Source of the DNA: Aquisalimonas lutea
GTDB taxonomy: Bacteria > Pseudomonadota > Gammaproteobacteria > Nitrococcales > Aquisalimonadaceae
DNA: 64,000 nt
Assembly: GCF_030409225.1 (NCBI RefSeq)
Contig: NZ_JAUFPK010000001.1
Location: 2,223,566-2,287,565 of the forward strand
Reading direction: 5' to 3'
Positions 1-64,000 of this stretch are shown one piece after another (within the stretch, counting starts at the first letter, position 1; each line of letters begins with the position of its first letter). The notes under the pieces are model-generated. The model did not search any database. It saw only the letters and a list, made by a program, of their open reading frames with translations, and was not told the origin of the DNA. The position numbers were made by a program, and so were the translations under genes.

Positions 1-408
1 GCTGAAGCGGGGGCCGGTGAGCACCACCGGGCGCTTGGCCCGGTTGAGAATGGCGCTGGCGACGCTGCCCAGCAGGAGATCGCCGACGGCCGAGCGCGCG
101 TGGGTCGCCATGCACACCAGTGTCCCGGGCGATTCGGCCACGAGCTGCAGCAGGCCGCCTTCTTCGCTGCCCACCGGCATGGTGTTGAGGTCGGCCCTGA
201 GCACGGAGATGCGCGGCTGCTGGAGGCCGTGGCGACGGGCTTCCTCGACCAGCGCCTGGCGGCGCTCGTCGTCGGAGGCCTCCCAGGGGATCACGGACAC
301 CAGATGGACCGGGCTGCCGGTGCTCTCCGCCAGGCTGCGGGCCGGAGTGAGAGCGGCGAGGGACCGCCGCGTCCATTCCACGGGGACGAGAATCTCGCTG
401 GCGTTCAT
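1..408 (-). CDS. Universal stress protein (UspA family), 3' end cut off by window edge
   Basis: The visible 136 codons begin with MNASEILVPVEWT, the usual first strand of a UspA fold, and end in the nucleotide-binding signature (GDLLLGS followed by KRPVVLTGP), matching the family pattern G-x2-G-x9-G-S/T. It should be a cytosolic ATP-binding stress protein. The start is the ATG at 408. The gene runs off the left edge, so only a few C-terminal residues are probably missing. It is divergent from the PHA synthase gene, and the perfect FNR box at 490-503 lies between them, so low-oxygen control is likely. The family call is firm; the exact role is not shown. Confidence 0.85.
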   Translation of the reverse strand, partial: MNASEILVPVEWTRRSLAALTPARSLAESTGSPVHLVSVIPWEASDDERRQALVEEARRHGLQQPRISVLRADLNTMPVGSEEGGLLQLVAESPGTLVCMATHARSAVGDLLLGSVASAILNRAKRPVVLTGPRFS

Positions 409-489
409 GGGTGCGCTCTCCTGTGTGCGGCATGGCCTTGAGAATGAATGCGATCAACCGCACTTTGCACCAGCGCGACGCCCGTGCTC

Positions 490-503
490 TTGATCCGGAT
501 CAA
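490..503. promoter_or_regulatory. Perfect FNR/Anr box between the usp and phaC genes
   Basis: The sequence TTGATCCGGATCAA is an exact match to the FNR consensus TTGAT-N4-ATCAA. Its centre is at 496.5. On the plus strand, a TGTAAT -10-like hexamer at 526-531 puts the transcription start near 538, that is 41.5 bases from the box centre, the class II FNR activation geometry. The leftward stress gene has only a weak -10 match (CAAAGT at 467-462). Inference: phaC, and possibly the stress gene, are activated under low oxygen. Confidence 0.75.
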
Positions 504-596
504 CGGGGAGCGCCGATGAATCGGTTGTAATGGAACAAGTGCCGTTCCGTTGCACGCCTGCGCCGGGGCGGCACGCGCAATCACGGGGAGTGAGCC

Positions 597-2351
597 ATGT
601 CCCGGAGTACCGTACCCCAGCAGGATCCGAATCCGCCCGATCCGCCGTCGCCGCTGGACCGGCTGGTGCGCGTGGGCCTGGGCCGCGCCACCATGGGCCT
701 GTCGCCGGCGGCGCTGCAGCTGGCCTACCTGGACTGGGCCGTCCACCTGCTCAGCGCCCCCGGCAAGCAGGGCCAGCTGGTGGACAAGGTGCTGCGCAAG
801 GCGGCGCGCCTGGCCGCGTACAGCTGTCACTGCCACGAGGCCGGTGCCAGGCCGTGCATCGAGCCGCTGCCCAACGACCGGCGGTTCCGCGGCGACGAGT
901 GGCAGCAGTGGCCGTTCAATATCATCCACCAGTCATTCCTGCTGACCCAGCAGTGGTGGCACAACGCCACCACGGGGGTGCGCGGCGTCACGCCGCACCA
1001 CGAGGAGGTGGTGAACTTCATGGGGCGCCAGGTCCTGGACATGGTCTCGCCCAGCAACTATCTGCTCAGCAACCCCGAGGTGCTGCGGCAGACGTTCCAG
1101 GAGGGCGGCGCCAACCTGGTCCGGGGTGCCGGCTACCTGTGGGAGGACGCCCAGCGCAACCTCGGCGGTGCGCCCCCGGCCGGTGCCGAGGCGTATCAGC
1201 CCGGCGAGAACGTCGCCGTGACGCCGGGCAGGGTCGTCCACCGCAACCGGCTCATGGAGCTGATCCAGTACCAGCCGGCCACCGCCCGGGTTCACCCCGA
1301 GCCGATACTGGTGGTGCCGGCCTGGATCATGAAGTACTACATCCTGGATCTCAGCCCGGACAACTCCCTGATCCGCTACCTGGTCGGGCAGGGCTACACC
1401 GTGTTCGCCATCTCCTGGAAGAACCCGGACGAGGGCGACCGCGACCTCGGCTTCGACGACTACCGGCGGCTGGGGGTCATGGCTGCGCTGGACGCGATCA
1501 GCGCCATCGTGCCGGAGCAGCCCGTCCACGGCGTCGGCTACTGCCTGGGCGGCACGCTGCTGATGATCGCTGCGGCCGCGATGGCCCGGCGCGGGGACGA
1601 GCGCCTGGCCAGCCTGACCCTGTTCGCCGCCCAGGCGGACTTCTCCGAGCCCGGCGAGCTGGGCCTGTTCATCGACGACAGCCAGGTCACGTTCCTGGAC
1701 GACATCATGTGGGAGACCGGCTACCTGGACGGCAAGCAGATGGCCGGGGCGTTCCAGCTGCTGCGCTCCCAGGACATGATCTGGTCGGCCATGGTGAACC
1801 AGTACCTCAAGGGCGAGCGCTTCCCCATGAACGATCTCATGGCCTGGAACGCGGATGCCACGCGGCTGCCGTACCGCATGCACAGCGAGTACCTGCAGCG
1901 GCTGTACCTGGACAACGAGTTCGCCGACGGCGTGTTCGAGGTGGACGGCGACGTGGTGCACCTGTCCGACGTCAAGGTGCCCTTCTTCGTGGTGGGCACC
2001 GAGCGCGACCATGTGGCCCCGTGGCGGTCGGTGTACAAGATCAATCGCCTTGCCCGCGCCCCGGTGACCTTCCTGCTGACCAGCGGCGGGCACAATGCCG
2101 GCATCGTCAGCCCGCCGGGCCATCCGCGGCGCCGCTACCGGGCGCGCACGCACCAGCCGGACGAGCTGCTGCTGCATGACGACGACTACCTGGAGCAGGT
2201 GCCGGCGACCGAGGGCTCCTGGTGGCCGGAGTGGCTGGGCTGGCTGCGCCAGCGCTCGGGCAACCGGCGCAAGCCGCCGGCCATGGGCGCCCCCGAGCAG
2301 GGCTACGCGCCCCGGGACGATGCTCCGGGGCGGTATGTGCACCTGAAATAG
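597..2351 (+). CDS. phaC: Class I poly(3-hydroxyalkanoate) synthase
   Basis: This 584-residue cytoplasmic enzyme polymerises hydroxyacyl-CoA into PHA storage granules. The family lipase-like box is GYCLGG with the catalytic Cys near residue 316; the Asp of GTERDH (about 470) and the His of SGGHNAG (about 499) complete the triad. An N-terminal PHA synthase domain precedes the alpha/beta-hydrolase core, which contains the typical PAWIMKYYILDL and SLIRYL stretches. Length is normal for class I. The ATG at 597 follows a GGGGAG ribosome site. No phaA, phaB or phasin gene is adjacent. The FNR box 100 bases upstream suggests control by oxygen limitation. Confidence 0.93.
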   Translation: MSRSTVPQQDPNPPDPPSPLDRLVRVGLGRATMGLSPAALQLAYLDWAVHLLSAPGKQGQLVDKVLRKAARLAAYSCHCHEAGARPCIEPLPNDRRFRGDEWQQWPFNIIHQSFLLTQQWWHNATTGVRGVTPHHEEVVNFMGRQVLDMVSPSNYLLSNPEVLRQTFQEGGANLVRGAGYLWEDAQRNLGGAPPAGAEAYQPGENVAVTPGRVVHRNRLMELIQYQPATARVHPEPILVVPAWIMKYYILDLSPDNSLIRYLVGQGYTVFAISWKNPDEGDRDLGFDDYRRLGVMAALDAISAIVPEQPVHGVGYCLGGTLLMIAAAAMARRGDERLASLTLFAAQADFSEPGELGLFIDDSQVTFLDDIMWETGYLDGKQMAGAFQLLRSQDMIWSAMVNQYLKGERFPMNDLMAWNADATRLPYRMHSEYLQRLYLDNEFADGVFEVDGDVVHLSDVKVPFFVVGTERDHVAPWRSVYKINRLARAPVTFLLTSGGHNAGIVSPPGHPRRRYRARTHQPDELLLHDDDYLEQVPATEGSWWPEWLGWLRQRSGNRRKPPAMGAPEQGYAPRDDAPGRYVHLK

Positions 2352-2409
2352 CGCCGCCCGCCGGGCGCGGATCCGCGCACGGCGGCTGGTGCCGGCGGAC
2401 GCCGGCCCG

Positions 2410-3871
<1,462 letters not shown>

Positions 3872-3872
3872 G

Positions 3873-4080
3873 GGCTCCTCCCGTATTGCGCAGGGTGAGG
3901 AGCCGTCGCGGGCTGCCCGGGAGAAGAGTGGCTCGTCTCCGGGAGAACCTTGGCGCGAGGCTCCCGTGCGTGTCTTCGGCGGTATTCGGGCTCGGCGAGC
4001 ACGCTCGCCACACCGTTGCGCGACAGCCCCGGATTCTCACCGGTGTTCCCCGCTGAACCCACGATCTTGTAGGTCCTGTG
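3873..4080 (-). promoter_or_regulatory. Cobalamin (B12) riboswitch with a ribosome-site-sequestering hairpin
   Basis: Reading the minus strand, GGGGAACACCGGTGAGAATC begins near 4053, followed by CGGGGCTGTCGCGCAACGGTG and then GAGCCCGAATACCGCC near 3981-3996. These match the conserved cobalamin riboswitch core (GGGAA, CGGTG, AATCCG, the pseudo-CCCGC-ACTG element and the AGCCxGAxACC box). Close to the gene, GAGGAGCC at 3873-3880 (minus strand, containing the Shine-Dalgarno) pairs perfectly with GGCTCCTC at 3897-3904 over a 16-base loop. The expression platform therefore appears to act on translation, with B12 expected to shut the gene off. Outer boundaries are approximate. Confidence 0.85.
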
Positions 4081-4218
4081 AAGACGACAAGCAAGATATA
4101 GGTTTTCGACGGGCCATGCAACGATTGCAGCCGGCCCCCGGGGCGCCCGCCTCGGGTTGCCGTGCGTGCGCTCCGCCCCCATACCTGGTGACAGGCGATC
4201 CCGTGCACAGGAGGGGAC

Positions 4219-4476
4219 ATGACGTACTGGCGTTGCCACCTGGATGAACCGTCCATCGAGCGCTTCCGCGGGGAGCTGGATCTGCCGGAAGTCAACAACC
4301 GGGTCGAGTTCCCGGGGGAGTGGGATCTGCCCGAGAGCCAGGTCCGGGAAATCGCCAAGGATGCCTTCCTGGTGCTGGCACGGCAGGAGCGCCCGGATCT
4401 GGATCGCTCGCGGATCCGGGGGTTGCTGGACGAGCTCGAGCTGGTCTGCGAGCCGGCCGAGGCGTCGCAGCAGTAA
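4219..4476 (+). CDS. Small conserved-looking hypothetical protein, 85 residues
   Basis: I do not recognise a named family. The protein is small, acidic and soluble (WRCHLDEPSIERF, LPEVNNRVEFPGEW, ESQVREIAKDAFLVLARQ), with no signal peptide or membrane span. The ATG at 4219 has an excellent AGGAGG ribosome site, and the reading frame has the strong third-position G/C bias of its neighbours, so it is probably real. It lies divergent from the B12-riboswitch gene and 75 bases upstream of another hypothetical gene in the same direction, which may form an operon with it. Confidence 0.6.
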   Translation: MTYWRCHLDEPSIERFRGELDLPEVNNRVEFPGEWDLPESQVREIAKDAFLVLARQERPDLDRSRIRGLLDELELVCEPAEASQQ

Positions 4477-4551
4477 GCGGGCACGGGGACGCCGCGATTG
4501 TTACACTGAGCGGCTTGACGGATCCCTGTTCTTCCGGAGGTGCGCGAGCTC

Positions 4552-5052
4552 ATGGGCACGACGCAGACGCAATGGCGGTGGCTGCCTTTCCAGGCCGCAG
4601 CGGTGCGCGCCCTGGTCGAGCATGCGCGCGGGTGCGAGCAGCGTGAGCCGACGCCCGATCAGATGCTGGAGCCGCGCTTCCGGCGGGTGGGCGCGCCCAG
4701 GCCCGCGCGCGGGATGCCGCCGCCCCGGGAGGATCTCGCCCTGGACAAGGTCCCGCCGGCGCTCCACCTGGTGGCGGGAGACGGGCTCTTCCTGCGCAGC
4801 AACGGCATCGCCGGGCAGGCACCGCAGCCGTTGTTCGCCGACGGTTGCGACCCGTCCGTCGACGACGGCTGGCGCAGTGCGGTGACCGCCTGCGCCGGTG
4901 TCGAGGAGCAGGTTCTCGCCTTGCCGGCGGGCGCCGTTGCCGAGGTGCTGGAGGAAGCCGGCGAGCAGGTGTGGCTCGGCGTGTGCCGTGATGAAGAGGC
5001 GTTCGCGGTGGAGGAGTACGCCCTGGCGGCCGAGCCCGCCGAGCCGGAATAG
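4552..5052 (+). CDS. Hypothetical protein, 166 residues
   Basis: No family is recognised. The protein is soluble, with an N-terminal WRWLPFQAAAVRALVEHARG helix-like segment, a Pro/Arg-rich middle (about residues 45-60) and an acidic Ala/Glu-rich tail ending in EPAEPE. The ATG at 4552 has GGAGG 11 bases upstream; an in-frame GTG at 4540 overlaps that site and is less likely. It follows the 85-residue gene at 75 bases and precedes yigZ by 65 bases in the same direction, so it could be part of a short operon. Codon use matches the chromosome. Confidence 0.5.
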   Translation: MGTTQTQWRWLPFQAAAVRALVEHARGCEQREPTPDQMLEPRFRRVGAPRPARGMPPPREDLALDKVPPALHLVAGDGLFLRSNGIAGQAPQPLFADGCDPSVDDGWRSAVTACAGVEEQVLALPAGAVAEVLEEAGEQVWLGVCRDEEAFAVEEYALAAEPAEPE

Positions 5053-5117
5053 CGGTCGACGCCGCGGACGGCTGCGGTGGGTGCGTCGGGCCGCGGGGCG
5101 GCGACCGGAGGGACGGA

Positions 5118-5729
5118 GTGCACGCGTATACGATTCCGGCGAAGTCCCTGGAGCGCGAGCTGGTGGTACGCAACAGCCGGTTCATCGCCCGGGCGCATCA
5201 CGCGGCGGATCGGCAGCAGGCGCTGGCACGGGTGGCGGCGGCGCGTGCCGAGCACCCGGAGGCGCGCCATCACTGCTGGGGCTTTGTCATCGGTGATCCG
5301 GCCGCGGTCCTGGCCGCCGCCGGGGATGACGACGGCGAGCCGTCGGGGACGGCCGCCAGGCCCATTCTCAATGTCATCCAGCACAAGGGCATCGGCGACG
5401 TGGTCGTGGTCGTCGTCCGCTACTTCGGCGGCGTCAAGCTCGGCGCCGGCGGCCTGACGCGGGCCTACGCCCGGGCCACGGAGCAGGTTCTGGCGGCCTT
5501 GCCGCTGGTGGTGCACGAGCCGCAGGTGCAGCGTACCGTGGCGCTGGATTTCGCCAGCGAGTCCGCACTGCGCCGTTGGGCGGCGGAGCACGACGCGCGG
5601 CTTGACGCCGTTCGTTACAGTGAGGGTGTCGAGGCAGATCTGACGCTGCCCGAGGCGGCCTCCGACCGTCTCGCGGAGTTCTGTGCAATCCACGGCCTGA
5701 AAGTACACAGCGAGCCTTCCCATGACTGA
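5118..5729 (+). CDS. yigZ: YigZ/IMPACT family protein (UPF0029)
   Basis: A 203-residue member of the YigZ/IMPACT N-terminal domain family. The diagnostic core is present: HHCWGFVIGD, then DDDGEPSGTAARPIL and VVVVRYFGGVKLGAGGL (about residues 55-115), followed by a C-terminal ferredoxin-like domain. Homologues bind nucleic acid or ribosome-associated partners; the precise bacterial role is not settled. Translation probably starts at the GTG at 5118, with GGAGGGACG just upstream. Its stop overlaps the start of the next gene by eight bases, indicating co-translation. Confidence 0.9.
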   Translation: MHAYTIPAKSLERELVVRNSRFIARAHHAADRQQALARVAAARAEHPEARHHCWGFVIGDPAAVLAAAGDDDGEPSGTAARPILNVIQHKGIGDVVVVVVRYFGGVKLGAGGLTRAYARATEQVLAALPLVVHEPQVQRTVALDFASESALRRWAAEHDARLDAVRYSEGVEADLTLPEAASDRLAEFCAIHGLKVHSEPSHD

Positions 5730-6087
5730 CTCCCAGCGCAAGTACCTGGAGAACGAGCTCAACACCGCCCTCGGGCGCGCCTGCGAGGCGGCCCGGGAAG
5801 AGATTCCGGGCTTCCAGTGGGTCACCCACGTCGTGGATACCTCCGACGTCAGCAGCAGTATCCAGGTGGTCTGGGTGTTCGACAGCAACCGGCACCTGGC
5901 GGAGGCCTTGCGCGCCGGGTACGACGCCTATCTCGGCCATCTCACCCGGGAGGCGCTGGCGGCGGCCGGGATTTCCGTGGAAGACATGGACCACCACGTG
6001 GATTTCGACAGCGAAGAGGAGTGCGCCCGCGTGCACGGAGGCGACTGGAAGCTGCGCCTGACCGCGGAGCCGGAGCACCTGCACTGA
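5722..6087 (+). CDS. Hypothetical protein coupled to yigZ, 121 residues
   Basis: I do not recognise a characterised family. The protein is soluble and acidic, with an N-terminal helical half (LENELNTALGRACEAAREEI) and a beta-rich middle (THVVDTSDVSSSIQVVWVFD). The ATG at 5722 lies inside the last codons of yigZ, eight bases of overlap, so the two are probably translationally coupled. It has no signal peptide or membrane helix. No HTH is evident. Codon use agrees with chromosomal neighbours. It is likely a genuine conserved gene but no function can be assigned. Confidence 0.65.
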   Translation: MTDSQRKYLENELNTALGRACEAAREEIPGFQWVTHVVDTSDVSSSIQVVWVFDSNRHLAEALRAGYDAYLGHLTREALAAAGISVEDMDHHVDFDSEEECARVHGGDWKLRLTAEPEHLH

Positions 6088-6204
6088 TCCGAGCCTCCGC
6101 CGGGAATCAGGATGTCGCGTTCCGCAGACGGCTTGCATTTTCGCTCCGGGGCCGCCATGACTGCCCGGAAGAGGTTCCTGGTCCCTAACATGCCGAGGTG
6201 AGCC

Positions 6205-6660
6205 GTGCCCGCTCTACTGCTGCTACTGATCGTCGTCCCCCTGGTCGAGCTCTACATCCTCATCGAGGTCGGGCAGGTCATCGGGGCCCTTGCCACCATC
6301 GGGCTGTGCGTCCTGACCGCCGTCATCGGCGGCATGCTGCTGCGCCAGCAGGGCTTCGAGACCCTGCAGCGGGCGCGGGCGAACCTGGACCGGGGAGCGG
6401 TCCCGGCCATGGAGATGTTCGAGGGCATGGCACTGGCCATCGGCGGGGTCATGCTTCTTACCCCCGGGTTCGCCACGGACGTGATCGGTTTCGCCTGCCT
6501 GATCCCGGTGACCCGCCGGTTGATCGTCCATGCCATGCTCCGCCGGGTGCACGTCCAGTACGGGCCCGTGGACGGCGCGGCGTCGCGGCAGCGGTCATCG
6601 TCGGGCCGGGATGCCATCGAGGGCGAGTACCAGCGCCGCGACCGCGATGATCAGCAGTGA
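6205..6660 (+). CDS. fxsA: FxsA family inner-membrane protein
   Basis: A 151-residue membrane protein with the family hallmarks: an N-terminal hydrophobic segment followed by VELYILIEVGQVIGALATI, then a second span with the glycine-rich AVIGGMLLRQQG, and GVMLLTPGFATDVIGFACLIP leading to a charged cytoplasmic tail. In E. coli, FxsA overproduction relieves F-plasmid exclusion of phage T7, but the normal role is unknown. The GTG at 6205 follows a GAGGTGAG ribosome site. It commonly sits next to groES/groEL in gammaproteobacteria, but groE is not seen here. Confidence 0.88.
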   Translation: MPALLLLLIVVPLVELYILIEVGQVIGALATIGLCVLTAVIGGMLLRQQGFETLQRARANLDRGAVPAMEMFEGMALAIGGVMLLTPGFATDVIGFACLIPVTRRLIVHAMLRRVHVQYGPVDGAASRQRSSSGRDAIEGEYQRRDRDDQQ

Positions 6661-6720
6661 GGAACCCGGGCGGCAGCCCGATTGTCCCGGCTGGCAGCGG
6701 ACCGTGACATGGAGCGATTC

Positions 6721-7197
6721 ATGCGACGAACAGGGCGAGTCATCTGCGTCTGCCTTTTCCTGAGCCTGCCGGCGCTGGCATCGGCCCAGACCAGTACGAC
6801 TTCTCCGGCCGGGGCGACGCCCCAGGGTCCCCGCACCGGGACCCAGCCCGGAGCCCAGCCGGGTGCCGGGACGCCGGGGCGGCCCGGAGCGGCGGGTCCC
6901 CGCGGCGGTGTCGATCCCGGCCCGCCGGTCCGGGAGCGTATCCGCCGGGAGCAGCGTGCGGGCGAGGACCCGCACCAGCCGCGCCCCGGCCTCGGTCCCG
7001 GCGGTGATCCCGCGGGACGTGCCGCCGGTGCCGGTATGCCGGGCGAGCGTCGACCGGAAGAGCGTTCCGCCGGGCGCGACCGGGCGTCGGTCCCGGGCGA
7101 GCAGCGCACGCCGGCCGCGCCCGGCAACCGTTCCGGGGCGCCCGGGGAACCCGGCTCCCAGCCGGCACCGGGGAGTGCACCCGGTGCCGGCCAGTAG
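6721..7197 (+). CDS. Exported low-complexity Pro/Gly/Thr-rich protein
   Basis: The ATG at 6721 has GGAG six bases upstream and gives a 158-residue product with a clear Sec signal peptide (MRRTGRVICVCLFLSLPALASA, cleavage after ASA). The mature part is almost entirely low-complexity: Thr/Gly/Pro/Ala repeats early (ATPQGPRTGTQPGAQPGAG), then Arg/Gly/Pro-rich, without Cys or an obvious fold. It probably occupies the periplasm or envelope as an unstructured protein. No family is recognised. High G+C makes spurious frames common, but the signal peptide and the well-placed ribosome site argue for a real gene. Confidence 0.55.
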   Translation: MRRTGRVICVCLFLSLPALASAQTSTTSPAGATPQGPRTGTQPGAQPGAGTPGRPGAAGPRGGVDPGPPVRERIRREQRAGEDPHQPRPGLGPGGDPAGRAAGAGMPGERRPEERSAGRDRASVPGEQRTPAAPGNRSGAPGEPGSQPAPGSAPGAGQ

Positions 7198-7287
7198 GGA
7201 TACCGGGACGTCGGTGTCCGGAGGGTTGCCTTCTCGGGGAACGTTGCGATGCAGTAAGAACGGGTTGCCCTTGCCCGGGTCTTCCCG

Positions 7288-7656
7288 TCAGTCCCCGATC
7301 AGGTCGAAGAACGGCCGGATCGAGAAGTACAGAATCAGTCCCACGATGACCACGTAGGCGAGATTTCTCAGGGGGGCGCGCAGGAACAGCGTGGCGAACG
7401 TCTCGTGGGTTCCCGCGCGGCGCCGTTCCTCCTGCTCGGCGCGGGCGTCCCGGGTGCGCTGTTCCTGGTAGGTGTCGAGCAGCTCCCGCGCCCGGTCGTA
7501 GTCGTCGCTGTCGCGGACCCAGATCGCCCCCATGCTGAGCCCCCAGCGGTTCGGCGGTGTCTCGTAGTAGTCCACGGCGTTGTCGTGCAGCAGCGCCCGG
7601 ACCTCGTCGGCCTCGTCGTCGGGGACGCCCCGCAGATTCATCAGCAGTCTCGCCAT
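7288..7656 (-). CDS. DUF6164-like membrane-anchored protein
   Basis: A 122-residue protein starting MARLLMNLRGVPDDEADEV, with a small alpha/beta N-terminal domain (residues 1-70, including a YYETPPNRWGLSMGAIWV stretch), a charged helix (about 70-95) and a single C-terminal membrane span (NLAYVVIVGLILYFSI). This arrangement is that of the family I know as DUF6164, which has no assigned function. The ATG at 7656 is preceded by GGAGGGACC. It is divergent from the alpha/beta-hydrolase gene at 7736, with about 80 bases shared as a promoter region. Confidence 0.7.
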   Translation of the reverse strand: MARLLMNLRGVPDDEADEVRALLHDNAVDYYETPPNRWGLSMGAIWVRDSDDYDRARELLDTYQEQRTRDARAEQEERRRAGTHETFATLFLRAPLRNLAYVVIVGLILYFSIRPFFDLIGD

Positions 7657-7735
7657 GGTCCCTCCTCATCGCAGCCGTCATGGTAACGTTACCTGCGCAT
7701 GATCTTCCGTCTCCGTTTCCAAGAGGACAGCGGGT

Positions 7736-8671
7736 ATGCTCGTAGCAGTCGGGATCGGTGGCCTCGCGCTGCTCGTCGTCGCGGGTCTGCACGGATGGTT
7801 GCTGTTCCGGCCCGGCCCGGGTCCTTCGCGGGAGCCCTTCGGCGGGGATTGCTACCGGGTGGCCGACGCGCGCATCTATGTCCGGCGCCCGGTGACGGCG
7901 CGTGCCACGGTGGTTGCCATGCACGGCTTCCTGGAAAGTCCGGCGTATTTCACCGCCCTTTACGATCTGCCCGAAGTGGAAGTGATCCTGGTGGGCAGCG
8001 CGGACTACCACCCGGCACTGGATTGCCGCTCGGAGATCGATGCCCCCTGGGGAGCGCGGCCGATGGCCCCGGTAGGCACCATCGCCCACGACGCCGAAGT
8101 GCTCGTGCAGGCCATGGAGCACCTCATCAGTACGCGATCCGTCCGGGTGCACGGCCACTCGCGCGGTGGCGCCGTCGTGCTGGAGGCCGCGCGCCGACGG
8201 CCCGATCTTTTCCGTGGCACGGACGTCCTGCTGGAGGCGCCGCTGCTGCCGGGTGTGCGCCCGGTATGGACGCCCCCGCGGGCGATCATCGAGCTGCTGC
8301 CCTGGTTGCTGCCGCTGTGGCGCAGGCGACCGATCAATCGCCGTAACGCACCCCTGTGGGGCGCATTGGACGATCCACGCAAGCGCCGGCTGGTCGGCAG
8401 CCTGCCGTTCAACCCCCGCCGGGCCGTGACGGTGCGGCGCAACCTGCTGGACCTCGGCGACTGGACCCGCAACGCGGATCCCGGTTTGTGGCACAACCTG
8501 GAGTCCGCGCGGGTCGTCGTCCCGGCGGAGGATCGGGTGCTCGAGCCCGCGAGCATGCAGGCCGGCGCGAAACAGGGCGGCGCCGGCGTGCAGATGGACG
8601 CGGTGCCGGCCAGCAGCCATTTCGTTGCCCTGGATCGCCCCGCCGCGATCCCGCCCTTGCCGCAACCTTGA
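7736..8671 (+). CDS. Membrane-anchored alpha/beta-fold hydrolase
   Basis: A 311-residue serine hydrolase of the alpha/beta fold. It begins with one hydrophobic helix (VGIGGLALLVVAGLHGWLL), probably a membrane anchor. The oxyanion-hole segment is VVAMHGFLES and the nucleophile elbow is GHSRGG with Ser near residue 141. The His is likely that of SSHFVALD near the C-terminus. The substrate is unknown; a lipase/esterase role is possible. The stop codon lies inside a perfect 11-base inverted repeat (8661-8694). No operon partner is apparent. Confidence 0.75.
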   Translation: MLVAVGIGGLALLVVAGLHGWLLFRPGPGPSREPFGGDCYRVADARIYVRRPVTARATVVAMHGFLESPAYFTALYDLPEVEVILVGSADYHPALDCRSEIDAPWGARPMAPVGTIAHDAEVLVQAMEHLISTRSVRVHGHSRGGAVVLEAARRRPDLFRGTDVLLEAPLLPGVRPVWTPPRAIIELLPWLLPLWRRRPINRRNAPLWGALDDPRKRRLVGSLPFNPRRAVTVRRNLLDLGDWTRNADPGLWHNLESARVVVPAEDRVLEPASMQAGAKQGGAGVQMDAVPASSHFVALDRPAAIPPLPQP

Positions 8672-8694
8672 CTGATTGTTCATTCAAGGTTGCG
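8661..8694. repeat. Perfect 11-base inverted repeat overlapping a stop codon
   Basis: CGCAACCTTGA (8661-8671) and TCAAGGTTGCG (8684-8694) are exact reverse complements separated by 12 bases. The left arm contains the TGA of the hydrolase gene. There is no T-run after either arm, so it is a poor intrinsic terminator. It may act as an RNA-end-stabilising hairpin or an operator upstream of the diguanylate cyclase. Confidence 0.6.
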
Positions 8695-9005
8695 GTTGGT
8701 GCGCTGACACGATAGGTTTTCCCATTGGCCTGTTCGTGCTTTCCGGAGACCGGACGGCCCCTGATTCCACGGTCCGACCTTCGCTTGCGCGTCTTGCCGG
8801 CAAGCCGCACGGCGACGCCAGGGCCCGGCTTGTCCTGCCGAAGGTTGGTCGACCCGAGAGCCATCCGGCCCACCGCTTGCACCGGGCCGGAATCCCGGGA
8901 AACGGTCCATGAACAACGATACGAACCTTAGCCCCATCGCCCGGTGGGCGGCGATGGGCGGCCGGCGTCTTTTAGGTCCCGCGTCGCGGGCCGGGGAGAC
9001 CGAGG
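8695..9005 (+). other. Untranslated region ahead of the diguanylate cyclase, with GC-rich hairpins
   Basis: No convincing gene is seen in this 310-base stretch. It contains a perfect nine-base stem, CCCATCGCC (8933-8941) with GGCGATGGG (8950-8958), then a short CCCGC/GCGGG stem (8978-8990), just before the GTG start at 9006. I compared it by eye with cobalamin and GEMM riboswitch cores and see no match. A structured leader or attenuator is possible. Confidence 0.4.
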
Positions 9006-10259
9006 GTGCATAACAGCAGGGACGTGGATGCCGTTTCCCCGTGGCGGGGCGAGTTCGTCAGTGCGGGGCTGGAGGAGCAGTTCCGGCGCTACGTGCAGGC
9101 CCGTACGGCGCAGCAGATGCGCAATTCGCTGTTCGTCGCGGCTGCACTGTTCCTGCTGTTCAGCCTGTCGGACTACGCACTGCTCGGCTACGGCGACCGT
9201 TTCCTCGCCCTGCTGGGCGTGCGCCTGGTGGTCGTTCTCGCGGCCCTGACGCTGGCGTTCGCGCTCGTGCGCCGGCCGGCCCTGGTCAACAGCACCCTGG
9301 CCGTGAACCTGGTGGTGTTCGTCGGCGTGACGGCGGTCATCCTCATCGTCCCCCTGCGCCCGCAGACCGTCGGCACCCAGGTGCCCGCGGTCATGGTGGC
9401 CACCATCGCCGTCTACCTGTTCTTTCCCAACCGCATTCCCTGGATGGTGCTGCTGAACCTGTACCTGGGAATCGGCTTCATCGCAGCGGTCGTCGCATAC
9501 GCGCCCATACCGGCGGGAACCATCCTGACCATGACGCTGCTGCTGGTGTTCGTGAACACGGTGGGGCTGATGACCGCCGCGCGCCTCAGCCGGTTGCGGC
9601 GGGAGCAGTACGCGTCGCTGCTGGAGGAGCGGGAGATCAACCAGCGGTTGCAGGAGGAAATCGCCGAGCGCCAGCGCCTGGAGGAGCAACTCAAGCACAT
9701 GGCGCGCACGGACGAGCTCACGGGGCTCAATACCCGTCGCCGCTTCTTCGAGCTCGTGGAGCAGGAGCTGCGCCGCGCCCGCCGCGAGCGCACGCCCCTG
9801 GCGGTGTGCATGGTGGATGTCGATCACTTCAAGACCATCAACGACCGCCACGGCCACACCGTGGGCGACCGCGCCCTGCGCGCCCTGGCGCGCCGCTGCC
9901 GTGAAGTGCTGCGGGAAGCCGATATCATCGGGCGTTTCGGCGGCGAGGAGTTCACCATCGCCCTGCCGGGCACGGGGCTTTCCCAGGCGCATGAGGTCGC
10001 CGAGCGTCTGCGCGCGCACGTGGCAGACATGGAGATCCCCGCGTCGCCGTCGCCCCTGCGGCCGACGGTCACGATCGGCCTGGCCCAGGTGGAGCCGGGC
10101 GAGCGCAGTGTCGAGCCTGCCCTGAACCGCGCCGATGAGGCCCTCTACCACGGCAAGGGCGCCGGGCGGGATTGCGTTATCGAGGCGCCTGCTTCCACTC
10201 TGGACGATGACGAGGGCCGGCCGCCGGAGCAGCAGGCCGGGCCCGCGGACGTGTCGTGA
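9006..10259 (+). CDS. Membrane-bound diguanylate cyclase (GGDEF)
   Basis: A 417-residue protein that should make cyclic di-GMP. Five to six membrane helices span residues about 40-200, followed by a coiled coil (EREINQRLQEEIAERQRLEEQL) and a GGDEF domain (about 235-395). The active-site loop is GGEEF near residue 312. An RxxD product-inhibition site (READ) lies five residues before it, so both catalysis and feedback control look intact. Start is the GTG at 9006 with GAGG upstream. The N-terminal membrane region is not a named sensor I recognise. Confidence 0.9.
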   Translation: MHNSRDVDAVSPWRGEFVSAGLEEQFRRYVQARTAQQMRNSLFVAAALFLLFSLSDYALLGYGDRFLALLGVRLVVVLAALTLAFALVRRPALVNSTLAVNLVVFVGVTAVILIVPLRPQTVGTQVPAVMVATIAVYLFFPNRIPWMVLLNLYLGIGFIAAVVAYAPIPAGTILTMTLLLVFVNTVGLMTAARLSRLRREQYASLLEEREINQRLQEEIAERQRLEEQLKHMARTDELTGLNTRRRFFELVEQELRRARRERTPLAVCMVDVDHFKTINDRHGHTVGDRALRALARRCREVLREADIIGRFGGEEFTIALPGTGLSQAHEVAERLRAHVADMEIPASPSPLRPTVTIGLAQVEPGERSVEPALNRADEALYHGKGAGRDCVIEAPASTLDDDEGRPPEQQAGPADVS

Positions 10260-10275
10260 TCCCGGAGCTGCACGG

Positions 10276-11010
10276 ATGATGCGAGTCGGATGTGCGGGCT
10301 GGCGGTTGCCGAAGGAGATGCAGCCGGAGTTTCCCGGCGAGGGGACGCACCTGCAGCGCTATGCCCGGCAATTCAATGCCTGCGAGATCAACAGCAGCTT
10401 CTACCGTCCCCACCGGCCGTCGCTGTACGCGAAGTGGGCCCGCGAGGCCGGCCCGGGCCGTCTCTTTGCGGTCAAGGTGCCCCGGGCGCTGACCCACTCG
10501 GCGCGGCTGCGGCGAACCGAGGGCCTGGATCAGTTCCTCCAGGAGGTCGGGGGCCTGGGCGACGCCCTGGGGCCGCTGCTGCTGCAGCTGCCGCCGTCGC
10601 TGCGGCTGGAGCCGGAGAACGTGGAGGCCTTTCTCGGCACCCTGCGCGCGGCGTTCGACGGGTCCGTGGTGTGCGAGCCGCGGCACGAGAGCTGGTTCAC
10701 CGACGAGGGCGAGGCCCTGCTGCAGCGGTTCCGGGTCGCCCGGGCGGCCGCCCACCCGCCCGTGACCGAGGGGGCGGACGTTCCGGGGGGTGCCGGGGAG
10801 CTGGCATACTACCGGCTGCACGGATCCCCCAAGCGATTCGAGTCGGAATACGATCACGCGTTCCTGCGCGATCTGGCGGCACGCCTGCAGCAGACCGGGT
10901 GCCCGACCTGGTGCATTTTCAACAACACGGCAACACCCGCGGGCCTGCGCAACGCCCTGGCGCTGAACGATCTCCTTCGCGAGGCCGGGGCCTTCCCGTC
11001 ACCGGAGTGA
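10276..11010 (+). CDS. DUF72 (YecE-like) protein
   Basis: A 244-residue TIM-barrel-like protein of the DUF72 family. Family markers are the N-terminal VGCAGWRLP, NACEINSSFYRPH, FAVKVPRALTH, LLLQLPPSL, VCEPRHESWF, AYYRLHGSP and WCIFNNTATPAGLRNAL. Biochemical function is not established for the family. The double ATG at 10276/10279 with GGAG eight bases upstream is the best start; the longer open frame upstream is non-coding overlap with the cyclase gene. It follows the diguanylate cyclase by 16 bases in the same direction, so co-transcription is likely. Confidence 0.88.
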   Translation: MMRVGCAGWRLPKEMQPEFPGEGTHLQRYARQFNACEINSSFYRPHRPSLYAKWAREAGPGRLFAVKVPRALTHSARLRRTEGLDQFLQEVGGLGDALGPLLLQLPPSLRLEPENVEAFLGTLRAAFDGSVVCEPRHESWFTDEGEALLQRFRVARAAAHPPVTEGADVPGGAGELAYYRLHGSPKRFESEYDHAFLRDLAARLQQTGCPTWCIFNNTATPAGLRNALALNDLLREAGAFPSPE

Positions 11011-11131
11011 GTGGGTGCGGCCGCGGGGCGGGGAACTCTGTGCCGGGCCGGCGGGACAAAGACATCGGGTCCCCACCGGCGCCGCACGTCACGGCAGCGC
11101 GGGCCGTGACAAGAGCAATCGGAAGCGATTC

Positions 11132-12553
11132 ATGATCCCTGACCGGAGTGACGCACGGCTGCTGGCCGGCCTGCTCGTCGCCATACTCCTGACCGGCTGC
11201 GCGTCCAGATCGCCCGCCCCGGAGCGGGCCGACGTGCCCCTGCCCGATCGCCTGGGAGACGGGGCGGGGCCCGCTGTTCCCGGCGAGTGGTGGCGGCATT
11301 TCGACGACCCGGCGCTGGACGACGTCATGGAGCGGGTGGTCGACGACAGCTTCTCCCTGGCAGCGGCGCGCGGCCGGCTGCGCCAGGCCCGGGCGGCCGC
11401 CCGGGGCGAGGCCGGCGGCCGCCTGCCCACCCTGGATGCCACCGGCGACGCATCCGCGACGCGCAGCGACGGGCGGACAACCGACGAGTACGCCGTCGGC
11501 GCCATGGCCGCCTTCGAGGTGGATCTCTGGGGGCGGCTGGATTCCGCCGCCGAGGCCGCGGCGCTGGAGGCGCGGGCCACCGAGCGCGATCTCCGCGCCG
11601 CGGGGATCAGCCTGACGGCGGAAGCCGCGAGCGCGTACTACGGCATCCTGCGGGAGCGCGCCCTGCGGGAGCTCATCCGCCGGCAGATCGACACCAACCG
11701 GCGCATCGAGGAGCTGGTGGAGCTGCGCTACCGGCGGGGCAATGCGGGCGCCGACGAGTTGCTCCGCCAGCGCCAGCTGGTGGAGAGCACCACCTCGGAG
11801 CTGGCATCGGTGGCCGGCGAGCTGGAACGGCTGCGCGCCGAGCTGGCAGCGCTCCAGGGACGCCCCGGCCCCGACGCGCTGACGCTGCCGGAGTCCGCGG
11901 AGCTGGTGGACGTGCCGCCGTTGCCGGATGCCGGGGTGCCGTCCGAGTGGCTGCGCCGCCGGCCGGACCTGGAGGCGGCGTTCCTGCGGGTGCAGGCGGC
12001 CGATGCCGAGCTGGCCTCGGCCATCGCCGCCCGCTATCCGCGCCTGGACCTGAGCGCTTCCCTGGAGAGCGCTGCGGCGTCCCCGTCGGCGCTGTTCCAG
12101 GACTGGATCGGCCGTATCGCCGCCGGCCTGACGGTGCCGCTGTTCCGGGGCGGCCAGCTGGAGGCGGACGTGGACCGGACGCGGGCGGCCCGGGACGTGG
12201 CCTTCAACGAATATGCGCAGACGGTGCTGGATGCGGTGGCGGGGGTCGAGAGCGCCCTGGCCGCCGAGCGCGCCGACCGCAGCCGGGTGGCGAGCCTGGA
12301 GAAGCAGGTCTCGCTGGGTGAGCGCGTGCTGGAGCAGCTGCGCTACCGCTACCGCAACGGCGCCGCCGACTTCCTGGACGTGCTCGATGCCCAGACCACG
12401 CTGCAGGACAACCAGCGGAGCCTCCTGGAAGCGCGCTGGGCCCTGGTCGCCGACCGCATCGAGCTGGTGCGAACCCTGGCCGGCGGCTGGCCCGGCGATA
12501 CGGCCGCGGATTCCGGGGCTGAAGACAACCCCTACGCCGACGAGAGCAGCTGA
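11132..12553 (+). CDS. RND efflux outer-membrane factor lipoprotein (NodT/OprM type)
   Basis: A 473-residue TolC-like outer-membrane channel. The signal peptide ends in a lipobox LLTGC, so it is a lipoprotein. The family features follow: WWRHFDDPALDDVMERVV near the N-terminus, two long coiled-coil hairpin regions, and internally repeated domains (VQAADAELASAIAARYPRLDLSASL; YRNGAADFLDVLDAQTTL). The ATG at 11132 is chosen because it directly starts the signal peptide. Its TGA overlaps the ATG of the adaptor gene by one base, making this the first gene of a three-gene efflux operon. Confidence 0.92.
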   Translation: MIPDRSDARLLAGLLVAILLTGCASRSPAPERADVPLPDRLGDGAGPAVPGEWWRHFDDPALDDVMERVVDDSFSLAAARGRLRQARAAARGEAGGRLPTLDATGDASATRSDGRTTDEYAVGAMAAFEVDLWGRLDSAAEAAALEARATERDLRAAGISLTAEAASAYYGILRERALRELIRRQIDTNRRIEELVELRYRRGNAGADELLRQRQLVESTTSELASVAGELERLRAELAALQGRPGPDALTLPESAELVDVPPLPDAGVPSEWLRRRPDLEAAFLRVQAADAELASAIAARYPRLDLSASLESAAASPSALFQDWIGRIAAGLTVPLFRGGQLEADVDRTRAARDVAFNEYAQTVLDAVAGVESALAAERADRSRVASLEKQVSLGERVLEQLRYRYRNGAADFLDVLDAQTTLQDNQRSLLEARWALVADRIELVRTLAGGWPGDTAADSGAEDNPYADESS

Positions 12554-13785
12554 TGGAAGAATCACCGGACAACGGCCGAGCGCCGGCCCGCACCGGCCGG
12601 TTGCGGGCCGGCGTGCACGCGGTCCTCGCGGTCGCCGTCCTCGCGGCCGGCCTTGCCGCCGGGTACTGGTTCCTGCAGGAAGACCGCACCGCCGGTGAAC
12701 GGCCGTCCAGGGACCGGGCGGCGCGGCTGGTGGAGACCACGCCGGCGGAGATGGCCAGCCACACGATCTCCGTTACGGCCTGGGGGCAGGCACGGCCGAA
12801 GCGCGAGCTGAGCCTGCGGCCCCGCGTCAGCGGCCGGGTGGCGCACGTGAGCGAGGCGCTCACCCCCGGCGGCCTGCTGAAGGCGGGGGAGCCACTGATC
12901 CGCATCGACCGCGAGCCCTTCGAGGTGGACCTGCGCCGGGCTCGTACGGCGCTGACGCAGGCCCGCGCCGACCTGGCCCTGGAGCAGGGCCAGCAGGCCA
13001 TCGCCCAGCGCGAGTTCGAGCTCATGGACGAGCCGGTGGACGATGCCGAGCGGGCGCTCATGCTGCGCAAGCCGCAGCTGAACAGCGCCGAGGCGGCCGT
13101 GGCTGCCGCCGAGGCGGATGTCGCGGACGCTCGTCGGGCCCTCGGCGATACCGAGCTCACGGCGCCGTTCGACGCCTTGGTCCGCAGCACGGACGTGGCG
13201 GTGGGAGGCGAGGTGGATTCCAGCACCGCCGTTGCCGAGCTGGTGGGCGTGGATACCTGGTGGATCGAGGTGGCCGTGCCGGCCAGTGCCCTGCGCTGGC
13301 TGAGCTTCCCCGACGGTGGCGAGCCCGGCGCCGTCGTCCGGCTCTACAACGAGGGCGTGTGGGCGCCGGGGGTTCACCGCGAAGCCCGGGTCGTGCGCCT
13401 GCTGGGGGAGCTGGAGGAGGACGGCCGTCTGGCACGGGTGCTTGTGGCCGTGGACGATCCCCTGGCCCGGGCCACGGACGGGCCGCGGCTGCTGCTGGGC
13501 AGTTTCCTGCGCGCGGAGATCCGCGGGCGGACCCTGGAGCAGGCCGTGGCCCTGGAGCCGTCATGGCTGCGGCCGGGGAATACCGTCTGGGTGATGGACG
13601 ACCAGGGGCTGCTGGAGATCCGCGACCTGGAGGTGGCCTACCGGGATGACAGCCGGGTGCTCGTGACCGACGGGCTGGCCGCGGGCGACCGCATCGTGAC
13701 CTCGCCGCTGGCCCTGCCCAGCGAGGGCATGCCGCTGCGTACCGCCGACGAGGGCTCGACCGGGGAGAGCCGGGATGGCGCGTGA
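12553..13785 (+). CDS. RND efflux periplasmic adaptor (membrane fusion protein)
   Basis: A 410-residue MFP/HlyD-type adaptor that bridges the inner-membrane pump and the outer-membrane channel. It has an N-terminal membrane anchor (AVLAVAVLAAGLAAGYWFL), a first lipoyl half (SLRPRVSGRVAHVSE), an alpha-hairpin (about residues 130-190, Ala/Glu/Gln-rich), a second lipoyl half (LTAPFDALVRSTDVAVGGEV) and a beta-barrel region. Its start overlaps the stop of the upstream gene by one base and its end overlaps the pump gene by 11 bases, indicating tight translational coupling. Confidence 0.92.
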   Translation: MEESPDNGRAPARTGRLRAGVHAVLAVAVLAAGLAAGYWFLQEDRTAGERPSRDRAARLVETTPAEMASHTISVTAWGQARPKRELSLRPRVSGRVAHVSEALTPGGLLKAGEPLIRIDREPFEVDLRRARTALTQARADLALEQGQQAIAQREFELMDEPVDDAERALMLRKPQLNSAEAAVAAAEADVADARRALGDTELTAPFDALVRSTDVAVGGEVDSSTAVAELVGVDTWWIEVAVPASALRWLSFPDGGEPGAVVRLYNEGVWAPGVHREARVVRLLGELEEDGRLARVLVAVDDPLARATDGPRLLLGSFLRAEIRGRTLEQAVALEPSWLRPGNTVWVMDDQGLLEIRDLEVAYRDDSRVLVTDGLAAGDRIVTSPLALPSEGMPLRTADEGSTGESRDGA

Positions 13786-16700
13786 GCGCGGCGACGGCCT
13801 CATCGGCTGGATGGTGGACCACCGGGTCGCACCGAACCTGATCATGATGCTGCTCCTGGTGGGCGGTCTGTACATGACCACTCAGATCACCCAGGAGGTC
13901 TTCCCGGACTTCCAGACCGACGCCATCGAGGTCAGCGTCGCCTATCCCAGCGCCACGCCGGAGCAGATCGAGCAGGGCGTGGTGCAGCCGGTGGAAGAGG
14001 CGGTGCGCGGGCTGCCCGGCATCGAGGAGGTGACCGCCGTCGCCGGCCAGGGCAGCGGCACCGTCACCCTGGAGCTCATCGAGGGCGCGGATGTCCAGCG
14101 TACCTACCAGGACGTCACCCGCGCCGTGGAGACCATCGATACCTTTCCCGACGACGCCGAGGACCCGGAGATCGAGTTCAGCGGCTGGCGCCGGGATGTG
14201 GTGGATTTCCTGGTGCACGGCGATGTCCCGGAGCACACGCTCCGGGCCGCCGCCGAGACGGTGCGCGACGAGCTGCTGCTGGCGCCGGGCATTACCCAGG
14301 CGGGGCTGGATGACGTCAGCGCCTACGAGATCCATGTCGACATCGACGAGAGCCGGCTGCGCGCCCACGACCTGACCCTGGAGGAGGTGGCGGAGGTCGT
14401 GGCCGCCAACGCCCGGGACCGCGCCGCCGGAACCGTGAAGACGCCCGGCGGCGATATCCTGCTGGAAGTCGACGAGCGCCGCGTCAACGCCGAGGCGTTC
14501 GGTGACATCACGGTGCTCGCCGGGGCCGGCGGATCCCGTGTGCAGCTGCGCGACATCGCCACGGTGAGCGAGGCCTTCTCGGATCAGGTCGAGTCGATCT
14601 CCACCTACAACGGCGAGCCGGCCCTGCAGCTGGAGACGTTCCGGGTCGCCGACGAGACCCCCATCGGCGTATCGGAGGCCGGTGAGGCGGTGCTGCCCGA
14701 TATCCGGGCCGAGCTGCCGCCCGGCATCGACGTGTCCGTGGCCAGCGATTCCTCCGAGATCTACCAGGAACGGCTGGATCTGCTGATGAAGAACGGATTC
14801 ATCGGGCTGGTGCTGGTCCTGCTGCTGCTGAGCCTGTTCCTGGAGTTCAAGCTGGCGTTCTGGGTGACGGTGGGCATTCCGACATCGTTCCTGGGCGCGT
14901 TCCTGTTCCTGCCGTTCTTCGACGTCACCATCAACATGATCTCGCTGTTCGCGTTCATCATCGCGCTGGGCATCGTCGTGGACGACGCCATCGTCGCCGG
15001 CGAGAACATCTACGAGTACCGGCAGAAGGGTATGGGCCTGGTCCCGGCGGCGGTTCAGGGGGCCCGCGACATCGCCGTGCCCATCATTGTCAGCGTGCTC
15101 ACCAACATCGTCGCGTTCGTGCCGCTGGCGCTGATTCCCGGCTCCTTCGGCCAGCTCTGGGCCGTCATCCCGATCGTGGTGGGCACGGTGTTCGCCATCT
15201 CGCTCATCGAGGCCCTGATCATTCTGCCCGCGCACCTGGCCTATACCGGCGAGGGCGGGCGCACCCGGCCGGGGGCGTGGCTGCACCGGGGCCAGCAGGC
15301 GGTCAGCCGCGGCTTCTCGCGGTTCATCAGCAATGTCTACGGGCCGGTCCTGCGTTTCGCCATGCACTGGCGCTACGTCACCCTGGCCGCCGCCATGGCG
15401 CTGCTGGCGGTGACCCTGGCGTATCCGCTCAGCGGTGCCATGGGGTTCTCGCTCATGCCCACGGTGGAGTCGGACCAGGCGGAGGTCGTCGCCGTTCTGC
15501 CCCAGGGCACGCCCGACGCCTCCATGAAGCGCGTGCGCGATACCCTGGTGGAGGCGGCCGAGGAAGTGGTGGCCGACAACGGCGGAGCAGGCCTCAGCCG
15601 CGGGATCTACGCCGAGATCGAGGGCACGCAGATCGAGGTGGTGACCTATCTGGAGCCGGCCGATCAGCGCCCCATCGGGACGAGCGCCTTCGCCCGGCTG
15701 TGGCGCGAGCGTGCCGGCGAGATTCCCGGCCTGGAATCCATCCGCTTCCATTCGGATCGCGGCGGCCCCGGAGGCGGGGCGGCGCTGACCATCGGATTAA
15801 GCCACCGCGATACCGCCACCCTGCGGCGGGCCAGCTCGGCCCTGGCCGAGCGGCTGCGCGAGCTCAGCTACGTCACCGATGTCGATGACGGCTATCGTCT
15901 CGGCAGCCCGCAGTGGAACCTCCGCCTCACGGAGTCCGGCCGCGCCCTGGGGCTGTCGGCCAATGATCTGGGGGGACAGGTGCGCGCGGCATTCAACGGC
16001 GAGGAGGCGTTCAAGCTGCTGCGCGGCGGCAACGAGGTCACCGTGCGGGTCCAGCTGCCCCCCGCGGCCGTGGACAGCGAGGCGGCCGTGCCGTCATTGA
16101 TGGTGCGTACCCCGGACGGCCAGCGGGTGCCTCTGGAGCAGGTCGCCACCATCGAGCGCGACCGCGCGCTGACCCGGATCCGCCGGGAGAACGGCCGGCG
16201 GATGCTGCAGATCACCGCCGACGTCGTGCCCATGGAGCAGACCAACCGCGTGCTCGCCGAGGTGCGCGAGTCCGTGCTGCCGGGCCTGGTCGCGGATTTC
16301 CCGGGCGTGTCGTACGACTTCGGCGGCCGCCAGGAGAGCATGCAGGAGGCCCTGGAGAGCTTCACCACCACGGTAACCCTGGCGCTGCTGGGCGTGTACG
16401 CCCTGCTGGCCATTCCCTTCCGCAGCTACCTGCAGCCGCTGGTGGTGATGACGGCGATTCCCTTCGGCATCGTCGGCGCCATCCTGGGGCACCTGATCAT
16501 GGGCTACAGCCTGAGCCTGGTGAGCGTCATGGGCATCATCGCCCTGGGGGGCATGGTGGTGAACGGCTCGCTGGTGATGATCGACTACGCCAACGCCCGG
16601 CTGCGCGAGGGCCACGCGCCCTTCGAGGCGTTCTACAGCGCGGGCGTGCGGCGCTTCCGGCCCATCGCGCTGACGACCATGACCACCTTCGGCGGACTGG

Positions 16701-16894
16701 CGCCCATGATCTTCGAGACCTCCGTCCAGGCCCGGTTCATGATCCCCATGGCGCTGTCCCTGGGCTACGGTATCGTGTTCTCGTCCGCCATCCTGCTGTT
16801 CCTCATCCCGTGCCTGGCCATGGCGCTGGAGGATCTGCGGCGGCTGCCGGGCACGCGCACCGCCGGGCACACGGCGGCCAGCGGCGCGCACTGA
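13775..16894 (+). CDS. RND efflux transporter permease (AcrB/HAE-1 superfamily)
   Basis: A 1039-residue proton-driven efflux pump of the inner membrane. It has the twelve-helix layout with two large periplasmic loops; the first helix is followed by a porter domain (VSVAYPSATPEQIEQGVVQPVEEA). The helix-4 proton-relay pair is present in ALGIVVDDAIVAGENIYEY (two Asp near residue 402). The repeat helix 10-11 segment GIIALGGMVVNGSLVMIDYAN is also typical. Length equals the family norm. Substrates cannot be read from sequence. No TetR or two-component regulator is adjacent. Confidence 0.94.
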   Translation: MARERGDGLIGWMVDHRVAPNLIMMLLLVGGLYMTTQITQEVFPDFQTDAIEVSVAYPSATPEQIEQGVVQPVEEAVRGLPGIEEVTAVAGQGSGTVTLELIEGADVQRTYQDVTRAVETIDTFPDDAEDPEIEFSGWRRDVVDFLVHGDVPEHTLRAAAETVRDELLLAPGITQAGLDDVSAYEIHVDIDESRLRAHDLTLEEVAEVVAANARDRAAGTVKTPGGDILLEVDERRVNAEAFGDITVLAGAGGSRVQLRDIATVSEAFSDQVESISTYNGEPALQLETFRVADETPIGVSEAGEAVLPDIRAELPPGIDVSVASDSSEIYQERLDLLMKNGFIGLVLVLLLLSLFLEFKLAFWVTVGIPTSFLGAFLFLPFFDVTINMISLFAFIIALGIVVDDAIVAGENIYEYRQKGMGLVPAAVQGARDIAVPIIVSVLTNIVAFVPLALIPGSFGQLWAVIPIVVGTVFAISLIEALIILPAHLAYTGEGGRTRPGAWLHRGQQAVSRGFSRFISNVYGPVLRFAMHWRYVTLAAAMALLAVTLAYPLSGAMGFSLMPTVESDQAEVVAVLPQGTPDASMKRVRDTLVEAAEEVVADNGGAGLSRGIYAEIEGTQIEVVTYLEPADQRPIGTSAFARLWRERAGEIPGLESIRFHSDRGGPGGGAALTIGLSHRDTATLRRASSALAERLRELSYVTDVDDGYRLGSPQWNLRLTESGRALGLSANDLGGQVRAAFNGEEAFKLLRGGNEVTVRVQLPPAAVDSEAAVPSLMVRTPDGQRVPLEQVATIERDRALTRIRRENGRRMLQITADVVPMEQTNRVLAEVRESVLPGLVADFPGVSYDFGGRQESMQEALESFTTTVTLALLGVYALLAIPFRSYLQPLVVMTAIPFGIVGAILGHLIMGYSLSLVSVMGIIALGGMVVNGSLVMIDYANARLREGHAPFEAFYSAGVRRFRPIALTTMTTFGGLAPMIFETSVQARFMIPMALSLGYGIVFSSAILLFLIPCLAMALEDLRRLPGTRTAGHTAASGAH

Positions 16895-16995
16895 TGGTGC
16901 CGCACGCGCGGCGTCGCCGGCGGGGATCGCCGCAGGCGCCGGACGTGGTACGTTGACCCCGTGGTCCCTGTCGGTTTGCTACAGCGGGGTCGATC

Positions 16996-17709
16996 ATGAC
17001 GTACATTCTCTACTACTGGCCGTTCATCCCGGGCCGCGGCGAGTTCATCCGCCTGGCGCTCGAGGATGCGGGTGTCGCGTACCGGGACATCGCCCGGGAG
17101 GACTCGGAGGAGGGCGGCGTCGAGGCCGTGGCCGACGTCCTCGATGGCGACTTCCCGGCCCTGGCGCCGCCGGTGCTCCGGGCCGGCGAGCTGTGCATCG
17201 CCCAGACGGCGAACATCCTCTGCTTCCTGGGCGATCATCACGACCTGGCGCCGGCCGACGAGGCGGGGCGCTACTGGGCCGCCCAGCTGCAGCTCACCGT
17301 CACCGACTGGGTGGTGGAGATCCACGACACCCACCACCCGCTCGGCCCCACGCTGCACTACGAGGAGCAGAAGGCCGAAGCGGCCCGGCGCGCGGCGGTA
17401 TTCCGCGAGAGCCGCCTGCCGAAGTTCATGGATTACTTCGAGACGGTGCTGGAGCGCAATCCCGCGGCGGACGACTGCCTGGTGCGTGGGGCCACCAGCC
17501 ATCCGGATCTGGCGGTGTTCCAGGTACTGGAGGGGCTCTATTACGCCTTTCCGCGGACCATGCAGGGCCTGGGCGGGGCCTATCCGCGGCTGGAAGGGCT
17601 GCGCGAGCGTGTCGCCGCGCGCCCGCGCATCGCCGCGTACCTGGAGTCCGGCCGGCGGCTGGCGTTCAGCGAGCACGGGATCTTCCGGCACTACCCGGAA
17701 CTGGACTGA
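16996..17709 (+). CDS. Glutathione S-transferase family protein
   Basis: A 237-residue cytosolic protein with an N-terminal thioredoxin-like domain (ILYYWPFIPGRGEFIRLALEDAG) and the GSH-binding segment around LAPPVLRAGELCIAQTANIL, then an all-helical C-terminal domain. The second Tyr of ILYY, or the nearby Arg, fits the sigma/alpha-like class in which Tyr activates glutathione. It likely conjugates or reduces electrophiles. It stands alone, convergent with the nitrile hydratase operon, so no metabolic link is demonstrated. Confidence 0.85.
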   Translation: MTYILYYWPFIPGRGEFIRLALEDAGVAYRDIAREDSEEGGVEAVADVLDGDFPALAPPVLRAGELCIAQTANILCFLGDHHDLAPADEAGRYWAAQLQLTVTDWVVEIHDTHHPLGPTLHYEEQKAEAARRAAVFRESRLPKFMDYFETVLERNPAADDCLVRGATSHPDLAVFQVLEGLYYAFPRTMQGLGGAYPRLEGLRERVAARPRIAAYLESGRRLAFSEHGIFRHYPELD

Positions 17710-17730
17710 GCGGGCGGCAGGTGTCCGGGC

Positions 17731-18081
17731 CTACCCGTGCCGGGACCGCGACAGCGCGTCGAAGCCCTTTTCCAGCCGCACGGGATGCCCGTGCGGTGTC
17801 GCCTCGTAGGCCGCGACCCAGGCCTCGCGGAACGTGCCCAGCTCGTCGGCGGCGGCCTCGCCGCGCTCGGTGAGCAGTCGTTCCAGCGCCTGCAGCCAGT
17901 CCAGGTAGTACTGCTGCGGCTCGTCGGCGACACCGGCCTCGGCGGAGCGGCGGCGCTCCGCGGCCAGCGCCGCGGCCCACTCGCTCCAGGTGAACAGCCC
18001 GCGCTGGTTGAGATGCACGGCCAGGGCAAAGGCCTGGGCCTGCCAGGGGGCCTCGAACGGCGGCTGGTGGTCACCGTGCAT
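17731..18081 (-). CDS. Nitrile hydratase activator/accessory protein (P14K type)
   Basis: A 116-residue protein resembling the N-terminal part of the nitrile hydratase beta subunit (FEAPWQAQAFALAVHLNQRG, FTWSEWAAALAAE, YYLDWLQALERLL). This is typical of the small chaperones that deliver cobalt and mature the alpha subunit by subunit swapping. Its start overlaps the end of the beta-subunit gene by 11 bases, and it is last in the alpha-beta-activator operon. The presence of this type of activator agrees with the cobalt-type metal motif in the alpha subunit. Confidence 0.88.
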   Translation of the reverse strand: MHGDHQPPFEAPWQAQAFALAVHLNQRGLFTWSEWAAALAAERRRSAEAGVADEPQQYYLDWLQALERLLTERGEAAADELGTFREAWVAAYEATPHGHPVRLEKGFDALSRSRHG

Positions 18082-18721
18082 AGAGATAGCTCTCCCAGAG
18101 ATCCAGCATCACGGTGTCGGCGCCGTCGGCCTCGGTCCCCCAGAGATCCCGGGCGGGGAACCGGACCGTGTACAGGTGCTCCGGGTGCTCGCCCCGGAAG
18201 TGGGCATTGCTATCCGGCAGCACGTGGCCGCCGTGGTGGCGCAGGATGATGCCGGTGTGCCCCCGGGCGTAGCGGGGCAGGCGCGTGTGGCCGGCCGGGT
18301 GCTCGTTGCGGGTGACCACCCGGTCGCCGACCCGGAAGCGGGGCGGGGTGGCCACCTGCCGCTCGGTGGGACCGCCGCGGCGGAGCATGCGCCGGGCGCC
18401 GTCGGCGTCCACCGGCGGCGTCAGCGCCGGCCCCTGGGGTTCCCCGGTGCGCAGCTCCTCTTCGGTGACCAGCCCGGTCTCCACCATGAGCCGCTCCAGG
18501 GCGTCGATCCAGCGCTCGTAGTAGCTGTAGCCCAGGTACTGTGCCGGATGCATGTCCTCGCGGGCGCGCCGGTTGGCGTCGATGTTCCACCGGCCCCAGG
18601 CCGCCATGGCCACGGTCAGCGCCATGGCGCGATCGTACCATGCCGGGTGGGGGTGGTCGTCGGCCTTGTCGGGCACGGTACCGAAGCCGTGCATGCCGCC
18701 GAGATCGTGTGCGCCGTTCAT
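18071..18721 (-). CDS. Nitrile hydratase subunit beta
   Basis: A 216-residue beta subunit of nitrile hydratase, which converts nitriles to amides in the cytoplasm as a metal-containing heterodimer or tetramer. Family signatures are the start [43 protein letters not shown] and the SH3-like C-terminal domain ([26 protein letters not shown]). The ATG at 18721 overlaps the stop codon of the alpha gene in an ATGA arrangement, so the subunits are translationally coupled. Confidence 0.93.
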
Positions 18722-19350
18722 GCGGCACCTCCTGCCTGACCGGGGGCCAGGGCGCGGCCGGCGCCGACCATGGCGTCCCGGGTGACCAGCTCCGCCAGGG
18801 CTTCTTCGCTCCATCCCTCGGTGCCGGCCGGCCGCTGCGGGACGACCAGGTAGCGGATCTCCGCCGTGCTGTCCCACAACCGTACCTCGGTGTCGTCGTC
18901 CAGGTAGACGCCGAACTCCGCCAGCACCGCCCGGGGCTCGCGCACCGCCCGCGCGCGGTAGGCCTCGGACTTGTACCAGCCCGGCGGGATGCCCAGCACC
19001 GTCCACGGATAGCAGGAGCACAGGGTGCACACCACCAGGTTGTGCACCCGCTCGGTATTCTCCAGGGCCACCATGTGCTCGCCCTGGCGCCCCTCGTAGC
19101 CCAGGTGGGCGATGGCCGCCGTGGCATCGTCCAGCAGCCATTGCCGGTAGCCGGCATCGACCCAGGAGCGCGCCACCACGCGGGCGCCGTTGCGCGGGCC
19201 GACCTCCTCGGAGTAGGTCTCGATGATGGCTTCCAGCGCCCCGGGGTCCACCAGCCCCTTGCGGGTCAGCAGCGACTCCAGCGCCTGCACCCGCAGGGCG
19301 GGCTCCGGCGGAACGTGGCTGTGGTCGGGATGATCGTGATCGTGGCTCAT
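18718..19350 (-). CDS. Nitrile hydratase subunit alpha, cobalt type
   Basis: A 210-residue catalytic subunit. The metal-binding claw is CTLCSC at residues 108-113, whose Thr (rather than Ser) at the second place is the cobalt-type signature; the second and third Cys are oxidised in mature enzymes. The N-terminus is unusually His/Asp-rich ([12 protein letters not shown]), which might bind metal. It is first of the alpha-beta-activator operon. The region upstream (19351-19502) is shared with a divergent ArsR-type regulator. No adjacent amidase is seen, so the fate of the amide product is not encoded here. Confidence 0.93.
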
Positions 19351-19502
19351 GGGCTCGTCCGGATTGCGATCCTGGTACCGACAATAGCGCGTCTGGCGCC
19401 CGTGTCTACAGTGCGTCCGCCGGACGGCGTCCCGTCATCGCGGGCGACGCCGGCGGATCGCTTGCCGTTGACGGCGGCAATAAAGAATTCAATAATTGTT
19501 GT

Positions 19503-19886
19503 ATGATTGAAAAGAAAGCCCTGGTCGAGATTCTGGACGCGCTGGCCCACGAGGCGCGCCTGGACGTATTCGTGGCCCTGGTGGAGGCGGGCCCGCCCGG
19601 GCTTTCCGCCGGCGGGCTGGCGAGCGCGCTCGGTATCGCGCCGAACGCGCTGTCGTTCCATCTCAACCGCCTGCGCCGGTCGGGGCTGGTGGAGTCCTGG
19701 CGCGACGGCCAGCACATCGTCTACGCCGCCCGCTACGAACACGTCGAGGGCCTGATGGCGTTCCTCGGCGAGCGCTGCTGCGCGCGCAGCGACGAGGCCT
19801 GCTCGCCGGCCTGCGACGCCCGGCGCACGCCGGGCGGGGAACCGCGGCCCGAGCCGGCCGGGCCGGCGTCCGGGGCCGGATCATGA
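19503..19886 (+). CDS. ArsR/SmtB-family regulator with C-terminal cysteine cluster
   Basis: A 127-residue winged-helix repressor. The recognition segment is LASALGIAPNALSFHLNRLRRSGLVE. The C-terminus carries Cys92, Cys93, Cys100 and Cys104 (RCCARSDEACSPAC), a pattern close to As(III)-sensing ArsR proteins with a C-terminal Cys pair and third Cys. It should release DNA when metalloid or metal binds. It is divergent from the nitrile hydratase operon and 23 bases upstream of a membrane protein gene; an AT-rich CAATAATTG element at 19490-19498 next to its start may be the operator. Confidence 0.85.
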   Translation: MIEKKALVEILDALAHEARLDVFVALVEAGPPGLSAGGLASALGIAPNALSFHLNRLRRSGLVESWRDGQHIVYAARYEHVEGLMAFLGERCCARSDEACSPACDARRTPGGEPRPEPAGPASGAGS

Positions 19887-19908
19887 CCACTGGACAAACC
19901 GGGAGGGG

Positions 19909-20382
19909 ATGATGAGCCTGACCACGAACCTGCAGAAGCTGTGGCCGCGGGCGCTGGGCGTGGGCGTGATCAACGCCGTGCTCCTGTCCGCCGTGATGGT
20001 GCCCGTGAACCTGGCAGGCATCTCGCCCATGCCCGAGCCGCCCAGTCTCGCGTTCGCGGAAACGCTCCTGGGCACGGCGCTGCCGTTGCCGGTCGGACTG
20101 CTCTTCCACGTCGCCTACGTCACCCTCTGGTCGCTGCTGTTCATCGCCGCGGCCTACCCGGACCTGGCATTCACCCGCGCGCTCGCCCTCGGCCTGGTCC
20201 TGTGGCTGGCGGCGCTGGTGATCTTCTTCCCGGTCATCGGCTGGGGCGTGCTCGGCCTGGACGTGAGCCCGGCCCTCATCGTGGCCTCGCTGGTTCCCCA
20301 CCTGCTGTTCGCGGTCTTTCTCTGGGGGCTGGGTCGCCTGATGATTCCGGATACCGGGAGCGTAACCGGGCGGTCCGCTTGA
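19909..20382 (+). CDS. Four-helix integral membrane protein
   Basis: A 157-residue protein with four predicted membrane helices (ALGVGVINAVLLSAVMVPVNLAG; VGLLFHVAYVTLWSLLFIAAA; ALALGLVLWLAALVIFFPVIG; ALIVASLVPHLLFAVFLWGLG). No transport or enzyme motif is recognised. The ATG pair at 19909/19912 follows GGGAGGGG. It is directly downstream of the ArsR-type regulator gene and probably co-transcribed with it, so a role in the same metal or metalloid response is plausible but unproven. Confidence 0.7.
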   Translation: MMSLTTNLQKLWPRALGVGVINAVLLSAVMVPVNLAGISPMPEPPSLAFAETLLGTALPLPVGLLFHVAYVTLWSLLFIAAAYPDLAFTRALALGLVLWLAALVIFFPVIGWGVLGLDVSPALIVASLVPHLLFAVFLWGLGRLMIPDTGSVTGRSA

Positions 20383-20441
20383 AAGGGGGCGGGGCGGCCC
20401 CGGCAGGGGGGGGCGGTCCCCGTCGCGGCCGGACCCGGCGC

Positions 20442-20882
20442 CTACTGTGTACCGAACAACGCGGTTTCCTCGCCGTCGAAGGTGTAGACCTCCAGCGGTT
20501 CCGGCTTCGGACCGGGCATGCCCGGGGAGCCCGTCGGCATTCCCGGCAGGGAGATGCCGGTGACATCCGGGCGTTCCTCCAGGAGGCGGTGGATCAGGCC
20601 GGCGTGCACGTGACCTTCCACTACGTAGCCATCCACGACCGTCGTGTGGCATCCCGCCATCTCCCGGGTCACCCCGTGCTCCTGCTTGAGCACCGGCATT
20701 TCGTGGGTCGGTTCCGTGTCCACCGTGAAGCCGTGCTCGCGCAGGTGATTCGCATGGGCCTCGCAGCAGCCGCACTGCGGATTCTTGTAGAGCGTGGCGT
20801 GGAGCATGTCGTGGTCGGCATGGACGAAGCCGCCGACCAGCAGTCCGCCCGCGGCGATCATCATCAGGGTCAGGTCTTTCAT
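20442..20882 (-). CDS. Exported DUF411 metal-binding protein
   Basis: A 146-residue periplasmic protein with an N-terminal signal peptide (LTLMMIAAGGLLVGGFVHA) and the DUF411 core: YKNPQCGCCEAHANHLREHGF with the CxCC cluster at residues 37-40, then GVTREMAGCHTTVVDGYVVEGHV and an SLPGMPTGSPGM Met-rich loop. Family members are linked to copper tolerance and bind Cu through Cys, His and Met. It follows the multicopper oxidase gene by 30 bases in the same direction, so the two likely form a copper-handling operon. Confidence 0.88.
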   Translation of the reverse strand: MKDLTLMMIAAGGLLVGGFVHADHDMLHATLYKNPQCGCCEAHANHLREHGFTVDTEPTHEMPVLKQEHGVTREMAGCHTTVVDGYVVEGHVHAGLIHRLLEERPDVTGISLPGMPTGSPGMPGPKPEPLEVYTFDGEETALFGTQ

Positions 20883-20911
20883 GGTTTCATCTCCAGTCGT
20901 GGTGTAGCCGG

Positions 20912-22342
20912 TCAGTCGCGTACCCGGAACATGCCCCGCATGCCGCCGGCCTGGTGCTCGGCAATATGGCAGTGGAAGAGCCAGTCACCGGGGTTGTCGG
21001 CCACGAAGGCCGCTTCGATCGTGTCGTCGGGGTTCATCAGGACCGTATCCCGGAATGGCTGGTAGGGCTCCGCTGAGCCGTTTCTCGTGAGCACCCGGAA
21101 GTGATGGCCATGCAGGTGGACAGGGTGATGCCAGCGGGTATCGTTGCGGAAGACGATCCGGCAGCTCTGGCCCCGGGCGAGAGTGAACGTAGGCTCCCGG
21201 TTGCCTTGTCCCGGGCCTTCCACGGGCCTGCCGTTGACCGTCCACGCCATGCCTTCACGCATCATCCGCATCATCTGCTGCATGCCGGTGCCGCCCATCA
21301 TGCCGCCGCCGAAGACAATCTCACGGGTTTCGGCTCCGTCGAGATTCGGCTCCGGTACCGGATTTGCCGGCAAGGCCGGCGGAGACCCAGCCGGTGCTGT
21401 TTCCCGGACCTGACTACCGGTGACGGTGAAGGCCATGAGCTGGTACTCCATTCCCCGGTAGAACGTATCGCGGACCACGAACGGTCGGTCCGCCTCCGCG
21501 GGATAGTCGAGGACCACATCGGCACGCATGCCCGGGCCGATGACGACCCGGCCGCCCTCGGGTTGGTGGGGCGTGACCGGCTGGCCATCGAAGGCGATCA
21601 CGTGCACGGGCAGGTCATCGAAAGCGAGCCCGAAGATGCGGCCATTGGCGGCGTTCATCAGGCGCAGCCGTATGCGCTCGCCCGGGCGAACGTCCATGGC
21701 GTGCGGCAGCCGTCCATTGACGGTTACCGTATTGCCGATCCGGCCCGCGTGGCTCATGTCGTGGGGATTGTTGAAGTCCTCGGTGATGGCGCCCTGTCGC
21801 GTCAGCCGCCAGTCGTCCAGGAGCCAGGCGATATCCCGGTCCACCGGGTACGGATCCGGCTCTTCCACCACCAATGCCCCCACCAGTCCGCGAGCGAGTT
21901 GCTCGGGGCCGTTCAGGTGGGAGTGGTACCAGTACGTTCCGGCATCGGGGAGCTCGAAAACGTACTCGAATGTCTCTCCCGGTGCCACCGGAGGTTGCGT
22001 CAAGTGAGGGACACCGTCCATGGCATTGGGCAGGCGGATCCCGTGCCAGTGGACGCTGGTGGGCTGTGCGAGCCCGTTGTCCAGCAGAATGCGAAGCTGC
22101 TCGCCCCGGCGATACCGCAGCGTCGGACCCGGCACGATCCCGTTGTAGCCCCAGGCGCCGGAGACTGCAGGGCCGACAGGCTGCAGGGACCACGGGGCGG
22201 GGCCGGTACGGAGCCGGAAGAGGTCGTCGGTTGCCGGCAGCCGGCGGCTCCAGGCGGGCAATGCGGCGAGGCCGAGAGCGCTGGCGCTGGCAGCCAGGAA
22301 TCGGCGGCGCGACAGCCCCCGGAGGCGGTATAGGTCGGACAT
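20912..22342 (-). CDS. Tat-exported multicopper oxidase (CopA/CueO-like)
   Basis: A 476-residue periplasmic oxidase. The Tat signal is LSRRRFLAASASALGLAAL. All four copper-ligand motifs are present in order: HWHG (TSVHWHGIRL), HSH (YWYHSHLNG), HPVHLHGHHF and the C-terminal HCHIAEHQAGGM, which supplies the type 1 Cys-His pair and the trinuclear cluster. A Met-rich loop (GGGMMGGTGMQQMMRMM, about residues 345-360) is like that of cuprous oxidases. It probably oxidises Cu(I) and protects the periplasm. It is upstream of the DUF411 gene and downstream of a Cys-rich exported protein in the same direction. Confidence 0.92.
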   Translation of the reverse strand: MSDLYRLRGLSRRRFLAASASALGLAALPAWSRRLPATDDLFRLRTGPAPWSLQPVGPAVSGAWGYNGIVPGPTLRYRRGEQLRILLDNGLAQPTSVHWHGIRLPNAMDGVPHLTQPPVAPGETFEYVFELPDAGTYWYHSHLNGPEQLARGLVGALVVEEPDPYPVDRDIAWLLDDWRLTRQGAITEDFNNPHDMSHAGRIGNTVTVNGRLPHAMDVRPGERIRLRLMNAANGRIFGLAFDDLPVHVIAFDGQPVTPHQPEGGRVVIGPGMRADVVLDYPAEADRPFVVRDTFYRGMEYQLMAFTVTGSQVRETAPAGSPPALPANPVPEPNLDGAETREIVFGGGMMGGTGMQQMMRMMREGMAWTVNGRPVEGPGQGNREPTFTLARGQSCRIVFRNDTRWHHPVHLHGHHFRVLTRNGSAEPYQPFRDTVLMNPDDTIEAAFVADNPGDWLFHCHIAEHQAGGMRGMFRVRD

Positions 22343-22420
22343 CGGTGCTACTCCTCGTCAAGACAGGGTCGGTGGCGTACCGACCGGTCCTCGGCTCCGA
22401 CAAGAGCCGGTCCATCGGGA

Positions 22421-22768
22421 TCAGACGACAGGAGTGGATCGCGGCGGCGGTGGCTCGACCGTGTTGGAATACCGGGTCTGACGGGAGGGACCGCTGACCG
22501 CATACCGGCGCTCGCCATCCTGACCCGCGGTACTGGTATCGATGCAGGCCGTGGCCGATGAGCACGTGGTACCGCAGGAATCGGCCGCCGGCGCGGGGGA
22601 ATCCGGCTCGGCGCATGCCGCGCACACCGCAGTGGTCTCACCCGTTACGTTCGTGCCAGGGCTGCCCTTGGGGGCATTGGCGTTGCACGCCATGACCGCT
22701 GTCCCGTGCAGAAGCATGACAGCGGTGACCAGCAACGCAATGGCGAGGACGAGAGGGCTGCGAACCAT
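22421..22768 (-). CDS. Cys-rich exported protein, possibly metal-binding
   Basis: A 115-residue product from the ATG at 22768 with a signal peptide (MVRSPLVLAIALLVTAVMLL) and a mature region containing seven Cys (CNANAPKGSP, AVCAACAEPDS, DSCGTTCSSATACIDTS). No named family is certain. It resembles the small Cys-rich proteins that precede copper-resistance genes, such as the CopL group, in position and character rather than clear sequence. An in-frame TTG at 22798 is an alternative start. It heads the copper-oxidase cluster and faces the AT-rich operator at 22848-22879. Confidence 0.55.
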   Translation of the reverse strand: MVRSPLVLAIALLVTAVMLLHGTAVMACNANAPKGSPGTNVTGETTAVCAACAEPDSPAPAADSCGTTCSSATACIDTSTAGQDGERRYAVSGPSRQTRYSNTVEPPPPRSTPVV

Positions 22769-22847
22769 GCACTGAGTATTGCACCGCCTCACCGGCAAGT
22801 AAACGCCGGAAAGCCGGAGGTTTTGATGCTGGAGATCCGCATTTCGC

Positions 22848-22879
22848 TAGTATATTCAAATTATCAATTGAATATACTA
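22848..22879. promoter_or_regulatory. AT-rich palindromic operator, 12-base arms
   Basis: TAGTATATTCAA (22848-22859) and TTGAATATACTA (22868-22879) are exact reverse complements around an eight-base AT-rich centre. In DNA of about two thirds G+C this is conspicuous. It lies between the Cys-rich protein gene (leftward) and the ArsR-rhodanese gene (rightward), with the downstream arm about 50 bases from the latter's start. It resembles the AT-rich operators of ArsR-type persulfide sensors such as BigR, and probably binds the product of the adjacent regulator gene. Confidence 0.75.
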
Positions 22880-22927
22880 AAATGTAGTATGCATCCATGA
22901 CAGCGCGTATTCCCGAACGAGGTGCCG

Positions 22928-23587
22928 ATGCCGCAAGCCCGCCAGGAACTCTTCGACACGCTGTCCGGAGTAGGACGCGCGCTGGGTAACGGCCACCGCC
23001 TGGAGCTTCTCGAGCGGCTGGCGCAGACGGAGGCGCCGGTCGAGGCGCTGGCGCACGCGACTGGCCTGTCCGTGGCGAATGCCTCGCAGCACCTCCAGCA
23101 CCTCCGTCGGGCGGGGCTGGTCACCACGCGCCGTGATGGACGCCGTGTGGTCTACCGCCTCACCGACGAGCGGATCGTGACGCTGATAGGGCTCATGCGG
23201 GAGGTCGCCGAGACCAATCTTGCCGAGGTGGAGCGGCTGGTCGGCAGGCTGTTCGCCGACGACGACGCCGATGGCGCGCTCGAGCCCATGTCCCGGAACG
23301 AGCTGCGGGCGGCGCTGGAGCGCGGCGATGTCGCGCTCCTGGACGTGCGCCCGGAGCCGGAGTACCGCGCCGGCCATCTGCCCGAGGCCATCAACGTGCC
23401 GGCGGACCGGCTCGAGGCGATGCTGGATCGGCTGCCGCGCGACCAGGAGATCGTTGCCTACTGCCGCGGCCCTTACTGCGTGCTCTCCCACGAGGCCGAG
23501 CAGTTCCTGCGGCGCCGCGGGTTCCGGGTGCGGCGGTACCGGGAGGGTTTCCCGGAATGGAAGGCGGCCGGGCTGCCCGTGGCCTGA
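22928..23587 (+). CDS. ArsR-family regulator fused to a rhodanese domain
   Basis: A 219-residue two-domain protein. Residues about 1-95 are a winged-helix ArsR domain (VEALAHATGLSVANASQHLQHLRRAGLV). Residues about 115-215 are a rhodanese domain whose active loop is YCRGPYCVLSHEA; the first Cys is the likely persulfide-carrying residue. Such fusions are linked to sulfur or metalloid sensing. The ATG at 22928 is preferred to the GTG at 22922 because the GAGG ribosome site overlaps the GTG. The AT-rich palindrome upstream is the probable autoregulatory operator. A methyltransferase gene follows 53 bases later. Confidence 0.88.
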   Translation: MPQARQELFDTLSGVGRALGNGHRLELLERLAQTEAPVEALAHATGLSVANASQHLQHLRRAGLVTTRRDGRRVVYRLTDERIVTLIGLMREVAETNLAEVERLVGRLFADDDADGALEPMSRNELRAALERGDVALLDVRPEPEYRAGHLPEAINVPADRLEAMLDRLPRDQEIVAYCRGPYCVLSHEAEQFLRRRGFRVRRYREGFPEWKAAGLPVA

Positions 23588-23640
23588 CGCGGATCGCCGC
23601 ATGCCACGCCGTTGGGGGAAGGGCGATCCGGAGGAGAGCG

Positions 23641-24264
23641 ATGACAATGCAGTCCCACTGGGAGGCGATCTACCGCGACAAGGCGCCCGACGAGGTGAGC
23701 TGGTACCGCCCGCACCTGGAGACGTCGCTGCGGCTGATCCGGGAGGCGGCGCCGGATCGCGCGGCGCCCATCATCGATGTCGGCGGCGGCGAATCCACGC
23801 TGGTCGACGACCTGCTGGCGGAGGGCTACCGGCGCGTCACGGTGCTCGATCTCTCCCGGGCCGCCGTCGACGTGGCCCGGCAACGGCTCGGCGAGCGGGC
23901 CCTTGACGTGGACTGGCAGGTCGCCGACATCACCGGGGCGGCCCTGCCGGAGCAGCACTATGCCGTGTGGCACGATCGCGCGGTGTTCCACTTCCTGGTC
24001 GATCCCGGGCTCCGCGCCGCCTATGTGCGCCAGGCGCTGGGCAGCCTGACCCCGGGCGGAAGCCTCATCATGGCGACCTTCGGGCCGCAGGGCCCGGAGC
24101 AGTGCAGCGGGCTCGACGTCGTGCGCTATGATGCGGCAACGCTGCACGAGCAGCTCGGTCCGCGCTTTGCGCTGGTGGAGCACATCACCGAGGACCACGT
24201 CACGCCTGCAGGGACGACGCAGCAGTTCCTGTACGCGCATTTCCGCCTGCGGACGGCGGGATAG
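23641..24264 (+). CDS. Class I SAM-dependent methyltransferase
   Basis: A 207-residue Rossmann methyltransferase. It starts with HWEAIYRDKAPDEVSWYRPH, then motif I PIIDVGGGESTLVDDLL (SAM binding), motif II VTVLDLS and WHDRAVFHFL. The WY(R/Q)xH N-terminal segment is typical of the group often annotated as tellurite/thiopurine-like methyltransferases, but the substrate is unknown. GGAGGAGAG precedes the ATG at 23641. It lies in the same direction as the ArsR-rhodanese gene, so it may be induced by the same stress. A decayed copy of its 3' end occurs at 29012-29093. Confidence 0.85.
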   Translation: MTMQSHWEAIYRDKAPDEVSWYRPHLETSLRLIREAAPDRAAPIIDVGGGESTLVDDLLAEGYRRVTVLDLSRAAVDVARQRLGERALDVDWQVADITGAALPEQHYAVWHDRAVFHFLVDPGLRAAYVRQALGSLTPGGSLIMATFGPQGPEQCSGLDVVRYDAATLHEQLGPRFALVEHITEDHVTPAGTTQQFLYAHFRLRTAG

Positions 24265-24368
24265 GCGGCTACAGGACAGCGCCGCAGGAACAGTCCGGGA
24301 ACACGGCACGGGCGATCTTGTCGGCATCGGCGACCGGCCGGTGCGACACGGTGTGCGGAGCATCTGCA

Positions 24369-24400
24369 TGGCCCGGCGCCGCGGTAACGGCGCCGGGCCA
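24369..24400 (-). terminator. GC-rich hairpin at the 3' end of the flavin monooxygenase gene
   Basis: TGGCCCGGCGCCG (24369-24381) and CGGCGCCGGGCCA (24388-24400) form a perfect 13-base stem with a six-base loop, 11 bases beyond the monooxygenase stop codon. No strong T-tract follows on either strand, so termination efficiency is uncertain, but position and strength suggest a transcription end, perhaps serving both converging genes. Confidence 0.6.
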
Positions 24401-24411
24401 CTGAGGCGCTG

Positions 24412-26214
24412 CTAGGCCAGGTGATGCACCTCCTGCAGGCCGTAGACGGGCGTCGGGATGCCCTCCATGCGGGCCTTGAGCTGCAGCGCCAGGTAGTGGG
24501 AGTAGTGCCGCGACTGGTGCAGGTTGCCGCCGTGGAACCACAGCGCCTCCTGCCGGGTGGGCTTCCACATGTTGCGCAGCTCGCCTTCCCAGGGGCCCGG
24601 GTCCTTGGGTGTATCCGAGCCCAGCCCCCAGCACTTGCCGACCTTGTCGGCCACGTCCTGGGACACGATCCGGGCCGCCCAGCCGTTCATGGAGCCGTAG
24701 CCGGTCGCGTAGACAATGAGGTCCGCCGGCAGCTCCGAGCCGTCCGTTAGGGTGACGGAGCTCGGGTTGATCCGCTCGATGCTGACGCCGCTGCGAAGCT
24801 TGACGTCGCCGTTGGCGATGAGCTCGCTGGCGCCGACATCGATGTAGTAGCCCCCGGCCCGGCGGAGATACTTGAGGAACAGCCCGGAATCGTCGGCTCC
24901 GAAGTCGAGCAGGAAGCCGGCGGCTTCCAGCCGGTTGTAGAACTCGGCATCGCGCTCGCGGATGGTGTCGAAGGCGGGCTTTTGCATCTGCGGCAGCACG
25001 CGATAGGGGATGGAGGCGAAAATCATGTCCGCCGTGTCGTGGGTGATGCCGTTCGCCACGGCCTGCTCGGAATACAGCGGCCCGAGCACCACATCCATGA
25101 GCGATTCCGATTTCACGATGTGGGTGGAGGATCGCTGCAGCATGGTGACGTCGGCGTCGTTCTCCCACAGCGCCGCGCAGATGTCGTGGGCGGAGTTGTT
25201 CGAGCCCACCACGATGCACTTCCTGCCGCGATAGGCGTCCGGGCCGGGATGCTGGCTGGAGTGTTGCTGCTCGCCCTGGAACGTCTCCGCGCCCGGGTAC
25301 TCGGGGATATTCGGTACACCGGACATTCCGGTGGCCAGTACCAGCTGCCTGGGGCGCAGTGTTACCCGCTCGCCGTTGCGGTTGACGCTGACGATCCATT
25401 CTCCGGCGGCCTCGTCGTAGCTGGCGCTTTCGCATTCCGTGGACGTCCAGTAGTTGAGCTCCATCACCTTGGTGTACATCTCCAGCCAGTCACCGATCTT
25501 GTCCTTCGGCGAGAACACCGGCCAGTTGTCCGGGAAGGGCAGATAGGGCAGGTGGTCGTACCAGACCGGATCGTGCAGGCACAGCGACTTGTAGCGGTTG
25601 CGCCAGGAGTCGCCCGGGCGGGGGTTTTTCTCCACGACGATGGTGGGCACGTCCATCTGGCGCAGGCGCGCAGCGAGGCCGATGCCGCCCTGGCCGCCGC
25701 CGACGATCACGCAGTAGGGCTGGCGCGAGTAGCCGAGCTCCGCCTGCTCGCGCTCGCGCGCCTCGCTCCAGGTCTCGCGCTGCTTCGAGGCCCCGTGGCT
25801 GGCCCCTTTCGGGCGGCGGTGGTTCATGGGCTCCGGGTGGTCCCGCAGCTCCGTCATGCTAGTGAGCAACGTCCAGCACTTGCCGCCCTGGAGGCGGACG
25901 ATGCCGCGTCCGTTGGCGACGCCGGTGCGGAACGTGAACCACCCTTCCACGACGCCGTCCGTCTCGGTGGCATCGCCCTCGGGCGCCCATTCGGCCGGCT
26001 GGGCGTGCGGGACGGTGGCGGCGAGCATGGCGCGGATCGCGTCACGGCCCTCGGCGGTCTTGATGTTCCAGGTGAAGCTCACCAGGTCCCGCCAGTAGCA
26101 GTCGTCCAGGAACAGGTGCGTGGCGGCATCGAAGTCCTGCTGCTGCAGCGCGGCGTCGAGATCCGCGAGCCAATCGGAAATCTGCTCGTTCGGGGTGTTC
26201 TGTGTTACCGACAT
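24412..26214 (-). CDS. Flavin-containing monooxygenase with N-terminal NTF2-like domain
   Basis: A 600-residue FAD/NADPH monooxygenase. Residues about 10-130 look like a SnoaL/NTF2-type domain (DLDAALQQQDFDAATHLFLDDCYWRDL); the FAD motif is VIVGGGQGGIGLAARL (about 175), and the NADPH motif is CIVVGSNNSAHDICAAL (about 345). LVYATGYGSMNGW-type ATG residues are near 490. Family members oxygenate soft heteroatoms or ketones; the substrate is not known. The ATG at 26214 has GGAGGAG six bases upstream. A sigma54 promoter at 26327-26342 drives it, with the divergent AcoR-like gene as the likely activator. The previous nine codons in the frame are not used. Confidence 0.88.
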   Translation of the reverse strand: MSVTQNTPNEQISDWLADLDAALQQQDFDAATHLFLDDCYWRDLVSFTWNIKTAEGRDAIRAMLAATVPHAQPAEWAPEGDATETDGVVEGWFTFRTGVANGRGIVRLQGGKCWTLLTSMTELRDHPEPMNHRRPKGASHGASKQRETWSEAREREQAELGYSRQPYCVIVGGGQGGIGLAARLRQMDVPTIVVEKNPRPGDSWRNRYKSLCLHDPVWYDHLPYLPFPDNWPVFSPKDKIGDWLEMYTKVMELNYWTSTECESASYDEAAGEWIVSVNRNGERVTLRPRQLVLATGMSGVPNIPEYPGAETFQGEQQHSSQHPGPDAYRGRKCIVVGSNNSAHDICAALWENDADVTMLQRSSTHIVKSESLMDVVLGPLYSEQAVANGITHDTADMIFASIPYRVLPQMQKPAFDTIRERDAEFYNRLEAAGFLLDFGADDSGLFLKYLRRAGGYYIDVGASELIANGDVKLRSGVSIERINPSSVTLTDGSELPADLIVYATGYGSMNGWAARIVSQDVADKVGKCWGLGSDTPKDPGPWEGELRNMWKPTRQEALWFHGGNLHQSRHYSHYLALQLKARMEGIPTPVYGLQEVHHLA

Positions 26215-26326
26215 GCTGTTCTCCTCCCGTTGATAAGGCACGTGGTTTCGGCACCGCCGGGCGGTTGCGCCCGGCGGTCGTCCACGGCCGGCTGGCCCTG
26301 TCGACCGGGCCTTCGCGGTAGAGCAC

Positions 26327-26342
26327 AGCAGATCCCGTGCCA
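26327..26342 (-). promoter_or_regulatory. Sigma54 promoter of the flavin monooxygenase gene
   Basis: On the minus strand the sequence is TGGCACGGGATCTGCT. It has the invariant GG (-24) and GC (-12) separated by exactly ten bases and matches the consensus TGGCACG-N4-TTGC(A/T) at nearly every key base. Transcription should begin near 26316, about 100 bases before the start codon. The paired operator at 26453-26489, roughly 140-170 bases upstream, is the expected enhancer position. Confidence 0.8.
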
Positions 26343-26452
26343 GTTCCCGGCCGGGCTCGTCGAGAGCCCGTAACGGATTGTGCGTGTTGTATTTTCTTCG
26401 GGCTCGCGGGCGGGGCGGTCCAGCGAGCGGGGACGCGCTGGATCGGGCTCGG

Positions 26453-26489
26453 CGTTACACCTGAGACGCTCATCGTTACAGGTGTAACG
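26453..26489. promoter_or_regulatory. Inverted-repeat enhancer site for the divergent sigma54 activator
   Basis: CGTTACACCTG (26453-26463) and CAGGTGTAACG (26479-26489) are exact reverse complements 15 bases apart. The right half is itself a palindrome, CGTTACAGGTGTAACG (26474-26489). This is the kind of site bound by Fis-type enhancer-binding regulators. It lies between the monooxygenase and the regulator gene at 26618 and could also mediate autoregulation. Confidence 0.65.
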
Positions 26490-26617
26490 AACTGATATGC
26501 CGGGCTTTACATCGATTTGACAGGCCCCTCGGGGTGTGGTGTTTTGGCTCGATAAGGCTGCCTGCACGGCAGCCAATAATATCGGTTGCCGGACACCGGC
26601 TTCCGGGAGGAGAAGAC

Positions 26618-28588
26618 ATGGGCCTTCGCCGCGAACAGCGCGAGCACATCGACTCCGTTCTGCGGTATGCCGAAGGGACGAACAAGCCCATCGCCCAGAC
26701 GCCGAACTCGCCCTTGATCGGCCGGTCATGGCAACGGTGCATCGACGAGTACGGGCTGGACCCGACCCGGCCCCGTCCCGCCCGGATCGTGACCAGCCAG
26801 GTGCTGCGGGAGCATCAGGACCGCGCCGACGAGCTGCTGAGCGTGGCCCGCGCTGGTGTCGACCAGCTCTACCAGCAGGCGGCGCAGCTCGATTACGTGC
26901 TGCTGCTCACCGATGACCGCGGCATCACGGTGCAGTACCTGGGTGACAAGCGGCGGGACGCCCGGCTCCGCGAGGCGGGGCTGTACCTTGGCGCGGACTG
27001 GAGCGAGGACTACGCCGGCACGTGCGCCGTGGGCACCTGCCTGCGGGACAATGTCTCCCTGAGCTGCCACCGTACCGACCACTTCGACGCCACCCACATC
27101 GGCTTGACCTGCACCGCGGCGCCGATCCGCGACCCGGATGGCAACCGGCTCGCCGTACTCAACATCTCGGCGCTGGATTCGCCCACTGCGCCGGAGAGCC
27201 AGACGTTCGGCCACCACCTGGTCATGCTCTATGCACGCATGATCGAGGACGCCTACTTCCTGCGCCGCTACCGCAACAGCTACATCCTGCGCTGCGACTC
27301 CTCGCGGGAGTTCGTGCGGGTGAGCGGCCGCTACCTGGTTGCCATGGAAGAGGACGGTACCATTCTCGCGGCCAATACCCCGGGGCGCGAGCTCCTTCGC
27401 CGGCAGGCGGGGCAGGGGCCGGATCCGCTGCGGATAACGGACGCCCTGGACTGCGAGCTCCCGGACCTCTGGGACCTTCCGTACCGCAGCGAGGACCAGA
27501 TCCGCGCCTTCCGGATGCGGCAGCAGGGCGAGATCATCTTTGCCACGCTGATCCAGCCGAGCCGCTTGTTGCCGCGCCATCGCTCCAGCGGCGTCATCGA
27601 TGCCGAAGAGGAGGTGCCGGTGCTGGATCGCCTGGCGGCGGATGACCCCGTCATGCGCAAGACCCTGGCCATGGCCAAGCGCCTTCGCAACGAGCCCATC
27701 AACGTGCTGATCACCGGTGAGACGGGCACCGGCAAGGAACGGCTGGCGCGGGCCCTGCACGAGTCCAGCCGTCGCGCGAAGGGGGCGTTCGTGGCCATGA
27801 ACTGCGCGGCGATCCCCGAGTCGCTGATTGAGAGCGAGCTCTTCGGTTACCAGGCCGGCGCCTTCACCGGCGGGCGCCAGAAGGGGCGCCACGGTCTGGT
27901 GCAGCAGGCCGACGGCGGCACCCTGTTCCTGGACGAGATCGGCGACATGCCGCTACACCTGCAGACGCGGCTGCTGCGGGTGCTTGCCGAGCAGGAGATT
28001 CAGCCGCTGGGGGCGGATCGCCCCGTGCCGGTGGATCTGCGCGTGGTGGCGGCGACGCACCAGGATCTCGGCCGGCTGAACGCCGCCGGTACCTTCCGGC
28101 AGGACCTCTACTACCGGCTCAACGGCGCCACGCTATGGCTGCCGCCGTTGCGGGAGCGGGCCGATCAGCAATACGTCATCGATTGCGTCTACGCCGGCCT
28201 GACCCGGGACCGTCCCGGAGCCCCCCGGCTGCGGGCCGATGCCGTGAGCGCGCTGCTGGCACGCCCGTGGCCGGGCAACATCCGCGAGCTGATCAATGCC
28301 CTGGCCTTCGCCCTGGCGACGGCCACCGGGAGCGAGATCAAGGCCAGCGACCTGCCCGCGGAAGCGTCGGGGAAGCCGGCGGCAGAGGACCGTCGAGCGC
28401 CGCCGCCTGCAGGGCGCTTACCGCTGTCCGGCGACGCTGTCGCTCTCGAGGAGGCCCTGAAGCGCACGCACTGGAACGTCAGTGCCGTCGCCCGGGAGCT
28501 GGGCCTGTCCCGGCCCACGATCTACCGGCGCATGCGCCGCCACGGACTGGTGCCGCCGAACTGGCAGACCGACGAGCCGGGTATGTAG
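26618..28588 (+). CDS. Sigma54-dependent activator, AcoR-like (GAF-AAA-Fis)
   Basis: A 656-residue enhancer-binding protein. An N-terminal GAF-like sensor region (about residues 70-210) is followed by an AAA+ domain with Walker A GETGTGKE (about 370), the sigma54-contact loop GAFTGG (GAFTGA in most relatives) and Walker [11 protein letters not shown], then the R-finger region (PWPGNIREL) and a C-terminal Fis helix-turn-helix ([21 protein letters not shown]). The ATG at 26618 has GGAGGAG upstream. It sits between two genes with sigma54 promoters, the flavin monooxygenase and a truncated aldehyde dehydrogenase, so it most likely activates both in response to their substrate. Confidence 0.9.
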
Positions 28589-28605
28589 CCGGGACCGGCC
28601 CGGCG

Positions 28606-28806
28606 TCAGTGGGCGGCGTCCAGGGCATTGTCCACGTCGGCCGCCGTGGAGCGCGGGATCCCGCAGAAGGCCGCACCGTCCACGGGGCTGACGTTGTCGA
28701 AATAGCGTCCCTCCACGGGCGCGACCCACTCGCCGTTGATGAAGTTGGCGTAGCGGGACTTGAAGCTGATCACCGAACCGGGCTGACCGGGCTTTGCATA
28801 GCTCAT
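28606..28806 (-). pseudogene. Aldehyde dehydrogenase, truncated after 66 codons
   Basis: The reading frame [20 protein letters not shown], then [21 protein letters not shown] and [14 protein letters not shown], is the N-terminus of an AcoD/ExaC-type aldehyde dehydrogenase (normally about 500 residues). It ends in TGA right after LDAAH, and only 17 bases remain before the end of the converging regulator gene, so the catalytic Cys and Glu parts are deleted. The ribosome site (GGAGAAG) and a sigma54 promoter at 28876-28891 are intact. AcoR-type regulators commonly neighbour such genes. This is a remnant, not a working enzyme. Confidence 0.8.
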
Positions 28807-28875
28807 TGCGTCTTCTCCATCCAGGATTGTTATGGCGTTGCGGGAACGGTTCAGGACCGTTGCCGGCCTCGCTAC

Positions 28876-28891
28876 TGCACGCCGCGTGCCA
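28876..28891 (-). promoter_or_regulatory. Sigma54 promoter of the truncated aldehyde dehydrogenase
   Basis: On the minus strand the sequence is TGGCACGCGGCGTGCA: GG and GC are separated by ten bases, and it matches TGGCACG-N4-TTGCA with one mismatch. Transcription would start near 28865, about 60 bases before the ATG at 28806. The promoter outlived the gene it served. Confidence 0.75.
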
Positions 28892-29011
28892 GCCCGCCCG
28901 GGAAACGCCCGGGCCGATGGATGCGGCGGGGAGGGGTGTTCAGGAGGAGAATGAGGGTGTGCCGGGATGTGCACAGATTGTTGCGACGACAGACTCTGAG
29001 GTGTCGCGGTG

Positions 29012-29093
29012 ATGGAGCACGCCTTCGAGGACCGTCTCCCGGCGGCAGGACGCGGCAGTTCCTGTACGCGCGTTTCCGCCCGCGGGTGGCGGA
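29012..29093 (+). pseudogene. Decayed 3' fragment of a methyltransferase like the one at 23641-24264
   Basis: This stretch aligns by eye with bases 24174-24256 of the intact methyltransferase gene: both contain TGGAGCAC, GAGGACC, and then CAGTTCCTGTACGCGC and TTTCCGC. A deletion of about four bases near 29050 shifts the frame and the 5' part of the gene is missing. It lies between the aldehyde dehydrogenase remnant and the diguanylate cyclase, next to other signs of decay. Confidence 0.65.
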
Positions 29094-29106
29094 ATCGGTC
29101 GAAGGC

Positions 29107-30243
29107 TCAGACCGGCTGGGCCCTGGGGGAGTCCACCGCCTCCACACGGTTTCGTCCCCGCTGCTTCGCCAGGTAGAGACCGGTGTCGGCCTGTTCCACC
29201 AGCTCGAGGAGACGGCGCGGGTTCTCGTCGGGTGTCGCTGACGCGTAACCCGTGCTGATGGTTATGCTGACGGGCGGCATGCCGCTTGATCCCGCTTCGA
29301 AGCGGTGCTCGGCGATGGTGCGGCCGATGCGCTTGGCCCTCGCACGGGCACAATCGGTGTCCACGCCTGGGAGCACGATGACGAATTCCTCGCCGCCGAG
29401 CCGGGCGACAAGGTCGGAGCCGCGGCTGCAGCGCTGGAGTTGTTCCGCGACCTGCTTCAGGACGCTGTCACCGCAGGCATGGCCGTAGCGGTCATTGATG
29501 TCCTTGAAATGGTCGATGTCGAGCAGCAGCAGGGCGACGGGCTTGCCGGAGGCGAACGAATGCGCAATGAGCTGCTCCGCGTGCTCGAACAGGTAGCGCC
29601 GGTTGGGGATGCCCGTGAGCGCGTCGGTATCGGCTTGGTCCTTCAACAGGTTGTGCTGGGTGTGCACCTGGTCGATGAGATGCTCCAGGAGCGCGAGAAT
29701 CAGTACGACGGGCCCGTACACCATCCAGACATAGGCGTTGTAGACCGTGAGATCGAGGCGCGCCCCGAGCTCCAGGGTGACGAGAATGCTCGGGAATACG
29801 GCCAGGAATGCCAGCAGGACGGCGTTGAAGCGCAGACTCTGCGCCTGGGCGATGAACGGCACGAAGACGAAGAAGTACAGGAACCCGCCCAAGCCGTAGG
29901 ACGCACCGCCGTCGAGCCGGTCGAGCACCTCGATGAAGGTGATCTGGACGAAGGCCGGAACAAGGAAAAGCCCCGTCCGGGCCATCCAGCCCGTGGGATT
30001 CATCCACATGACGGCCGCGAGGAGCAGCACGGCGGCGGACTGCGCGGCGCGCAGCCACACCGTCTCCCCGATGCTTGCAGGATCGAGGGCGTAATCCCAG
30101 ATCCACGTGCACGCGACGAACCCGGCGGTGATCACCGTGGCCACCACCGAGAACCGACCCAGGTACGCCGCCTTCGATGCGAGGTGTTCCGGCTCGTGGA
30201 CAGCCCGGAGCCAGTTCAGCAGACGGTGCAAGGATGCGTGCAT
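29107..30243 (-). CDS. Membrane-bound diguanylate cyclase (GGDEF)
   Basis: A 378-residue cyclic di-GMP synthase. Six hydrophobic helices (about residues 30-200: FSVVATVITAGFVACTWIW, AAVLLLAAVMWM, FLYFFVFVPFIAQA, and others) form an N-terminal membrane domain, followed by a linker and a GGDEF domain. The active motif is GGEEF, with an RxxD inhibitory site (RGSD) five residues earlier, so the enzyme should be active and feedback-inhibited. The ATG at 30243 is chosen; the longer frame adds 39 Arg-rich codons of doubtful coding character. It is not closely similar to the cyclase at 9006 outside the GGDEF domain. Confidence 0.88.
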   Translation of the reverse strand: MHASLHRLLNWLRAVHEPEHLASKAAYLGRFSVVATVITAGFVACTWIWDYALDPASIGETVWLRAAQSAAVLLLAAVMWMNPTGWMARTGLFLVPAFVQITFIEVLDRLDGGASYGLGGFLYFFVFVPFIAQAQSLRFNAVLLAFLAVFPSILVTLELGARLDLTVYNAYVWMVYGPVVLILALLEHLIDQVHTQHNLLKDQADTDALTGIPNRRYLFEHAEQLIAHSFASGKPVALLLLDIDHFKDINDRYGHACGDSVLKQVAEQLQRCSRGSDLVARLGGEEFVIVLPGVDTDCARARAKRIGRTIAEHRFEAGSSGMPPVSITISTGYASATPDENPRRLLELVEQADTGLYLAKQRGRNRVEAVDSPRAQPV

Positions 30244-30569
30244 GCGCTTTCGCCTAAAACGGGCCAAAGGAGATCTCGCACGAAATAGAGGCTTGCCGCA
30301 TCCGGTGCCCGCGCAGGAGACGACGTTGGCATTGCGGATGCGCGCTGCGTGTGCAGTCACATCCTACGCAGAATCGACACGGCGGGAAGGAGAGCTGGAT
30401 CACAGTTTCCCCGGCCCGGGGATGTGCCTTCGGCCCTGGCGGGCAAACCGGCCGTATGGGTGTCACGCTGGAAGGATAGGGGAGCGCTGTGGACCTCCCG
30501 GCTCGCCGGTCGCAGGGTTAGCGGCATCCCGGGGGAGGCCAGGGCGGCGCGCGTCAGCGGAGGTGGATC

Positions 30570-30848
30570 ATGACAGGCAATGACAACAGGTTCGGCGTCC
30601 TTCTTTTCGATGAGGGCTGGGACGAGCTGGGCGGCGCTCTGGAGCCCTATGCCCGCGAGGGCCCCATCGGCAAATACCTGTACTGCCGGAAATTCGAGGT
30701 CATCGGGTCTTTCGTCGAGTTGACATTCACTCCCGGCCAGGTTCGCGGCCGCATCGATGAGGAGACAACGGTTTGGATCCCGACCCACTTCATCAAGTTC
30801 GTCGCGACCTCCAGCATGGCGAACGAGAAGGGGATGGGATTCGTGTAG
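30570..30848 (+). CDS. Unrecognised 92-residue protein, copy 1 of a duplicated gene
   Basis: No family is recognised. The protein is soluble, with FGVLLFDEGWDELGGALEP, GPIGKYLYCRKFEV and WIPTHFIKFVATS segments and no signal peptide. GGAGG precedes the ATG at 30570. A second copy at 38336-38614 differs at about ten of 92 residues, and the similarity extends about 50 bases upstream and seven bases downstream of the gene, so a DNA segment of roughly 340 bases was duplicated. Both copies remain open, which suggests selection on the protein. Confidence 0.65.
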   Translation: MTGNDNRFGVLLFDEGWDELGGALEPYAREGPIGKYLYCRKFEVIGSFVELTFTPGQVRGRIDEETTVWIPTHFIKFVATSSMANEKGMGFV

Positions 30849-30866
30849 CGGCAGTTCGGCGCATGC

Positions 30867-31436
30867 CTAACCGTTCAAAGGCTCATCCTCGTAGTTGCGA
30901 ACACCCTCCATGAGCCAAGGGTCCGGCAATTGATCGGGACCGTCTCCGTGCAGCACGTGCACTTCCCCGGTGCCGTCCATCACGACCGCACGCACGGTGG
31001 ATAGCTGCTGGACGTTGGCTTTGCGCAGCTTGCTCCGCAGATCCTCCGTTGTGACACGAGCAACCTGCATATTGCGTGGCAACATCCGCCCGCCCGCGCC
31101 CATCAGCAGGATGGGCCGATTATCCACGCTCCGCTCGACCCCGCGGTAGCGGTGGCGCAGTTTGGATACCCCGAGGTGGAGGGCATAGAGCGTTGCGACC
31201 GCAAGGACGCCCTGGAGCAGCATCGGCTTGTCCACGACCATCGTCGCCCCGACGGTCGAGCCGATAGCGATCGTGATCGCGATGTCGAAGGTCGACATCT
31301 CCGCAAAACTCCGCACTCCGGCCAGACGCGCGAAGGCCATGACGGTCGCGTACATGACAAAGGCCGACAGCACGACCGTGCCGACCATTTCGACGTCGAT
31401 GGTCAGTTGATCCTGCAACATGGTGGCGTTCTCCAT
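30867..31436 (-). CDS. DUF421 membrane protein (YetF/YcaP-like)
   Basis: A 189-residue protein with the family layout: two to three membrane helices (VGTVVLSAFVMYATVMAFARL, FDIAITIAIGSTVGATMV, MLLQGVLAVATLYALHLG) followed by the cytoplasmic DUF421 domain (RSVDNRPILLMGAGGRMLPRNMQVARVTTEDL). Function is unknown; relatives are linked to envelope stress and spore germination receptors. It is the last gene of a three-gene leftward group with a lipid kinase and a coiled-coil protein. Confidence 0.87.
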   Translation of the reverse strand: MENATMLQDQLTIDVEMVGTVVLSAFVMYATVMAFARLAGVRSFAEMSTFDIAITIAIGSTVGATMVVDKPMLLQGVLAVATLYALHLGVSKLRHRYRGVERSVDNRPILLMGAGGRMLPRNMQVARVTTEDLRSKLRKANVQQLSTVRAVVMDGTGEVHVLHGDGPDQLPDPWLMEGVRNYEDEPLNG

Positions 31437-31478
31437 TGCGCTTGCCTGACCGTCTATAGCGTCAGCGACCAGGCTGTA

Positions 31479-32372
31479 TCATTCACCCGGGATGATGACC
31501 TGCAGAGCGCCCCGGCGCACCTTGAAGGTTGCGGGTGTAACGGTGACGATTTCACCGTCGGCGTTGATCTGGCGCTGACGGCGTGTCGACAGAGTCACCT
31601 GGCGTCCTCGTAGTATCGTGATCCAGCGCGTGGACCTGTGCGCGCCGGCGCGTAGCGCCGGCAGGATCAAGAGCAGGTGCCACAACGGCTGCGGCAAGAG
31701 GGCGTAGACACCCAGCAGGCCGTCGTCGATCCTGGCGTCCTGGGTTACGGCTAGCCCGCCGCCGTGAAAGCGCCCGTTCCCGACCGACACCTGGATCGAT
31801 CGCAGGGATAGCGATGTCTGGTCGCAGGAGATATGGATGCGGAACGATTTTCTTGCACGCCAGCCGAGAATGAAAGCGCCGACATAGTGGACGATGCCCC
31901 AGCGCTTGCGCACGCCGGCAAGGCGTGCGGCGATTTCCACGCTCAGCCCTACGCTGGCGACATTGAAGAAGAGGTGTCCGTTCACTTCACCCAGGTCGAT
32001 GCGGTGCACACGCCCTGTGTGAAGCACGGCCGCGGCTTGCGGAGCGTCACGGGGCAGAGCCAGCGTTCGGGCAAGATCGTTGGCGGTTCCAAGCGGTATC
32101 ACCAGCAGCGGGCGTGCGGCGTCGCAGAGCGCTTGCGCAAGGCTATTGAGCGTACCGTCGCCGCCACCGACCGCGATGCAGTCGAAACCCTGCCCGCGCT
32201 CCTGCAGTATCCTGCGGCCATCCTCGATGGTGTCGAAGTCGATCAGTGTTACCTCGGCAGGGCGCATGGCCTCGACGATCTCGTCCAGCCTGGCTTGCGT
32301 GAGCTCTTCCGCCTTTGCCGCGGATAGCAGCAACAGCACGCGCTGGACTTTGCGATCACTTGACGCCGCCAT
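31479..32372 (-). CDS. Diacylglycerol/lipid kinase family protein (YegS-like)
   Basis: A 297-residue kinase of the DAGK catalytic-domain family. The nucleotide-binding motif is VGGGDGTLNSLAQAL (about residue 75) and PLGTANDLART (about 100) is the second conserved loop; the C-terminal beta-sandwich includes VGNGRFHGGGLAV and the DARIDDGLLGVY segment. It should phosphorylate a membrane lipid or sphingoid substrate on the cytoplasmic face. It lies 12 bases downstream of the 148-residue gene and 42 bases upstream of DUF421, in one operon. Confidence 0.9.
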   Translation of the reverse strand: MAASSDRKVQRVLLLLSAAKAEELTQARLDEIVEAMRPAEVTLIDFDTIEDGRRILQERGQGFDCIAVGGGDGTLNSLAQALCDAARPLLVIPLGTANDLARTLALPRDAPQAAAVLHTGRVHRIDLGEVNGHLFFNVASVGLSVEIAARLAGVRKRWGIVHYVGAFILGWRARKSFRIHISCDQTSLSLRSIQVSVGNGRFHGGGLAVTQDARIDDGLLGVYALLPQPLWHLLLILPALRAGAHRSTRWITILRGRQVTLSTRRQRQINADGEIVTVTPATFKVRRGALQVIIPGE

Positions 32373-32384
32373 CGGGCCCCTCCG

Positions 32385-32831
32385 TCACATGCGCTGCAGG
32401 AGACGGTCGATTTCCAGGGACGCCTCTTCAGCTTCCTGCTCCAGGCGTGCGGCGATATCGACGAGGTCCGCCGGCGCGTGCGTGATCCGGGTAACCTCGG
32501 CGGCGGCGGCCGAAAGCTTCGCCTCCGTTTCCCGGCAGCGGCGCAGCAAGTCCTCGGGTTCGCTCAAGTGCACGAAGGTCTCGAAATGCGCCCTCAGATC
32601 GCGCAACGTTTCAAGGTCGGCGTCCGGCATGCTGGTGAGAGCGCCCCTGTTCCAGATCGCCGAGTCCAGCTCATCGACCAACGCCTCGTGCTCTCCGGCG
32701 AGCCGGTTCAGGCTGTCGGCGGCCGGCTGATCCTGCATCACTTCCGCCACTCGTCGCTGGGCATTGACGGATTCCCTCGCAAGAACCGCAAGATCCCTTA
32801 TCCACGCGGTGATCCCGTTATCCTCTTCCAT
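32385..32831 (-). CDS. Helical, coiled-coil hypothetical protein
   Basis: A 148-residue, almost entirely helical, acidic protein (LAVLARESVNAQRRVAEVM, AGEHEALVDELDSAIW, ETFVHLSEPEDLLRRC, RLEQEAEEASLEIDRLL). No family is recognised and there is no signal peptide or membrane span. It is the first gene of the operon with the lipid kinase and DUF421 protein, separated from the kinase by 12 bases. Codon use is normal for the chromosome. Confidence 0.65.
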   Translation of the reverse strand: MEEDNGITAWIRDLAVLARESVNAQRRVAEVMQDQPAADSLNRLAGEHEALVDELDSAIWNRGALTSMPDADLETLRDLRAHFETFVHLSEPEDLLRRCRETEAKLSAAAAEVTRITHAPADLVDIAARLEQEAEEASLEIDRLLQRM

Positions 32832-33095
32832 CGCTTGGACGGTCCACCTCGGACGCGACGGTCATGTCGCAATGCAGATGTAGCGAGCGCCCGTGTTGAG
32901 TGGCACAAGGCGCTCCTTGGAAGACCTCAACGCACCTTATAGATACGCAACCCGAGCTCTCGGAGTTCCATGGCGTCGGGCCGGACCGGCCAATCTGGAG
33001 AAGGTGCGCGGGAGCGGTTGTATCGGGCTCGCCGGGGGGCCGCATCGGCTGCTCTGCGTAGACAGGGCAGCGGATACGGCCCCCGGCATTGTTGC

Positions 33096-33470
33096 TCAGA
33101 CCCGAACGATCTCGTCCTTGAGGGAATAGGCAATGGCGAGCACGTCCCGGCGGGTCGCCTCATCGACGCCCTGGGCGTCCAGCGACCGCAGGATGTCGTC
33201 CAGCACGGCCATGTACTCGCTCTCGCCGATGTTCATGCCGCGATGGATCTCGAGCATGCTGCGGCCCTCGTACTTCTCCGGTCCGCCGCTGCCTTCGCCC
33301 AGGAAGTCGCGCAGATGCCGCTTGGCTGTAGCCATGCGGTCCGGGTCCTCCTTCAACGCCTGGTAGCGCGGATTGATTTCCGGGTTGACCAGATGCGCGT
33401 CGACGATGCGGTCGACCAGCGACGAAATACCGGGCCCGGACCCGAGCCGCTCGTAAAGATCTGTGCTCAT
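33096..33470 (-). CDS. Truncated haemoglobin, group I
   Basis: A 124-residue 2/2 globin. Family features are LYERLGSGPGISSLVDRIVD at the N-terminus, the conserved HLRDFLGEGSGGPEKYEGRSM segment with the group I Gly-Gly turn, and the proximal haem-ligand His in LEIHRGMNI. It likely binds O2 or NO and may detoxify NO. The ATG at 33470 has GGAGG seven bases upstream; the longer upstream frame is not used. The flanking regions on both sides have no other clear gene, so it appears monocistronic. Confidence 0.9.
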   Translation of the reverse strand: MSTDLYERLGSGPGISSLVDRIVDAHLVNPEINPRYQALKEDPDRMATAKRHLRDFLGEGSGGPEKYEGRSMLEIHRGMNIGESEYMAVLDDILRSLDAQGVDEATRRDVLAIAYSLKDEIVRV

Positions 33471-33866
33471 GGCTCTGCCTCCTGTACGACGTGGGCTTTC
33501 CTGCGTTGCTCCGCTCCCGGGAACGAAAATGGTTTGCTGCCCCGGGCAGGATTCAGTGTAGAGCCGGCCCCGGCCGCCGGAATGAGGAAGCCATGAGGAT
33601 GTCGTGAGGATTGTCGAGTGCCGCGCGTTGGCGCCGTGGGCGCAGGCATCGGCGATTATGGTGTGCGTCGAACATTGGGCGGAAAACGGGCCCAACCGGT
33701 GCAATCAAGCTCGCAGTCGTCACCGTTTGCGGGCGCCGATTCATGTGCTCTGATCACCCGGCAGAGCCTGATTTCTCGTCGACGCCGTCGCGTTCCATTG
33801 TCGCTGACGTGGCAGAATGTCATCCGAGCTTAGACCGTCAGGTATCCATCGTCCGGGGATCATATT
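33471..33866. other. Intergenic region without a recognisable gene
   Basis: This 396-base interval between the leftward globin and rightward RidA genes has several overlapping short frames but no coherent protein, ribosome site or RNA motif that I can support. It presumably holds both promoters. Confidence 0.5.
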
Positions 33867-34259
33867 ATGCCCAAGCATGTCTCCTCCGGTTCGCCCCTCG
33901 AGCCCCGTATCGGCTTCTCGCGGGCGGTACGTGTCGGGCCGTTCATCGCCGTTTCCGGCACCGCCCCGATCGCGCCTGGAGGCGGAGTCGCCGCCGCCGG
34001 CGATGTCTACGGACAGACAAGACGATGTCTCGAGATCATCGCTGAAGCAGTGGCCGATGCGGGATTGTCTCTGTCGGATGTCATTCGAACGCGGGTGATG
34101 CTCACCGACATCTCGCAGTGGGAAGAGGCCGCGCGTGCCCATGGCGAGTTTTTCGCGACCGTGAGGCCGGCGTGCACCTTCGTGGAGGTCAAGGCCTTCA
34201 TCGATCCGGAGTGGCTCGTGGAGATCGAGGCGGACGGTATCGCGGAAGCCGATGGCTGA
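33867..34259 (+). CDS. RidA (YjgF/YER057c/UK114) family protein
   Basis: A 130-residue Rid-family protein that should form a trimer and hydrolyse reactive imine/enamine intermediates or act in a related catabolic step. Recognisable segments are GFSRAVRVGPFIAVSGTAPI, DVYGQTRRCLEIIAEAVADAG, LSDVIRTRVMLTDI and RPACTFVEVKAFIDPEWLVEIEA. The Arg in RPACTFVEV corresponds to the catalytic Arg of RidA. The ATG at 33867 precedes a VOC-family gene by 50 bases in the same direction. Confidence 0.88.
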   Translation: MPKHVSSGSPLEPRIGFSRAVRVGPFIAVSGTAPIAPGGGVAAAGDVYGQTRRCLEIIAEAVADAGLSLSDVIRTRVMLTDISQWEEAARAHGEFFATVRPACTFVEVKAFIDPEWLVEIEADGIAEADG

Positions 34260-34309
34260 CCGCCCGGGTAAGCGCCGGCAGGGCGCGATGGGAAGAACAG
34301 GAGGGAACC

Positions 34310-34666
34310 ATGAAAGTGAAACGTATCGTATCCAACACGGCGACGTCCGATCTCGACAAGGCGAAGAGCTTCTACGGGGAGCTGCTGGGCCTCGACGTGC
34401 TCATGGATCACGGGTGGTTTCAGACGTACGGGTCGGACGAAAGGATGACGGTTCAGGTCAGTTTCGGCTCCGAGGGCGGCTCCGGGACGCCGGTACCCGA
34501 TTTGTCCATTGAAGTCGATGATATCGAGGCCGCGTTCGCGCGATTCGCAGAGGCGAACGTGCCCATCGAGTACGGACCCGTAAGCGAACCCTGGGGCGTG
34601 CGGAGATTCTACGTCCGCGATCCGTTCGGCAGGCTCGTCAACATCCTGCAGCATGTAGGGCCATAG
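34310..34666 (+). CDS. VOC-family (glyoxalase/bleomycin-resistance-like) protein
   Basis: A 118-residue VOC protein: RIVSNTATSDLDKAKSFYGELLGLDVLM starts the first beta-alpha-beta-beta-beta unit and DLSIEVDDIEAAFARFAEANV starts the second, ending in FYVRDPFGRLVNILQH with the usual metal-ligand Glu position replaced by Asn. GGAGGGAACC precedes the ATG at 34310. Function could be glyoxalase-like, dioxygenase-like or ligand binding. It probably shares an operon with the RidA gene. Confidence 0.85.
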   Translation: MKVKRIVSNTATSDLDKAKSFYGELLGLDVLMDHGWFQTYGSDERMTVQVSFGSEGGSGTPVPDLSIEVDDIEAAFARFAEANVPIEYGPVSEPWGVRRFYVRDPFGRLVNILQHVGP

Positions 34667-34832
34667 CCGGGGCGTGGAAACAAGCAGCGGTGGTTACAGC
34701 GGCGGCCAGGTCACCAGGGGATTGCCGCCGCACGCTGTCGCACCCGTTTCACTCCGTGCCCTGTGCCACGGCGTGCCCGTCGCCGAGCTCCGGCGGCGCG
34801 CCGGCGCCCGAACGCACGCACGCAGTTTTCTC

Positions 34833-35093
34833 TCAGTGCGTTCCAGCCTCAGTCGCCCTTGCAGCAGCGCCTTGCCTCCGCCGTCCGCGCGCGGCGATCC
34901 CCCGCCGGAGCGTGTACCAGCAATGGGTGAGCCTGCGCGGAAGGGGCAGAACCACTCTGCCGATGAAGGCCTCGACGACCCGGGCACGCTCCTGCCGCGC
35001 ATGCTCGCGCACCGCCTCCGTATCGATGGAGCCGTTGGCGCGGAGATACACATTCGGTCGTGTCGTCGCTGCCTGTTCGGTTGTGTGTCGCAT
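34833..35093 (-). CDS. Small basic protein divergent from a LysR regulator
   Basis: An 86-residue basic protein: RPNVYLRANGSIDTEAVREHARQERARVVEAFIG followed by an Arg-rich tail (LPLPRRLTHCWYTLRR). The pattern of a short N-terminal segment, an IDxEAVxxxARxxRA helix and a basic membrane-proximal tail is like the small RSP_7527/YjiS-type proteins that often pair with LysR regulators. That family link is tentative. The ATG at 35093 has GGGAGAG upstream. Longer overlapping frames on both strands are shadows. Confidence 0.5.
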   Translation of the reverse strand: MRHTTEQAATTRPNVYLRANGSIDTEAVREHARQERARVVEAFIGRVVLPLPRRLTHCWYTLRRGIAARGRRRQGAAARATEAGTH

Positions 35094-35239
35094 GACGTCT
35101 CTCTCCCTGTCCGGGGTCGCGGTCGCCTCCGCCCCGTTGCGTTCATCCTGTGGGGCAAGGCCTCTTGGCTGCTTCTGGTGGGAACTGTAGGATCTTCAGT
35201 AATGCAAATAAATTCGCTATACGAGAAAATGAACTTTGC

Positions 35240-36124
35240 ATGAATGAACAGAAGGCGCACTGGGATGACCTGGGCACGATCCTGGCGATTGCCGCCACGG
35301 GCTCCCTGTCCGGCGCGGCCCGTCGTCTGGGCGTGAGCCATGCAACGGTCTATCGCCGCCTGGGAGCCATCGAGAAGCGGCTAGGCGTGAGGTTGTTCGA
35401 ACGCAGTCGCACGGGATATACGCCGACGCCGGCGGGGGAGGACCTGGCGCGGACGGCGGAGCATCTTGAAGCCGAGGTGCTGGCGGCGGAGCGACGGGTC
35501 GTCGGGCAGGACCTGCAACCGTCCGGGAACGTGGCGGTCACGACGACCGATTCGTTGCTGTTCGGTTTACTGTCGCCGGTCTTCCGCGACTTCCGGGCCT
35601 CACATCCCGAAATCTCGCTGGATGTCGCGATTTCGAATCAGCTGTTCAACCTGTCCAAGCGGGAAGCGGACGTGGCCATCCGCCCGTCGAACATGCCGCC
35701 CGAGACGCTGGTCGGGCGCCGGATCGCCGTGCTCGAGCAAGCTGTCTATGGCCGTGCCGATGCATATGATCCGATCACCACGCATGCGGCGCTCCGGGCA
35801 TTCTCCTGGATCGGACCCAGCTCGGGGCTCTATGACCGCCCTCTGCAATCCTGGATGACGGCCGTCGGCGTCGATGCGTGCTGTCCCTATCGCGTCGACA
35901 CCCTCATGGGCCTGCTTGCGGCAGTGCGGACCGGAACGGGTATTGCCGTACTGCCCTGCTACCTGGGTGATGGAGACCCTCTGCTGGCGCGGCTCACCGA
36001 ACCCGTCGCCGAGCTGGCGAGGGAGCTCTGGTTGCTGACGCACCCCGATCTGCGGCGCGTCGCGCGAATCCGGGCCCTCATGGAGTTTACGGCGCAAGCC
36101 GTGAAGGCGAGGCTTGACGCCTGA
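35240..36124 (+). CDS. LysR-family transcriptional regulator
   Basis: A 294-residue regulator with an N-terminal winged helix-turn-helix (LAIAATGSLSGAARRLGVSHATVYRRLGAIEKRLG) and a periplasmic-binding-protein-like effector domain (NVAVTTTDSLLFGLLSPVF onward, with GLLAAVRTGTGIAVLPCYLG near residue 235). The effector is not predictable. The start is the ATG at 35240; upstream codons in the frame are non-coding. AT-rich ATGCAAA (35202-35208) and TTTGCAT (35235-35241) form an inverted pair around its start, a possible autoregulatory site. The adjacent leftward 86-residue gene is a likely target. Confidence 0.9.
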   Translation: MNEQKAHWDDLGTILAIAATGSLSGAARRLGVSHATVYRRLGAIEKRLGVRLFERSRTGYTPTPAGEDLARTAEHLEAEVLAAERRVVGQDLQPSGNVAVTTTDSLLFGLLSPVFRDFRASHPEISLDVAISNQLFNLSKREADVAIRPSNMPPETLVGRRIAVLEQAVYGRADAYDPITTHAALRAFSWIGPSSGLYDRPLQSWMTAVGVDACCPYRVDTLMGLLAAVRTGTGIAVLPCYLGDGDPLLARLTEPVAELARELWLLTHPDLRRVARIRALMEFTAQAVKARLDA

Positions 36125-36297
36125 GCTCCTCGCGTAGGAGAGGCCCCCGGGCGATGTGAATGACCTCACAAACCGCCCCGGATAGGCCCGCGATTCCGCC
36201 ACCGATCACCCCTGCACGCATGCTGATCCACCTCGATGCGTTGGCGGGAATTCGGGATCAGCGGGGCATGTACCGCCCCGCCGATCCTTGCTGCTCC

Positions 36298-37131
36298 CTA
36301 CGCCCGGGTCGCGACCACTTCAAGGTACTCCCCTTCGCAGTAGGTGGTACCGTCCGCTCCCTGGTTGTGCCGGGTCCACAGCCGTTCCAGATCCTCGTGC
36401 AGCGCTGCCTGCCCGGACTCATCCAGTGCGGCGAAAGCGCGGTTGGCGGGCCCGTAATAGGTGCGGAAGAACGCCACGACCTCCGCCGGCGGGAACGGGT
36501 ACTCGAACGGATACAGGCGCCGGGTCATCTCCAGCTCCGCGATCCCCGTGGCGAAGCGCTCGCGCACTGTGGCTTCGTCGCCCCACTTCACCGGCGACGC
36601 CATGATGGGCGGTGGCGGGACGTGCTTGCCGATGGTCTTGAACATCTGCCCCACGAAGCCCTCGGGCGTCCAGTTCCCCATGACGATCCGGCCGCCCGGA
36701 CGGCAGACACGGACCAGCTCCGCGGCCACCTTGTCGGGTTGCGGCGCGAACATCGCGCCGAACAGACTGGCGACGAGGTCGAACGACTCCTCCGGATAGG
36801 GGAGCGCTTCGGCATCACCCTCATCGAAGCGGGCATTCAGGCCTTCCTTCCGGGCGCGCTCCCGGGCCCGCTCGACCAGGTTCGCGGCGATGTCGACGCC
36901 GACCACTCCCGCCCCGGCACGCGCAGCCGGAATGCTGACCTGCCCAGCACCGCACGCCACGTCCAGCATGTGCGTGCCCGGGACAACGCGCATGCGCTCC
37001 AGGAACGCCAGTGCACCCCGCTCCAGGTACTCGGCGAAGTGCCCGTATTCGCCGGACTCCCACGTCGCCTTGAGCCGGGTCTTGAGCGCTTCCATCTCGC
37101 CCGCCTCCGCGGGCACCGTTTCCGAACTCAT
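36298..37131 (-). CDS. Class I SAM-dependent methyltransferase
   Basis: A 277-residue methyltransferase with motif [20 protein letters not shown] (about residue 55), motif [30 protein letters not shown] and the post-motif [19 protein letters not shown]. This resembles UbiE/phosphatidylethanolamine-type methyltransferases, but the acceptor is not known. The ATG at 37131 has GGAGGAG five bases upstream; the GTG two codons earlier overlaps that site. It is divergent from an HxlR-type regulator, which likely controls it through the palindrome at 37222-37233. Confidence 0.86.
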
Positions 37132-37221
37132 GACCACTCCTCCTTTCCGTCAACGATCATCAGGTCACCCACTGCCCTCCAGTGGATGGTTGACCATTTC
37201 ACCGGCTGCTACTCTTTTTCT

Positions 37222-37233
37222 AGTTCATGAACT
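37222..37233. promoter_or_regulatory. Perfect 12-base palindrome between methyltransferase and HxlR genes
   Basis: AGTTCATGAACT is self-complementary and lies 90 bases before the methyltransferase start and 80 before the regulator start. It is AT-richer than its surroundings and is a good candidate operator for the divergent HxlR-type regulator. Confidence 0.5.
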
Positions 37234-37311
37234 GTACTGTTGCCCCTGGCGCCGGCGATGCGGCCGTGGGGCGCCCGCACGGCGGCGGGGATGCATCGGG
37301 GAGGCCGGATC

Positions 37312-38022
37312 ATGGCCGATCGCGGATACGGACAGTTCTGCCCCGTCGCCATGGCATCCGAGGTGCTCGGGACGCGGTGGACGATGCTGGTGGTCCGCGA
37401 GCTGCTGTGTGGCAGCAGCCGCTTCAACGAGCTGCGCCGGGGGCTGCCCCGGATATCACCCGCTCTGCTTTCGAAAAGGCTGAACGAGCTCGAAGAGCTG
37501 GGCGTTGTTGAGCGTCGGTGCGACGGCGAGCGCGGTAGTCCCACCTACTACCTCACAGAGGCCGGCGAGGAACTGCGACCGGTGATCATGTCCATGGGCT
37601 CCTGGGGCCAGCGCTGGCTCGAGACGCAACTGTCCCTGAAGAACCTGGATCCGTCGCTGCTGATGTGGGATATGCGCCGCAACCTGAATCCGACACCGCT
37701 GCCGTCACGGCGGGTGACGATTCAGTTTCTGTATCAGGGGCTCACGCGAGGCCAGCGCGAGTGGTGGCTCATTGTGGATAAGGCGGCACAACATGGCGTA
37801 GTGGATCTGTGCATGACCGATCCCGGCCATGACGTCGATCTCTACGTGGTAACGGAACTGCGCACCATGACCGCCATATGGATGGGCATCACGACAGTCC
37901 GGGAAGCAAGCGACGCCGGCAGGTTGCGCTTGACGGGAACACCCGAGCTTGCATCTCGCATGGAGCATTGGCTCGGGCTGAGCCCCTTCGCGCAGGAAAC
38001 GAAACAAGTGACCGTTAGATAG
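37312..38022 (+). CDS. HxlR-family regulator with C-terminal SCP2-like domain
   Basis: A 236-residue protein. The HxlR winged helix occupies residues about 5-105 (FCPVAMASEVLGTRWTMLVVRELLCG, FNELRRGLPRISPALLSKRLNELEELGVV, YYLTEAGEEL). The C-terminal 110 residues (VTIQFLYQGLTRGQREWWLIV onward, VVTELRTMTAIWMGITTV) resemble a sterol-carrier/SCP2-like ligand-binding domain, seen in some relatives. GGAGG lies seven bases before the ATG at 37312. It probably senses a lipophilic ligand and controls the divergent methyltransferase. Confidence 0.86.
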   Translation: MADRGYGQFCPVAMASEVLGTRWTMLVVRELLCGSSRFNELRRGLPRISPALLSKRLNELEELGVVERRCDGERGSPTYYLTEAGEELRPVIMSMGSWGQRWLETQLSLKNLDPSLLMWDMRRNLNPTPLPSRRVTIQFLYQGLTRGQREWWLIVDKAAQHGVVDLCMTDPGHDVDLYVVTELRTMTAIWMGITTVREASDAGRLRLTGTPELASRMEHWLGLSPFAQETKQVTVR

Positions 38023-38335
38023 GGCACGACGAGTCCCGACCCTTTCTTAAGTAAGCATGGCCGCTGATCTCCTCTGGTCCCAAACGCGAACAATGGGATA
38101 AACACGACGTAAGTGGCTCCGATGCGTCGTCATGGCACCCCGCGGTGAAAGGGCGGGCTGTGAGCCCTCGCGGCTCAGGTGGCAGTCAAGAGCGATACGC
38201 ATGATGCCAGTCACGCCGCAGAGCGAATGTCCTCCGTCGCCTGGCGCGTCCAGGACGGCGCCTTTGGCTAGCTCATCACGGGGTCAGCGGCATCCCCGAT
38301 GAGGGCACTGCCATGCGGAGTAGCGGAGATGGACG
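38023..38335. other. Intergenic region; start of a duplicated segment
   Basis: No gene is seen. The last 55 bases (from about 38282) resemble the DNA upstream of the 30570 gene (AGCGGCATCC followed by AGCGGAG), marking the edge of the duplicated segment. The rest contains no recognisable promoter or RNA. Confidence 0.5.
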
Positions 38336-38614
38336 ATGACAGGTAATGACAACAGGTTCGGCGTCCTGCTTTTCGATGAAGGCTGGAGCGAACTCGGTGG
38401 CGCGCTGGAGCCCTATGCCCGCGAAGGCCCGATCGGGAAATACCTGTATTGCCGGAAATTCGAGGTCGTCGGTCCCTTCGTCGAATTGACGTTCACTCCC
38501 GCGCAGATGCACGGGCCCGTCGATGAAGAGACAACGGTGTGGATTCCGACCCACTTCATCAAGTTCGTCGCTACCTCCAGCACGGCGAACGAGAAGGGGA
38601 TGGGGTTCGTGTAG
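38336..38614 (+). CDS. Unrecognised 92-residue protein, copy 2 of a duplicated gene
   Basis: Nearly the same protein as at 30570-30848, with about ten substitutions (for example GWSELGG for GWDELGG and AQMHGPVDEE for GQVRGRIDEE). Most nucleotide differences are at third positions, and the frame is intact, which suggests that both copies have been under selection since duplication. The function is unknown. It lies just upstream of the decayed region that leads into the integron remnant, whereas copy 1 lies near the DUF421 operon. Confidence 0.65.
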   Translation: MTGNDNRFGVLLFDEGWSELGGALEPYAREGPIGKYLYCRKFEVVGPFVELTFTPAQMHGPVDEETTVWIPTHFIKFVATSSTANEKGMGFV

Positions 38615-39103
38615 CGGCAACACCGGGCGCTGGATCGCTCGCCCGGCAGCAGTGAGCACGCTCGTGGCTCATGCGAACAGGTACAGGCACATGGCCACCG
38701 CGGCGATGACGCCGGCGAGATCCACGGCGCGATGACACGCCCGTAGGCGATGCTCAGGGGAATCAGGCCGAGCAGGCCGGCGTGGGACAGGCGGCCACGG
38801 ATCCGGCCTCGGGCCCGCGCGGCGCAAATATGCGCCCGGTGCTTCCTGGTACTGTTGTGCGCCGAGGGTTTTCAATGTGCGAGCACGTCCTTCGGGAAAG
38901 AGGCACGGGCGAAGCGCGCGCGTCGACGTGCAGCCGATCGGCGGCGCTCGGTGTGGACTCCGAGCGCTACGGGGTAACCACCGGGAGGGGGGCGGCCGCC
39001 GATGATCTTGAAGGACGTATCGAGTCGGTCGAAAGGGGGGCAGAGCTCTTTCGTGGTGCAGGGGAGTCGTTTCTTCGTCACGTCGGAGACGGATCATGAC
39101 GAT
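38615..39103. other. Decayed region with fragments of former genes
   Basis: No intact gene is found. On the minus strand near 38669-38800, HAGLLGLIPLSIAYG and, after a frame change, VDLAGVIAAVAMCLYLFA read like the C-terminus of a membrane protein. The rest continues downstream of the integrase remnant without a coherent frame. Such debris is common beside mobile elements. Confidence 0.4.
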
Positions 39104-39286
39104 GGACTGCAGCACTTCGGAGACCTTCAGACCGGCGAGCCCCCGCGGGTGGGACATGTTGTGAAAGCGGACGAAATACCGCATTCGGTACCAGTAGGTC
39201 TTCTCGGTTCTCGGGCTGCAACGTCGAGTACGTATGACATCCCTGACAACATACCGCGGTCGACGCGGGCGCTCCGGTGTGTTCAT
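39104..39286 (-). pseudogene. Integron integrase (IntI-type) N-terminal remnant
   Basis: The minus-strand frame reads RDVIRTRRCSPRTEKTYWY, then RMRYFVRFHNMSHPRGLAGL and VSEVLQ. This matches the N-terminal SAM-like domain of integron integrases (RxxhYSxRTExaYxxWxxxFIxFHxxxHPxxMGxxEVexFL). The following sequence lost similarity and no catalytic Arg/His/Tyr region remains, so the enzyme is dead. It is divergent from the cassette array that begins near 39496, the standard integron arrangement. Confidence 0.7.
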
Positions 39287-39534
39287 TGTTCGATGGCCTC
39301 CGTGCCAACGGTTACTGGTCTTTTATTCAGTATCATTGCGGTACGAAAACGCACCGTCAGGTGATTGCTGGCCCCGCGTGGCCCTGCCGCGGTAACCTTC
39401 CGGAAGAAGGGGAAAAATCGTTGGGGTCAAGGCCAGTGAAGGTAGATATCTCGCCGTCACCGTGATCGAATCATCGTGAAGGCGGTTGAATCACTGTTAT
39501 GACCATGAGGGCACGCAATAAAGGAGAATAATGG
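39287..39534. other. Candidate attI/promoter region of the integron
   Basis: This 248-base gap separates the integrase remnant from the first cassette. GTTATGA at 39496-39502 fits a degenerate insertion core (GTTRRRY-like), placing the left edge of the first cassette there. AAGGAG at 39522-39527 is the ribosome site of the first cassette gene. Composition changes from GC-rich to AT-rich across it. No other gene is seen. Confidence 0.4.
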
Positions 39535-39777
39535 ATGTATCAGTATAAGATGGTTCAAATACCACCAAATATTGCTGTCAAAATGAAAGCCCATAAGGGC
39601 AATGAGGCCGCTGCATACCTTGAGCAGGTTGTTAATGAATACGCCGCCCAGGGTTGGGAATTTTTCCGGGTGGATAGCATCGGCGTCAGTTTGCAGCCTG
39701 GGTGCTTTGATGCCCTGAGTGGCAAAAAAGAAGAAAATAGTCAGTACCATGTGATCACCTTTCGGAAGCCACGATAG
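39535..39777 (+). CDS. DUF4177-like cassette protein
   Basis: An 80-residue protein (YQYKMVQIPPNI, AAAYLEQVVNEYAAQGWEFFRVDSIG, YHVITFRKPR) with the DUF4177 pattern, in which an LexxxNexAxxGWExxxv core is diagnostic. No function is assigned to the family. It is the first gene of cassette 1, followed two bases later by yidD. Base composition is much more AT-rich than the chromosome, fitting a foreign cassette. The pair DUF4177-YidD is, to my knowledge, a recurrent cargo of integron cassettes. Confidence 0.75.
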   Translation: MYQYKMVQIPPNIAVKMKAHKGNEAAAYLEQVVNEYAAQGWEFFRVDSIGVSLQPGCFDALSGKKEENSQYHVITFRKPR

Positions 39778-39779
39778 CT

Positions 39780-39983
39780 ATGGTTTGGCTCTCGATAAGA
39801 CTGATTCAGTTTTACCGGATGGTGTCGCCGAAGAAATTGAGAAATGCATGCTTGTTCGAGCCAACATGCTCGGAATATTCCGTGTTGGCACTAAGAAAGC
39901 ACGGGTTTATCAAAGGTTGGTCTCTAGCCCTAAATCGTATCTCAAGGTGTAGGCAGCCCAACGGCGGTATAGATGAACCTTAG
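39780..39983 (+). CDS. YidD-family membrane protein insertion efficiency factor, cassette-borne
   Basis: A 67-residue YidD homologue: LIRLIQFYRMVSPKK, then CLFEPTCSEYSVLALRKHG and GWSLALNRISRCRQPNGGIDEP, which hold the conserved Cys-x3-Pro-Thr-Cys-Ser-x-Tyr and Arg-Cys-x-Pro-x-Gly-Gly motifs. Chromosomal YidD assists YidC-dependent membrane insertion. Its stop codon directly abuts the attC site at 39984, as usual for cassettes. This would be an extra, mobile copy; the housekeeping copy would normally lie beside rnpA, which is not in this window. Confidence 0.85.
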   Translation: MVWLSIRLIQFYRMVSPKKLRNACLFEPTCSEYSVLALRKHGFIKGWSLALNRISRCRQPNGGIDEP

Positions 39984-40061
39984 TCATAACAAGTTGCGCC
40001 ACGCGGATGGCCTTTTCTCCGCTTTGCTCCAAAACGGCCACCGGTGCGCTCTACGTTAGGC
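39984..40061 (+). repeat. Integron attC recombination site 1
   Basis: It begins with the R'' core TCATAAC (39984-39990) immediately after the yidD stop codon and ends with the R' core GTTAGGC (40055-40061). Between them, inverted segments (TTGCGCCAC with GGTGCGC, and GGCC with GGCC) fold the site into the characteristic hairpin with an unpaired base. Length is 78 bases. Confidence 0.75.
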
Positions 40062-40085
40062 AAGAAATAAACCTCGGGAATCTGA

Positions 40086-40490
40086 ATGGAAAATCGTGTT
40101 CCACTGCCGACGGACAACATTTACAAGTTCTATGCCCTGTTCGGGCTTTTGCTGATTATTTTCTCTATCGGTGCGATGCTTTACGTGAACAAATCAACCA
40201 ACGATTTGGCTTTCGATGTGGCGGTCGAATACGAAACGTTGAAGGCTGACCCGATGCGCTCGGTGGCAGATGAGGCTCGATTTACAGTACTGGAAAGGAA
40301 GCTCGAAATTGCAGGGAAAAATAAGAAAACCTTCATGATATTTCTTTCGGTGATCATCGCGGCCGGAAGCCTCATGGTCTGGTATGGATTTAAGAAATGG
40401 CATACCGAAGTCCAGCCCGTGCAAGATGAAATTGCAAGACTGAACCTTCTGAAGCTAAAACGAGAAGTCGGGGAGGACGGTGAGGCCTAA
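40086..40490 (+). CDS. Two-helix membrane protein in an integron cassette
   Basis: A 134-residue protein with membrane helices at about residues 15-35 (ALFGLLLIIFSIGAMLYV) and 78-97 (TFMIFLSVIIAAGSLMVWYGF), an intervening periplasmic or cytoplasmic domain (STNDLAFDVAVEYETLKAD) and a charged, coiled C-terminal tail (VQDEIARLNLLKLKREVG). No family is recognised. It fills cassette 2 alone and its TAA overlaps the following attC site, as cassette genes do. It is AT-rich relative to the chromosome. Confidence 0.65.
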   Translation: MENRVPLPTDNIYKFYALFGLLLIIFSIGAMLYVNKSTNDLAFDVAVEYETLKADPMRSVADEARFTVLERKLEIAGKNKKTFMIFLSVIIAAGSLMVWYGFKKWHTEVQPVQDEIARLNLLKLKREVGEDGEA

Positions 40491-40568
40491 CCATCGCAGG
40501 CACGGCGACGTCTTTTCCATTGCAGCTTCGCCTCCATTCCAAAGCCGCGCATTCTGCGGGCGTTATGT
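40485..40568 (+). repeat. Integron attC recombination site 2
   Basis: The site runs from the R'' core GCCTAAC (40485-40491), overlapping the cassette-2 stop codon, to the R' core GTTATGT (40562-40568). CGCAG (40495-40499) pairs with CTGCG near the right end, and inner arms are also complementary. Length is 84 bases. Confidence 0.75.
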
Positions 40569-40586
40569 AGAAAAGGAGTTCGAGCA

Positions 40587-41417
40587 ATGAGCAGTTGGAA
40601 ACTTTCACAGTCTTACGACTACGACGGGCGAAAAGTTCGTTATGGCCGGTTGGGCGAAGGCCCACCAATGGTCCTTGTTCATGGGACTCCCTGGTCATCA
40701 TTCAATCTGCGACATCTGATACAACAGCTGTCCAATAAGTACGCGGTCTATTTTTTTGACTTGCTGGGCTATGGCCAATCTTGTACAGCGGAAGGCGACG
40801 TATCGTTGGGAGTACAGAATAAGGTTTTGGATAGCTTGCTTACTCACTGGGGGCTGGACAATCCGATTATTGTCGGTCATGACTTTGGTGGCGCTACCGC
40901 GCTCAGAGCCCATCTTCTAAATGAACGGTCTTTCAAGAAGATTATTTTGATTGATCCGGTCGCAGTCTCTCCTTGGGGCTCACCGTTTTTCCGCCATGTA
41001 AACAGGTATGAAGCCGCTTTTTCAGGGCTCCCAGACTATATTCACGAAGCTGTGGTCCGGTCCTACGTCCAAACGGCTGCTTTCAAGCCAATTGATGAGG
41101 CAACACTGGAGGGAATCGTTTCGCCGTGGACTGGCGAGCATGGCAAGACAGCTTTCTATCGTCAGATGGCTCAAGCGGACTCTAAATATACCGACGAGGT
41201 CCAGTCGCTTTATCCTACGATTACTACACCTACCTTGATTCTCTGGGGGCGAGAGGATAGCTGGATACCGCTGGAGCGCGGGGAAGAGCTCCACAGCTTG
41301 ATTCCGGGATCGGCTTTTCGCGTGATTGATGATGCAGGCCACCTCGTCATCGAAGAGAAGCCTTGTGAGGTGGTGCAGGAGATCTTGGATTTTTGCTTAG
41401 ACCTCGAAGCTACATAA
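40587..41417 (+). CDS. Alpha/beta hydrolase with Asp nucleophile, integron cassette gene
   Basis: A 276-residue alpha/beta-hydrolase. The oxyanion segment is VLVHGTPWSSFN, the nucleophile elbow is VGHDFGGATA, and the acid and base are probably Asp of LILWGREDSW and His of DDAGHLV. An Asp nucleophile in GHDxGG is typical of epoxide hydrolases and haloalkane or haloacetate dehalogenases rather than esterases. The substrate is unknown. AAGGAG precedes the ATG at 40587. It is cassette 3, ending in the attC site at 41412, and is AT-rich relative to the chromosome. Confidence 0.85.
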   Translation: MSSWKLSQSYDYDGRKVRYGRLGEGPPMVLVHGTPWSSFNLRHLIQQLSNKYAVYFFDLLGYGQSCTAEGDVSLGVQNKVLDSLLTHWGLDNPIIVGHDFGGATALRAHLLNERSFKKIILIDPVAVSPWGSPFFRHVNRYEAAFSGLPDYIHEAVVRSYVQTAAFKPIDEATLEGIVSPWTGEHGKTAFYRQMAQADSKYTDEVQSLYPTITTPTLILWGREDSWIPLERGEELHSLIPGSAFRVIDDAGHLVIEEKPCEVVQEILDFCLDLEAT

Positions 41418-41495
41418 CCAGTGGCAGCACGGTGGCCGCGTTTCTGCCGCGTTGCGGCTCCAAACCCAAACCGGCACGTGTGCCAGACGTTACCG
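41412..41495 (+). repeat. Integron attC recombination site 3
   Basis: The R'' core ACATAAC (41412-41418) overlaps the hydrolase stop codon; the R' core GTTACCG is at 41489-41495. GTGGCAGCACG near the left pairs with CACGTGTGCCA near the right, with an extrahelical base. Length is 84 bases. This is the last cassette boundary; about 100 bases further begins the tRNA-Asn flank. Confidence 0.7.
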
Positions 41496-41595
41496 GGAAT
41501 CAGATCGGACGCTCGAGGATCAAGCGTGGCTAGCGAGTTCGCGTTGACGTGGAGACGTGGACGCTTGACCAGTGACAGTTATGTGCCAATCCACG

Positions 41596-41626
41596 AAAAA
41601 GGCCCTAGCCGAAGTCGACTAGGGCC
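41596..41626 (-). terminator. Displaced original terminator of tRNA-Asn
   Basis: On the minus strand GGCCCTAG (41626-41619), a ten-base loop and CTAGGGCC (41608-41601) are followed by TTTTT (41600-41596). It lies just beyond the attL repeat. Before the element inserted, this would have been the terminator immediately downstream of tRNA-Asn. Confidence 0.8.
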
Positions 41627-41632
41627 TCACTC

Positions 41633-41685
41633 TTGTTGGCTCCCCGGGACGGGCTCGAACCGCCGACCCAGTGATTAACAGTCAC
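41633..41685. repeat. attL: 53-base copy of the tRNA-Asn 3' part
   Basis: This stretch is identical over 53 bases to 48964-49016. It covers the tRNA-Asn sequence from the anticodon arm to the 3' CCA plus four bases beyond, in minus orientation. The adjacent sequence (GTTCCGTAG) no longer matches the tRNA 5' half, so this copy is only a fragment. Confidence 0.9.
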
Positions 41686-41812
41686 GTTCCGTAGTGTTTC
41701 ACCGTCTTTCCATCCATTCCGACAGTCGTAGATAAATACCGTCATGACAGCACCTTAATCGTATCTTGTGTTGCGCTCTGTTTCGTCGTAGTGCATACTT
41801 TGCCTAAGTGAA

Positions 41813-41835
41813 TGTGCACTACAGTGTGCACTACA
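41813..41835 (+). repeat. Integrase arm-type sites, left end
   Basis: TGTGCACTACA occurs twice, at 41813-41823 and 41825-41835, exactly 12 bases apart, just before the integrase gene; a partial inverted copy (GTAGTGCAT) is near 41789. The same pair occurs near the right end (48890-48911). Tandem arm repeats at both ends are typical of tyrosine integrase binding. Confidence 0.75.
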
Positions 41836-41849
41836 GAGCAGGGGGTAAC

Positions 41850-43139
41850 ATGCTTACGGTGAAGCAACTCGACAACCTCAAGCCCAAGGGCAGCCCGTAT
41901 CGTGTTTGGGACTCTGACCGCTCAGGCTTCGGTGCACAGGTGAGCAAGGCTGGTGTTGTCACCTTCTTCCAGTTCTACCGGATGGAAGGCAAGCGCCGGT
42001 TTATGAACCTTGGCCGCTATCCTGACAAGAGCTTGCGTGACGCACGAGAAGAGGCCGCAGAGGCCCGTAACCTTGTTCAGCAGGGGGTAGACCCACAGGA
42101 CAAGCGAGAAGCCGACAGAGAGGCAGAGAAGGCCGAGAAGCGCCGCCGGGATGCTGAACCGTTGGTGTCTGATGCTGTGGCGACCTACATCCGTAAGCAC
42201 GTGTCCGGGCTGGCCAGTGAAAAGCCTATCACTCGCTATTTCGAGCGGGACTTGGTGCCGGAGCTAGGCGAGTTGAAGGTAAAGGACGTGCGCCGCCGTG
42301 ATGTTCTGAACATGGTGGAGAAGAAGGCCGCCCAGACTCCCACCGCTGCACGGCACTTGCTGGCGTACACCAAGGGTTTTTTTGATTGGTGTGTGGACCG
42401 GGAGTATATCGACGCGAGCCCCGCCGCTGGCATCAAGCCGAAGTCGGTCAAGGCTGAGGGCAAGAAAAACGCTCTGAGGCCCGGCAAGCGGGCGAGGGTG
42501 CTGGATGCTGGGGAAACCCGCACGTTCTGGAATGAGGTAGAAGGCTGCGGAGTCCGTCGCCTGACCGCTCTGGCGCTGAAACTGGTTCTCGTGACGGGGC
42601 AACGCCCGGGCGAGGTGGCCGGGATACACAAGGATGAGATTGATGGTGATGTGTGGACGATTCCGGCAGAGCGGCGGTTGAAGACGGAAAGCGAACACGT
42701 TGTGCCGCTGGCACCGCTGGCGCTAGAACTCATTGAGCAGGCACAACAGGAGGTGCAGAGGCTCCAGGCACGGCGCAGCGACAAGGCAACCGGGTATATC
42801 TTCGAGGCGTACCCCGGCAGTGCGCTGACTGTGGGGGCACTCAGTAAGGCGGTGACGCGCTACGCTGAGGCGCTGGGGAATCAGGACGATACCAAATGGG
42901 GGCATTGGACACCCCACGATTTGCGGCGGACGTGCCGCACGGGGCTTAGTGAGATGGACATACCCGACGAGATAGGCGAGGCGGTCATAGGGCACGTCAA
43001 GCTAGGTATGGTCGGGGTGTATAACCAGAACAAGTACGTTAACCGCAAGCGGGAAGCTCTGGAGGCGTGGGAGCGCCGGTTGCTGCGTCTGGCGGTAGGC
43101 GAGGAAGCCACAAAGGACAACGTTGTGTCGCTGCACTGA
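41850..43139 (+). CDS. int: Tyrosine-type site-specific integrase (P4-like)
   Basis: A 429-residue integrase with an N-terminal arm-binding domain (MLTVKQLDNLKPKG, SGFGAQVSKAGVVTFF), a core-binding SAM-like domain (AVATYIRKHVSGL onward) and a catalytic domain carrying Arg in VTGQRPGEVAGI, His-x-x-Arg in TPHDLRRTCRT, His in IGHVKLGMV and the nucleophile Tyr in GVYNQNKY. All catalytic residues are present, so it is probably active. The ATG at 41850 is preceded by AGGGGG; earlier codons overlap the arm repeats. It lies at the end away from the intact tRNA, and an intrinsic terminator follows at 43162. Confidence 0.92.
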   Translation: MLTVKQLDNLKPKGSPYRVWDSDRSGFGAQVSKAGVVTFFQFYRMEGKRRFMNLGRYPDKSLRDAREEAAEARNLVQQGVDPQDKREADREAEKAEKRRRDAEPLVSDAVATYIRKHVSGLASEKPITRYFERDLVPELGELKVKDVRRRDVLNMVEKKAAQTPTAARHLLAYTKGFFDWCVDREYIDASPAAGIKPKSVKAEGKKNALRPGKRARVLDAGETRTFWNEVEGCGVRRLTALALKLVLVTGQRPGEVAGIHKDEIDGDVWTIPAERRLKTESEHVVPLAPLALELIEQAQQEVQRLQARRSDKATGYIFEAYPGSALTVGALSKAVTRYAEALGNQDDTKWGHWTPHDLRRTCRTGLSEMDIPDEIGEAVIGHVKLGMVGVYNQNKYVNRKREALEAWERRLLRLAVGEEATKDNVVSLH

Positions 43140-43161
43140 TTTAATCAACAATTCCCCCGCT

Positions 43162-43185
43162 AACCCCCTGTCTTTGGGGGTTTTT
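43162..43185 (+). terminator. Intrinsic terminator of the integrase gene
   Basis: AACCCCC (43162-43168), a seven-base loop and GGGGGTT (43176-43182) are followed by a T-run (TTTTTAT), 23 bases beyond the integrase stop codon. It is a standard Rho-independent terminator. Confidence 0.88.
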
Positions 43186-43294
43186 ATGTTTTTTAACCTT
43201 GCTTTTCCGGGGGCAATTTGGTAGTGTGGTCCGGCTCTGATGCGAGCGAATAGTAACCGAAACAGGGGAATGCCTATGGAAAACAGGAGGGTTG

Positions 43295-43453
43295 ATGTAC
43301 TTATCAAACAAAGAGGTGCAAGAGCGTTATAGTATCAGCCGCACAACGATTTGGCGTGCGGTGAAAGAGGGGAGGTTGCCCGAGCCTCATATTATTTGCG
43401 GCAACCTGAAGCGATGGAAACTGCAAGAGTTGGAAGCGTGGGAAAGTAGGTAG
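43295..43453 (+). CDS. AlpA-like excisionase/regulator, 52 residues
   Basis: The frame from the ATG at 43295 encodes MYLSNKEVQERYSISRTTIW, RAVKEGRLPEPHIICGNLKR, WKLQELEAWESR. It is a winged helix-turn-helix of the AlpA/excisionase family, with the typical GRLPxP and RWxxxExxxWxxxR segments. AGGAGG lies four bases before the ATG. Such proteins control excision and often activate integrase in P4-like satellites. It is between the integrase terminator and the leftward operon. Confidence 0.85.
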   Translation: MYLSNKEVQERYSISRTTIWRAVKEGRLPEPHIICGNLKRWKLQELEAWESR

Positions 43454-43510
43454 TCGCTCCGGGGCTCTGGTATGTTGGCCAGATAACCCTTTTAGTGAGA
43501 AAAATACGTT

Positions 43511-43672
43511 ATGAAGGAACTACTTATAACCACTAGCGACGGGCGGCAGTTCCGGTTTTCTTCCCCCTATACACCAGATTCCATTTTAAGCCGAGAGTAC
43601 GTGGTAGTAGATACCATATATATTGTTAAATATCAGATAGTTACGATTGAAGTCTTATCAGAGAGTAGTTGA
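43511..43672 (+). CDS. Small unrecognised protein, 53 residues
   Basis: The frame MKELLITTSDGRQFRF, SSPYTPDSILSREYVVVDTI, YIVKYQIVTIEVLSESS is beta-rich and could be a small regulator or antitoxin-like protein, but no family is recognised. It is preceded by AT-rich DNA without an ideal ribosome site. Its 3' end overlaps the end of the leftward sigma-factor gene by 40 bases on the opposite strand. It is a plausible but uncertain gene. Confidence 0.35.
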   Translation: MKELLITTSDGRQFRFSSPYTPDSILSREYVVVDTIYIVKYQIVTIEVLSESS

Positions 43673-44136
43673 CGGGCGCGGTGCAGGCGGGAGCGTACCG
43701 TACCAATGTTCGCGTTCATGGCTTCGCTGATTTCTTCGTAGGTCAGTCCGTCGACGTGGCGGTATAGAATACTAAGCCCCAACTCTTCGGGCATGTTGTC
43801 CACGGCGTCGCTGATGGCGTCTAGTCTCTGGTCGCGTTCTAGCTCGCTGTCGGGGCTATCAAAGTCACTAATGATAATTTCCCCGTCTTCCTCGGTGTCT
43901 TGGTAGCGCGGGCGGCGACTTTGGGCCACTAGGTAGTTTTTGGCTGTGTTTACAGCGATACGGTGCAACCAGGTCCGTACTGCACTCTCTCCCCTGAAGG
44001 ATTCCCGGGCACGCCACGCCTTCAAGAAAGCCTCCTGTGTGACTTCTTCGGCCTCGGCGGGGTTGCGCACGTAGCGGGATACAACACTGTGAATATAGCT
44101 TTTGTTGTCGTTATAAATTGCTTCAAAATCAATCAT
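43633..44136 (-). CDS. ECF-like sigma-70 family factor
   Basis: A 167-residue RpoE-type factor with region 2 (YIHSVVSRYVRNPAEAEEVTQEAFLKAWRARESFRGESAVRTWLHRIAVNTA) and region 4 (MPEELGLSILYRHVDGLTYEEISEAMNANIGTVRSRLHRAR), joined by an acidic linker. It should direct host RNA polymerase to specific promoters, perhaps those of the element or of a helper phage. No anti-sigma gene is adjacent. It is the last gene of the leftward operon and overlaps the previous gene by eight bases. A sigma factor on so small an element is unusual. Confidence 0.88.
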   Translation of the reverse strand: MIDFEAIYNDNKSYIHSVVSRYVRNPAEAEEVTQEAFLKAWRARESFRGESAVRTWLHRIAVNTAKNYLVAQSRRPRYQDTEEDGEIIISDFDSPDSELERDQRLDAISDAVDNMPEELGLSILYRHVDGLTYEEISEAMNANIGTVRSRLHRARQLLSDKTSIVTI

Positions 44137-44599
44137 TTGTGTCGTCTAATGCCTCGCCTTCTATGACATCTACCCCCAGCAGGTTAGCGAGTTTCCGCTT
44201 CGCCCCGTCTTCTACGTGCACATAACTCTCTGACACCACGTGCTGACGTTCGGTGAATCTCTCCGGCATGTTGGCTTTAGCCAGAGCCATCAACAGTTTG
44301 TCGCTGTATTCCCGCTCTTCGCCTACTTTCTCGCCCTTGTAATAGACACCCTTACCAATCCCCTGGATTCCCCGACGGTGCATCTCTCGTTCTATTTCAA
44401 GACAGGCACGGTCCCGGGCTTGGTTGATACGCTCCCGGAACTCGGGTTCGCGCTCCATGGCGAAGTAAACAGTGCGACGGTTGACCCCTACCTCGGCACA
44501 ACAAGCGGACAGGTTGGCGGTCTGGGCCAGTAGCTCAACGAGCTTGTCCTTCTTGTCCTCGGTGAGTCTGGCGCGGGATTGTATTGGTTTATCCGTCAT
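44129..44599 (-). CDS. Terminase-small-subunit-like DNA-binding protein
   Basis: A 156-residue protein: KLVELLAQTANLSACCAEVG, VNRRTVYFAMEREPEFRERI (helix-turn-helix), INQARDRACLEIEREMHRRG and YSDKLLMALAKANMPERFTE. This layout matches the phage terminase small subunits of the HTH class, where YSDxLLxxLLKaxxPexy is typical. It might recognise packaging sites and redirect a helper phage's terminase, or be another DNA-binding regulator. It overlaps the sigma-region-4 miniprotein by 11 bases upstream and the sigma-factor gene by eight bases downstream. No strong ribosome site is seen at the ATG, consistent with coupling. Confidence 0.65.
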   Translation of the reverse strand: MTDKPIQSRARLTEDKKDKLVELLAQTANLSACCAEVGVNRRTVYFAMEREPEFRERINQARDRACLEIEREMHRRGIQGIGKGVYYKGEKVGEEREYSDKLLMALAKANMPERFTERQHVVSESYVHVEDGAKRKLANLLGVDVIEGEALDDTND

Positions 44600-44723
44600 G
44601 ATTTCGTGCCCGATGAAGGCGGGAACGGACTGTACCAATAGGCACCTTTAGATAATTCGCAATTTCCAAATAAGACAGCCCGGATTCCCGCAAAAGTAGT
44701 GTGACTCTCAGTTTTTGGCTCAT
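44589..44723 (-). CDS. Sigma region-4-like helix-turn-helix miniprotein, 44 residues
   Basis: The frame reads MSQKLRVTLLLRESGLSYLE, IANYLKVPIGTVRSRLHRAR, NHDG. It is essentially an isolated sigma-70 region 4, sharing IGTVRSRLHRAR with the sigma factor encoded at 43633-44136. Its ATG overlaps the stop codon of the upstream gene (ATGA), and its TAA overlaps the start of the next gene, so both boundaries support translation. It may compete with or modify sigma binding to the -35 element or to RNA polymerase. Confidence 0.7.
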   Translation of the reverse strand: MSQKLRVTLLLRESGLSYLEIANYLKVPIGTVRSRLHRARNHDG

Positions 44724-45334
44724 GACAGCGGCAGTTTCTGATACTCGTCGAACCCGTAGGAAGAGATGAACTCCCGTTTCTGGTTGTCGTTCATTTCTCC
44801 GCGCTTCATTCGGGGTACGGGTTTCTGTCCACCAGTTGCAGCACCGCGAGTGCCGCCGCCTTGCTGACCTCGGCCTCGGAAAGCACCCTGGAACCTCTCG
44901 TCCTTCTTCAACTCCGCCACATAATCAGAAACCGGCTTATCACCAACCACCACGCCGTCATCCGTCACTTCGGCTGACTTCTCCAGTACGGGCCGCAGTA
45001 GGTCCGGGATGCCCCCATGGTCGGCGATAGCGCGTTCTACAGCGGCCTGCTTCTCTGTCCCCTCAACACGGGCCTTCAGTTGCTCTAGGGTCTCTTCCGT
45101 ACCCTGGAGGCGCTGTTGGTATTCCTTAGCTGCCGCGTCTGAGTCGGCTTTTTCTTGCTCAATCTCTTTCAGTTTGAGGCGGCGGTTCTTGCCTTCGGTG
45201 TTCAACTCGTGAATGCGCTCGCGTGCGCCGGTAAGTTGTTCCTCCATCTGGGCAAGCTGTGCCTGTAGCTCTTCAATTGTTGGCTGATTGTTGTTTTCCA
45301 CATCGTCGTTAAATTCTTCGGCCATCTCGGTCAT
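44720..45334 (-). CDS. Long coiled-coil protein with C-terminal motif (scaffold-like)
   Basis: A 204-residue protein, mostly coiled coil from residues about 18-95 (IEELQAQLAQMEEQLTGARE and a further heptad run), then a globular part (IADHGGIPDLLRPVLEKSAEV), a Gly-rich linker (GRGQQGGGTRGAATGG) and a C-terminal motif PRMKRGEMNDNQKREFISSYG, FDEYQKLPLS. The general plan resembles phage capsid scaffolding proteins (helical oligomeriser plus C-terminal hook), but no specific family is recognised. The C-terminal motif recurs in the neighbouring 82-residue protein. ATGA overlaps join it to both neighbours. Confidence 0.7.
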   Translation of the reverse strand: MTEMAEEFNDDVENNNQPTIEELQAQLAQMEEQLTGARERIHELNTEGKNRRLKLKEIEQEKADSDAAAKEYQQRLQGTEETLEQLKARVEGTEKQAAVERAIADHGGIPDLLRPVLEKSAEVTDDGVVVGDKPVSDYVAELKKDERFQGAFRGRGQQGGGTRGAATGGQKPVPRMKRGEMNDNQKREFISSYGFDEYQKLPLS

Positions 45335-45579
45335 AGGGGTAGCTCCTCATAAACATCAATTCCAAATTCGGCAATAACGCGGCGCTTTGTTTGGTCGTCC
45401 ATTTTTGAGCGTTTGAGATTGGCGAGCTTGGGAACGGCGTCGCGTTTCTCTCGCATTTTCTCAATCTCGGCTTCTCGTTCCTTTTCCTTTTCGGCTTCTT
45501 CTAGCTTTGCCTCGGTTTCGGCTAAGCGTTCTTCGAGTTCGGCGCGAATCTGCTCGTCCGTCTTCTCTTCTTCAGTCAT
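45331..45579 (-). CDS. Short coiled-coil protein sharing the C-terminal motif
   Basis: An 82-residue protein with a highly charged single helix (about residues 4-48, Glu/Lys-rich) followed by PKLANLKRSKMDDQTKRRVI, AEFGIDVYEELPL. That tail aligns with the tail of the 204-residue neighbour (K-R-x-x-M-x-D, K-R, I, G-x-D-x-Y, L-P-L), so the two genes encode a long and a short helix carrying the same C-terminal module. It overlaps both neighbours by ATGA. It may be a size-altering or competing partner in an assembly. Confidence 0.7.
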   Translation of the reverse strand: MTEEEKTDEQIRAELEERLAETEAKLEEAEKEKEREAEIEKMREKRDAVPKLANLKRSKMDDQTKRRVIAEFGIDVYEELPL

Positions 45580-45911
45580 TGCGTTACCTCACGATAGAGT
45601 TTCATAATATCTTGAAAGTTTGAGCTTTCTGAATAGTTCTCCAGAATCAATGCCTCTGTTTCCGCTTTGAATTGTTCAATTTCTGGGCTGGTCATTTCAT
45701 TACGAATTAAGCCGGCGATAGTTACAAGCCTTTCCGGCACGTCAACTTGGGTTTTAAGTTCGTGTCGTAATACGTCTTTCAGATTAAAATATTCCTTGTT
45801 ACCACACTTTAGCGGTGCGGGAATAAAGCCACTGCGTACAGCGAAATCGACACCTTCCAGTGTGCATTCCCAACGTGTCGCTAATTCTTCTTTCGTGATA
45901 GACTCAGTCAT
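45576..45911 (-). CDS. Winged-helix/Nu1-like small DNA-binding protein
   Basis: A 111-residue protein. Residues 1-55 (ITKEELATRWECTLEGVDFA, GFIPAPLKCGNKEYFNLKDVL) look like a MerR/AlpA/Nu1-type winged helix, in which a short recognition helix is followed by a Pro-containing wing and a Y/F-xx-KDV strand. The rest is helical and acidic. No named family is certain. It overlaps the following coiled-coil gene by ATGA and lies 44 bases after the nuclease-like gene. Confidence 0.55.
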   Translation of the reverse strand: MTESITKEELATRWECTLEGVDFAVRSGFIPAPLKCGNKEYFNLKDVLRHELKTQVDVPERLVTIAGLIRNEMTSPEIEQFKAETEALILENYSESSNFQDIMKLYREVTQ

Positions 45912-45954
45912 GTTCCCTCCAATGTCTTATTTCGTTGCTATTATTGACCTTTAA

Positions 45955-46446
45955 TTAACCTTGGAGTTCCGTAATAATTTCGCTCACATTCGGAATTACT
46001 TGTATAATTGGCGCTTCATCAATCGGCACCAATGCGCCTACAGAATGGTATAACGTACCACTGTATCCTGTTGTTTTTGTTGGGATAGCTGGATAGTCCC
46101 GTACCTCAAGCTGTGTCTTGATATCACGGGGACGGAACACATACGTAACATCCGAATCAAGATAATAATAAAACCAGTAATCGGCGCGGCTGGTGTAGAT
46201 ACACCCCGGGGTTGCCTTTTCGTCGTTGCTGATTATCTCAATAAACAGATTGTTAGCCGGATGGGTGTCTGTCTTCACATCAATCGTGAATACGTCTTCA
46301 CGCTTTCGGGCCACAATATCAATGTCATTTTCCTGAAAGAACTCATGGTCAGACGTGTCTATGATTGTCCAGCCCCGATGTGTTAGCCACGAAATGATGA
46401 GTTGTTCACCCTGTTGCCCGGTTTCCTTCGAAGTTTGAAAATCCAT
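45955..46446 (-). CDS. PD-(D/E)XK-superfamily nuclease-like protein
   Basis: A 163-residue protein. The N-terminal KETGQQGEQLIISWLTHRG and IIDTSDHEFFQENDIDIVAR, followed by VFTIDVKTD, fit the PD-(D/E)XK active-site layout (Glu on the first helix, Asp in NDIDIV, and the D-V-K pair). It may be a resolvase, a restriction-like nuclease or a structure-specific nuclease; C-terminal strands are not assignable. It overlaps the polymerase-like gene by 41 bases, so the two are closely linked in expression and perhaps in DNA replication or recombination. Confidence 0.6.
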   Translation of the reverse strand: MDFQTSKETGQQGEQLIISWLTHRGWTIIDTSDHEFFQENDIDIVARKREDVFTIDVKTDTHPANNLFIEIISNDEKATPGCIYTSRADYWFYYYLDSDVTYVFRPRDIKTQLEVRDYPAIPTKTTGYSGTLYHSVGALVPIDEAPIIQVIPNVSEIITELQG

Positions 46447-47695
46447 GGCGAATTTTCTCCTTTGTTATTGTTATTCTGTATCCGGTCTCTTGTTCTACTA
46501 GGCGTTCCATTTCCGCAGTGTCATAGCTTTCGGTGGACATGAAGCCGTCATACATGGGTACGTCTACCCTTTTGTCCCGGGATACAACAGCGAGCAATTG
46601 ACTCTCGATGTTCTGTAATTTGTTGCTTAGTGCAACGTGGAAATTATCAACGTCACCGACCAATTTACGGCCCGCGTCAACGGTTTCGTTGTAATATTCT
46701 GACACCCATGGATGGTCCCAAAAGGCACGAACCTTATTGCGGCCTAGATTTTTGGCAACCGCGCACTTCTTCTCATACAGCCCATCATCGGCACCAAACA
46801 GCACCGCAATAATGCTCGTCTTAACCGGCTTGTATTCGCATCCAATATCAGCGGCCACCATCTCCCGCACGGCGCGTGGATTGTCTACAAGCGCCTGGGT
46901 CCGGGGGTAGTCACCAAAGTGCGCCAGTATGGCTTGGTGACAGGCGGTGAAATCATAATCCCAATACCCGTTCATCGCGGCGGTGCGTAAGTTCTCGTGC
47001 GCGTTCTGGATGGCAAACCCACCAGAGCCAACAATGCGCCCGTTGGGGATTTGATGGTACGACTGCGGGATAACACCAACAGGGAGTTGATTCTTTGCCG
47101 CCATGGCTTTGATAAGCCGAACACGAGTAATCCAACGCTCGTTATCAGCGGTGGTATGGATATAATCATCCAGAGCACTCAGGTCTACGTGAACCTGCCC
47201 GGACACCACAAGGTCACCAACGTGAACCCGCTGGGGGATGAATCGTGCCTGACGGTCGCGTAATTGCCCCCGTACCTCGGCAATCTCACGGATAAGCCCG
47301 GCGGAGGTTAGCCCGCTCAGGAGGTCAAACACGATTGGATTCGGGTAGACCCGGCGAGCGTAGCGGTCCCGTTCAAAGTGTGGGTCAACGGTGAAGAACC
47401 GGTACTTATCATTCACCCGCTTAAAGGACTTGTCACAATGCCCAATCGAATGGAGGTAGGATGTGGAAACACAACAGGCCGTTGGGTCTTGGTAATGTGT
47501 TTTAGGATGAGTCAGAAGTTTAATAATTAGCCTCTGAGTTCCCTTTGTCTCTTCACCAAATCAATCTAGATTGTTATATAAATAATCTGATATATCCGGA
47601 TAGAATGTGGTGCAGGTAGCCGGGAATCGAGGCGGGGAAGAACCGGTCTGGCCGCTAATTTCGGCGAGAGGACTTAAAGTATTGTTTTCTGGCAT
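46406..47695 (-). pseudogene. Small palm-polymerase-like protein, interrupted by an in-frame TGA at codon 45
   Basis: An ATG at 47695 with an ideal GGAGGG site opens a frame of 44 codons (MPENNTLSPLAEISG onward) that hits TGA at 47563-47561. The same frame then stays open to 46406 and contains no ATG before the GTG at 47416; the intervening codons (FGEETKGTQRLIIKLL, CVSTSYLHSIGHCDKSF) look coding. The whole would be about 429 residues. In it, IQNAHENLRTAA with YWDYDFTACHQAILAHFG resembles polymerase motif A, VKTSIIAVLFGADDG motif B, and LQNIESQLLAVV with DVPMYDGFMS motif C of family A polymerases or single-subunit RNA polymerases. Shorter translation from GTG 47416 is possible. Function is tentative. 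Confidence 0.55.
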
Positions 47696-47723
47696 TTTTT
47701 ACCCTCCAAATATCATATCGCAT
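47655..47723 (-). CDS. Possible 22-codon leader peptide
   Basis: AAGGAGGGGTC precedes an ATG at 47723 that opens MRYDIWRVKNARKQYFKSSR RN, ending in TAG at 47655. It overlaps the first codons of the polymerase-like gene in another frame and lies just downstream of the attenuator-like hairpin. Coding evidence is only the strong ribosome site and position. Confidence 0.3.
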   Translation of the reverse strand: MRYDIWRVKNARKQYFKSSRRN

Positions 47724-47740
47724 GACCCCTCCTTTTTTTG

Positions 47741-47769
47741 AAAAATATGGGGGCGCGTCACGCACCCCC
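47741..47769 (-). terminator. Attenuator-like intrinsic terminator at the head of the operon
   Basis: On the minus strand GGGGGTGCG (47769-47761), loop TGA, and CGCGCCCCC (47757-47749) form a nine-base stem with one wobble pair, followed by ATATTTTT. It stands 18 bases before a strong ribosome site and about 46 bases before the polymerase-like ATG. It may end transcription from upstream, or act as an attenuator or antitermination point for the operon. Confidence 0.7.
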
Positions 47770-47914
47770 GGATGATATTCGCAGCCCGGTGGAGGGTGTC
47801 CGAACTGCTTATAAACTTGGATAATTAGGCGCGGAAAAAGTTCCGTAATGAACCACAGACGACAACACAAGTCAAGCGTTGTCTTAGGGTGAGTGCAAAC
47901 AAAGGGGAGGTGGA

Positions 47915-48131
47915 ATGTTAGACAGGAGTATTGTGGCGGAAATCGTCAAACACTTCCGGGGAAAGATACCTGTACGTGGCTCGGAAAGCGGAAAGATTAG
48001 GAGTTCACAGGAGGAAATTCAACGAATGGCACAGAAGATGGGGTACCCTACCGGGTCGGGGTGAATCGGCCGAAATCCACCCCACAAACCCTGAAAAGTT
48101 TCTATTGGCCATTCTTTTCAAGTTGGTCTAG
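47915..48131 (+). pseudogene. Fis-like helix-turn-helix gene with a likely frameshift
   Basis: GGGGAGG lies four bases before an ATG at 47915 that reads MLDRSIVAEIVKHFRG. From about 47958 the similarity continues in the +1 frame as ERYLYVARKAERLGVHRRKF NEWHRRWG, a Fis-type recognition helix. A single-base gain in the CCGGGG run near 47955 would explain this. Uncorrected, the first frame gives a 49-residue product without HTH. The 3' end overlaps the converging membrane-protein gene. Confidence 0.4.
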
Positions 48132-48521
48132 CCTCTGGTCAAGGATTTTATTGACTTTTTGTTGCTCTTCGACGAGGTTCAGGACGTCGAAAAGTACGTT
48201 ACGAAAACGTTTGAAGAACCAAAGGAGAACAAATAGCATCAAGGCGAAGACAAGCAAGCCCGTTTGGATAGAAATAAGAAGGACGGTGCTGTGGGTTACG
48301 GTGTCGTGAGTCGCCAGGGTTCGCCATATACCTAACGTGGGCAGGACTACCGCCAGCGTGAGAAGGGTCCAGTGAATCCAGGGTTTGACGACCTTACCTA
48401 GGCGGTCAATAGCGTCCTCTGGGGACTGTGCCCCTGCTGTCACAATAGGCGTTGCAACGCTGATGATGATAGCGGGAAGGCTAGTAAGTATTGTAATTAG
48501 AATATTGGTAGTGAGACCCAT
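48102..48521 (-). CDS. Three-helix membrane protein with coiled-coil tail
   Basis: A 139-residue protein with membrane segments ILITILTSLPAIIISVATPI, WTLLTLAVVLPTLGIW and LLISIQTGLLVFALMLFVLLW, and a C-terminal coiled coil (LNLVEEQQKVNKILDQRLDQLE). It could be a holin-like or superinfection-exclusion-type protein, but no family is recognised. It lies at the right part of the element, read leftward, with the palindromic promoter region at 48672 upstream as its likely control site. Confidence 0.6.
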   Translation of the reverse strand: MGLTTNILITILTSLPAIIISVATPIVTAGAQSPEDAIDRLGKVVKPWIHWTLLTLAVVLPTLGIWRTLATHDTVTHSTVLLISIQTGLLVFALMLFVLLWFFKRFRNVLFDVLNLVEEQQKVNKILDQRLDQLEKNGQ

Positions 48522-48671
48522 CAGCGACTCCTCGGTTTAGGTCAATATATTACCGCCCAGCATATCCCGAGAAGGTAACGCAGCCGGATTTTCTTCGCTA
48601 TATATTCGAGATGGGTAAGAGCGTCTAGACCGGTCTGTCTGGGGGTTCCCGGGGTCAATAGCATAGTCGGA

Positions 48672-48688
48672 TTGTATTGTCAATACAA
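48672..48688 (-). promoter_or_regulatory. Palindrome enclosing a -35 element
   Basis: TTGTATTG (48672-48679), T, and CAATACAA (48681-48688) form a perfect 8-1-8 palindrome. Read leftward its centre contains TTGACA, an exact -35 hexamer, with a weak -10 about 17 bases later. A repressor bound here would block a promoter for the membrane-protein gene at 48521 and perhaps the rest of the element. Confidence 0.6.
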
Positions 48689-48824
48689 GTAATGGGGCCT
48701 GTGAGTCATCAAAAGACGGAGGCTAGGTATTGGCCCTGCTTGGGGTTCGTTCGTCGGCTGTGCGGCTTCTCTGTGCGTCGGTAGTGCGGTATCACGTTGC
48801 GGTAGCTCAGGTGGGAGTGCAGGA

Positions 48825-48862
48825 GAGACACGCTGTAGTGCGTTAGCACGCTACTGTGTCTC
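48825..48862. repeat. Long bulged hairpin near the right end of the element
   Basis: GAGACAC (48825-48831) pairs with GTGTCTC (48856-48862); inside, GTAG and GCG pair with CGC and TAC around a TTAG loop. It sits in a stretch (48690-48900) with no gene but several GTAGTGC copies, and could be part of an origin of replication or a recombination structure. Confidence 0.5.
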
Positions 48863-48889
48863 GACGGGGAGGCGGTAGCAAGGTCCAAC

Positions 48890-48911
48890 GTGCACTACAA
48901 TGTGCACTACA
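48890..48911 (+). repeat. Integrase arm-type sites, right end
   Basis: GTGCACTACA at 48890-48899 and TGTGCACTACA at 48901-48911 repeat with a 12-base period, matching the pair at 41813-41835. Inverted GTAGTGC copies lie at 48781 and 48835. They sit about 55 bases from the right attachment repeat. Confidence 0.75.
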
Positions 48912-48925
48912 GCCCGGATAGGCAT

Positions 48926-48957
48926 AAAAAAAGGGCTAGGCCGATTGACCTAACCCC
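48926..48957 (-). terminator. Element-supplied terminator for tRNA-Asn
   Basis: On the minus strand GGGGTTAGG (48957-48949) and CCTAGCCC (48940-48933) form a stem with one mismatch, followed by seven T. It lies about ten bases past the tRNA 3' end inside the element, and replaces the original terminator that is now at 41596-41626. Confidence 0.85.
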
Positions 48958-48963
48958 TTGATT

Positions 48964-49043
<80 letters not shown>

Positions 49044-49101
49044 TCCGTTCAGCCCGGTATTCTACAGAACGCCGAAACGGCGTCAACCGGGGCTTGCGCC
49101 C

Positions 49102-50283
49102 CTATCCGAGAGCCTTGGCGAGGCGCTCCATGGCCTTCTCCAGGTTCTCCATGCTGGTGGCGAAGGAGATCCGGGCGTAGCCCTCCAGGCCGAAGGCGGA
49201 GCCGGGCACCAGGGCGACGTTGGCCTCGTTGATCAGGTGCTCGGCCAGGGCCATGTCGTTCTTCAGGCCCAGGTTCTCGATGGCGCCCTGCACCCGCGGG
49301 AACGTGTAGAACGTGCCGTCGCCCTCCACGGCCTCGATGCCGCGGATGTTGTTGAGCGCGGTGACCACGAAGTCGTGGCGTTCCTTGAACGCCTTGAGCA
49401 TGGGCGCGATGCAGCCCTGGTCGCCGGTGAGCGCCGCCACGGAGGCGGCCTGGGCGATGGAGCACGGGTTGGACGTGCTCTGGGACTGGATCTTCTTCAT
49501 GGCGCCGATGACATCCGCCGGCCCGGCGGCGTAGCCGATGCGCCAGCCCGTCATGGAGTACCCCTTGGAGACGCCGTTGATGACGATGGTGCGCTCCTTG
49601 AGGCCGGGGCAGGCGTTGACGATGTTGGTGAACGGCTCCTCGGCCCACAGGATGTGCTCGTAGATGTCGTCGGTAAGCACCAGCGCCCGCGGGTAGTTCT
49701 CGAGCACGGCGCCCAGGGCCTCCAGCTCGGCGCGGCTGTAGGCCACCCCCGTGGGGTTGGACGGGCTGTTGAGGATCACCAGCCGGGTCTTGCTGGTCAG
49801 CGTGGCGTCCAGCTGCTCGGGGGTGATCTTGAAGCGCTGCTCCTTGGTGGCCTCGATCTCGCGCGGCACGGCGTCGGCGAGCAGGGCCATGTCCGGGTAC
49901 GACACCCAGTACGGGATCGGCACCACGACCTCGTCGTCCGGGTTCAGTACGGCCTGCATGACGTTGTAGATGCTGTGCTTGGCGCCGGCGGAGACCAGGA
50001 TCTGGTTGCCCTCGTAGTCCAGGCCGTTCTCCCGCGAGAGCTTCTGCTGCACCGCCTGCTTGAGCTCCGGGGTGCCGTCCACGGCGGTGTACTTGGTCTT
50101 GCCGGCGCGAATCGCCTCGATGGCCGCTTCTTTGATATGCTCCGGCGTGTCGAAATCAGGTTCCCCGGCGCCCAGGCCGATGATGTCCTGACCCGCTGCG
50201 CGAAGCTCTGCCGCCCGGGCCGTAACGGCCAGGGTGGGCGAGGGCTTGACGCGCTGAACCCGGTTGGCGAGGGAGTTGTCCAA
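49102..50283 (-). CDS. Aspartate aminotransferase (class I, AspC/AAT I-gamma type)
   Basis: A 393-residue PLP enzyme that interconverts aspartate and oxaloacetate with glutamate. The family start VQRVKPSPTLAVTARAAEL, IGLGAGEPDFDTPEHI, SPSNPTGVAYS, LTDDIYEH, and the PLP-lysine motif NGVSKGYSMTGWRIGYAAGP are all present, with the last Arg near the C-terminus in GYARISFATS. The likely start is a TTG at 50283 with GGAGG five bases upstream; earlier codons in the frame are not conserved in the family. It is divergent from uvrB. Confidence 0.93.
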   Translation of the reverse strand: MDNSLANRVQRVKPSPTLAVTARAAELRAAGQDIIGLGAGEPDFDTPEHIKEAAIEAIRAGKTKYTAVDGTPELKQAVQQKLSRENGLDYEGNQILVSAGAKHSIYNVMQAVLNPDDEVVVPIPYWVSYPDMALLADAVPREIEATKEQRFKITPEQLDATLTSKTRLVILNSPSNPTGVAYSRAELEALGAVLENYPRALVLTDDIYEHILWAEEPFTNIVNACPGLKERTIVINGVSKGYSMTGWRIGYAAGPADVIGAMKKIQSQSTSNPCSIAQAASVAALTGDQGCIAPMLKAFKERHDFVVTALNNIRGIEAVEGDGTFYTFPRVQGAIENLGLKNDMALAEHLINEANVALVPGSAFGLEGYARISFATSMENLEKAMERLAKALG

Positions 50284-50450
50284 GGCGACCTCCGACTGGT
50301 ACTGGGACTGGCTGCATGCGAATGCCCGGTCCGCTTCCCACGGACTCTGCCGGGCAATTTCCAACCGCCAATCATAGTTGAATTCGCCGGCAACATGAAG
50401 GCAACTGCGTTGTTCCCCTCGGGCACGAATGCCCCGCCGAGAGAGACCGA

Positions 50451-52481
50451 ATGAGCAAGCCGTTCCGCATGCATTCCGACTACGAGCCCGCCGGCGATCA
50501 GCCCCGGGCCATCAGCGAGCTCGTCGACGGCATCAACGACGGCCTCTATCATCAGACGCTGCTGGGCGTCACCGGCTCGGGCAAGACCTTCACCATGGCC
50601 AACATCGTCCAGGAGCTGCAGCGCCCGGCCCTGGTGCTGGCTCCGAACAAGACCCTGGCGGCGCAGCTCTACGGCGAGATGCGGGAGTTCTTCCCGGAGA
50701 ACGCCGTGGAGTACTTCGTCTCCTACTACGACTACTACCAGCCCGAGGCCTACGTGCCGTCGTCGGACACCTTCATCGAGAAGGACGCCTCGGTGAACGA
50801 GCACATCGAGCAGATGCGGCTGTCGGCCACCAAGGCCATCATGGAGCGGCGCGACACCATCATCGTGGCCTCTGTGTCGTCCATCTACGGCCTGGGTGAT
50901 CCCCAGGCGTACCTGAGCATGGTGCTGCACCTGGTCCGCGGCGACGTGGTGGACCAGCGCCAGATTCTGCGGCGGCTGGCCGAGCTGCAGTACACCCGCA
51001 ACGACACCGAGCTGCGCCGCGGCACCTACCGGGTGCGCGGCGAGGTGATCGACATCTTCCCGGCCGAGTCCGAGTCCGAAGCGGTGCGGGTGGAGCTGTT
51101 CGACGACGAGGTGGAGGCGCTGAGCTGGTTCGACCCGCTCACCGGCGAGTCCCTGCGCAAGGTCAGCCGGGTGACCGTCTACCCCAAGACGCACTACGTC
51201 ACCCCGCGCAAGACCATTGTCGATGCCATCGACGAGATCAAGGAGGAGCTGCGGGAGCGCCTGGCGGAGCTGCGCGCCAACGACAAGCTGCTGGAGGCCC
51301 AGCGGCTGGAGCAGCGCACCCGGTTCGACATCGAGATGATGCAGGAGCTGGGCTACTGCAACGGTATCGAGAACTACTCCCGCTATCTCTCGGGGCGCAA
51401 GCCCGGCGAGCCGCCGCCGACGTTGTTCGACTACCTGCCGCCGGACGCGCTGCTGTTCATCGACGAGTCCCACGTGACCATCCCGCAGATCGGCGGCATG
51501 TACCGGGGCGACCGGGCGCGCAAGACCACGCTGGTGGAGTACGGCTTCCGCCTGCCGTCGGCGCTGGACAACCGCCCCCTGCGTTTCGACGAGTGGGAGC
51601 GTCTGGCGCCGCAGATGGTGTTCGTCTCGGCCACGCCCGGGCCGTACGAGGAGCGGAACTCCGGTAAGGTGGTGGACCAGGTGGTGCGCCCCACGGGGCT
51701 GGTGGATCCGGCCGTGGAGGTGCGCCCGGCGAGCAGCCAGGTGGACGACCTGCTGAGCGAAGTCAGCGAGCGCACCGCCCGTAACGAGCGAGTGCTGGTG
51801 ACCACGCTGACCAAGCGTATGGCCGAGGACCTCACCGAGTACATGACCGAGAACGGGGTCAAGGTCCGCTACCTGCACTCGGACATCGACACCGTGGAGC
51901 GCATGGAGATCATCCGCGACCTGCGCCTGGGCACCTTCGACGTCCTGGTGGGGATCAACCTGCTGCGCGAGGGCCTGGACCTGCCCGAGGTGACCCTGGT
52001 GGCCATTCTCGATGCCGACAAGGAGGGGTTCCTGCGCTCGGCCCGGTCGCTGATCCAGACCATCGGCCGCGCGGCGCGCAATGTCGACGGCACCGCCATT
52101 CTCTATGCCGACCAGGTGACCGACTCCATGCGCGCCGCCATCGACGAGACCGAGCGCCGCCGGGGCCGGCAGATCGCCCACAACGAGGCTCACGGCATCA
52201 CGCCGCAGACCATCCGCAAGGCGGTGGCGGATGTCATGGAAAGCGGCGGCGCCGGCGTGCCCGAGCGCTCCGAGCGCACGGCGCAGGTGGCCGAGGAGGC
52301 TGCCCGCTACGCCGATTACACGCCGGCCCAGGCGGTCAAGCGCATCAAGGAGCTGGAGAAGGAGATGTACGCCCACGCCCGCAACCTGGAGTTCGAGGAC
52401 GCCGGGCGGCTGCGCGACGAGATCCGTCGCCTCGAGCAGTACGCCCTGGAGCGGCCGGACGTGGGAGCCAGCTCCGCCTGA
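50451..52481 (+). CDS. uvrB: Excinuclease ABC subunit B
   Basis: A 676-residue nucleotide-excision-repair helicase, normal length. Walker A is [12 protein letters not shown] (near residue 40), the DNA-clamping beta-hairpin is [21 protein letters not shown], motif II is [14 protein letters not shown], and motifs V-VI include [16 protein letters not shown] and [12 protein letters not shown]. The C-terminal UvrC-binding UVR domain is [23 protein letters not shown]. It acts with UvrA to verify lesions and recruit UvrC. No LexA box was recognised in the 50284-50450 promoter region. Confidence 0.97.
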
Positions 52482-52486
52482 GGCGG

Positions 52487-53701
52487 TCAGCGCTGCCCGG
52501 CGGTGGCGGCCAGCAGTGCCGCCGCCAGCGCGTAGGCGGCGAGCACCAGGGCCAGGGTGGTCGGCGCCATGCCCGCGTCCAGCAGGGCGCCCGCCAGCAC
52601 GGGGGAGACCGCCGTGGTCATGATCATGACGGCCTGGGCCAGCGCGCGGATGGCGCCCAGGTGGCGCGTCCCGTACAGCTCCGCCCAGAGGGCGCCCATG
52701 AGCGTCCCCGCCGTGCCCGCGCTCATGCCCATGAGGAACAGGTACACCGGCGCCGCCCAGGCGCCCGGCACCAGCGCCAGGGTAAGCAGCGCCAGCAGCA
52801 TCGGCACCAGCAGCAGGGGCACCAGCCGGCGCGCGCCCAGCCGGTCCACCAGCGGCCCCGCCAGCATCAATCCGAGCACGTGGGCGGTGCCGAAGGCGAG
52901 GAAGCTCGACGCCAGCCAGTCCAGCCCCCATCCCTTGGCCTCGGCCACCGGCACCTGGTGGAAGAACAAGGCCGTGACGATCAGCGGCGGCCCCATGATG
53001 GCTGGCATCAGGGCGTAGAACACCGGGTGGCGGAGGACGTCCCGCCGGCGCCAGTCGGTCCCGTCCGGCGTTGCGTTGTCGGCGTCGGACGCCACCTCCG
53101 CCTGCCAGGCGGACACGCGCTCGCTGTGACCGCGCAGCAGCCACAGCGCCAGGGGCACCATGGCCACGGCCAGGACCACGGCGGCGGCCAGCCAGGTGGT
53201 GCGCCAGCCCAGCAGGCCGGTGGCGGCCACCAGGGTCATGGGCATCACCGCTTCGGCCAGGGGCAGGCCCAGCATGGCGATGCTCACGGCGCGCCCGCGC
53301 TCGGCCCGGAAGTACCGGCCCATGGTGGTCTGCGCCACGTGGACCATCATGCCCTGGCCGCTGAGGCGCAGCAGGTAGAAGGCCACCAGCAGCACCAGCA
53401 CCCCGTGGGCGCCGGCGAGCAGGGCGCAGCCCGCCGCCGCGGTGGCCAGCACCCCGGCGGTGACCAGGCGCAGGTCGCGGGTGTCCACGACCCGCCCGGC
53501 GCGGACCAGAGTGGCCGCGCTGGCCAGGGTGGCCAGGGAGTAGATCAGCCCGTAGCCGGTGTTGCCGAGCTCCAGGGCCTCGCGCACGTGGCCGCCGAAA
53601 AGCGAGATGAGAAACGTCTGCCCGAAGCTGGACAGACCGGTGAGCACAACGCCGAAGGCGAGCAGGCGAGGGTGGTTGAGAAGCAGGTCGCGGACGCTCA
53701 C
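52487..53701 (-). CDS. MFS transporter
   Basis: A 404-residue, twelve-helix major facilitator protein. The loop 2-3 signature (AGRVVDTRDLRLV) and the inter-half loop (RRRDVLRHPVFYALMP) are visible. The start (LAFGVVLTGLSSFGQTFLISLFGG) resembles the oxalate/formate or UhpT-like subfamily, but the substrate is not predictable. It converges on uvrB with five bases between the stops and is divergent from the deacetylase-like gene at 53837. Confidence 0.87.
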   Translation of the reverse strand: MSVRDLLLNHPRLLAFGVVLTGLSSFGQTFLISLFGGHVREALELGNTGYGLIYSLATLASAATLVRAGRVVDTRDLRLVTAGVLATAAAGCALLAGAHGVLVLLVAFYLLRLSGQGMMVHVAQTTMGRYFRAERGRAVSIAMLGLPLAEAVMPMTLVAATGLLGWRTTWLAAAVVLAVAMVPLALWLLRGHSERVSAWQAEVASDADNATPDGTDWRRRDVLRHPVFYALMPAIMGPPLIVTALFFHQVPVAEAKGWGLDWLASSFLAFGTAHVLGLMLAGPLVDRLGARRLVPLLLVPMLLALLTLALVPGAWAAPVYLFLMGMSAGTAGTLMGALWAELYGTRHLGAIRALAQAVMIMTTAVSPVLAGALLDAGMAPTTLALVLAAYALAAALLAATAGQR

Positions 53702-53836
53702 GGGGCGGCTCCAGCGGCGGTGAAGGCGGGCAGGATAGAGGCTGGACGCGCGAAGTCAACGGCAGTGGTTCCTTTGGTGCGCCCGGGTGTGGTATTGAGG
53801 GCCTTTCGAACGCAGACCACCTGGGGGAGTAGCGAA

Positions 53837-54856
53837 GTGAAAGCGTTTTTCGACTCGAAGCAGGACGGCCATATCCCGCGCAGCTACCTGTCCCGCGGCC
53901 AGATGCGCACGCCGCTGGAGATCCCCGAGCGCACCGGGTATATCCTCCAGGGCCTGGAAAGCGTCGGTATCCCCGTGGAGCAGCCCGCGGATCACGGCAT
54001 GCGGGGCATCAACCGCGTGCACGACCTGGGCTACCTGCGCTTCCTGGAGAACGCCCATCGCCGCTGGACGGCCGGACCCGATGACTGGGGCGACGAGGTC
54101 ATGTCCAACGTCTTCGTGCGCTCGCCGAACCCGCTGCGGGGGATCCTGGCGGAGTCGGCCTGCTACCAGGCCGACGGCAGCTGCCCCATCGGCGAGAAGA
54201 CCTGGGAGGCCGCCTACTGGTCCGCCCAGACGGCGCTGAGCGCGGCCGACGAGCTGCTCGCCGGTGCCCAGTCCGCCTACGCTGTCTGCCGGCCGCCGGG
54301 CCACCACGCGCGCAAGGATGCCGCCGGCGGTTTCTGCTACCTGAACAACGCCGCCATCGCCACCGAGGCGCTGAAGGAGCGCTTCCCGCGCATCGCCATC
54401 CTGGACCCGGACATGCACCACGGCCAGGGCATCCAGGAGATCTTCTACGACCGCGACGACGTGCTCTACATCTCCATCCATGGCGATACCACCAACTTCT
54501 ACCCGGTGGTCAGCGGCCACGAGGACGAGCGCGGTACCGGCGCCGGCTACGGGCACACCATCAACCTGCCCATTGCGCACGGTTCCCCGGAAGAGACCTT
54601 CTTCGACCGCCTGGAGACGGCGCTGCACGCCATCAAGGTGTTCGAGCCGGATGCCCTGGTGGTGACCCTGGGCTTCGATATCTACGAGAACGACCCGCAG
54701 GCGAAGGTCGCCGTCTCCCATGAGGGATTCAACCGTCTCGGCCGGGCAGTGGGTGCAGTGCCGGGTCCCTTGCTGGTGGTGCAGGAGGGCGGCTACCACC
54801 TGGAGAGCCTCACCGAGAATACCCGGCAGTTCTTCTCCGGGCTGCAACAGGGCTGA
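53837..54856 (+). CDS. Histone deacetylase/acetylpolyamine amidohydrolase family protein
   Basis: A 339-residue zinc amidohydrolase. Family residues are the tandem His of RPPGHHARKDAAGGFCYLNN, zinc ligands Asp and His in DPDMHHGQGIQEIFY and Asp in LGFDIYENDP, and the catalytic Tyr in EGGYHLESL. It likely deacetylates polyamines or protein lysines. The GTG at 53837 with GGGGGAG upstream begins VKAFFDSKQDGHIPRSYLSRG, the usual family N-terminus; the longer open frame before it is antisense overlap with the MFS gene. Confidence 0.92.
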   Translation: MKAFFDSKQDGHIPRSYLSRGQMRTPLEIPERTGYILQGLESVGIPVEQPADHGMRGINRVHDLGYLRFLENAHRRWTAGPDDWGDEVMSNVFVRSPNPLRGILAESACYQADGSCPIGEKTWEAAYWSAQTALSAADELLAGAQSAYAVCRPPGHHARKDAAGGFCYLNNAAIATEALKERFPRIAILDPDMHHGQGIQEIFYDRDDVLYISIHGDTTNFYPVVSGHEDERGTGAGYGHTINLPIAHGSPEETFFDRLETALHAIKVFEPDALVVTLGFDIYENDPQAKVAVSHEGFNRLGRAVGAVPGPLLVVQEGGYHLESLTENTRQFFSGLQQG

Positions 54857-54871
54857 CTCCGGCGGGCGGTC

Positions 54872-55789
54872 TCAGGCGGGGCCGCCCGCGGCCAGGCGGA
54901 TGGCATCGCGCACGGACTCCGCGGCCTCGCGGAACAGCCGGCGCTCGGTGTCGTTCATCCCCGGCTGCAGGAGCTTGCGCACGCCGCCGCGCCCCACCAC
55001 GGCGGGCACGCTCAGGGCCACGTCGCGCTCGCCCAGGTAGCCGTCCAGGCGCTGGCTCACCGGGAAGGTCTGGCGGGTGTCGAAGGCCATGGCCTCGATG
55101 AGCAGCGAGCCGGCCATGGCCACGGCGTGGCTGGTATAGCCCTTGTTCCGCAGGATGGCGTAGCCGGCGTGGACCACCTCCCGGAACATCGCCTGGCGCG
55201 CCGGCGTGTTCTCCAGGTGCTCGCCGCCGGCCTGGGCCGAGCTCATCACCGGGAACTGCGCCGGGCCGTGCTCGCCCATGACGTAGGCGCGCAGGTCGAA
55301 CGGGTTGATGCCCACCTCCCGCGACAGCATGGCGCGGAAACGCGCGGAATCCACCAGCGTGCCGCAGCCCAGCACCCGCTCCGGCGGAAAGCCGGTTTGC
55401 TCCACCGCGTAGTAGCTCAGCACGTCCACCGGGTTGGAGAGAATCACCAGGCAGGCATGCGGTGCCGCCCGGGCGAAGCGCGGCAGCAGCTCGCGGCACA
55501 GGTCGACGTTCTCCGGCCCCAGCAGCCGCCGGTCGGACTCCCCCGGCGGCAGCGGGCGTGAGGCGCAGAGGGCGATCACGTCAGCGCCGGCGAACGCCTC
55601 CGGCGGGCCGGCGGTGACCTCCATGCGCCGCTGGGTGAACGCCAGGGCGTGCTCCAGGTCCAGGGCCTCGCCCTCGGCCACCGCCTGCTGGCGGTTGTAG
55701 AGCACCAGCTCGTCGCCGATGCCGCGGTGGACCAGAGTATAGGCCAGCGCCGATCCCACCCGGCCCGTGCCGATGATGCCGATCTTCAT
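54872..55789 (-). CDS. Lactate/malate dehydrogenase family protein
   Basis: A 305-residue NAD-dependent 2-hydroxyacid dehydrogenase fold: MKIGIIGTGRVGSALAYTL is the nucleotide-binding start, VILSNPVDVLSYY, GTLVDSARFRAML (with the carboxylate-binding Arg) and YVMGEHGPAQFP (catalytic His) are typical. The active-site loop reads ASRPLPPGESDRRLL, lacking both the Gln of lactate dehydrogenases and the Arg pattern of malate dehydrogenases at the specificity position, so the substrate is uncertain. GGGAGGCG precedes the ATG at 55789. It converges on the deacetylase gene. Confidence 0.88.
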   Translation of the reverse strand: MKIGIIGTGRVGSALAYTLVHRGIGDELVLYNRQQAVAEGEALDLEHALAFTQRRMEVTAGPPEAFAGADVIALCASRPLPPGESDRRLLGPENVDLCRELLPRFARAAPHACLVILSNPVDVLSYYAVEQTGFPPERVLGCGTLVDSARFRAMLSREVGINPFDLRAYVMGEHGPAQFPVMSSAQAGGEHLENTPARQAMFREVVHAGYAILRNKGYTSHAVAMAGSLLIEAMAFDTRQTFPVSQRLDGYLGERDVALSVPAVVGRGGVRKLLQPGMNDTERRLFREAAESVRDAIRLAAGGPA

Positions 55790-56101
55790 GTCCGCCTCCC
55801 GTTGCGCCTCCCATGGTAGCCCCCCTGGGCGGCCGTAGCGACCGCCACCGCCGCGCGTCCGGCCGCGACGGATGTGCGTCCACGGACAAGTCAGCGGCGC
55901 TCGCGGAACAGGCGCACGCGCCGCCGAAACGGCCCTTCCGGAATCTGTCGCGGGCACCAAAGGGCGCGTCGCACATGAGCGCCCGGCGCCCCGTCAGCGC
56001 GCATAGCATCTCTCCCAGTGACGGCGTCGAGGGCCGCAGTCACGGCAGCCGAGCCCATGGGCAACAACGGGTACAACGAGTCACGGCGAGAGGTTTCAGT
56101 G
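55790..56101. other. Divergent promoter region without a gene
   Basis: This 312-base GC-rich interval separates the leftward dehydrogenase and rightward GcvT-family genes. No coherent reading frame, riboswitch core or clear palindrome was found; short open frames here are GC-driven. Confidence 0.45.
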
Positions 56102-57418
56102 ATGGCCAGCAGCAACTTGAACTATCAGGACACGGTGGATCAGAGCGACCGCAAGGTGCCGTTCAATCTACGCCAGACGGGCGATCCGGGGATCCAGCTC
56201 CTCATCTCCAACCGCGTGCGCAAGTCCGCCTACTGGCACCTGTCCTGCGAGGCGGGCTGCTGGCGGGCGACGGTGTACAACCGCATGTATCACCCGCGCG
56301 GGTACGTGCGCCCCGAGGACGGCGGCGCCATGGTGGAGTACCGCGCCCTGGTCAACGACGTCACCCTGTGGAACGTCGCCGTGGAGCGGCCCATCCGCGT
56401 CAAGGGCCCGGACGCCGAGGCGTTCTGCAACTTCGTCTGCACCCGGGACATGACCCGCGTGCCGCCCATGAAGGGGCGCTACGTGATCCTCTGCAACGAG
56501 CAGGGCAAGGTGCTCAACGACCCGGTCATGCTGCGCCTGGCCGACGACGAGTTCTGGTTCACCATCAGCGACTCCGATCTCATGCTGTGGTTCCAGGGCG
56601 TCAACGTCATGGCGAAGTACGACGTCACCATCGAGGAGATCGACGTCTGCCCGCTGCAGATCCAGGGACCGAAGTCCGAGGCGCTGATGGTCGACCTGGT
56701 GGGCGAGGAAGTCCGCGAGGTGCCGTACTACGGCCTGATGCACGCGCAGATCGACGGCGTCGACTGCCTGGTGTCGCAGACGGGCTTCACCGGCGAGAAG
56801 GGCTACGAGGTCTACGCCTACGACTCGACGCTGAACGCCGAGAAGGTCTGGAACACCATCCGCGAGGTGGGCGAGAAGCACAACCTGATGGTGATCGCGC
56901 CGGCCCATCATCGCCGCATCGCCGCCGGCATCCTGTCCTACGGCCAGGACCTGGACCACGAGACCAACCCGTTCCAGTGCTACCTGGGGCACATGGTGCC
57001 CAAGTCCAAGGAGGCGGACTACATCGGCAAGCAGGCGCTGGAGCAGACGCGGGAGCTGGTCAACGCGGGCAAGCACCCGTTCCGGCATACCCTGGTGGGG
57101 CTGAAGATCGGCGGCAAGCCCATCGAGGACTATGCCCCCGACTTCTGGCTGGTCAGCGACGAGAGCAGCGACGAGCCCATCGGCTGGATCACCTCGCCGT
57201 GGTATTCGCCGGAGCTGGAGACCAACATCGCCATGGCCTACGTGCCGGTGGAGAAATCCGAGCTGGGCACCCGGCTGCAGGCCTGGCTGCCGGAGGAGTA
57301 CCTGAACTACCCCGGTCATCCCGAGCACGCCGAGGTGGTGCAGATGCCGTTCCGGCCGTCGGTGAACATGAGCTCCCGCGAGCGCGCCAAGTCCGAGGGC
57401 CGGGACTACGCTTACTGA
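56102..57418 (+). CDS. GcvT/DmdA-family folate-dependent methyltransferase-like protein
   Basis: A 438-residue aminomethyltransferase-fold protein. Characteristic segments are LWNVAVERPIRVKGPDAEAFCNFVCTRDM, KGRYVILCNEQGKVLNDPVMLRL, VCPLQIQGPKSEALM, VSQTGFTGEKGYEVYAY and APAHHRRIAAGILSYG, followed by a C-terminal GcvT barrel domain. Relatives include glycine-cleavage T protein and the DMSP demethylase DmdA, which transfer one-carbon units to tetrahydrofolate. The N-terminal 60 residues are longer than in DmdA. No gcvH or gcvP is nearby, so a dedicated demethylase role is more likely than glycine cleavage. Confidence 0.85.
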   Translation: MASSNLNYQDTVDQSDRKVPFNLRQTGDPGIQLLISNRVRKSAYWHLSCEAGCWRATVYNRMYHPRGYVRPEDGGAMVEYRALVNDVTLWNVAVERPIRVKGPDAEAFCNFVCTRDMTRVPPMKGRYVILCNEQGKVLNDPVMLRLADDEFWFTISDSDLMLWFQGVNVMAKYDVTIEEIDVCPLQIQGPKSEALMVDLVGEEVREVPYYGLMHAQIDGVDCLVSQTGFTGEKGYEVYAYDSTLNAEKVWNTIREVGEKHNLMVIAPAHHRRIAAGILSYGQDLDHETNPFQCYLGHMVPKSKEADYIGKQALEQTRELVNAGKHPFRHTLVGLKIGGKPIEDYAPDFWLVSDESSDEPIGWITSPWYSPELETNIAMAYVPVEKSELGTRLQAWLPEEYLNYPGHPEHAEVVQMPFRPSVNMSSRERAKSEGRDYAY

Positions 57419-57505
57419 GAAGCCGGTTTGTTTCTCCTCTCGATTGGCGGGGAGCGGTGCTTGTGCCGCTCCCCGCACCTTTCTTGACCCCCGCAGCACA
57501 CTCGA

Positions 57506-57958
57506 TCAGATCCAGCGCCGCACCTGCTGCATGTAGGTGCGGAACGCGTCACCGAAGCGGGCCGTGAGCGCGCGCTCTTCCGGCAGGATCTGGAAGCGCT
57601 GGATGACGAGCATGAACGCCGGCAGAAGAAGCGCCGCCGGCACGTTGCCCAGGTAGATCAGCCACCCGGTGAGCATGAGAGCATCCGCGAGATAGATGGG
57701 ATTGCGGCTGAGCCGGTAGATGCCGCTGGCCACCAGCGTTTCGCTGGATTCCGGGTGCATGGGGTTGATGGTGGTGCGGTGCCGTCGCAGCTCGACGGCG
57801 GCGAGCAGCAGGAGCGCGAGTCCGCCCGCGGCGACGGCCAGGCCCAGCCATCCTTGCCCGGGCAAGCGAACGGACAGACCCGGCGTCACGTAAGCCACCA
57901 GCCACATCAGGGCGGCCGTCACGAGCATCACCACGGGTGGCGGCAGGAACCGGTGCAT
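57506..57958 (-). CDS. ICMT/PEMT-like membrane methyltransferase family protein
   Basis: A 150-residue integral membrane protein of the isoprenylcysteine carboxyl methyltransferase-like family: helices VVMLVTAALMWLVAYVT and GLAVAAGGLALLLLAAVELR, then TINPMHPESSETLVASGIYR, LSRNPIYLADALMLTGW and the C-terminal EERALTARFGDAFRTYMQQV motif that binds SAM. Bacterial members have unknown acceptors. The ATG at 57958 begins the first hydrophobic helix; upstream codons are non-coding. It is divergent from recC. Confidence 0.86.
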   Translation of the reverse strand: MHRFLPPPVVMLVTAALMWLVAYVTPGLSVRLPGQGWLGLAVAAGGLALLLLAAVELRRHRTTINPMHPESSETLVASGIYRLSRNPIYLADALMLTGWLIYLGNVPAALLLPAFMLVIQRFQILPEERALTARFGDAFRTYMQQVRRWI

Positions 57959-58117
57959 GGTCGTTCCCCTTTCGTCTTGTACGTTGCGTCCGCCCTCGGG
58001 CCCGGAATGATGCGCGACTTCCGGGGCGGCTGCAACGGCGTGCACGTCCGCCGCTTGCGTCCGGCTGAGCGGCTGTCACCATAGGTCGCGCAACCCGGTT
58101 CAGGCAGGACGGCCCAA

Positions 58118-61100
58118 GTGAACGCGCCTTTTCGCACACCGCTGCAGCCCGGCTTCTGCGTGCTCCACGGCAACCAGCTGGAGGACCTCACCGAGGTGCT
58201 GGTGGAGTGGGTGCGGGACAACCCGCTGTCGCCGCTGGAGGACGAGATCGTCCTGGTGCAGTCCAACGGCATGGCCCAGTGGCTCAAGCTGGCCCTGGCC
58301 GCCGATGACGCCTGCGGGATCAGTGCGGCCCAGCAGTTCCAGATGCCGGCGCGGTTCCTGTGGCAGGCCTACCGGGACGTGCTGGGCGAGGACGCGGTGC
58401 CCGCCACCTCGCCGTTCGAGAAATCCCGCCTGGTCTGGCGCATCATGCGGCTGCTGCCGGATCTCCTGCAGGACGAGGCGTTCGCGCCGCTGCACCGGTT
58501 TCTCCGGGACGACGCCGATCAGCGCAAGCGCTACCAGCTCGCCGAGCGCCTGGCGGACCTGTACGACCAGTATCAGGTCTACCGCGCGGAATGGCTGGCG
58601 GCCTGGGAGGCGGGCGACGACCGCATCTTCCGCACCACGGCGGATGCCGGCGAGGCGTTGGCCGACAATCGCTGGCAGGCCTTGCTGTGGCGGGCCCTGG
58701 TCGGCGCCATGCCGGCGGCGGACCGGGAGCGCAGCCGCGCGCGCATCCACCGCCGGTTCCTGCAGACGCTGGAGGCCGGGGAGGTGCCGGCCGGCGCGCT
58801 GCCGGCCCGGGTGGTCGTCTTCGGCCTCAGCTCCCTGCCGCGGCAGATGCTGGAGGCGCTGTCCGCCCTGGCGCCGCACTGCCAGATCCTGATGATGGTG
58901 CAGAACCCCTGCCGCCACTACTGGGCGGACATCATCGAGGACCGCGAGCTGCTGCGGCGGCAGCAGTGGCGTCACGGGCACAAGCTGGCCGATGTCCCCG
59001 AGGAGGAGCAGCACCGCCACGCCAACCCGCTGCTGGCCGCCTGGGGCAAGCAGGGGCGCGACTACATCGGCATGCTGTACGATTTCGACGTGCCCGAGGC
59101 CTATCAGCAGTGGTTCCGGGAGATCGACCTGTTCACGCCGCCGGGCGAGCGCCAGCGGGCGCCGGATGCGCTGCTGCCGGCCATCCAGCACGCCATCCTG
59201 GAGCTGGAGCCGCCGCAGCCCGAGCCCGAGCCGCGCGCGCCGGACGCCTCGGTGGTCTTTCACGTCAGCCACGGCCCCCAGCGCGAGGTGGAGATCCTCC
59301 ACGACCAGCTGCTCGCCGCCTTCGAGGCCAGCGCCGTCGAGGGCGCGCCGCTGCGCCCGCGGGACGTGCTGGTCATGGTGCCGGACATCGAGGCGTACAC
59401 GCCCCACATCGAGGCCGTGTTCGGCAACTTCGACGACGGCGACCCGCGGGCGATCCCCTATACCATCTCGGACCGCAGCCAGCGCCACAGCGAGCCCCTG
59501 GCCGCCGCCCTGGAGCAGCTCCTGGACCTGCCCAACCTGCGGTTCACCCCCGGCGAGCTCCTGGGGCTGCTGGAGACGCCGGCGCTGCGCGAGCGCTTCG
59601 GCATCGCCGAGGCGGATCTGCCGGAGCTGCGCACCTGGATCGAGGGCGCGGGCATCCGCTGGGGCCTGCACGCCGGCCAGCGGGCCGCGCTGGAGCTGCC
59701 CGCGGGCTTCGAGCAGAACAGCTGGTACTTCGGCCTCCGGCGCATGCTGCTGGGCTACGCGGCGGGTGATGGCGGCGCCTGGTGCGACATCGAGCCCTAT
59801 GACGAGGTGGGCGGCCTCCAGGGGGCGCTGGCCGGTCGCCTGATCGAGCTCATCGACACCCTGGAGCGCCACTGGCGCATCCTGCGCACGCCGGCCCCGC
59901 CCCGGGCCTGGGTGGAACGGCTGCGCACCCTCGGCGAGGACTTCTTCGCCCCGGCCACGGAGGAGGACTTCGGCCTCTATACGCGGCTCATCCAGGCCCT
60001 GGACGCCTGGCAGGAGGCCTGCGACGCCGCCGGGTTCGACGAGGCGCTGCCGCTGGCGGTGGCGCGGGAGGTCTGGCTCGGCGCCCTGGACGACTCCGGC
60101 CTGTCCCAGCGCTTCCTGGCCGGGCGGGTGAACTTCTGCACGCTCATGCCCATGCGCAGCATCCCGTTCCGCCGGGTCTGCCTGCTGGGCATGAACGACG
60201 GCGACTACCCGCGCACCCAGGCGCCCCACGACTTCGATCTCATGGCGCGCCCGGGCCAGTACCGGCCCGGCGACCGCTCGCGCCGGGACGATGACCGCTA
60301 TCTCTTCCTGGAAGCCCTGCTGGCGGCGCGGGAACAGCTCTACATCAGCTGGGTGGGGCGGGACATCCGGGACAACGACTCGCGGCCGCCCTCGGTGCTG
60401 GTGGCCCAGCTGCGCGACTACCTGGACGCCGCCTGGCAGACCCCCGAGGGCGCCTCCCTGGCAGAGGCGTTGACCCGGGTGCATCCGCTGCAGCCGTTCA
60501 GCCCCGCGTACTTCCTGCCGGAGCAGGAGGCCGGGGCGGGCCTGTTCACCTACGCGCGGGAGTGGCGGCAAGCCCACCACCGCGACGCCGGCGACGGGGC
60601 GGCGGAGCTGCCGCTGCCCATGCCGCCGGCGGAAGCGGAGCGCGTCATGGCCCCCGGCGAGGTGGCCCGGTTCCTCCGCGATCCGGTGGGCCATTTCTTC
60701 CGCGACCGCCTCAAGGTCCGGCTGGACGAGCCCGAGGGCGCCGAGGCGGACAGCGAGCCGTTCGCGCTGGGCGGGCTGGAGGATCACCGCATCGGTACCG
60801 AGCTGGTGACGGCCCTGAGCGAGAGCGCCCCGGAGGACGAGCCGGCGGCCCTGGAGCGCAGCGTCGCCGCCTTGCGGCGGTCCGGGGCCCTGCCGCCCGG
60901 GGAGCTGGGCGATCGCTGGCTGGAGCCCGTGGCTCAGGCGGCGGGGCAGGCCGTGGCCGCGTGGCGGGCCGCCCGCGCCGGCTTCCCGGAGGCGCAGCCG
61001 CTGGTCGAGGCGGGCTGGTCCGGTGTCGTTCGCGGCCAGGCGGTGCGCCTGGAGGACTGGCTGGACGCCGTCCATGCCGATGGCCAGGGCGCCCGGCTGC

Positions 61101-61594
61101 GCCTGCGGGTCACCCCGGGTACGATCCAGGGGCGCCCGGACAAGAGCCTGGCGCTGTGGCTGGATCACCTGCTGGCCTGCGCCGGCGGGCAGAGCCTGGA
61201 AAGCCGCCTGATCGGCAGCGACCGCTGGCACCGCTTGGCACCACTGCCGCCGGAGGAGGCCCGGGAGCGGCTGGAGGTCCTGCTGGACGCCTGGATGGAG
61301 GGCCTGTGCCGGCCGCTGCCGCTGGCCCTGCGTGCCGGCATGGCCTACGTCCAGGATCGGGACCGGGGCAAGGATGCCGACCAGGCGCTGGGCCGCGCCC
61401 GGCGCGCCTACGAGAGCGCGTACCGCCGTACCGGGGAGGTGGACTACGCGGGCAATGCCGCCCTGCGGCGCGTGTATCCGGACTTCGATCACCTGCAGGC
61501 GCCGCCGCCCGGCGACGAGCCCGGCTTCGCGGACTGGGCCGAGCGCGTGTACGGCCCGCTGGTGGCGCACCTGATCGAGGAGGAGCACCCGTGA
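58118..61594 (+). CDS. recC: Exodeoxyribonuclease V subunit gamma
   Basis: The Chi-recognising scaffold subunit of RecBCD, 1158 residues (E. coli RecC is 1122). It opens with VLHGNQLEDLTEVLVEWV and LVQSNGMAQWLKLAL, the conserved N-terminal pseudo-helicase motifs, followed by FGLSSLPRQMLEAL, PRDVLVMVPDIEAYTPHIEA, YTISDRSQRHSEPLAAAL and LPMRSIPFRRVCLLGMNDGDYPR, and ends in a RecB-like nuclease-fold relic. Start is the GTG at 58118. Its TGA overlaps the GTG of recB by four bases, so the two are coupled. Confidence 0.95.
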   Translation: MNAPFRTPLQPGFCVLHGNQLEDLTEVLVEWVRDNPLSPLEDEIVLVQSNGMAQWLKLALAADDACGISAAQQFQMPARFLWQAYRDVLGEDAVPATSPFEKSRLVWRIMRLLPDLLQDEAFAPLHRFLRDDADQRKRYQLAERLADLYDQYQVYRAEWLAAWEAGDDRIFRTTADAGEALADNRWQALLWRALVGAMPAADRERSRARIHRRFLQTLEAGEVPAGALPARVVVFGLSSLPRQMLEALSALAPHCQILMMVQNPCRHYWADIIEDRELLRRQQWRHGHKLADVPEEEQHRHANPLLAAWGKQGRDYIGMLYDFDVPEAYQQWFREIDLFTPPGERQRAPDALLPAIQHAILELEPPQPEPEPRAPDASVVFHVSHGPQREVEILHDQLLAAFEASAVEGAPLRPRDVLVMVPDIEAYTPHIEAVFGNFDDGDPRAIPYTISDRSQRHSEPLAAALEQLLDLPNLRFTPGELLGLLETPALRERFGIAEADLPELRTWIEGAGIRWGLHAGQRAALELPAGFEQNSWYFGLRRMLLGYAAGDGGAWCDIEPYDEVGGLQGALAGRLIELIDTLERHWRILRTPAPPRAWVERLRTLGEDFFAPATEEDFGLYTRLIQALDAWQEACDAAGFDEALPLAVAREVWLGALDDSGLSQRFLAGRVNFCTLMPMRSIPFRRVCLLGMNDGDYPRTQAPHDFDLMARPGQYRPGDRSRRDDDRYLFLEALLAAREQLYISWVGRDIRDNDSRPPSVLVAQLRDYLDAAWQTPEGASLAEALTRVHPLQPFSPAYFLPEQEAGAGLFTYAREWRQAHHRDAGDGAAELPLPMPPAEAERVMAPGEVARFLRDPVGHFFRDRLKVRLDEPEGAEADSEPFALGGLEDHRIGTELVTALSESAPEDEPAALERSVAALRRSGALPPGELGDRWLEPVAQAAGQAVAAWRAARAGFPEAQPLVEAGWSGVVRGQAVRLEDWLDAVHADGQGARLRLRVTPGTIQGRPDKSLALWLDHLLACAGGQSLESRLIGSDRWHRLAPLPPEEARERLEVLLDAWMEGLCRPLPLALRAGMAYVQDRDRGKDADQALGRARRAYESAYRRTGEVDYAGNAALRRVYPDFDHLQAPPPGDEPGFADWAERVYGPLVAHLIEEEHP

Positions 61595-64000
61595 GCACCA
61601 CGGCCATGGACACGCTGCGCTTCCCGCTGCACGGCACGCGCCTGATCGAGGCCAGCGCCGGCACCGGCAAGACGTACACGCTCACCGCGCTGTACGTGCG
61701 CCTGGTTCTGGGCCACGGCGACGAGGCCGCGTTCGAGCGCCCCCTGCTGCCCCCGGAGATCCTGGTGGTGACCTTCACCGAGGCGGCGACCCGGGAGCTG
61801 CGCGAGCGCATCCGCAACCGCCTGGCGGAGGCGGCGCGGTGCTTCGCCGGGCGTGCGGCCCCGGACGGCGGCGATGCCTTCCTGCAACAGCTGCTGGCGG
61901 CCTACCCGGAAGCTGAGCGGCCGGCCCAGGCGGATCGCCTGGATGCCGCCGCCCAGTGGATGGACGAGGCGGCCGTGTACACCATCCACGGTTTCGCCAA
62001 CCGCATGCTGCGCCAGCACGCCTTCGATTCCGGCAGCCTGTTCGACCTGGAACTCATGCGCGACGAGGCGCTGCTGCTGGAGGAGGCCGCGCGCGACTAC
62101 TGGCGGACCTTCTGCTACCACCTGGGGCCCGCCGAGGCCGAGGTGCTGCGCCGCGCCCTGGCACCGGACGGCAGCCGTGTCGCCCCGACCCCGGACGACC
62201 TGCTGTCCGCGGTCCGGCCGGTGCTCGCCGATGCCGGTCGCCTGGGCGCCCCGGGGCACGAGGCGCTCGCGCCGTTGCTGCGCGAACTCGCCGAAGCGCG
62301 CACGGCGGCGCTGGAGGCCTGCAAGCGGCCCTGGCGGGACTGGGTGCCGCAGCTGCGAGCCGCCTTCGAGGCGGCCTGGGGGGACGGGCGCCTGCCCCGG
62401 AGCAGGCCGAGCGCATCGAAAACGGTGCTGGGCTGGCTGGACCGCATCGAGGCCTGGGCGGCGGACCCGGAAGCCGTCGCTTCCGGGCTGACCGATACGG
62501 CGTTCCAGCGGCTGACGCCGGCGGCCATCCGCGCCGGCGGCACCGACGTCGACGCCCTGGCGGATCACCCGGCGCTCGCGGCACTGCCGGAGGTCCGGGC
62601 CCCCGCGCTGCCGGACGAGCGGCCGCCGGTGCTGCACCATGCCGCGTGCTGGATCGCGGCGCGGCTGGACGGCGCCAAGCGCGGCCAGGGCGTGATCGGG
62701 TTCCAGGACATGCTCACCCGCCTGGACGAGGCCCTGTCCGGCGCCAACGGCGACCGCCTGACGGCGACCATCCGCCGCCAGTACCCGGTGGCCCTGATCG
62801 ACGAGTTCCAGGATACCGATCCCGTCCAGTACGCCATTTTCGAGGCGATCTACCGCGACCGGCCGGAGACCGGCTGGTTCATGATCGGCGACCCCAAGCA
62901 GGCCATCTACGCCTTCCGGGGCGCGGACATCTACACCTACCTCACGGCCAAGAGCCGGGCCGCCGGCGGCACCTACACCCTGGCCACCAACTACCGCTCC
63001 GCCGGCGGCCTGGTGCAGGCGGTCAACCGCCTGTTCGGCATGCGCGAGCAGGCCCCGGGGGATGCCTTCCTGCTGGACGCCCGCATTCCGTTCGAGCGCG
63101 TCGAGGCCCGGGGGCGGGAGCAGGCCCTGCAGGTGGACGGCGCGGTGCAGCCGGGCATGACCGTGTGGCACCTGGAACGCGGCGCGGACGGTGGGGATCC
63201 CAGCTTCGCCAAGGGCGAGTACGTCGCCGAGATGGCCGCGCGCACCGCCAGCGCCATCGTCGACCTGCTGCAGCGCGCCGACGCGGGCGCGGCGGGCTTC
63301 GCCGACGGCGACGCCTGGCGGCCGCTGCAGCCGTCCGACATGGCCATCCTGGTGCGGGACCGCACCGAGGCCGACGCCATCCGCGGCGCCCTGCGCCGCC
63401 GCGGGCTGAACAGCGTCTATCTCTCCGACAAGGAGAGCGTGTTCCGCACCGACGAGGCGGCGGACGTGCTGCGCTGGCTGAAGGCCTGTGCGGAGCCGGG
63501 CTCGGAGAGCGCCGTGCGCGCCGCCCTGGCCACCGGCACCCTGGACCTGTCATGGCAGGAGCTGGACGCCCTGGGCGCCGACGAGCAGCGCTGGGAGGCC
63601 ACCGTGCAGCAGTTTCTCGGCTACCACCGGCTGTGGCGCCGCCGGGGCGTGCTGCCGATGCTGCGCCGGCTCCTGCACGACTACGGGCTGCCCCAGCGCC
63701 TGCTGGCCAGGGACGACGAGCGGCGCCTGACCAACCTGCTGCACCTGGCGGAGCTGCTGCAGACCGCCGCGACGCAGCGCGACGGCGAGACGGCCCTGGT
63801 GCGCTGGCTGCAGGAGCAGGTGGACAGCGGCGACGCCGCCGGAGACGAGAGCATCCTGCGCCTGGAGAGCGATGCCGGGCTCATCCGGGTGGTCACCATC
63901 CACAAGTCCAAGGGCCTGGAATACCCGCTGGTGTTCCTGCCGTTCATCTGCACCTTCCGGGCGGCGGACGGCACGCGCCCGCCGCTGCGCTACCACGACG
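61591..64000 (+). CDS. recB: Exodeoxyribonuclease V subunit beta, 3' part beyond window
   Basis: The first 803 codons of the RecB helicase-nuclease are visible with no stop. The GTG at 61591 overlaps the recC stop. Helicase motifs are present: Walker [21 protein letters not shown], motif Ia [16 protein letters not shown], motif [16 protein letters not shown], motif [17 protein letters not shown], and motif [19 protein letters not shown]. The C-terminal nuclease domain lies off the right edge. The order recC-recB, probably followed by recD, is common in gammaproteobacteria. It repairs double-strand breaks and degrades foreign linear DNA. Confidence 0.96.

Follow-up and report, generated by a model that had tools for sequence, protein, structure and literature searches.

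A divergent TV-Pol-type family-A polymerase gene in a putative phage satellite of Aquisalimonas lutea

Background

A short reading frame in the genome of Aquisalimonas lutea carries, one after another, what look like the motifs of family-A polymerases, and it raises the question of whether so small a protein belongs to this superfamily and, if it does, which element it would serve and how. The window analysed here is a stretch of 64,000 nucleotides (NZ_JAUFPK010000001.1, 2,223,566-2,287,565), and all coordinates count from its first letter. In our assessment the product of the gene is quite probably a family-A DNA polymerase of the TV-Pol kind, standing alone and without an exonuclease, which belongs to an integrated phage satellite of 7.3 kb and works there in the manner proposed below.

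The reading frame and its internal stop codon

46406-47695, minus strand: TV-Pol-type family-A polymerase gene (429 codons from the ATG at 47695 to the stop, with a TGA at codon 45)

The frame singled out in a preliminary description of this DNA, 46406-47560, is open over 384 codons and contains all the motifs cited there, in the cited order; the strand is corrected here, the gene lying on the minus strand. The length of about 430 residues proposed for the protein holds only if the in-frame TGA at 47563-47561 (minus strand; codon 45 counting from the ATG at 47695) is read through, since the open part has 384 codons and 336 from a usual start. A ribosome site, GGAGG, lies a few bases upstream of this ATG. 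The first ATG, GTG or TTG past the TGA is the GTG at 47416, and the 336-residue product starting there retains the entire polymerase core.

Both flanks of the TGA align ungapped with the N-terminus of the intact homologue from Methylonatrum kenyense (score 102 against 43 for the best of 1000 shuffles), and the gene is therefore regarded as interrupted in A. lutea. The TGA is either a true nonsense mutation or a sequence error; barring the latter, it suggests that the A. lutea copy is inactive. Given so early a stop, the full-length polymerase is probably not made from this copy, and its core could be made only through a restart at GTG 47416 or through read-through.

Catalytic motifs and comparison with Pol I

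Queried with the polymerase, both as a single protein and as a profile, Pfam, PHROGs, NCBIfam, PADLOC and PDB sequences gave nothing usable, so that these standard libraries cannot reveal its family membership. Across nine proteins the invariant residues are Q137, D155, K199, G208-A209, E271 and D290-G291 (numbering of the 336-residue frame), and those that stay fixed over distant relatives are exactly the would-be catalytic ones. A profile-profile comparison (hhalign) with housekeeping Pol I gave a score of 65.4, compared with a maximum of 24.6 for 60 column shuffles and 16.9 for the reversed alignment. In this alignment D203 pairs with the Asp of DYSQIELR in motif A, and His208 with the Glu of the same motif, the steric gate; K247 pairs with the O-helix Lys and F255-G256 with Tyr-Gly, keeping the O-helix pattern K-x7-[YF]G in register; and Tyr337-Asp338-Gly339 pairs with the His-Asp-Glu of motif C. 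Outside these motifs GR-x-Y pairs with GRLS, QN with QN, and LQ-x2-E with MQGTAAD, and the template-strand Arg on the hairpin before motif A is represented by the invariant R175, paired with the GRL of Pol I. The earlier reading of motifs A, B and C is borne out, as the residues correspond one-to-one with those of Pol I and both the score and the conservation in distant relatives argue against chance.

On the motif alignment and this profile score, the Asp/Asp/Lys set of two-metal-ion nucleotidyl transfer is in place. In the A. lutea polymerase motif C has a Gly in place of its second acidic residue and a Tyr in place of its His, and the Arg of the RxxxK pattern is absent; activity should therefore not be assumed. 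Among the close relatives aligned, the His to Tyr change in motif C and the Tyr to Phe change in the O-helix occur in the A. lutea copy only. Both satellite polymerases, from A. lutea and M. kenyense, are also about 25-35 residues shorter between motifs B and C than other members. With housekeeping Pol I the protein shares the fold of palm, fingers and thumb and the order of the motifs; it differs in lacking exonuclease domains, the motif-C Glu and the motif-B Arg, and its aligned core covers about 280 residues.

Predicted structure

An AlphaFold2 model of the A. lutea polymerase built from 14 sequences reached a pLDDT of 80.3 and a pTM of 0.69, and a model of a full-length relative of 493 residues a pLDDT of 82.1 and a pTM of 0.80. 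Both predicted models have the right-hand architecture, including a palm of the Pol I type. With the A. lutea model, Foldseek placed Klenow (1kfd) first (E 2.6e-6), and VIA-align gave Z-scores of 15.5 for Pol theta, 14.7 for T7 DNA polymerase and 14.5 for Klenow, in matches extending over about 245-250 residues. The 493-residue relative gave Z-scores of 14.3-16.6 against Klenow, T7 DNA polymerase and Pol theta, the maximum being that for Klenow. Matches in a viral structure library were phage Pol I proteins and virophage replication proteins. In the A. lutea model the motif-A strand contains Asp203, and the hairpin of motif C carries Asp338 in its turn. The proposed palm architecture has thus come through structure prediction, with Klenow in first place and Z-scores of 14.5-15.5 against family-A polymerases, and the missing exonuclease domain noted at the outset is confirmed by the minimal domain found here.

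These comparisons also bear on a second reading, in which the genes of the element are transcribed by this protein as a T7-like RNA polymerase of the single-subunit type. GR-x-Y precedes motif A in RNA polymerases, and motif C of T7 RNA polymerase is HDS; the GR-x-Y ahead of motif A and the HDG/YDG of motif C, which lack the second acid, resemble these features, and the profile score against four T7-like RNA polymerases, 29.4 (probability 2.9%), is slightly above the shuffled maximum of 23.2, although Pol I itself likewise fails to match them. On the same scale, however, Pol I scores 65.4, the steric gate is a bulky His (H208) as opposed to the Gly of T7 RNA polymerase, and the element has a sigma factor of its own for transcription. 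The best 50 structural matches listed for the A. lutea model are DNA polymerases, which argues in the same direction, although the absence of T7-like RNA polymerases from them is by itself no proof. We consider the RNA polymerase reading highly improbable, and the affinity to T7 RNA polymerase suggested at first finds no support here; synthesis of DNA would be the better guess for this polymerase than synthesis of RNA.

Assignment to the TV-Pols

The polymerase is of a kind already known since 2008 as TV-Pol. Iyer, Abhiman and Aravind (2008, PMC2579912) described TV-Pols as minimal superfamily-A polymerases of 400-600 residues from transposons and viruses, proposed that they act as combined primase and polymerase of selfish elements, named Microcystis phage Ma-LMM01 and a Thauera species among their holders, and stated that they are never linked to nuclease genes. 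The initial impression that the protein is far smaller than known family-A polymerases cannot be upheld in view of these sizes. A profile of bacterial members built without the A. lutea protein recovered that protein at 2e-43 and, also built without phage members, Ma-LMM01 gp030 at 2.4e-4 with no unrelated match above it (E-values for a database size Z = 1e6); tblastn from the relative on Polaromonas plasmid pH8NP1 likewise indicated the relation to the named TV-Pols (6e-5).

Like the TV-Pols, the A. lutea protein is a stand-alone minimal superfamily-A polymerase with two catalytic Asp, the template-strand Arg in GR-x-Y and the fingers Lys, and it is found in a mobile element with a resolvase or integrase. 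Its length of 429 codons, counted through the stop, falls in the range of 400-600 residues and comes without an exonuclease. Of the linkage expected in a mobile element, to a D5-like helicase or to a resolvase or integrase, the integrase is present and the helicase is not. It differs from the described TV-Pols in having a linked nuclease gene, TerS and scaffold genes alongside and no D5 helicase neighbour. The RxxxK pattern of the fingers is half present, with the Lys in place and the Arg at -4 absent from the A. lutea protein and the close relatives aligned, and we therefore speak of a divergent TV-Pol-type polymerase. The same Arg is absent from Ma-LMM01 gp030, itself a named TV-Pol, and we take it to be a common rather than a universal feature of the group.

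In the literature searched, the only characterised TV-Pol is CCPol of SCCmec, with an SCCmer-like relative mentioned as unpublished. By itself CCPol elongates primers, and with MP, its OB-fold partner, it is able to prime de novo; the same two Asp serve both reactions, and the known CCPol-MP pairs come from Bacillota and stand nearer to housekeeping Pol I (Bebel 2020, PMC7581432; Rice 2023, PMC10061031). The pair resembles the A. lutea case in its reduced family-A polymerase with two catalytic Asp, its integrative element and its proposed role as replicase. Its operon has MP and the helicase Cch2, neither of which is recognised in the A. lutea element, and the presence of a helicase and a single-strand-binding partner in the characterised system counts against reading the A. 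lutea protein as a satellite replicase (PMC7581432; PMC10061031).

The integrated element

The gene lies in an element of 7,331 bp between exact 53-bp repeats at tRNA-Asn, with a GC content of 52% against 69% in its surroundings. The features of the element are as follows.

41633-41685, unstranded: left attachment repeat, exact 53-bp copy of the tRNA-Asn 3' end
41808-43139, plus strand, convergent to the operon: tyrosine integrase (Phage_integrase 1.4e-19, Arm-DNA-bind_3 1.3e-19)
41811-41836, plus strand: left copy of the GTGCACTACA box pair (repeat family D4), possible integrase arm sites
43633-44136, minus strand: ECF-type sigma factor (Pfam Sigma70_r2 7.5e-20, Sigma70_r4_2 6e-15)
44129-44638, minus strand: terminase small subunit TerS (phrog_4044 3.5e-30; matches the annotated TerS of several phages)
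44720-45334, minus strand: phage head scaffolding protein, 204 aa (phrog_206 1.8e-18)
45331-45579, minus strand: "mini-scaffold", 82 aa, a charged helix and the scaffold C-terminal motif
45576-45911, minus strand: putative DNA-binding, helix-turn-helix or excisionase-like protein, 111 aa (weak PHROG excisionase match, 0.086)
45955-46446, minus strand: PD-(D/E)XK nuclease-like protein, 163 aa (Pfam UPF0102 4.5e-5, just above cut-off; PDDEXK_5 0.0012)
48102-48521, minus strand: unclassified ORF, 139 aa (no family match above cut-off)
48887-48912, plus strand: right copy of the GTGCACTACA box pair (repeat family D4)
48964-49016, unstranded: right attachment repeat, inside the 3' end of tRNA-Asn 48968-49043 (minus strand)

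The operon runs from the polymerase through the PD-(D/E)XK nuclease-like protein, the helix-turn-helix-like protein, the mini-scaffold, the scaffold and TerS to the ECF-type sigma factor. The 82-residue protein looks like a mini-scaffold because its C-terminus matches the scaffold profile (5e-4). By sequence, the polymerase has nuclease-like and helix-turn-helix-like neighbours and no helicase match; in the element as a whole neither a helicase gene nor a single-strand-binding partner was recognised, and no capsid, portal or large terminase was found among its classified ORFs, with the 139-residue ORF left unclassified.

A terminator-like sequence beside the attachment repeat is partly duplicated (41596-41626 and 48927-48957, within a 90-bp repeat of 81% overall identity). 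A second low-GC stretch (46-56%) lies directly to the left of the element at 39250-41600, with a YidD-like ORF at 39780-39983 and an alpha/beta hydrolase at 40587-41417; it is perhaps an older insertion beside the same tRNA site.

The state of the element has to be weighed together with the interrupted gene, as the polymerase could be a dead remnant in a decaying island with no present function. The TGA at codon 45 and the motif-C and O-helix substitutions particular to the A. lutea copy point that way. Against it, the remaining 384 codons are open and keep the catalytic Asp and Lys, the other genes of the element are intact, and the attachment repeats are still identical at 53 of 53 positions, which dates either the insertion or the damage as recent. 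We regard decay as a serious possibility, though one that falls short of an even chance.

The counterpart in Methylonatrum kenyense

In M. kenyense (locus L030) the eight genes recur in unchanged order within about 7.1 kb, flanked by repeats at tRNA-Ala. Identity between the two elements is 56% for the scaffold, 52% for TerS, 48% for the ECF-type sigma factor, 41% for the mini-scaffold, 40% for the nuclease-like protein and 33% for the helix-turn-helix-like protein, and it is lowest, at 26%, for the polymerase. The two polymerases are joined in the tree at 88/88, both on long branches, and for the latter reason the tree does not demonstrate a single acquisition. Relatives of both TerS and the scaffold are encoded by Nitrincola phage 1M3-16 from a Kenyan soda lake, which makes phages of this kind candidate helpers. 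A search for a helper prophage in the A. lutea genome with one weak query, a single major head protein, gave no match.

Proposed role in a phage satellite

Two marks of satellites of the PICI type are seen, namely site-specific integration with flanking repeats (at tRNA-Asn, and at tRNA-Ala in M. kenyense) and packaging-hijack genes (TerS and scaffold) without a virion gene set. Known PICIs use a primase and Rep (Fillol-Salom 2018, PMC6092414); like the A. lutea element they are small and tRNA-integrated and carry an integrase, a DNA-binding regulator, a replication gene and TerS without a virion gene set. The A. lutea element, a putative satellite, differs from them in its TV-Pol, its two scaffold-type proteins and its ECF-type sigma factor.

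The best reading of the TV-Pol is as the satellite's primase/replicase, for which we infer a DNA polymerase/primase activity together with dependence on a helper and diversion of its capsids; in the A. lutea copy the stop codon probably disables the polymerase. A helper phage would induce the element and the integrase would excise it; the TV-Pol would then prime DNA, extend it or do both to replicate the element, with a helicase from the host or the helper, proposed because the element encodes none; and the scaffolds and TerS would divert the helper's capsids and packaging to satellite DNA. Of the reduced replicase or transcriptase for a mobile element envisaged in the preliminary description, the replicase fits this context, and the transcriptase is as improbable as the RNA polymerase reading.

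The nuclease-like gene offers another way to start DNA: the PD-(D/E)XK protein would cut one strand of the element, and the TV-Pol would synthesise from that nick by strand displacement, which would make both a primase and a helicase gene in the element dispensable. In A. lutea the polymerase gene overlaps at its end with the nuclease-like gene by 41 bp, and the two are neighbours in both satellites, despite the statement that TV-Pols are never nuclease-linked (PMC2579912), and no helicase gene is seen. The nuclease assignment is weak, however, the M. kenyense counterpart has no Pfam match, and small PD-(D/E)XK proteins also act in restriction, resolution and anti-phage roles; we find nick priming rather unlikely. 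Provided that the assignment holds, both satellites would be an exception to the rule.

No paper in the literature searched joins TV-Pols with phage satellites, and the setting appears to be new; if the reading is true, the habitats of TV-Pols would gain phage satellites. With slightly less than even confidence we suggest a separate family of tiny satellites, found so far in two genera of one gammaproteobacterial family, with a pared-down TV-Pol, no helicase or primase-Rep of its own, priming perhaps at nicks made by the PD-(D/E)XK partner, two scaffolds that would re-size helper capsids, and its own sigma factor. If a TV-Pol of 392-429 residues does serve as the sole recognisable replication protein in a satellite of 7 kb, it would offer a minimal system in which to ask what a family-A core at its smallest requires to start DNA.

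Distribution of relatives

Whole-genome searches place relatives of the polymerase in about one genome per hundred across the phylum, with one in the same bacterial family, the M. kenyense protein (genome G007). A scan of species genomes gave thirteen loci, in Burkholderiales (Thauera, Rhodoferax, Roseateles, Pelomonas and others), Pectobacterium, Symbiopectobacterium and Methylonatrum; scans of viral contigs for polymerase relatives found none. Intact relatives have 392-538 residues, and at other loci they adjoin serine resolvases and tyrosine integrases, in keeping with the 2008 description of TV-Pols. Distant members occur in large phages, namely Ma-LMM01 (gp030), Vibrio phage GR11A and Desulfovibrio phage 7757.

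By tblastn, relatives were found on two small Polaromonas plasmids, pH8NP1 and pW9NP1. Since both plasmids encode RepA as well, they probably have a replication protein besides the TV-Pol. The pH8NP1 relative (L002:6095-7600) is annotated as a "Clp protease N-terminal domain-containing protein", apparently spuriously, and its Pfam Clp_N match (8e-4, below cut-off) was taken as spurious; that on pW9NP1 is annotated as hypothetical. Two further matches were set aside as chance, one by tblastn to the T3 internal virion protein (E 0.4) and one to a Halobaculum plasmid (E 0.04), the protein of which has membrane segments.

Some of the relatives have features of their own. In Vibrio phage GR11A (195 kb; L010:4951-7720) a distant relative of 617 residues is encoded immediately upstream of a gene for ribonuclease HI, and the two are possibly a pair of polymerase and primer-removal enzyme. 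The relative of Desulfovibrio phage SRB7757 (L007:7200-9503; record unannotated) has 767 residues, with an additional C-terminal region of about 200 residues, and another of 657 residues (L017:1387-3360) carries a 23-residue segment, NADALSDTFGTSTQYITGAASPV, in about four tandem copies ahead of the polymerase core. Relatives in Symbiopectobacterium (L028:5067-6755) and Pelomonas (L026:10461-12029) lie near restriction genes, for an Mrr-type endonuclease and HsdM, in agreement with published descriptions of TV-Pol elements at defence hot spots.
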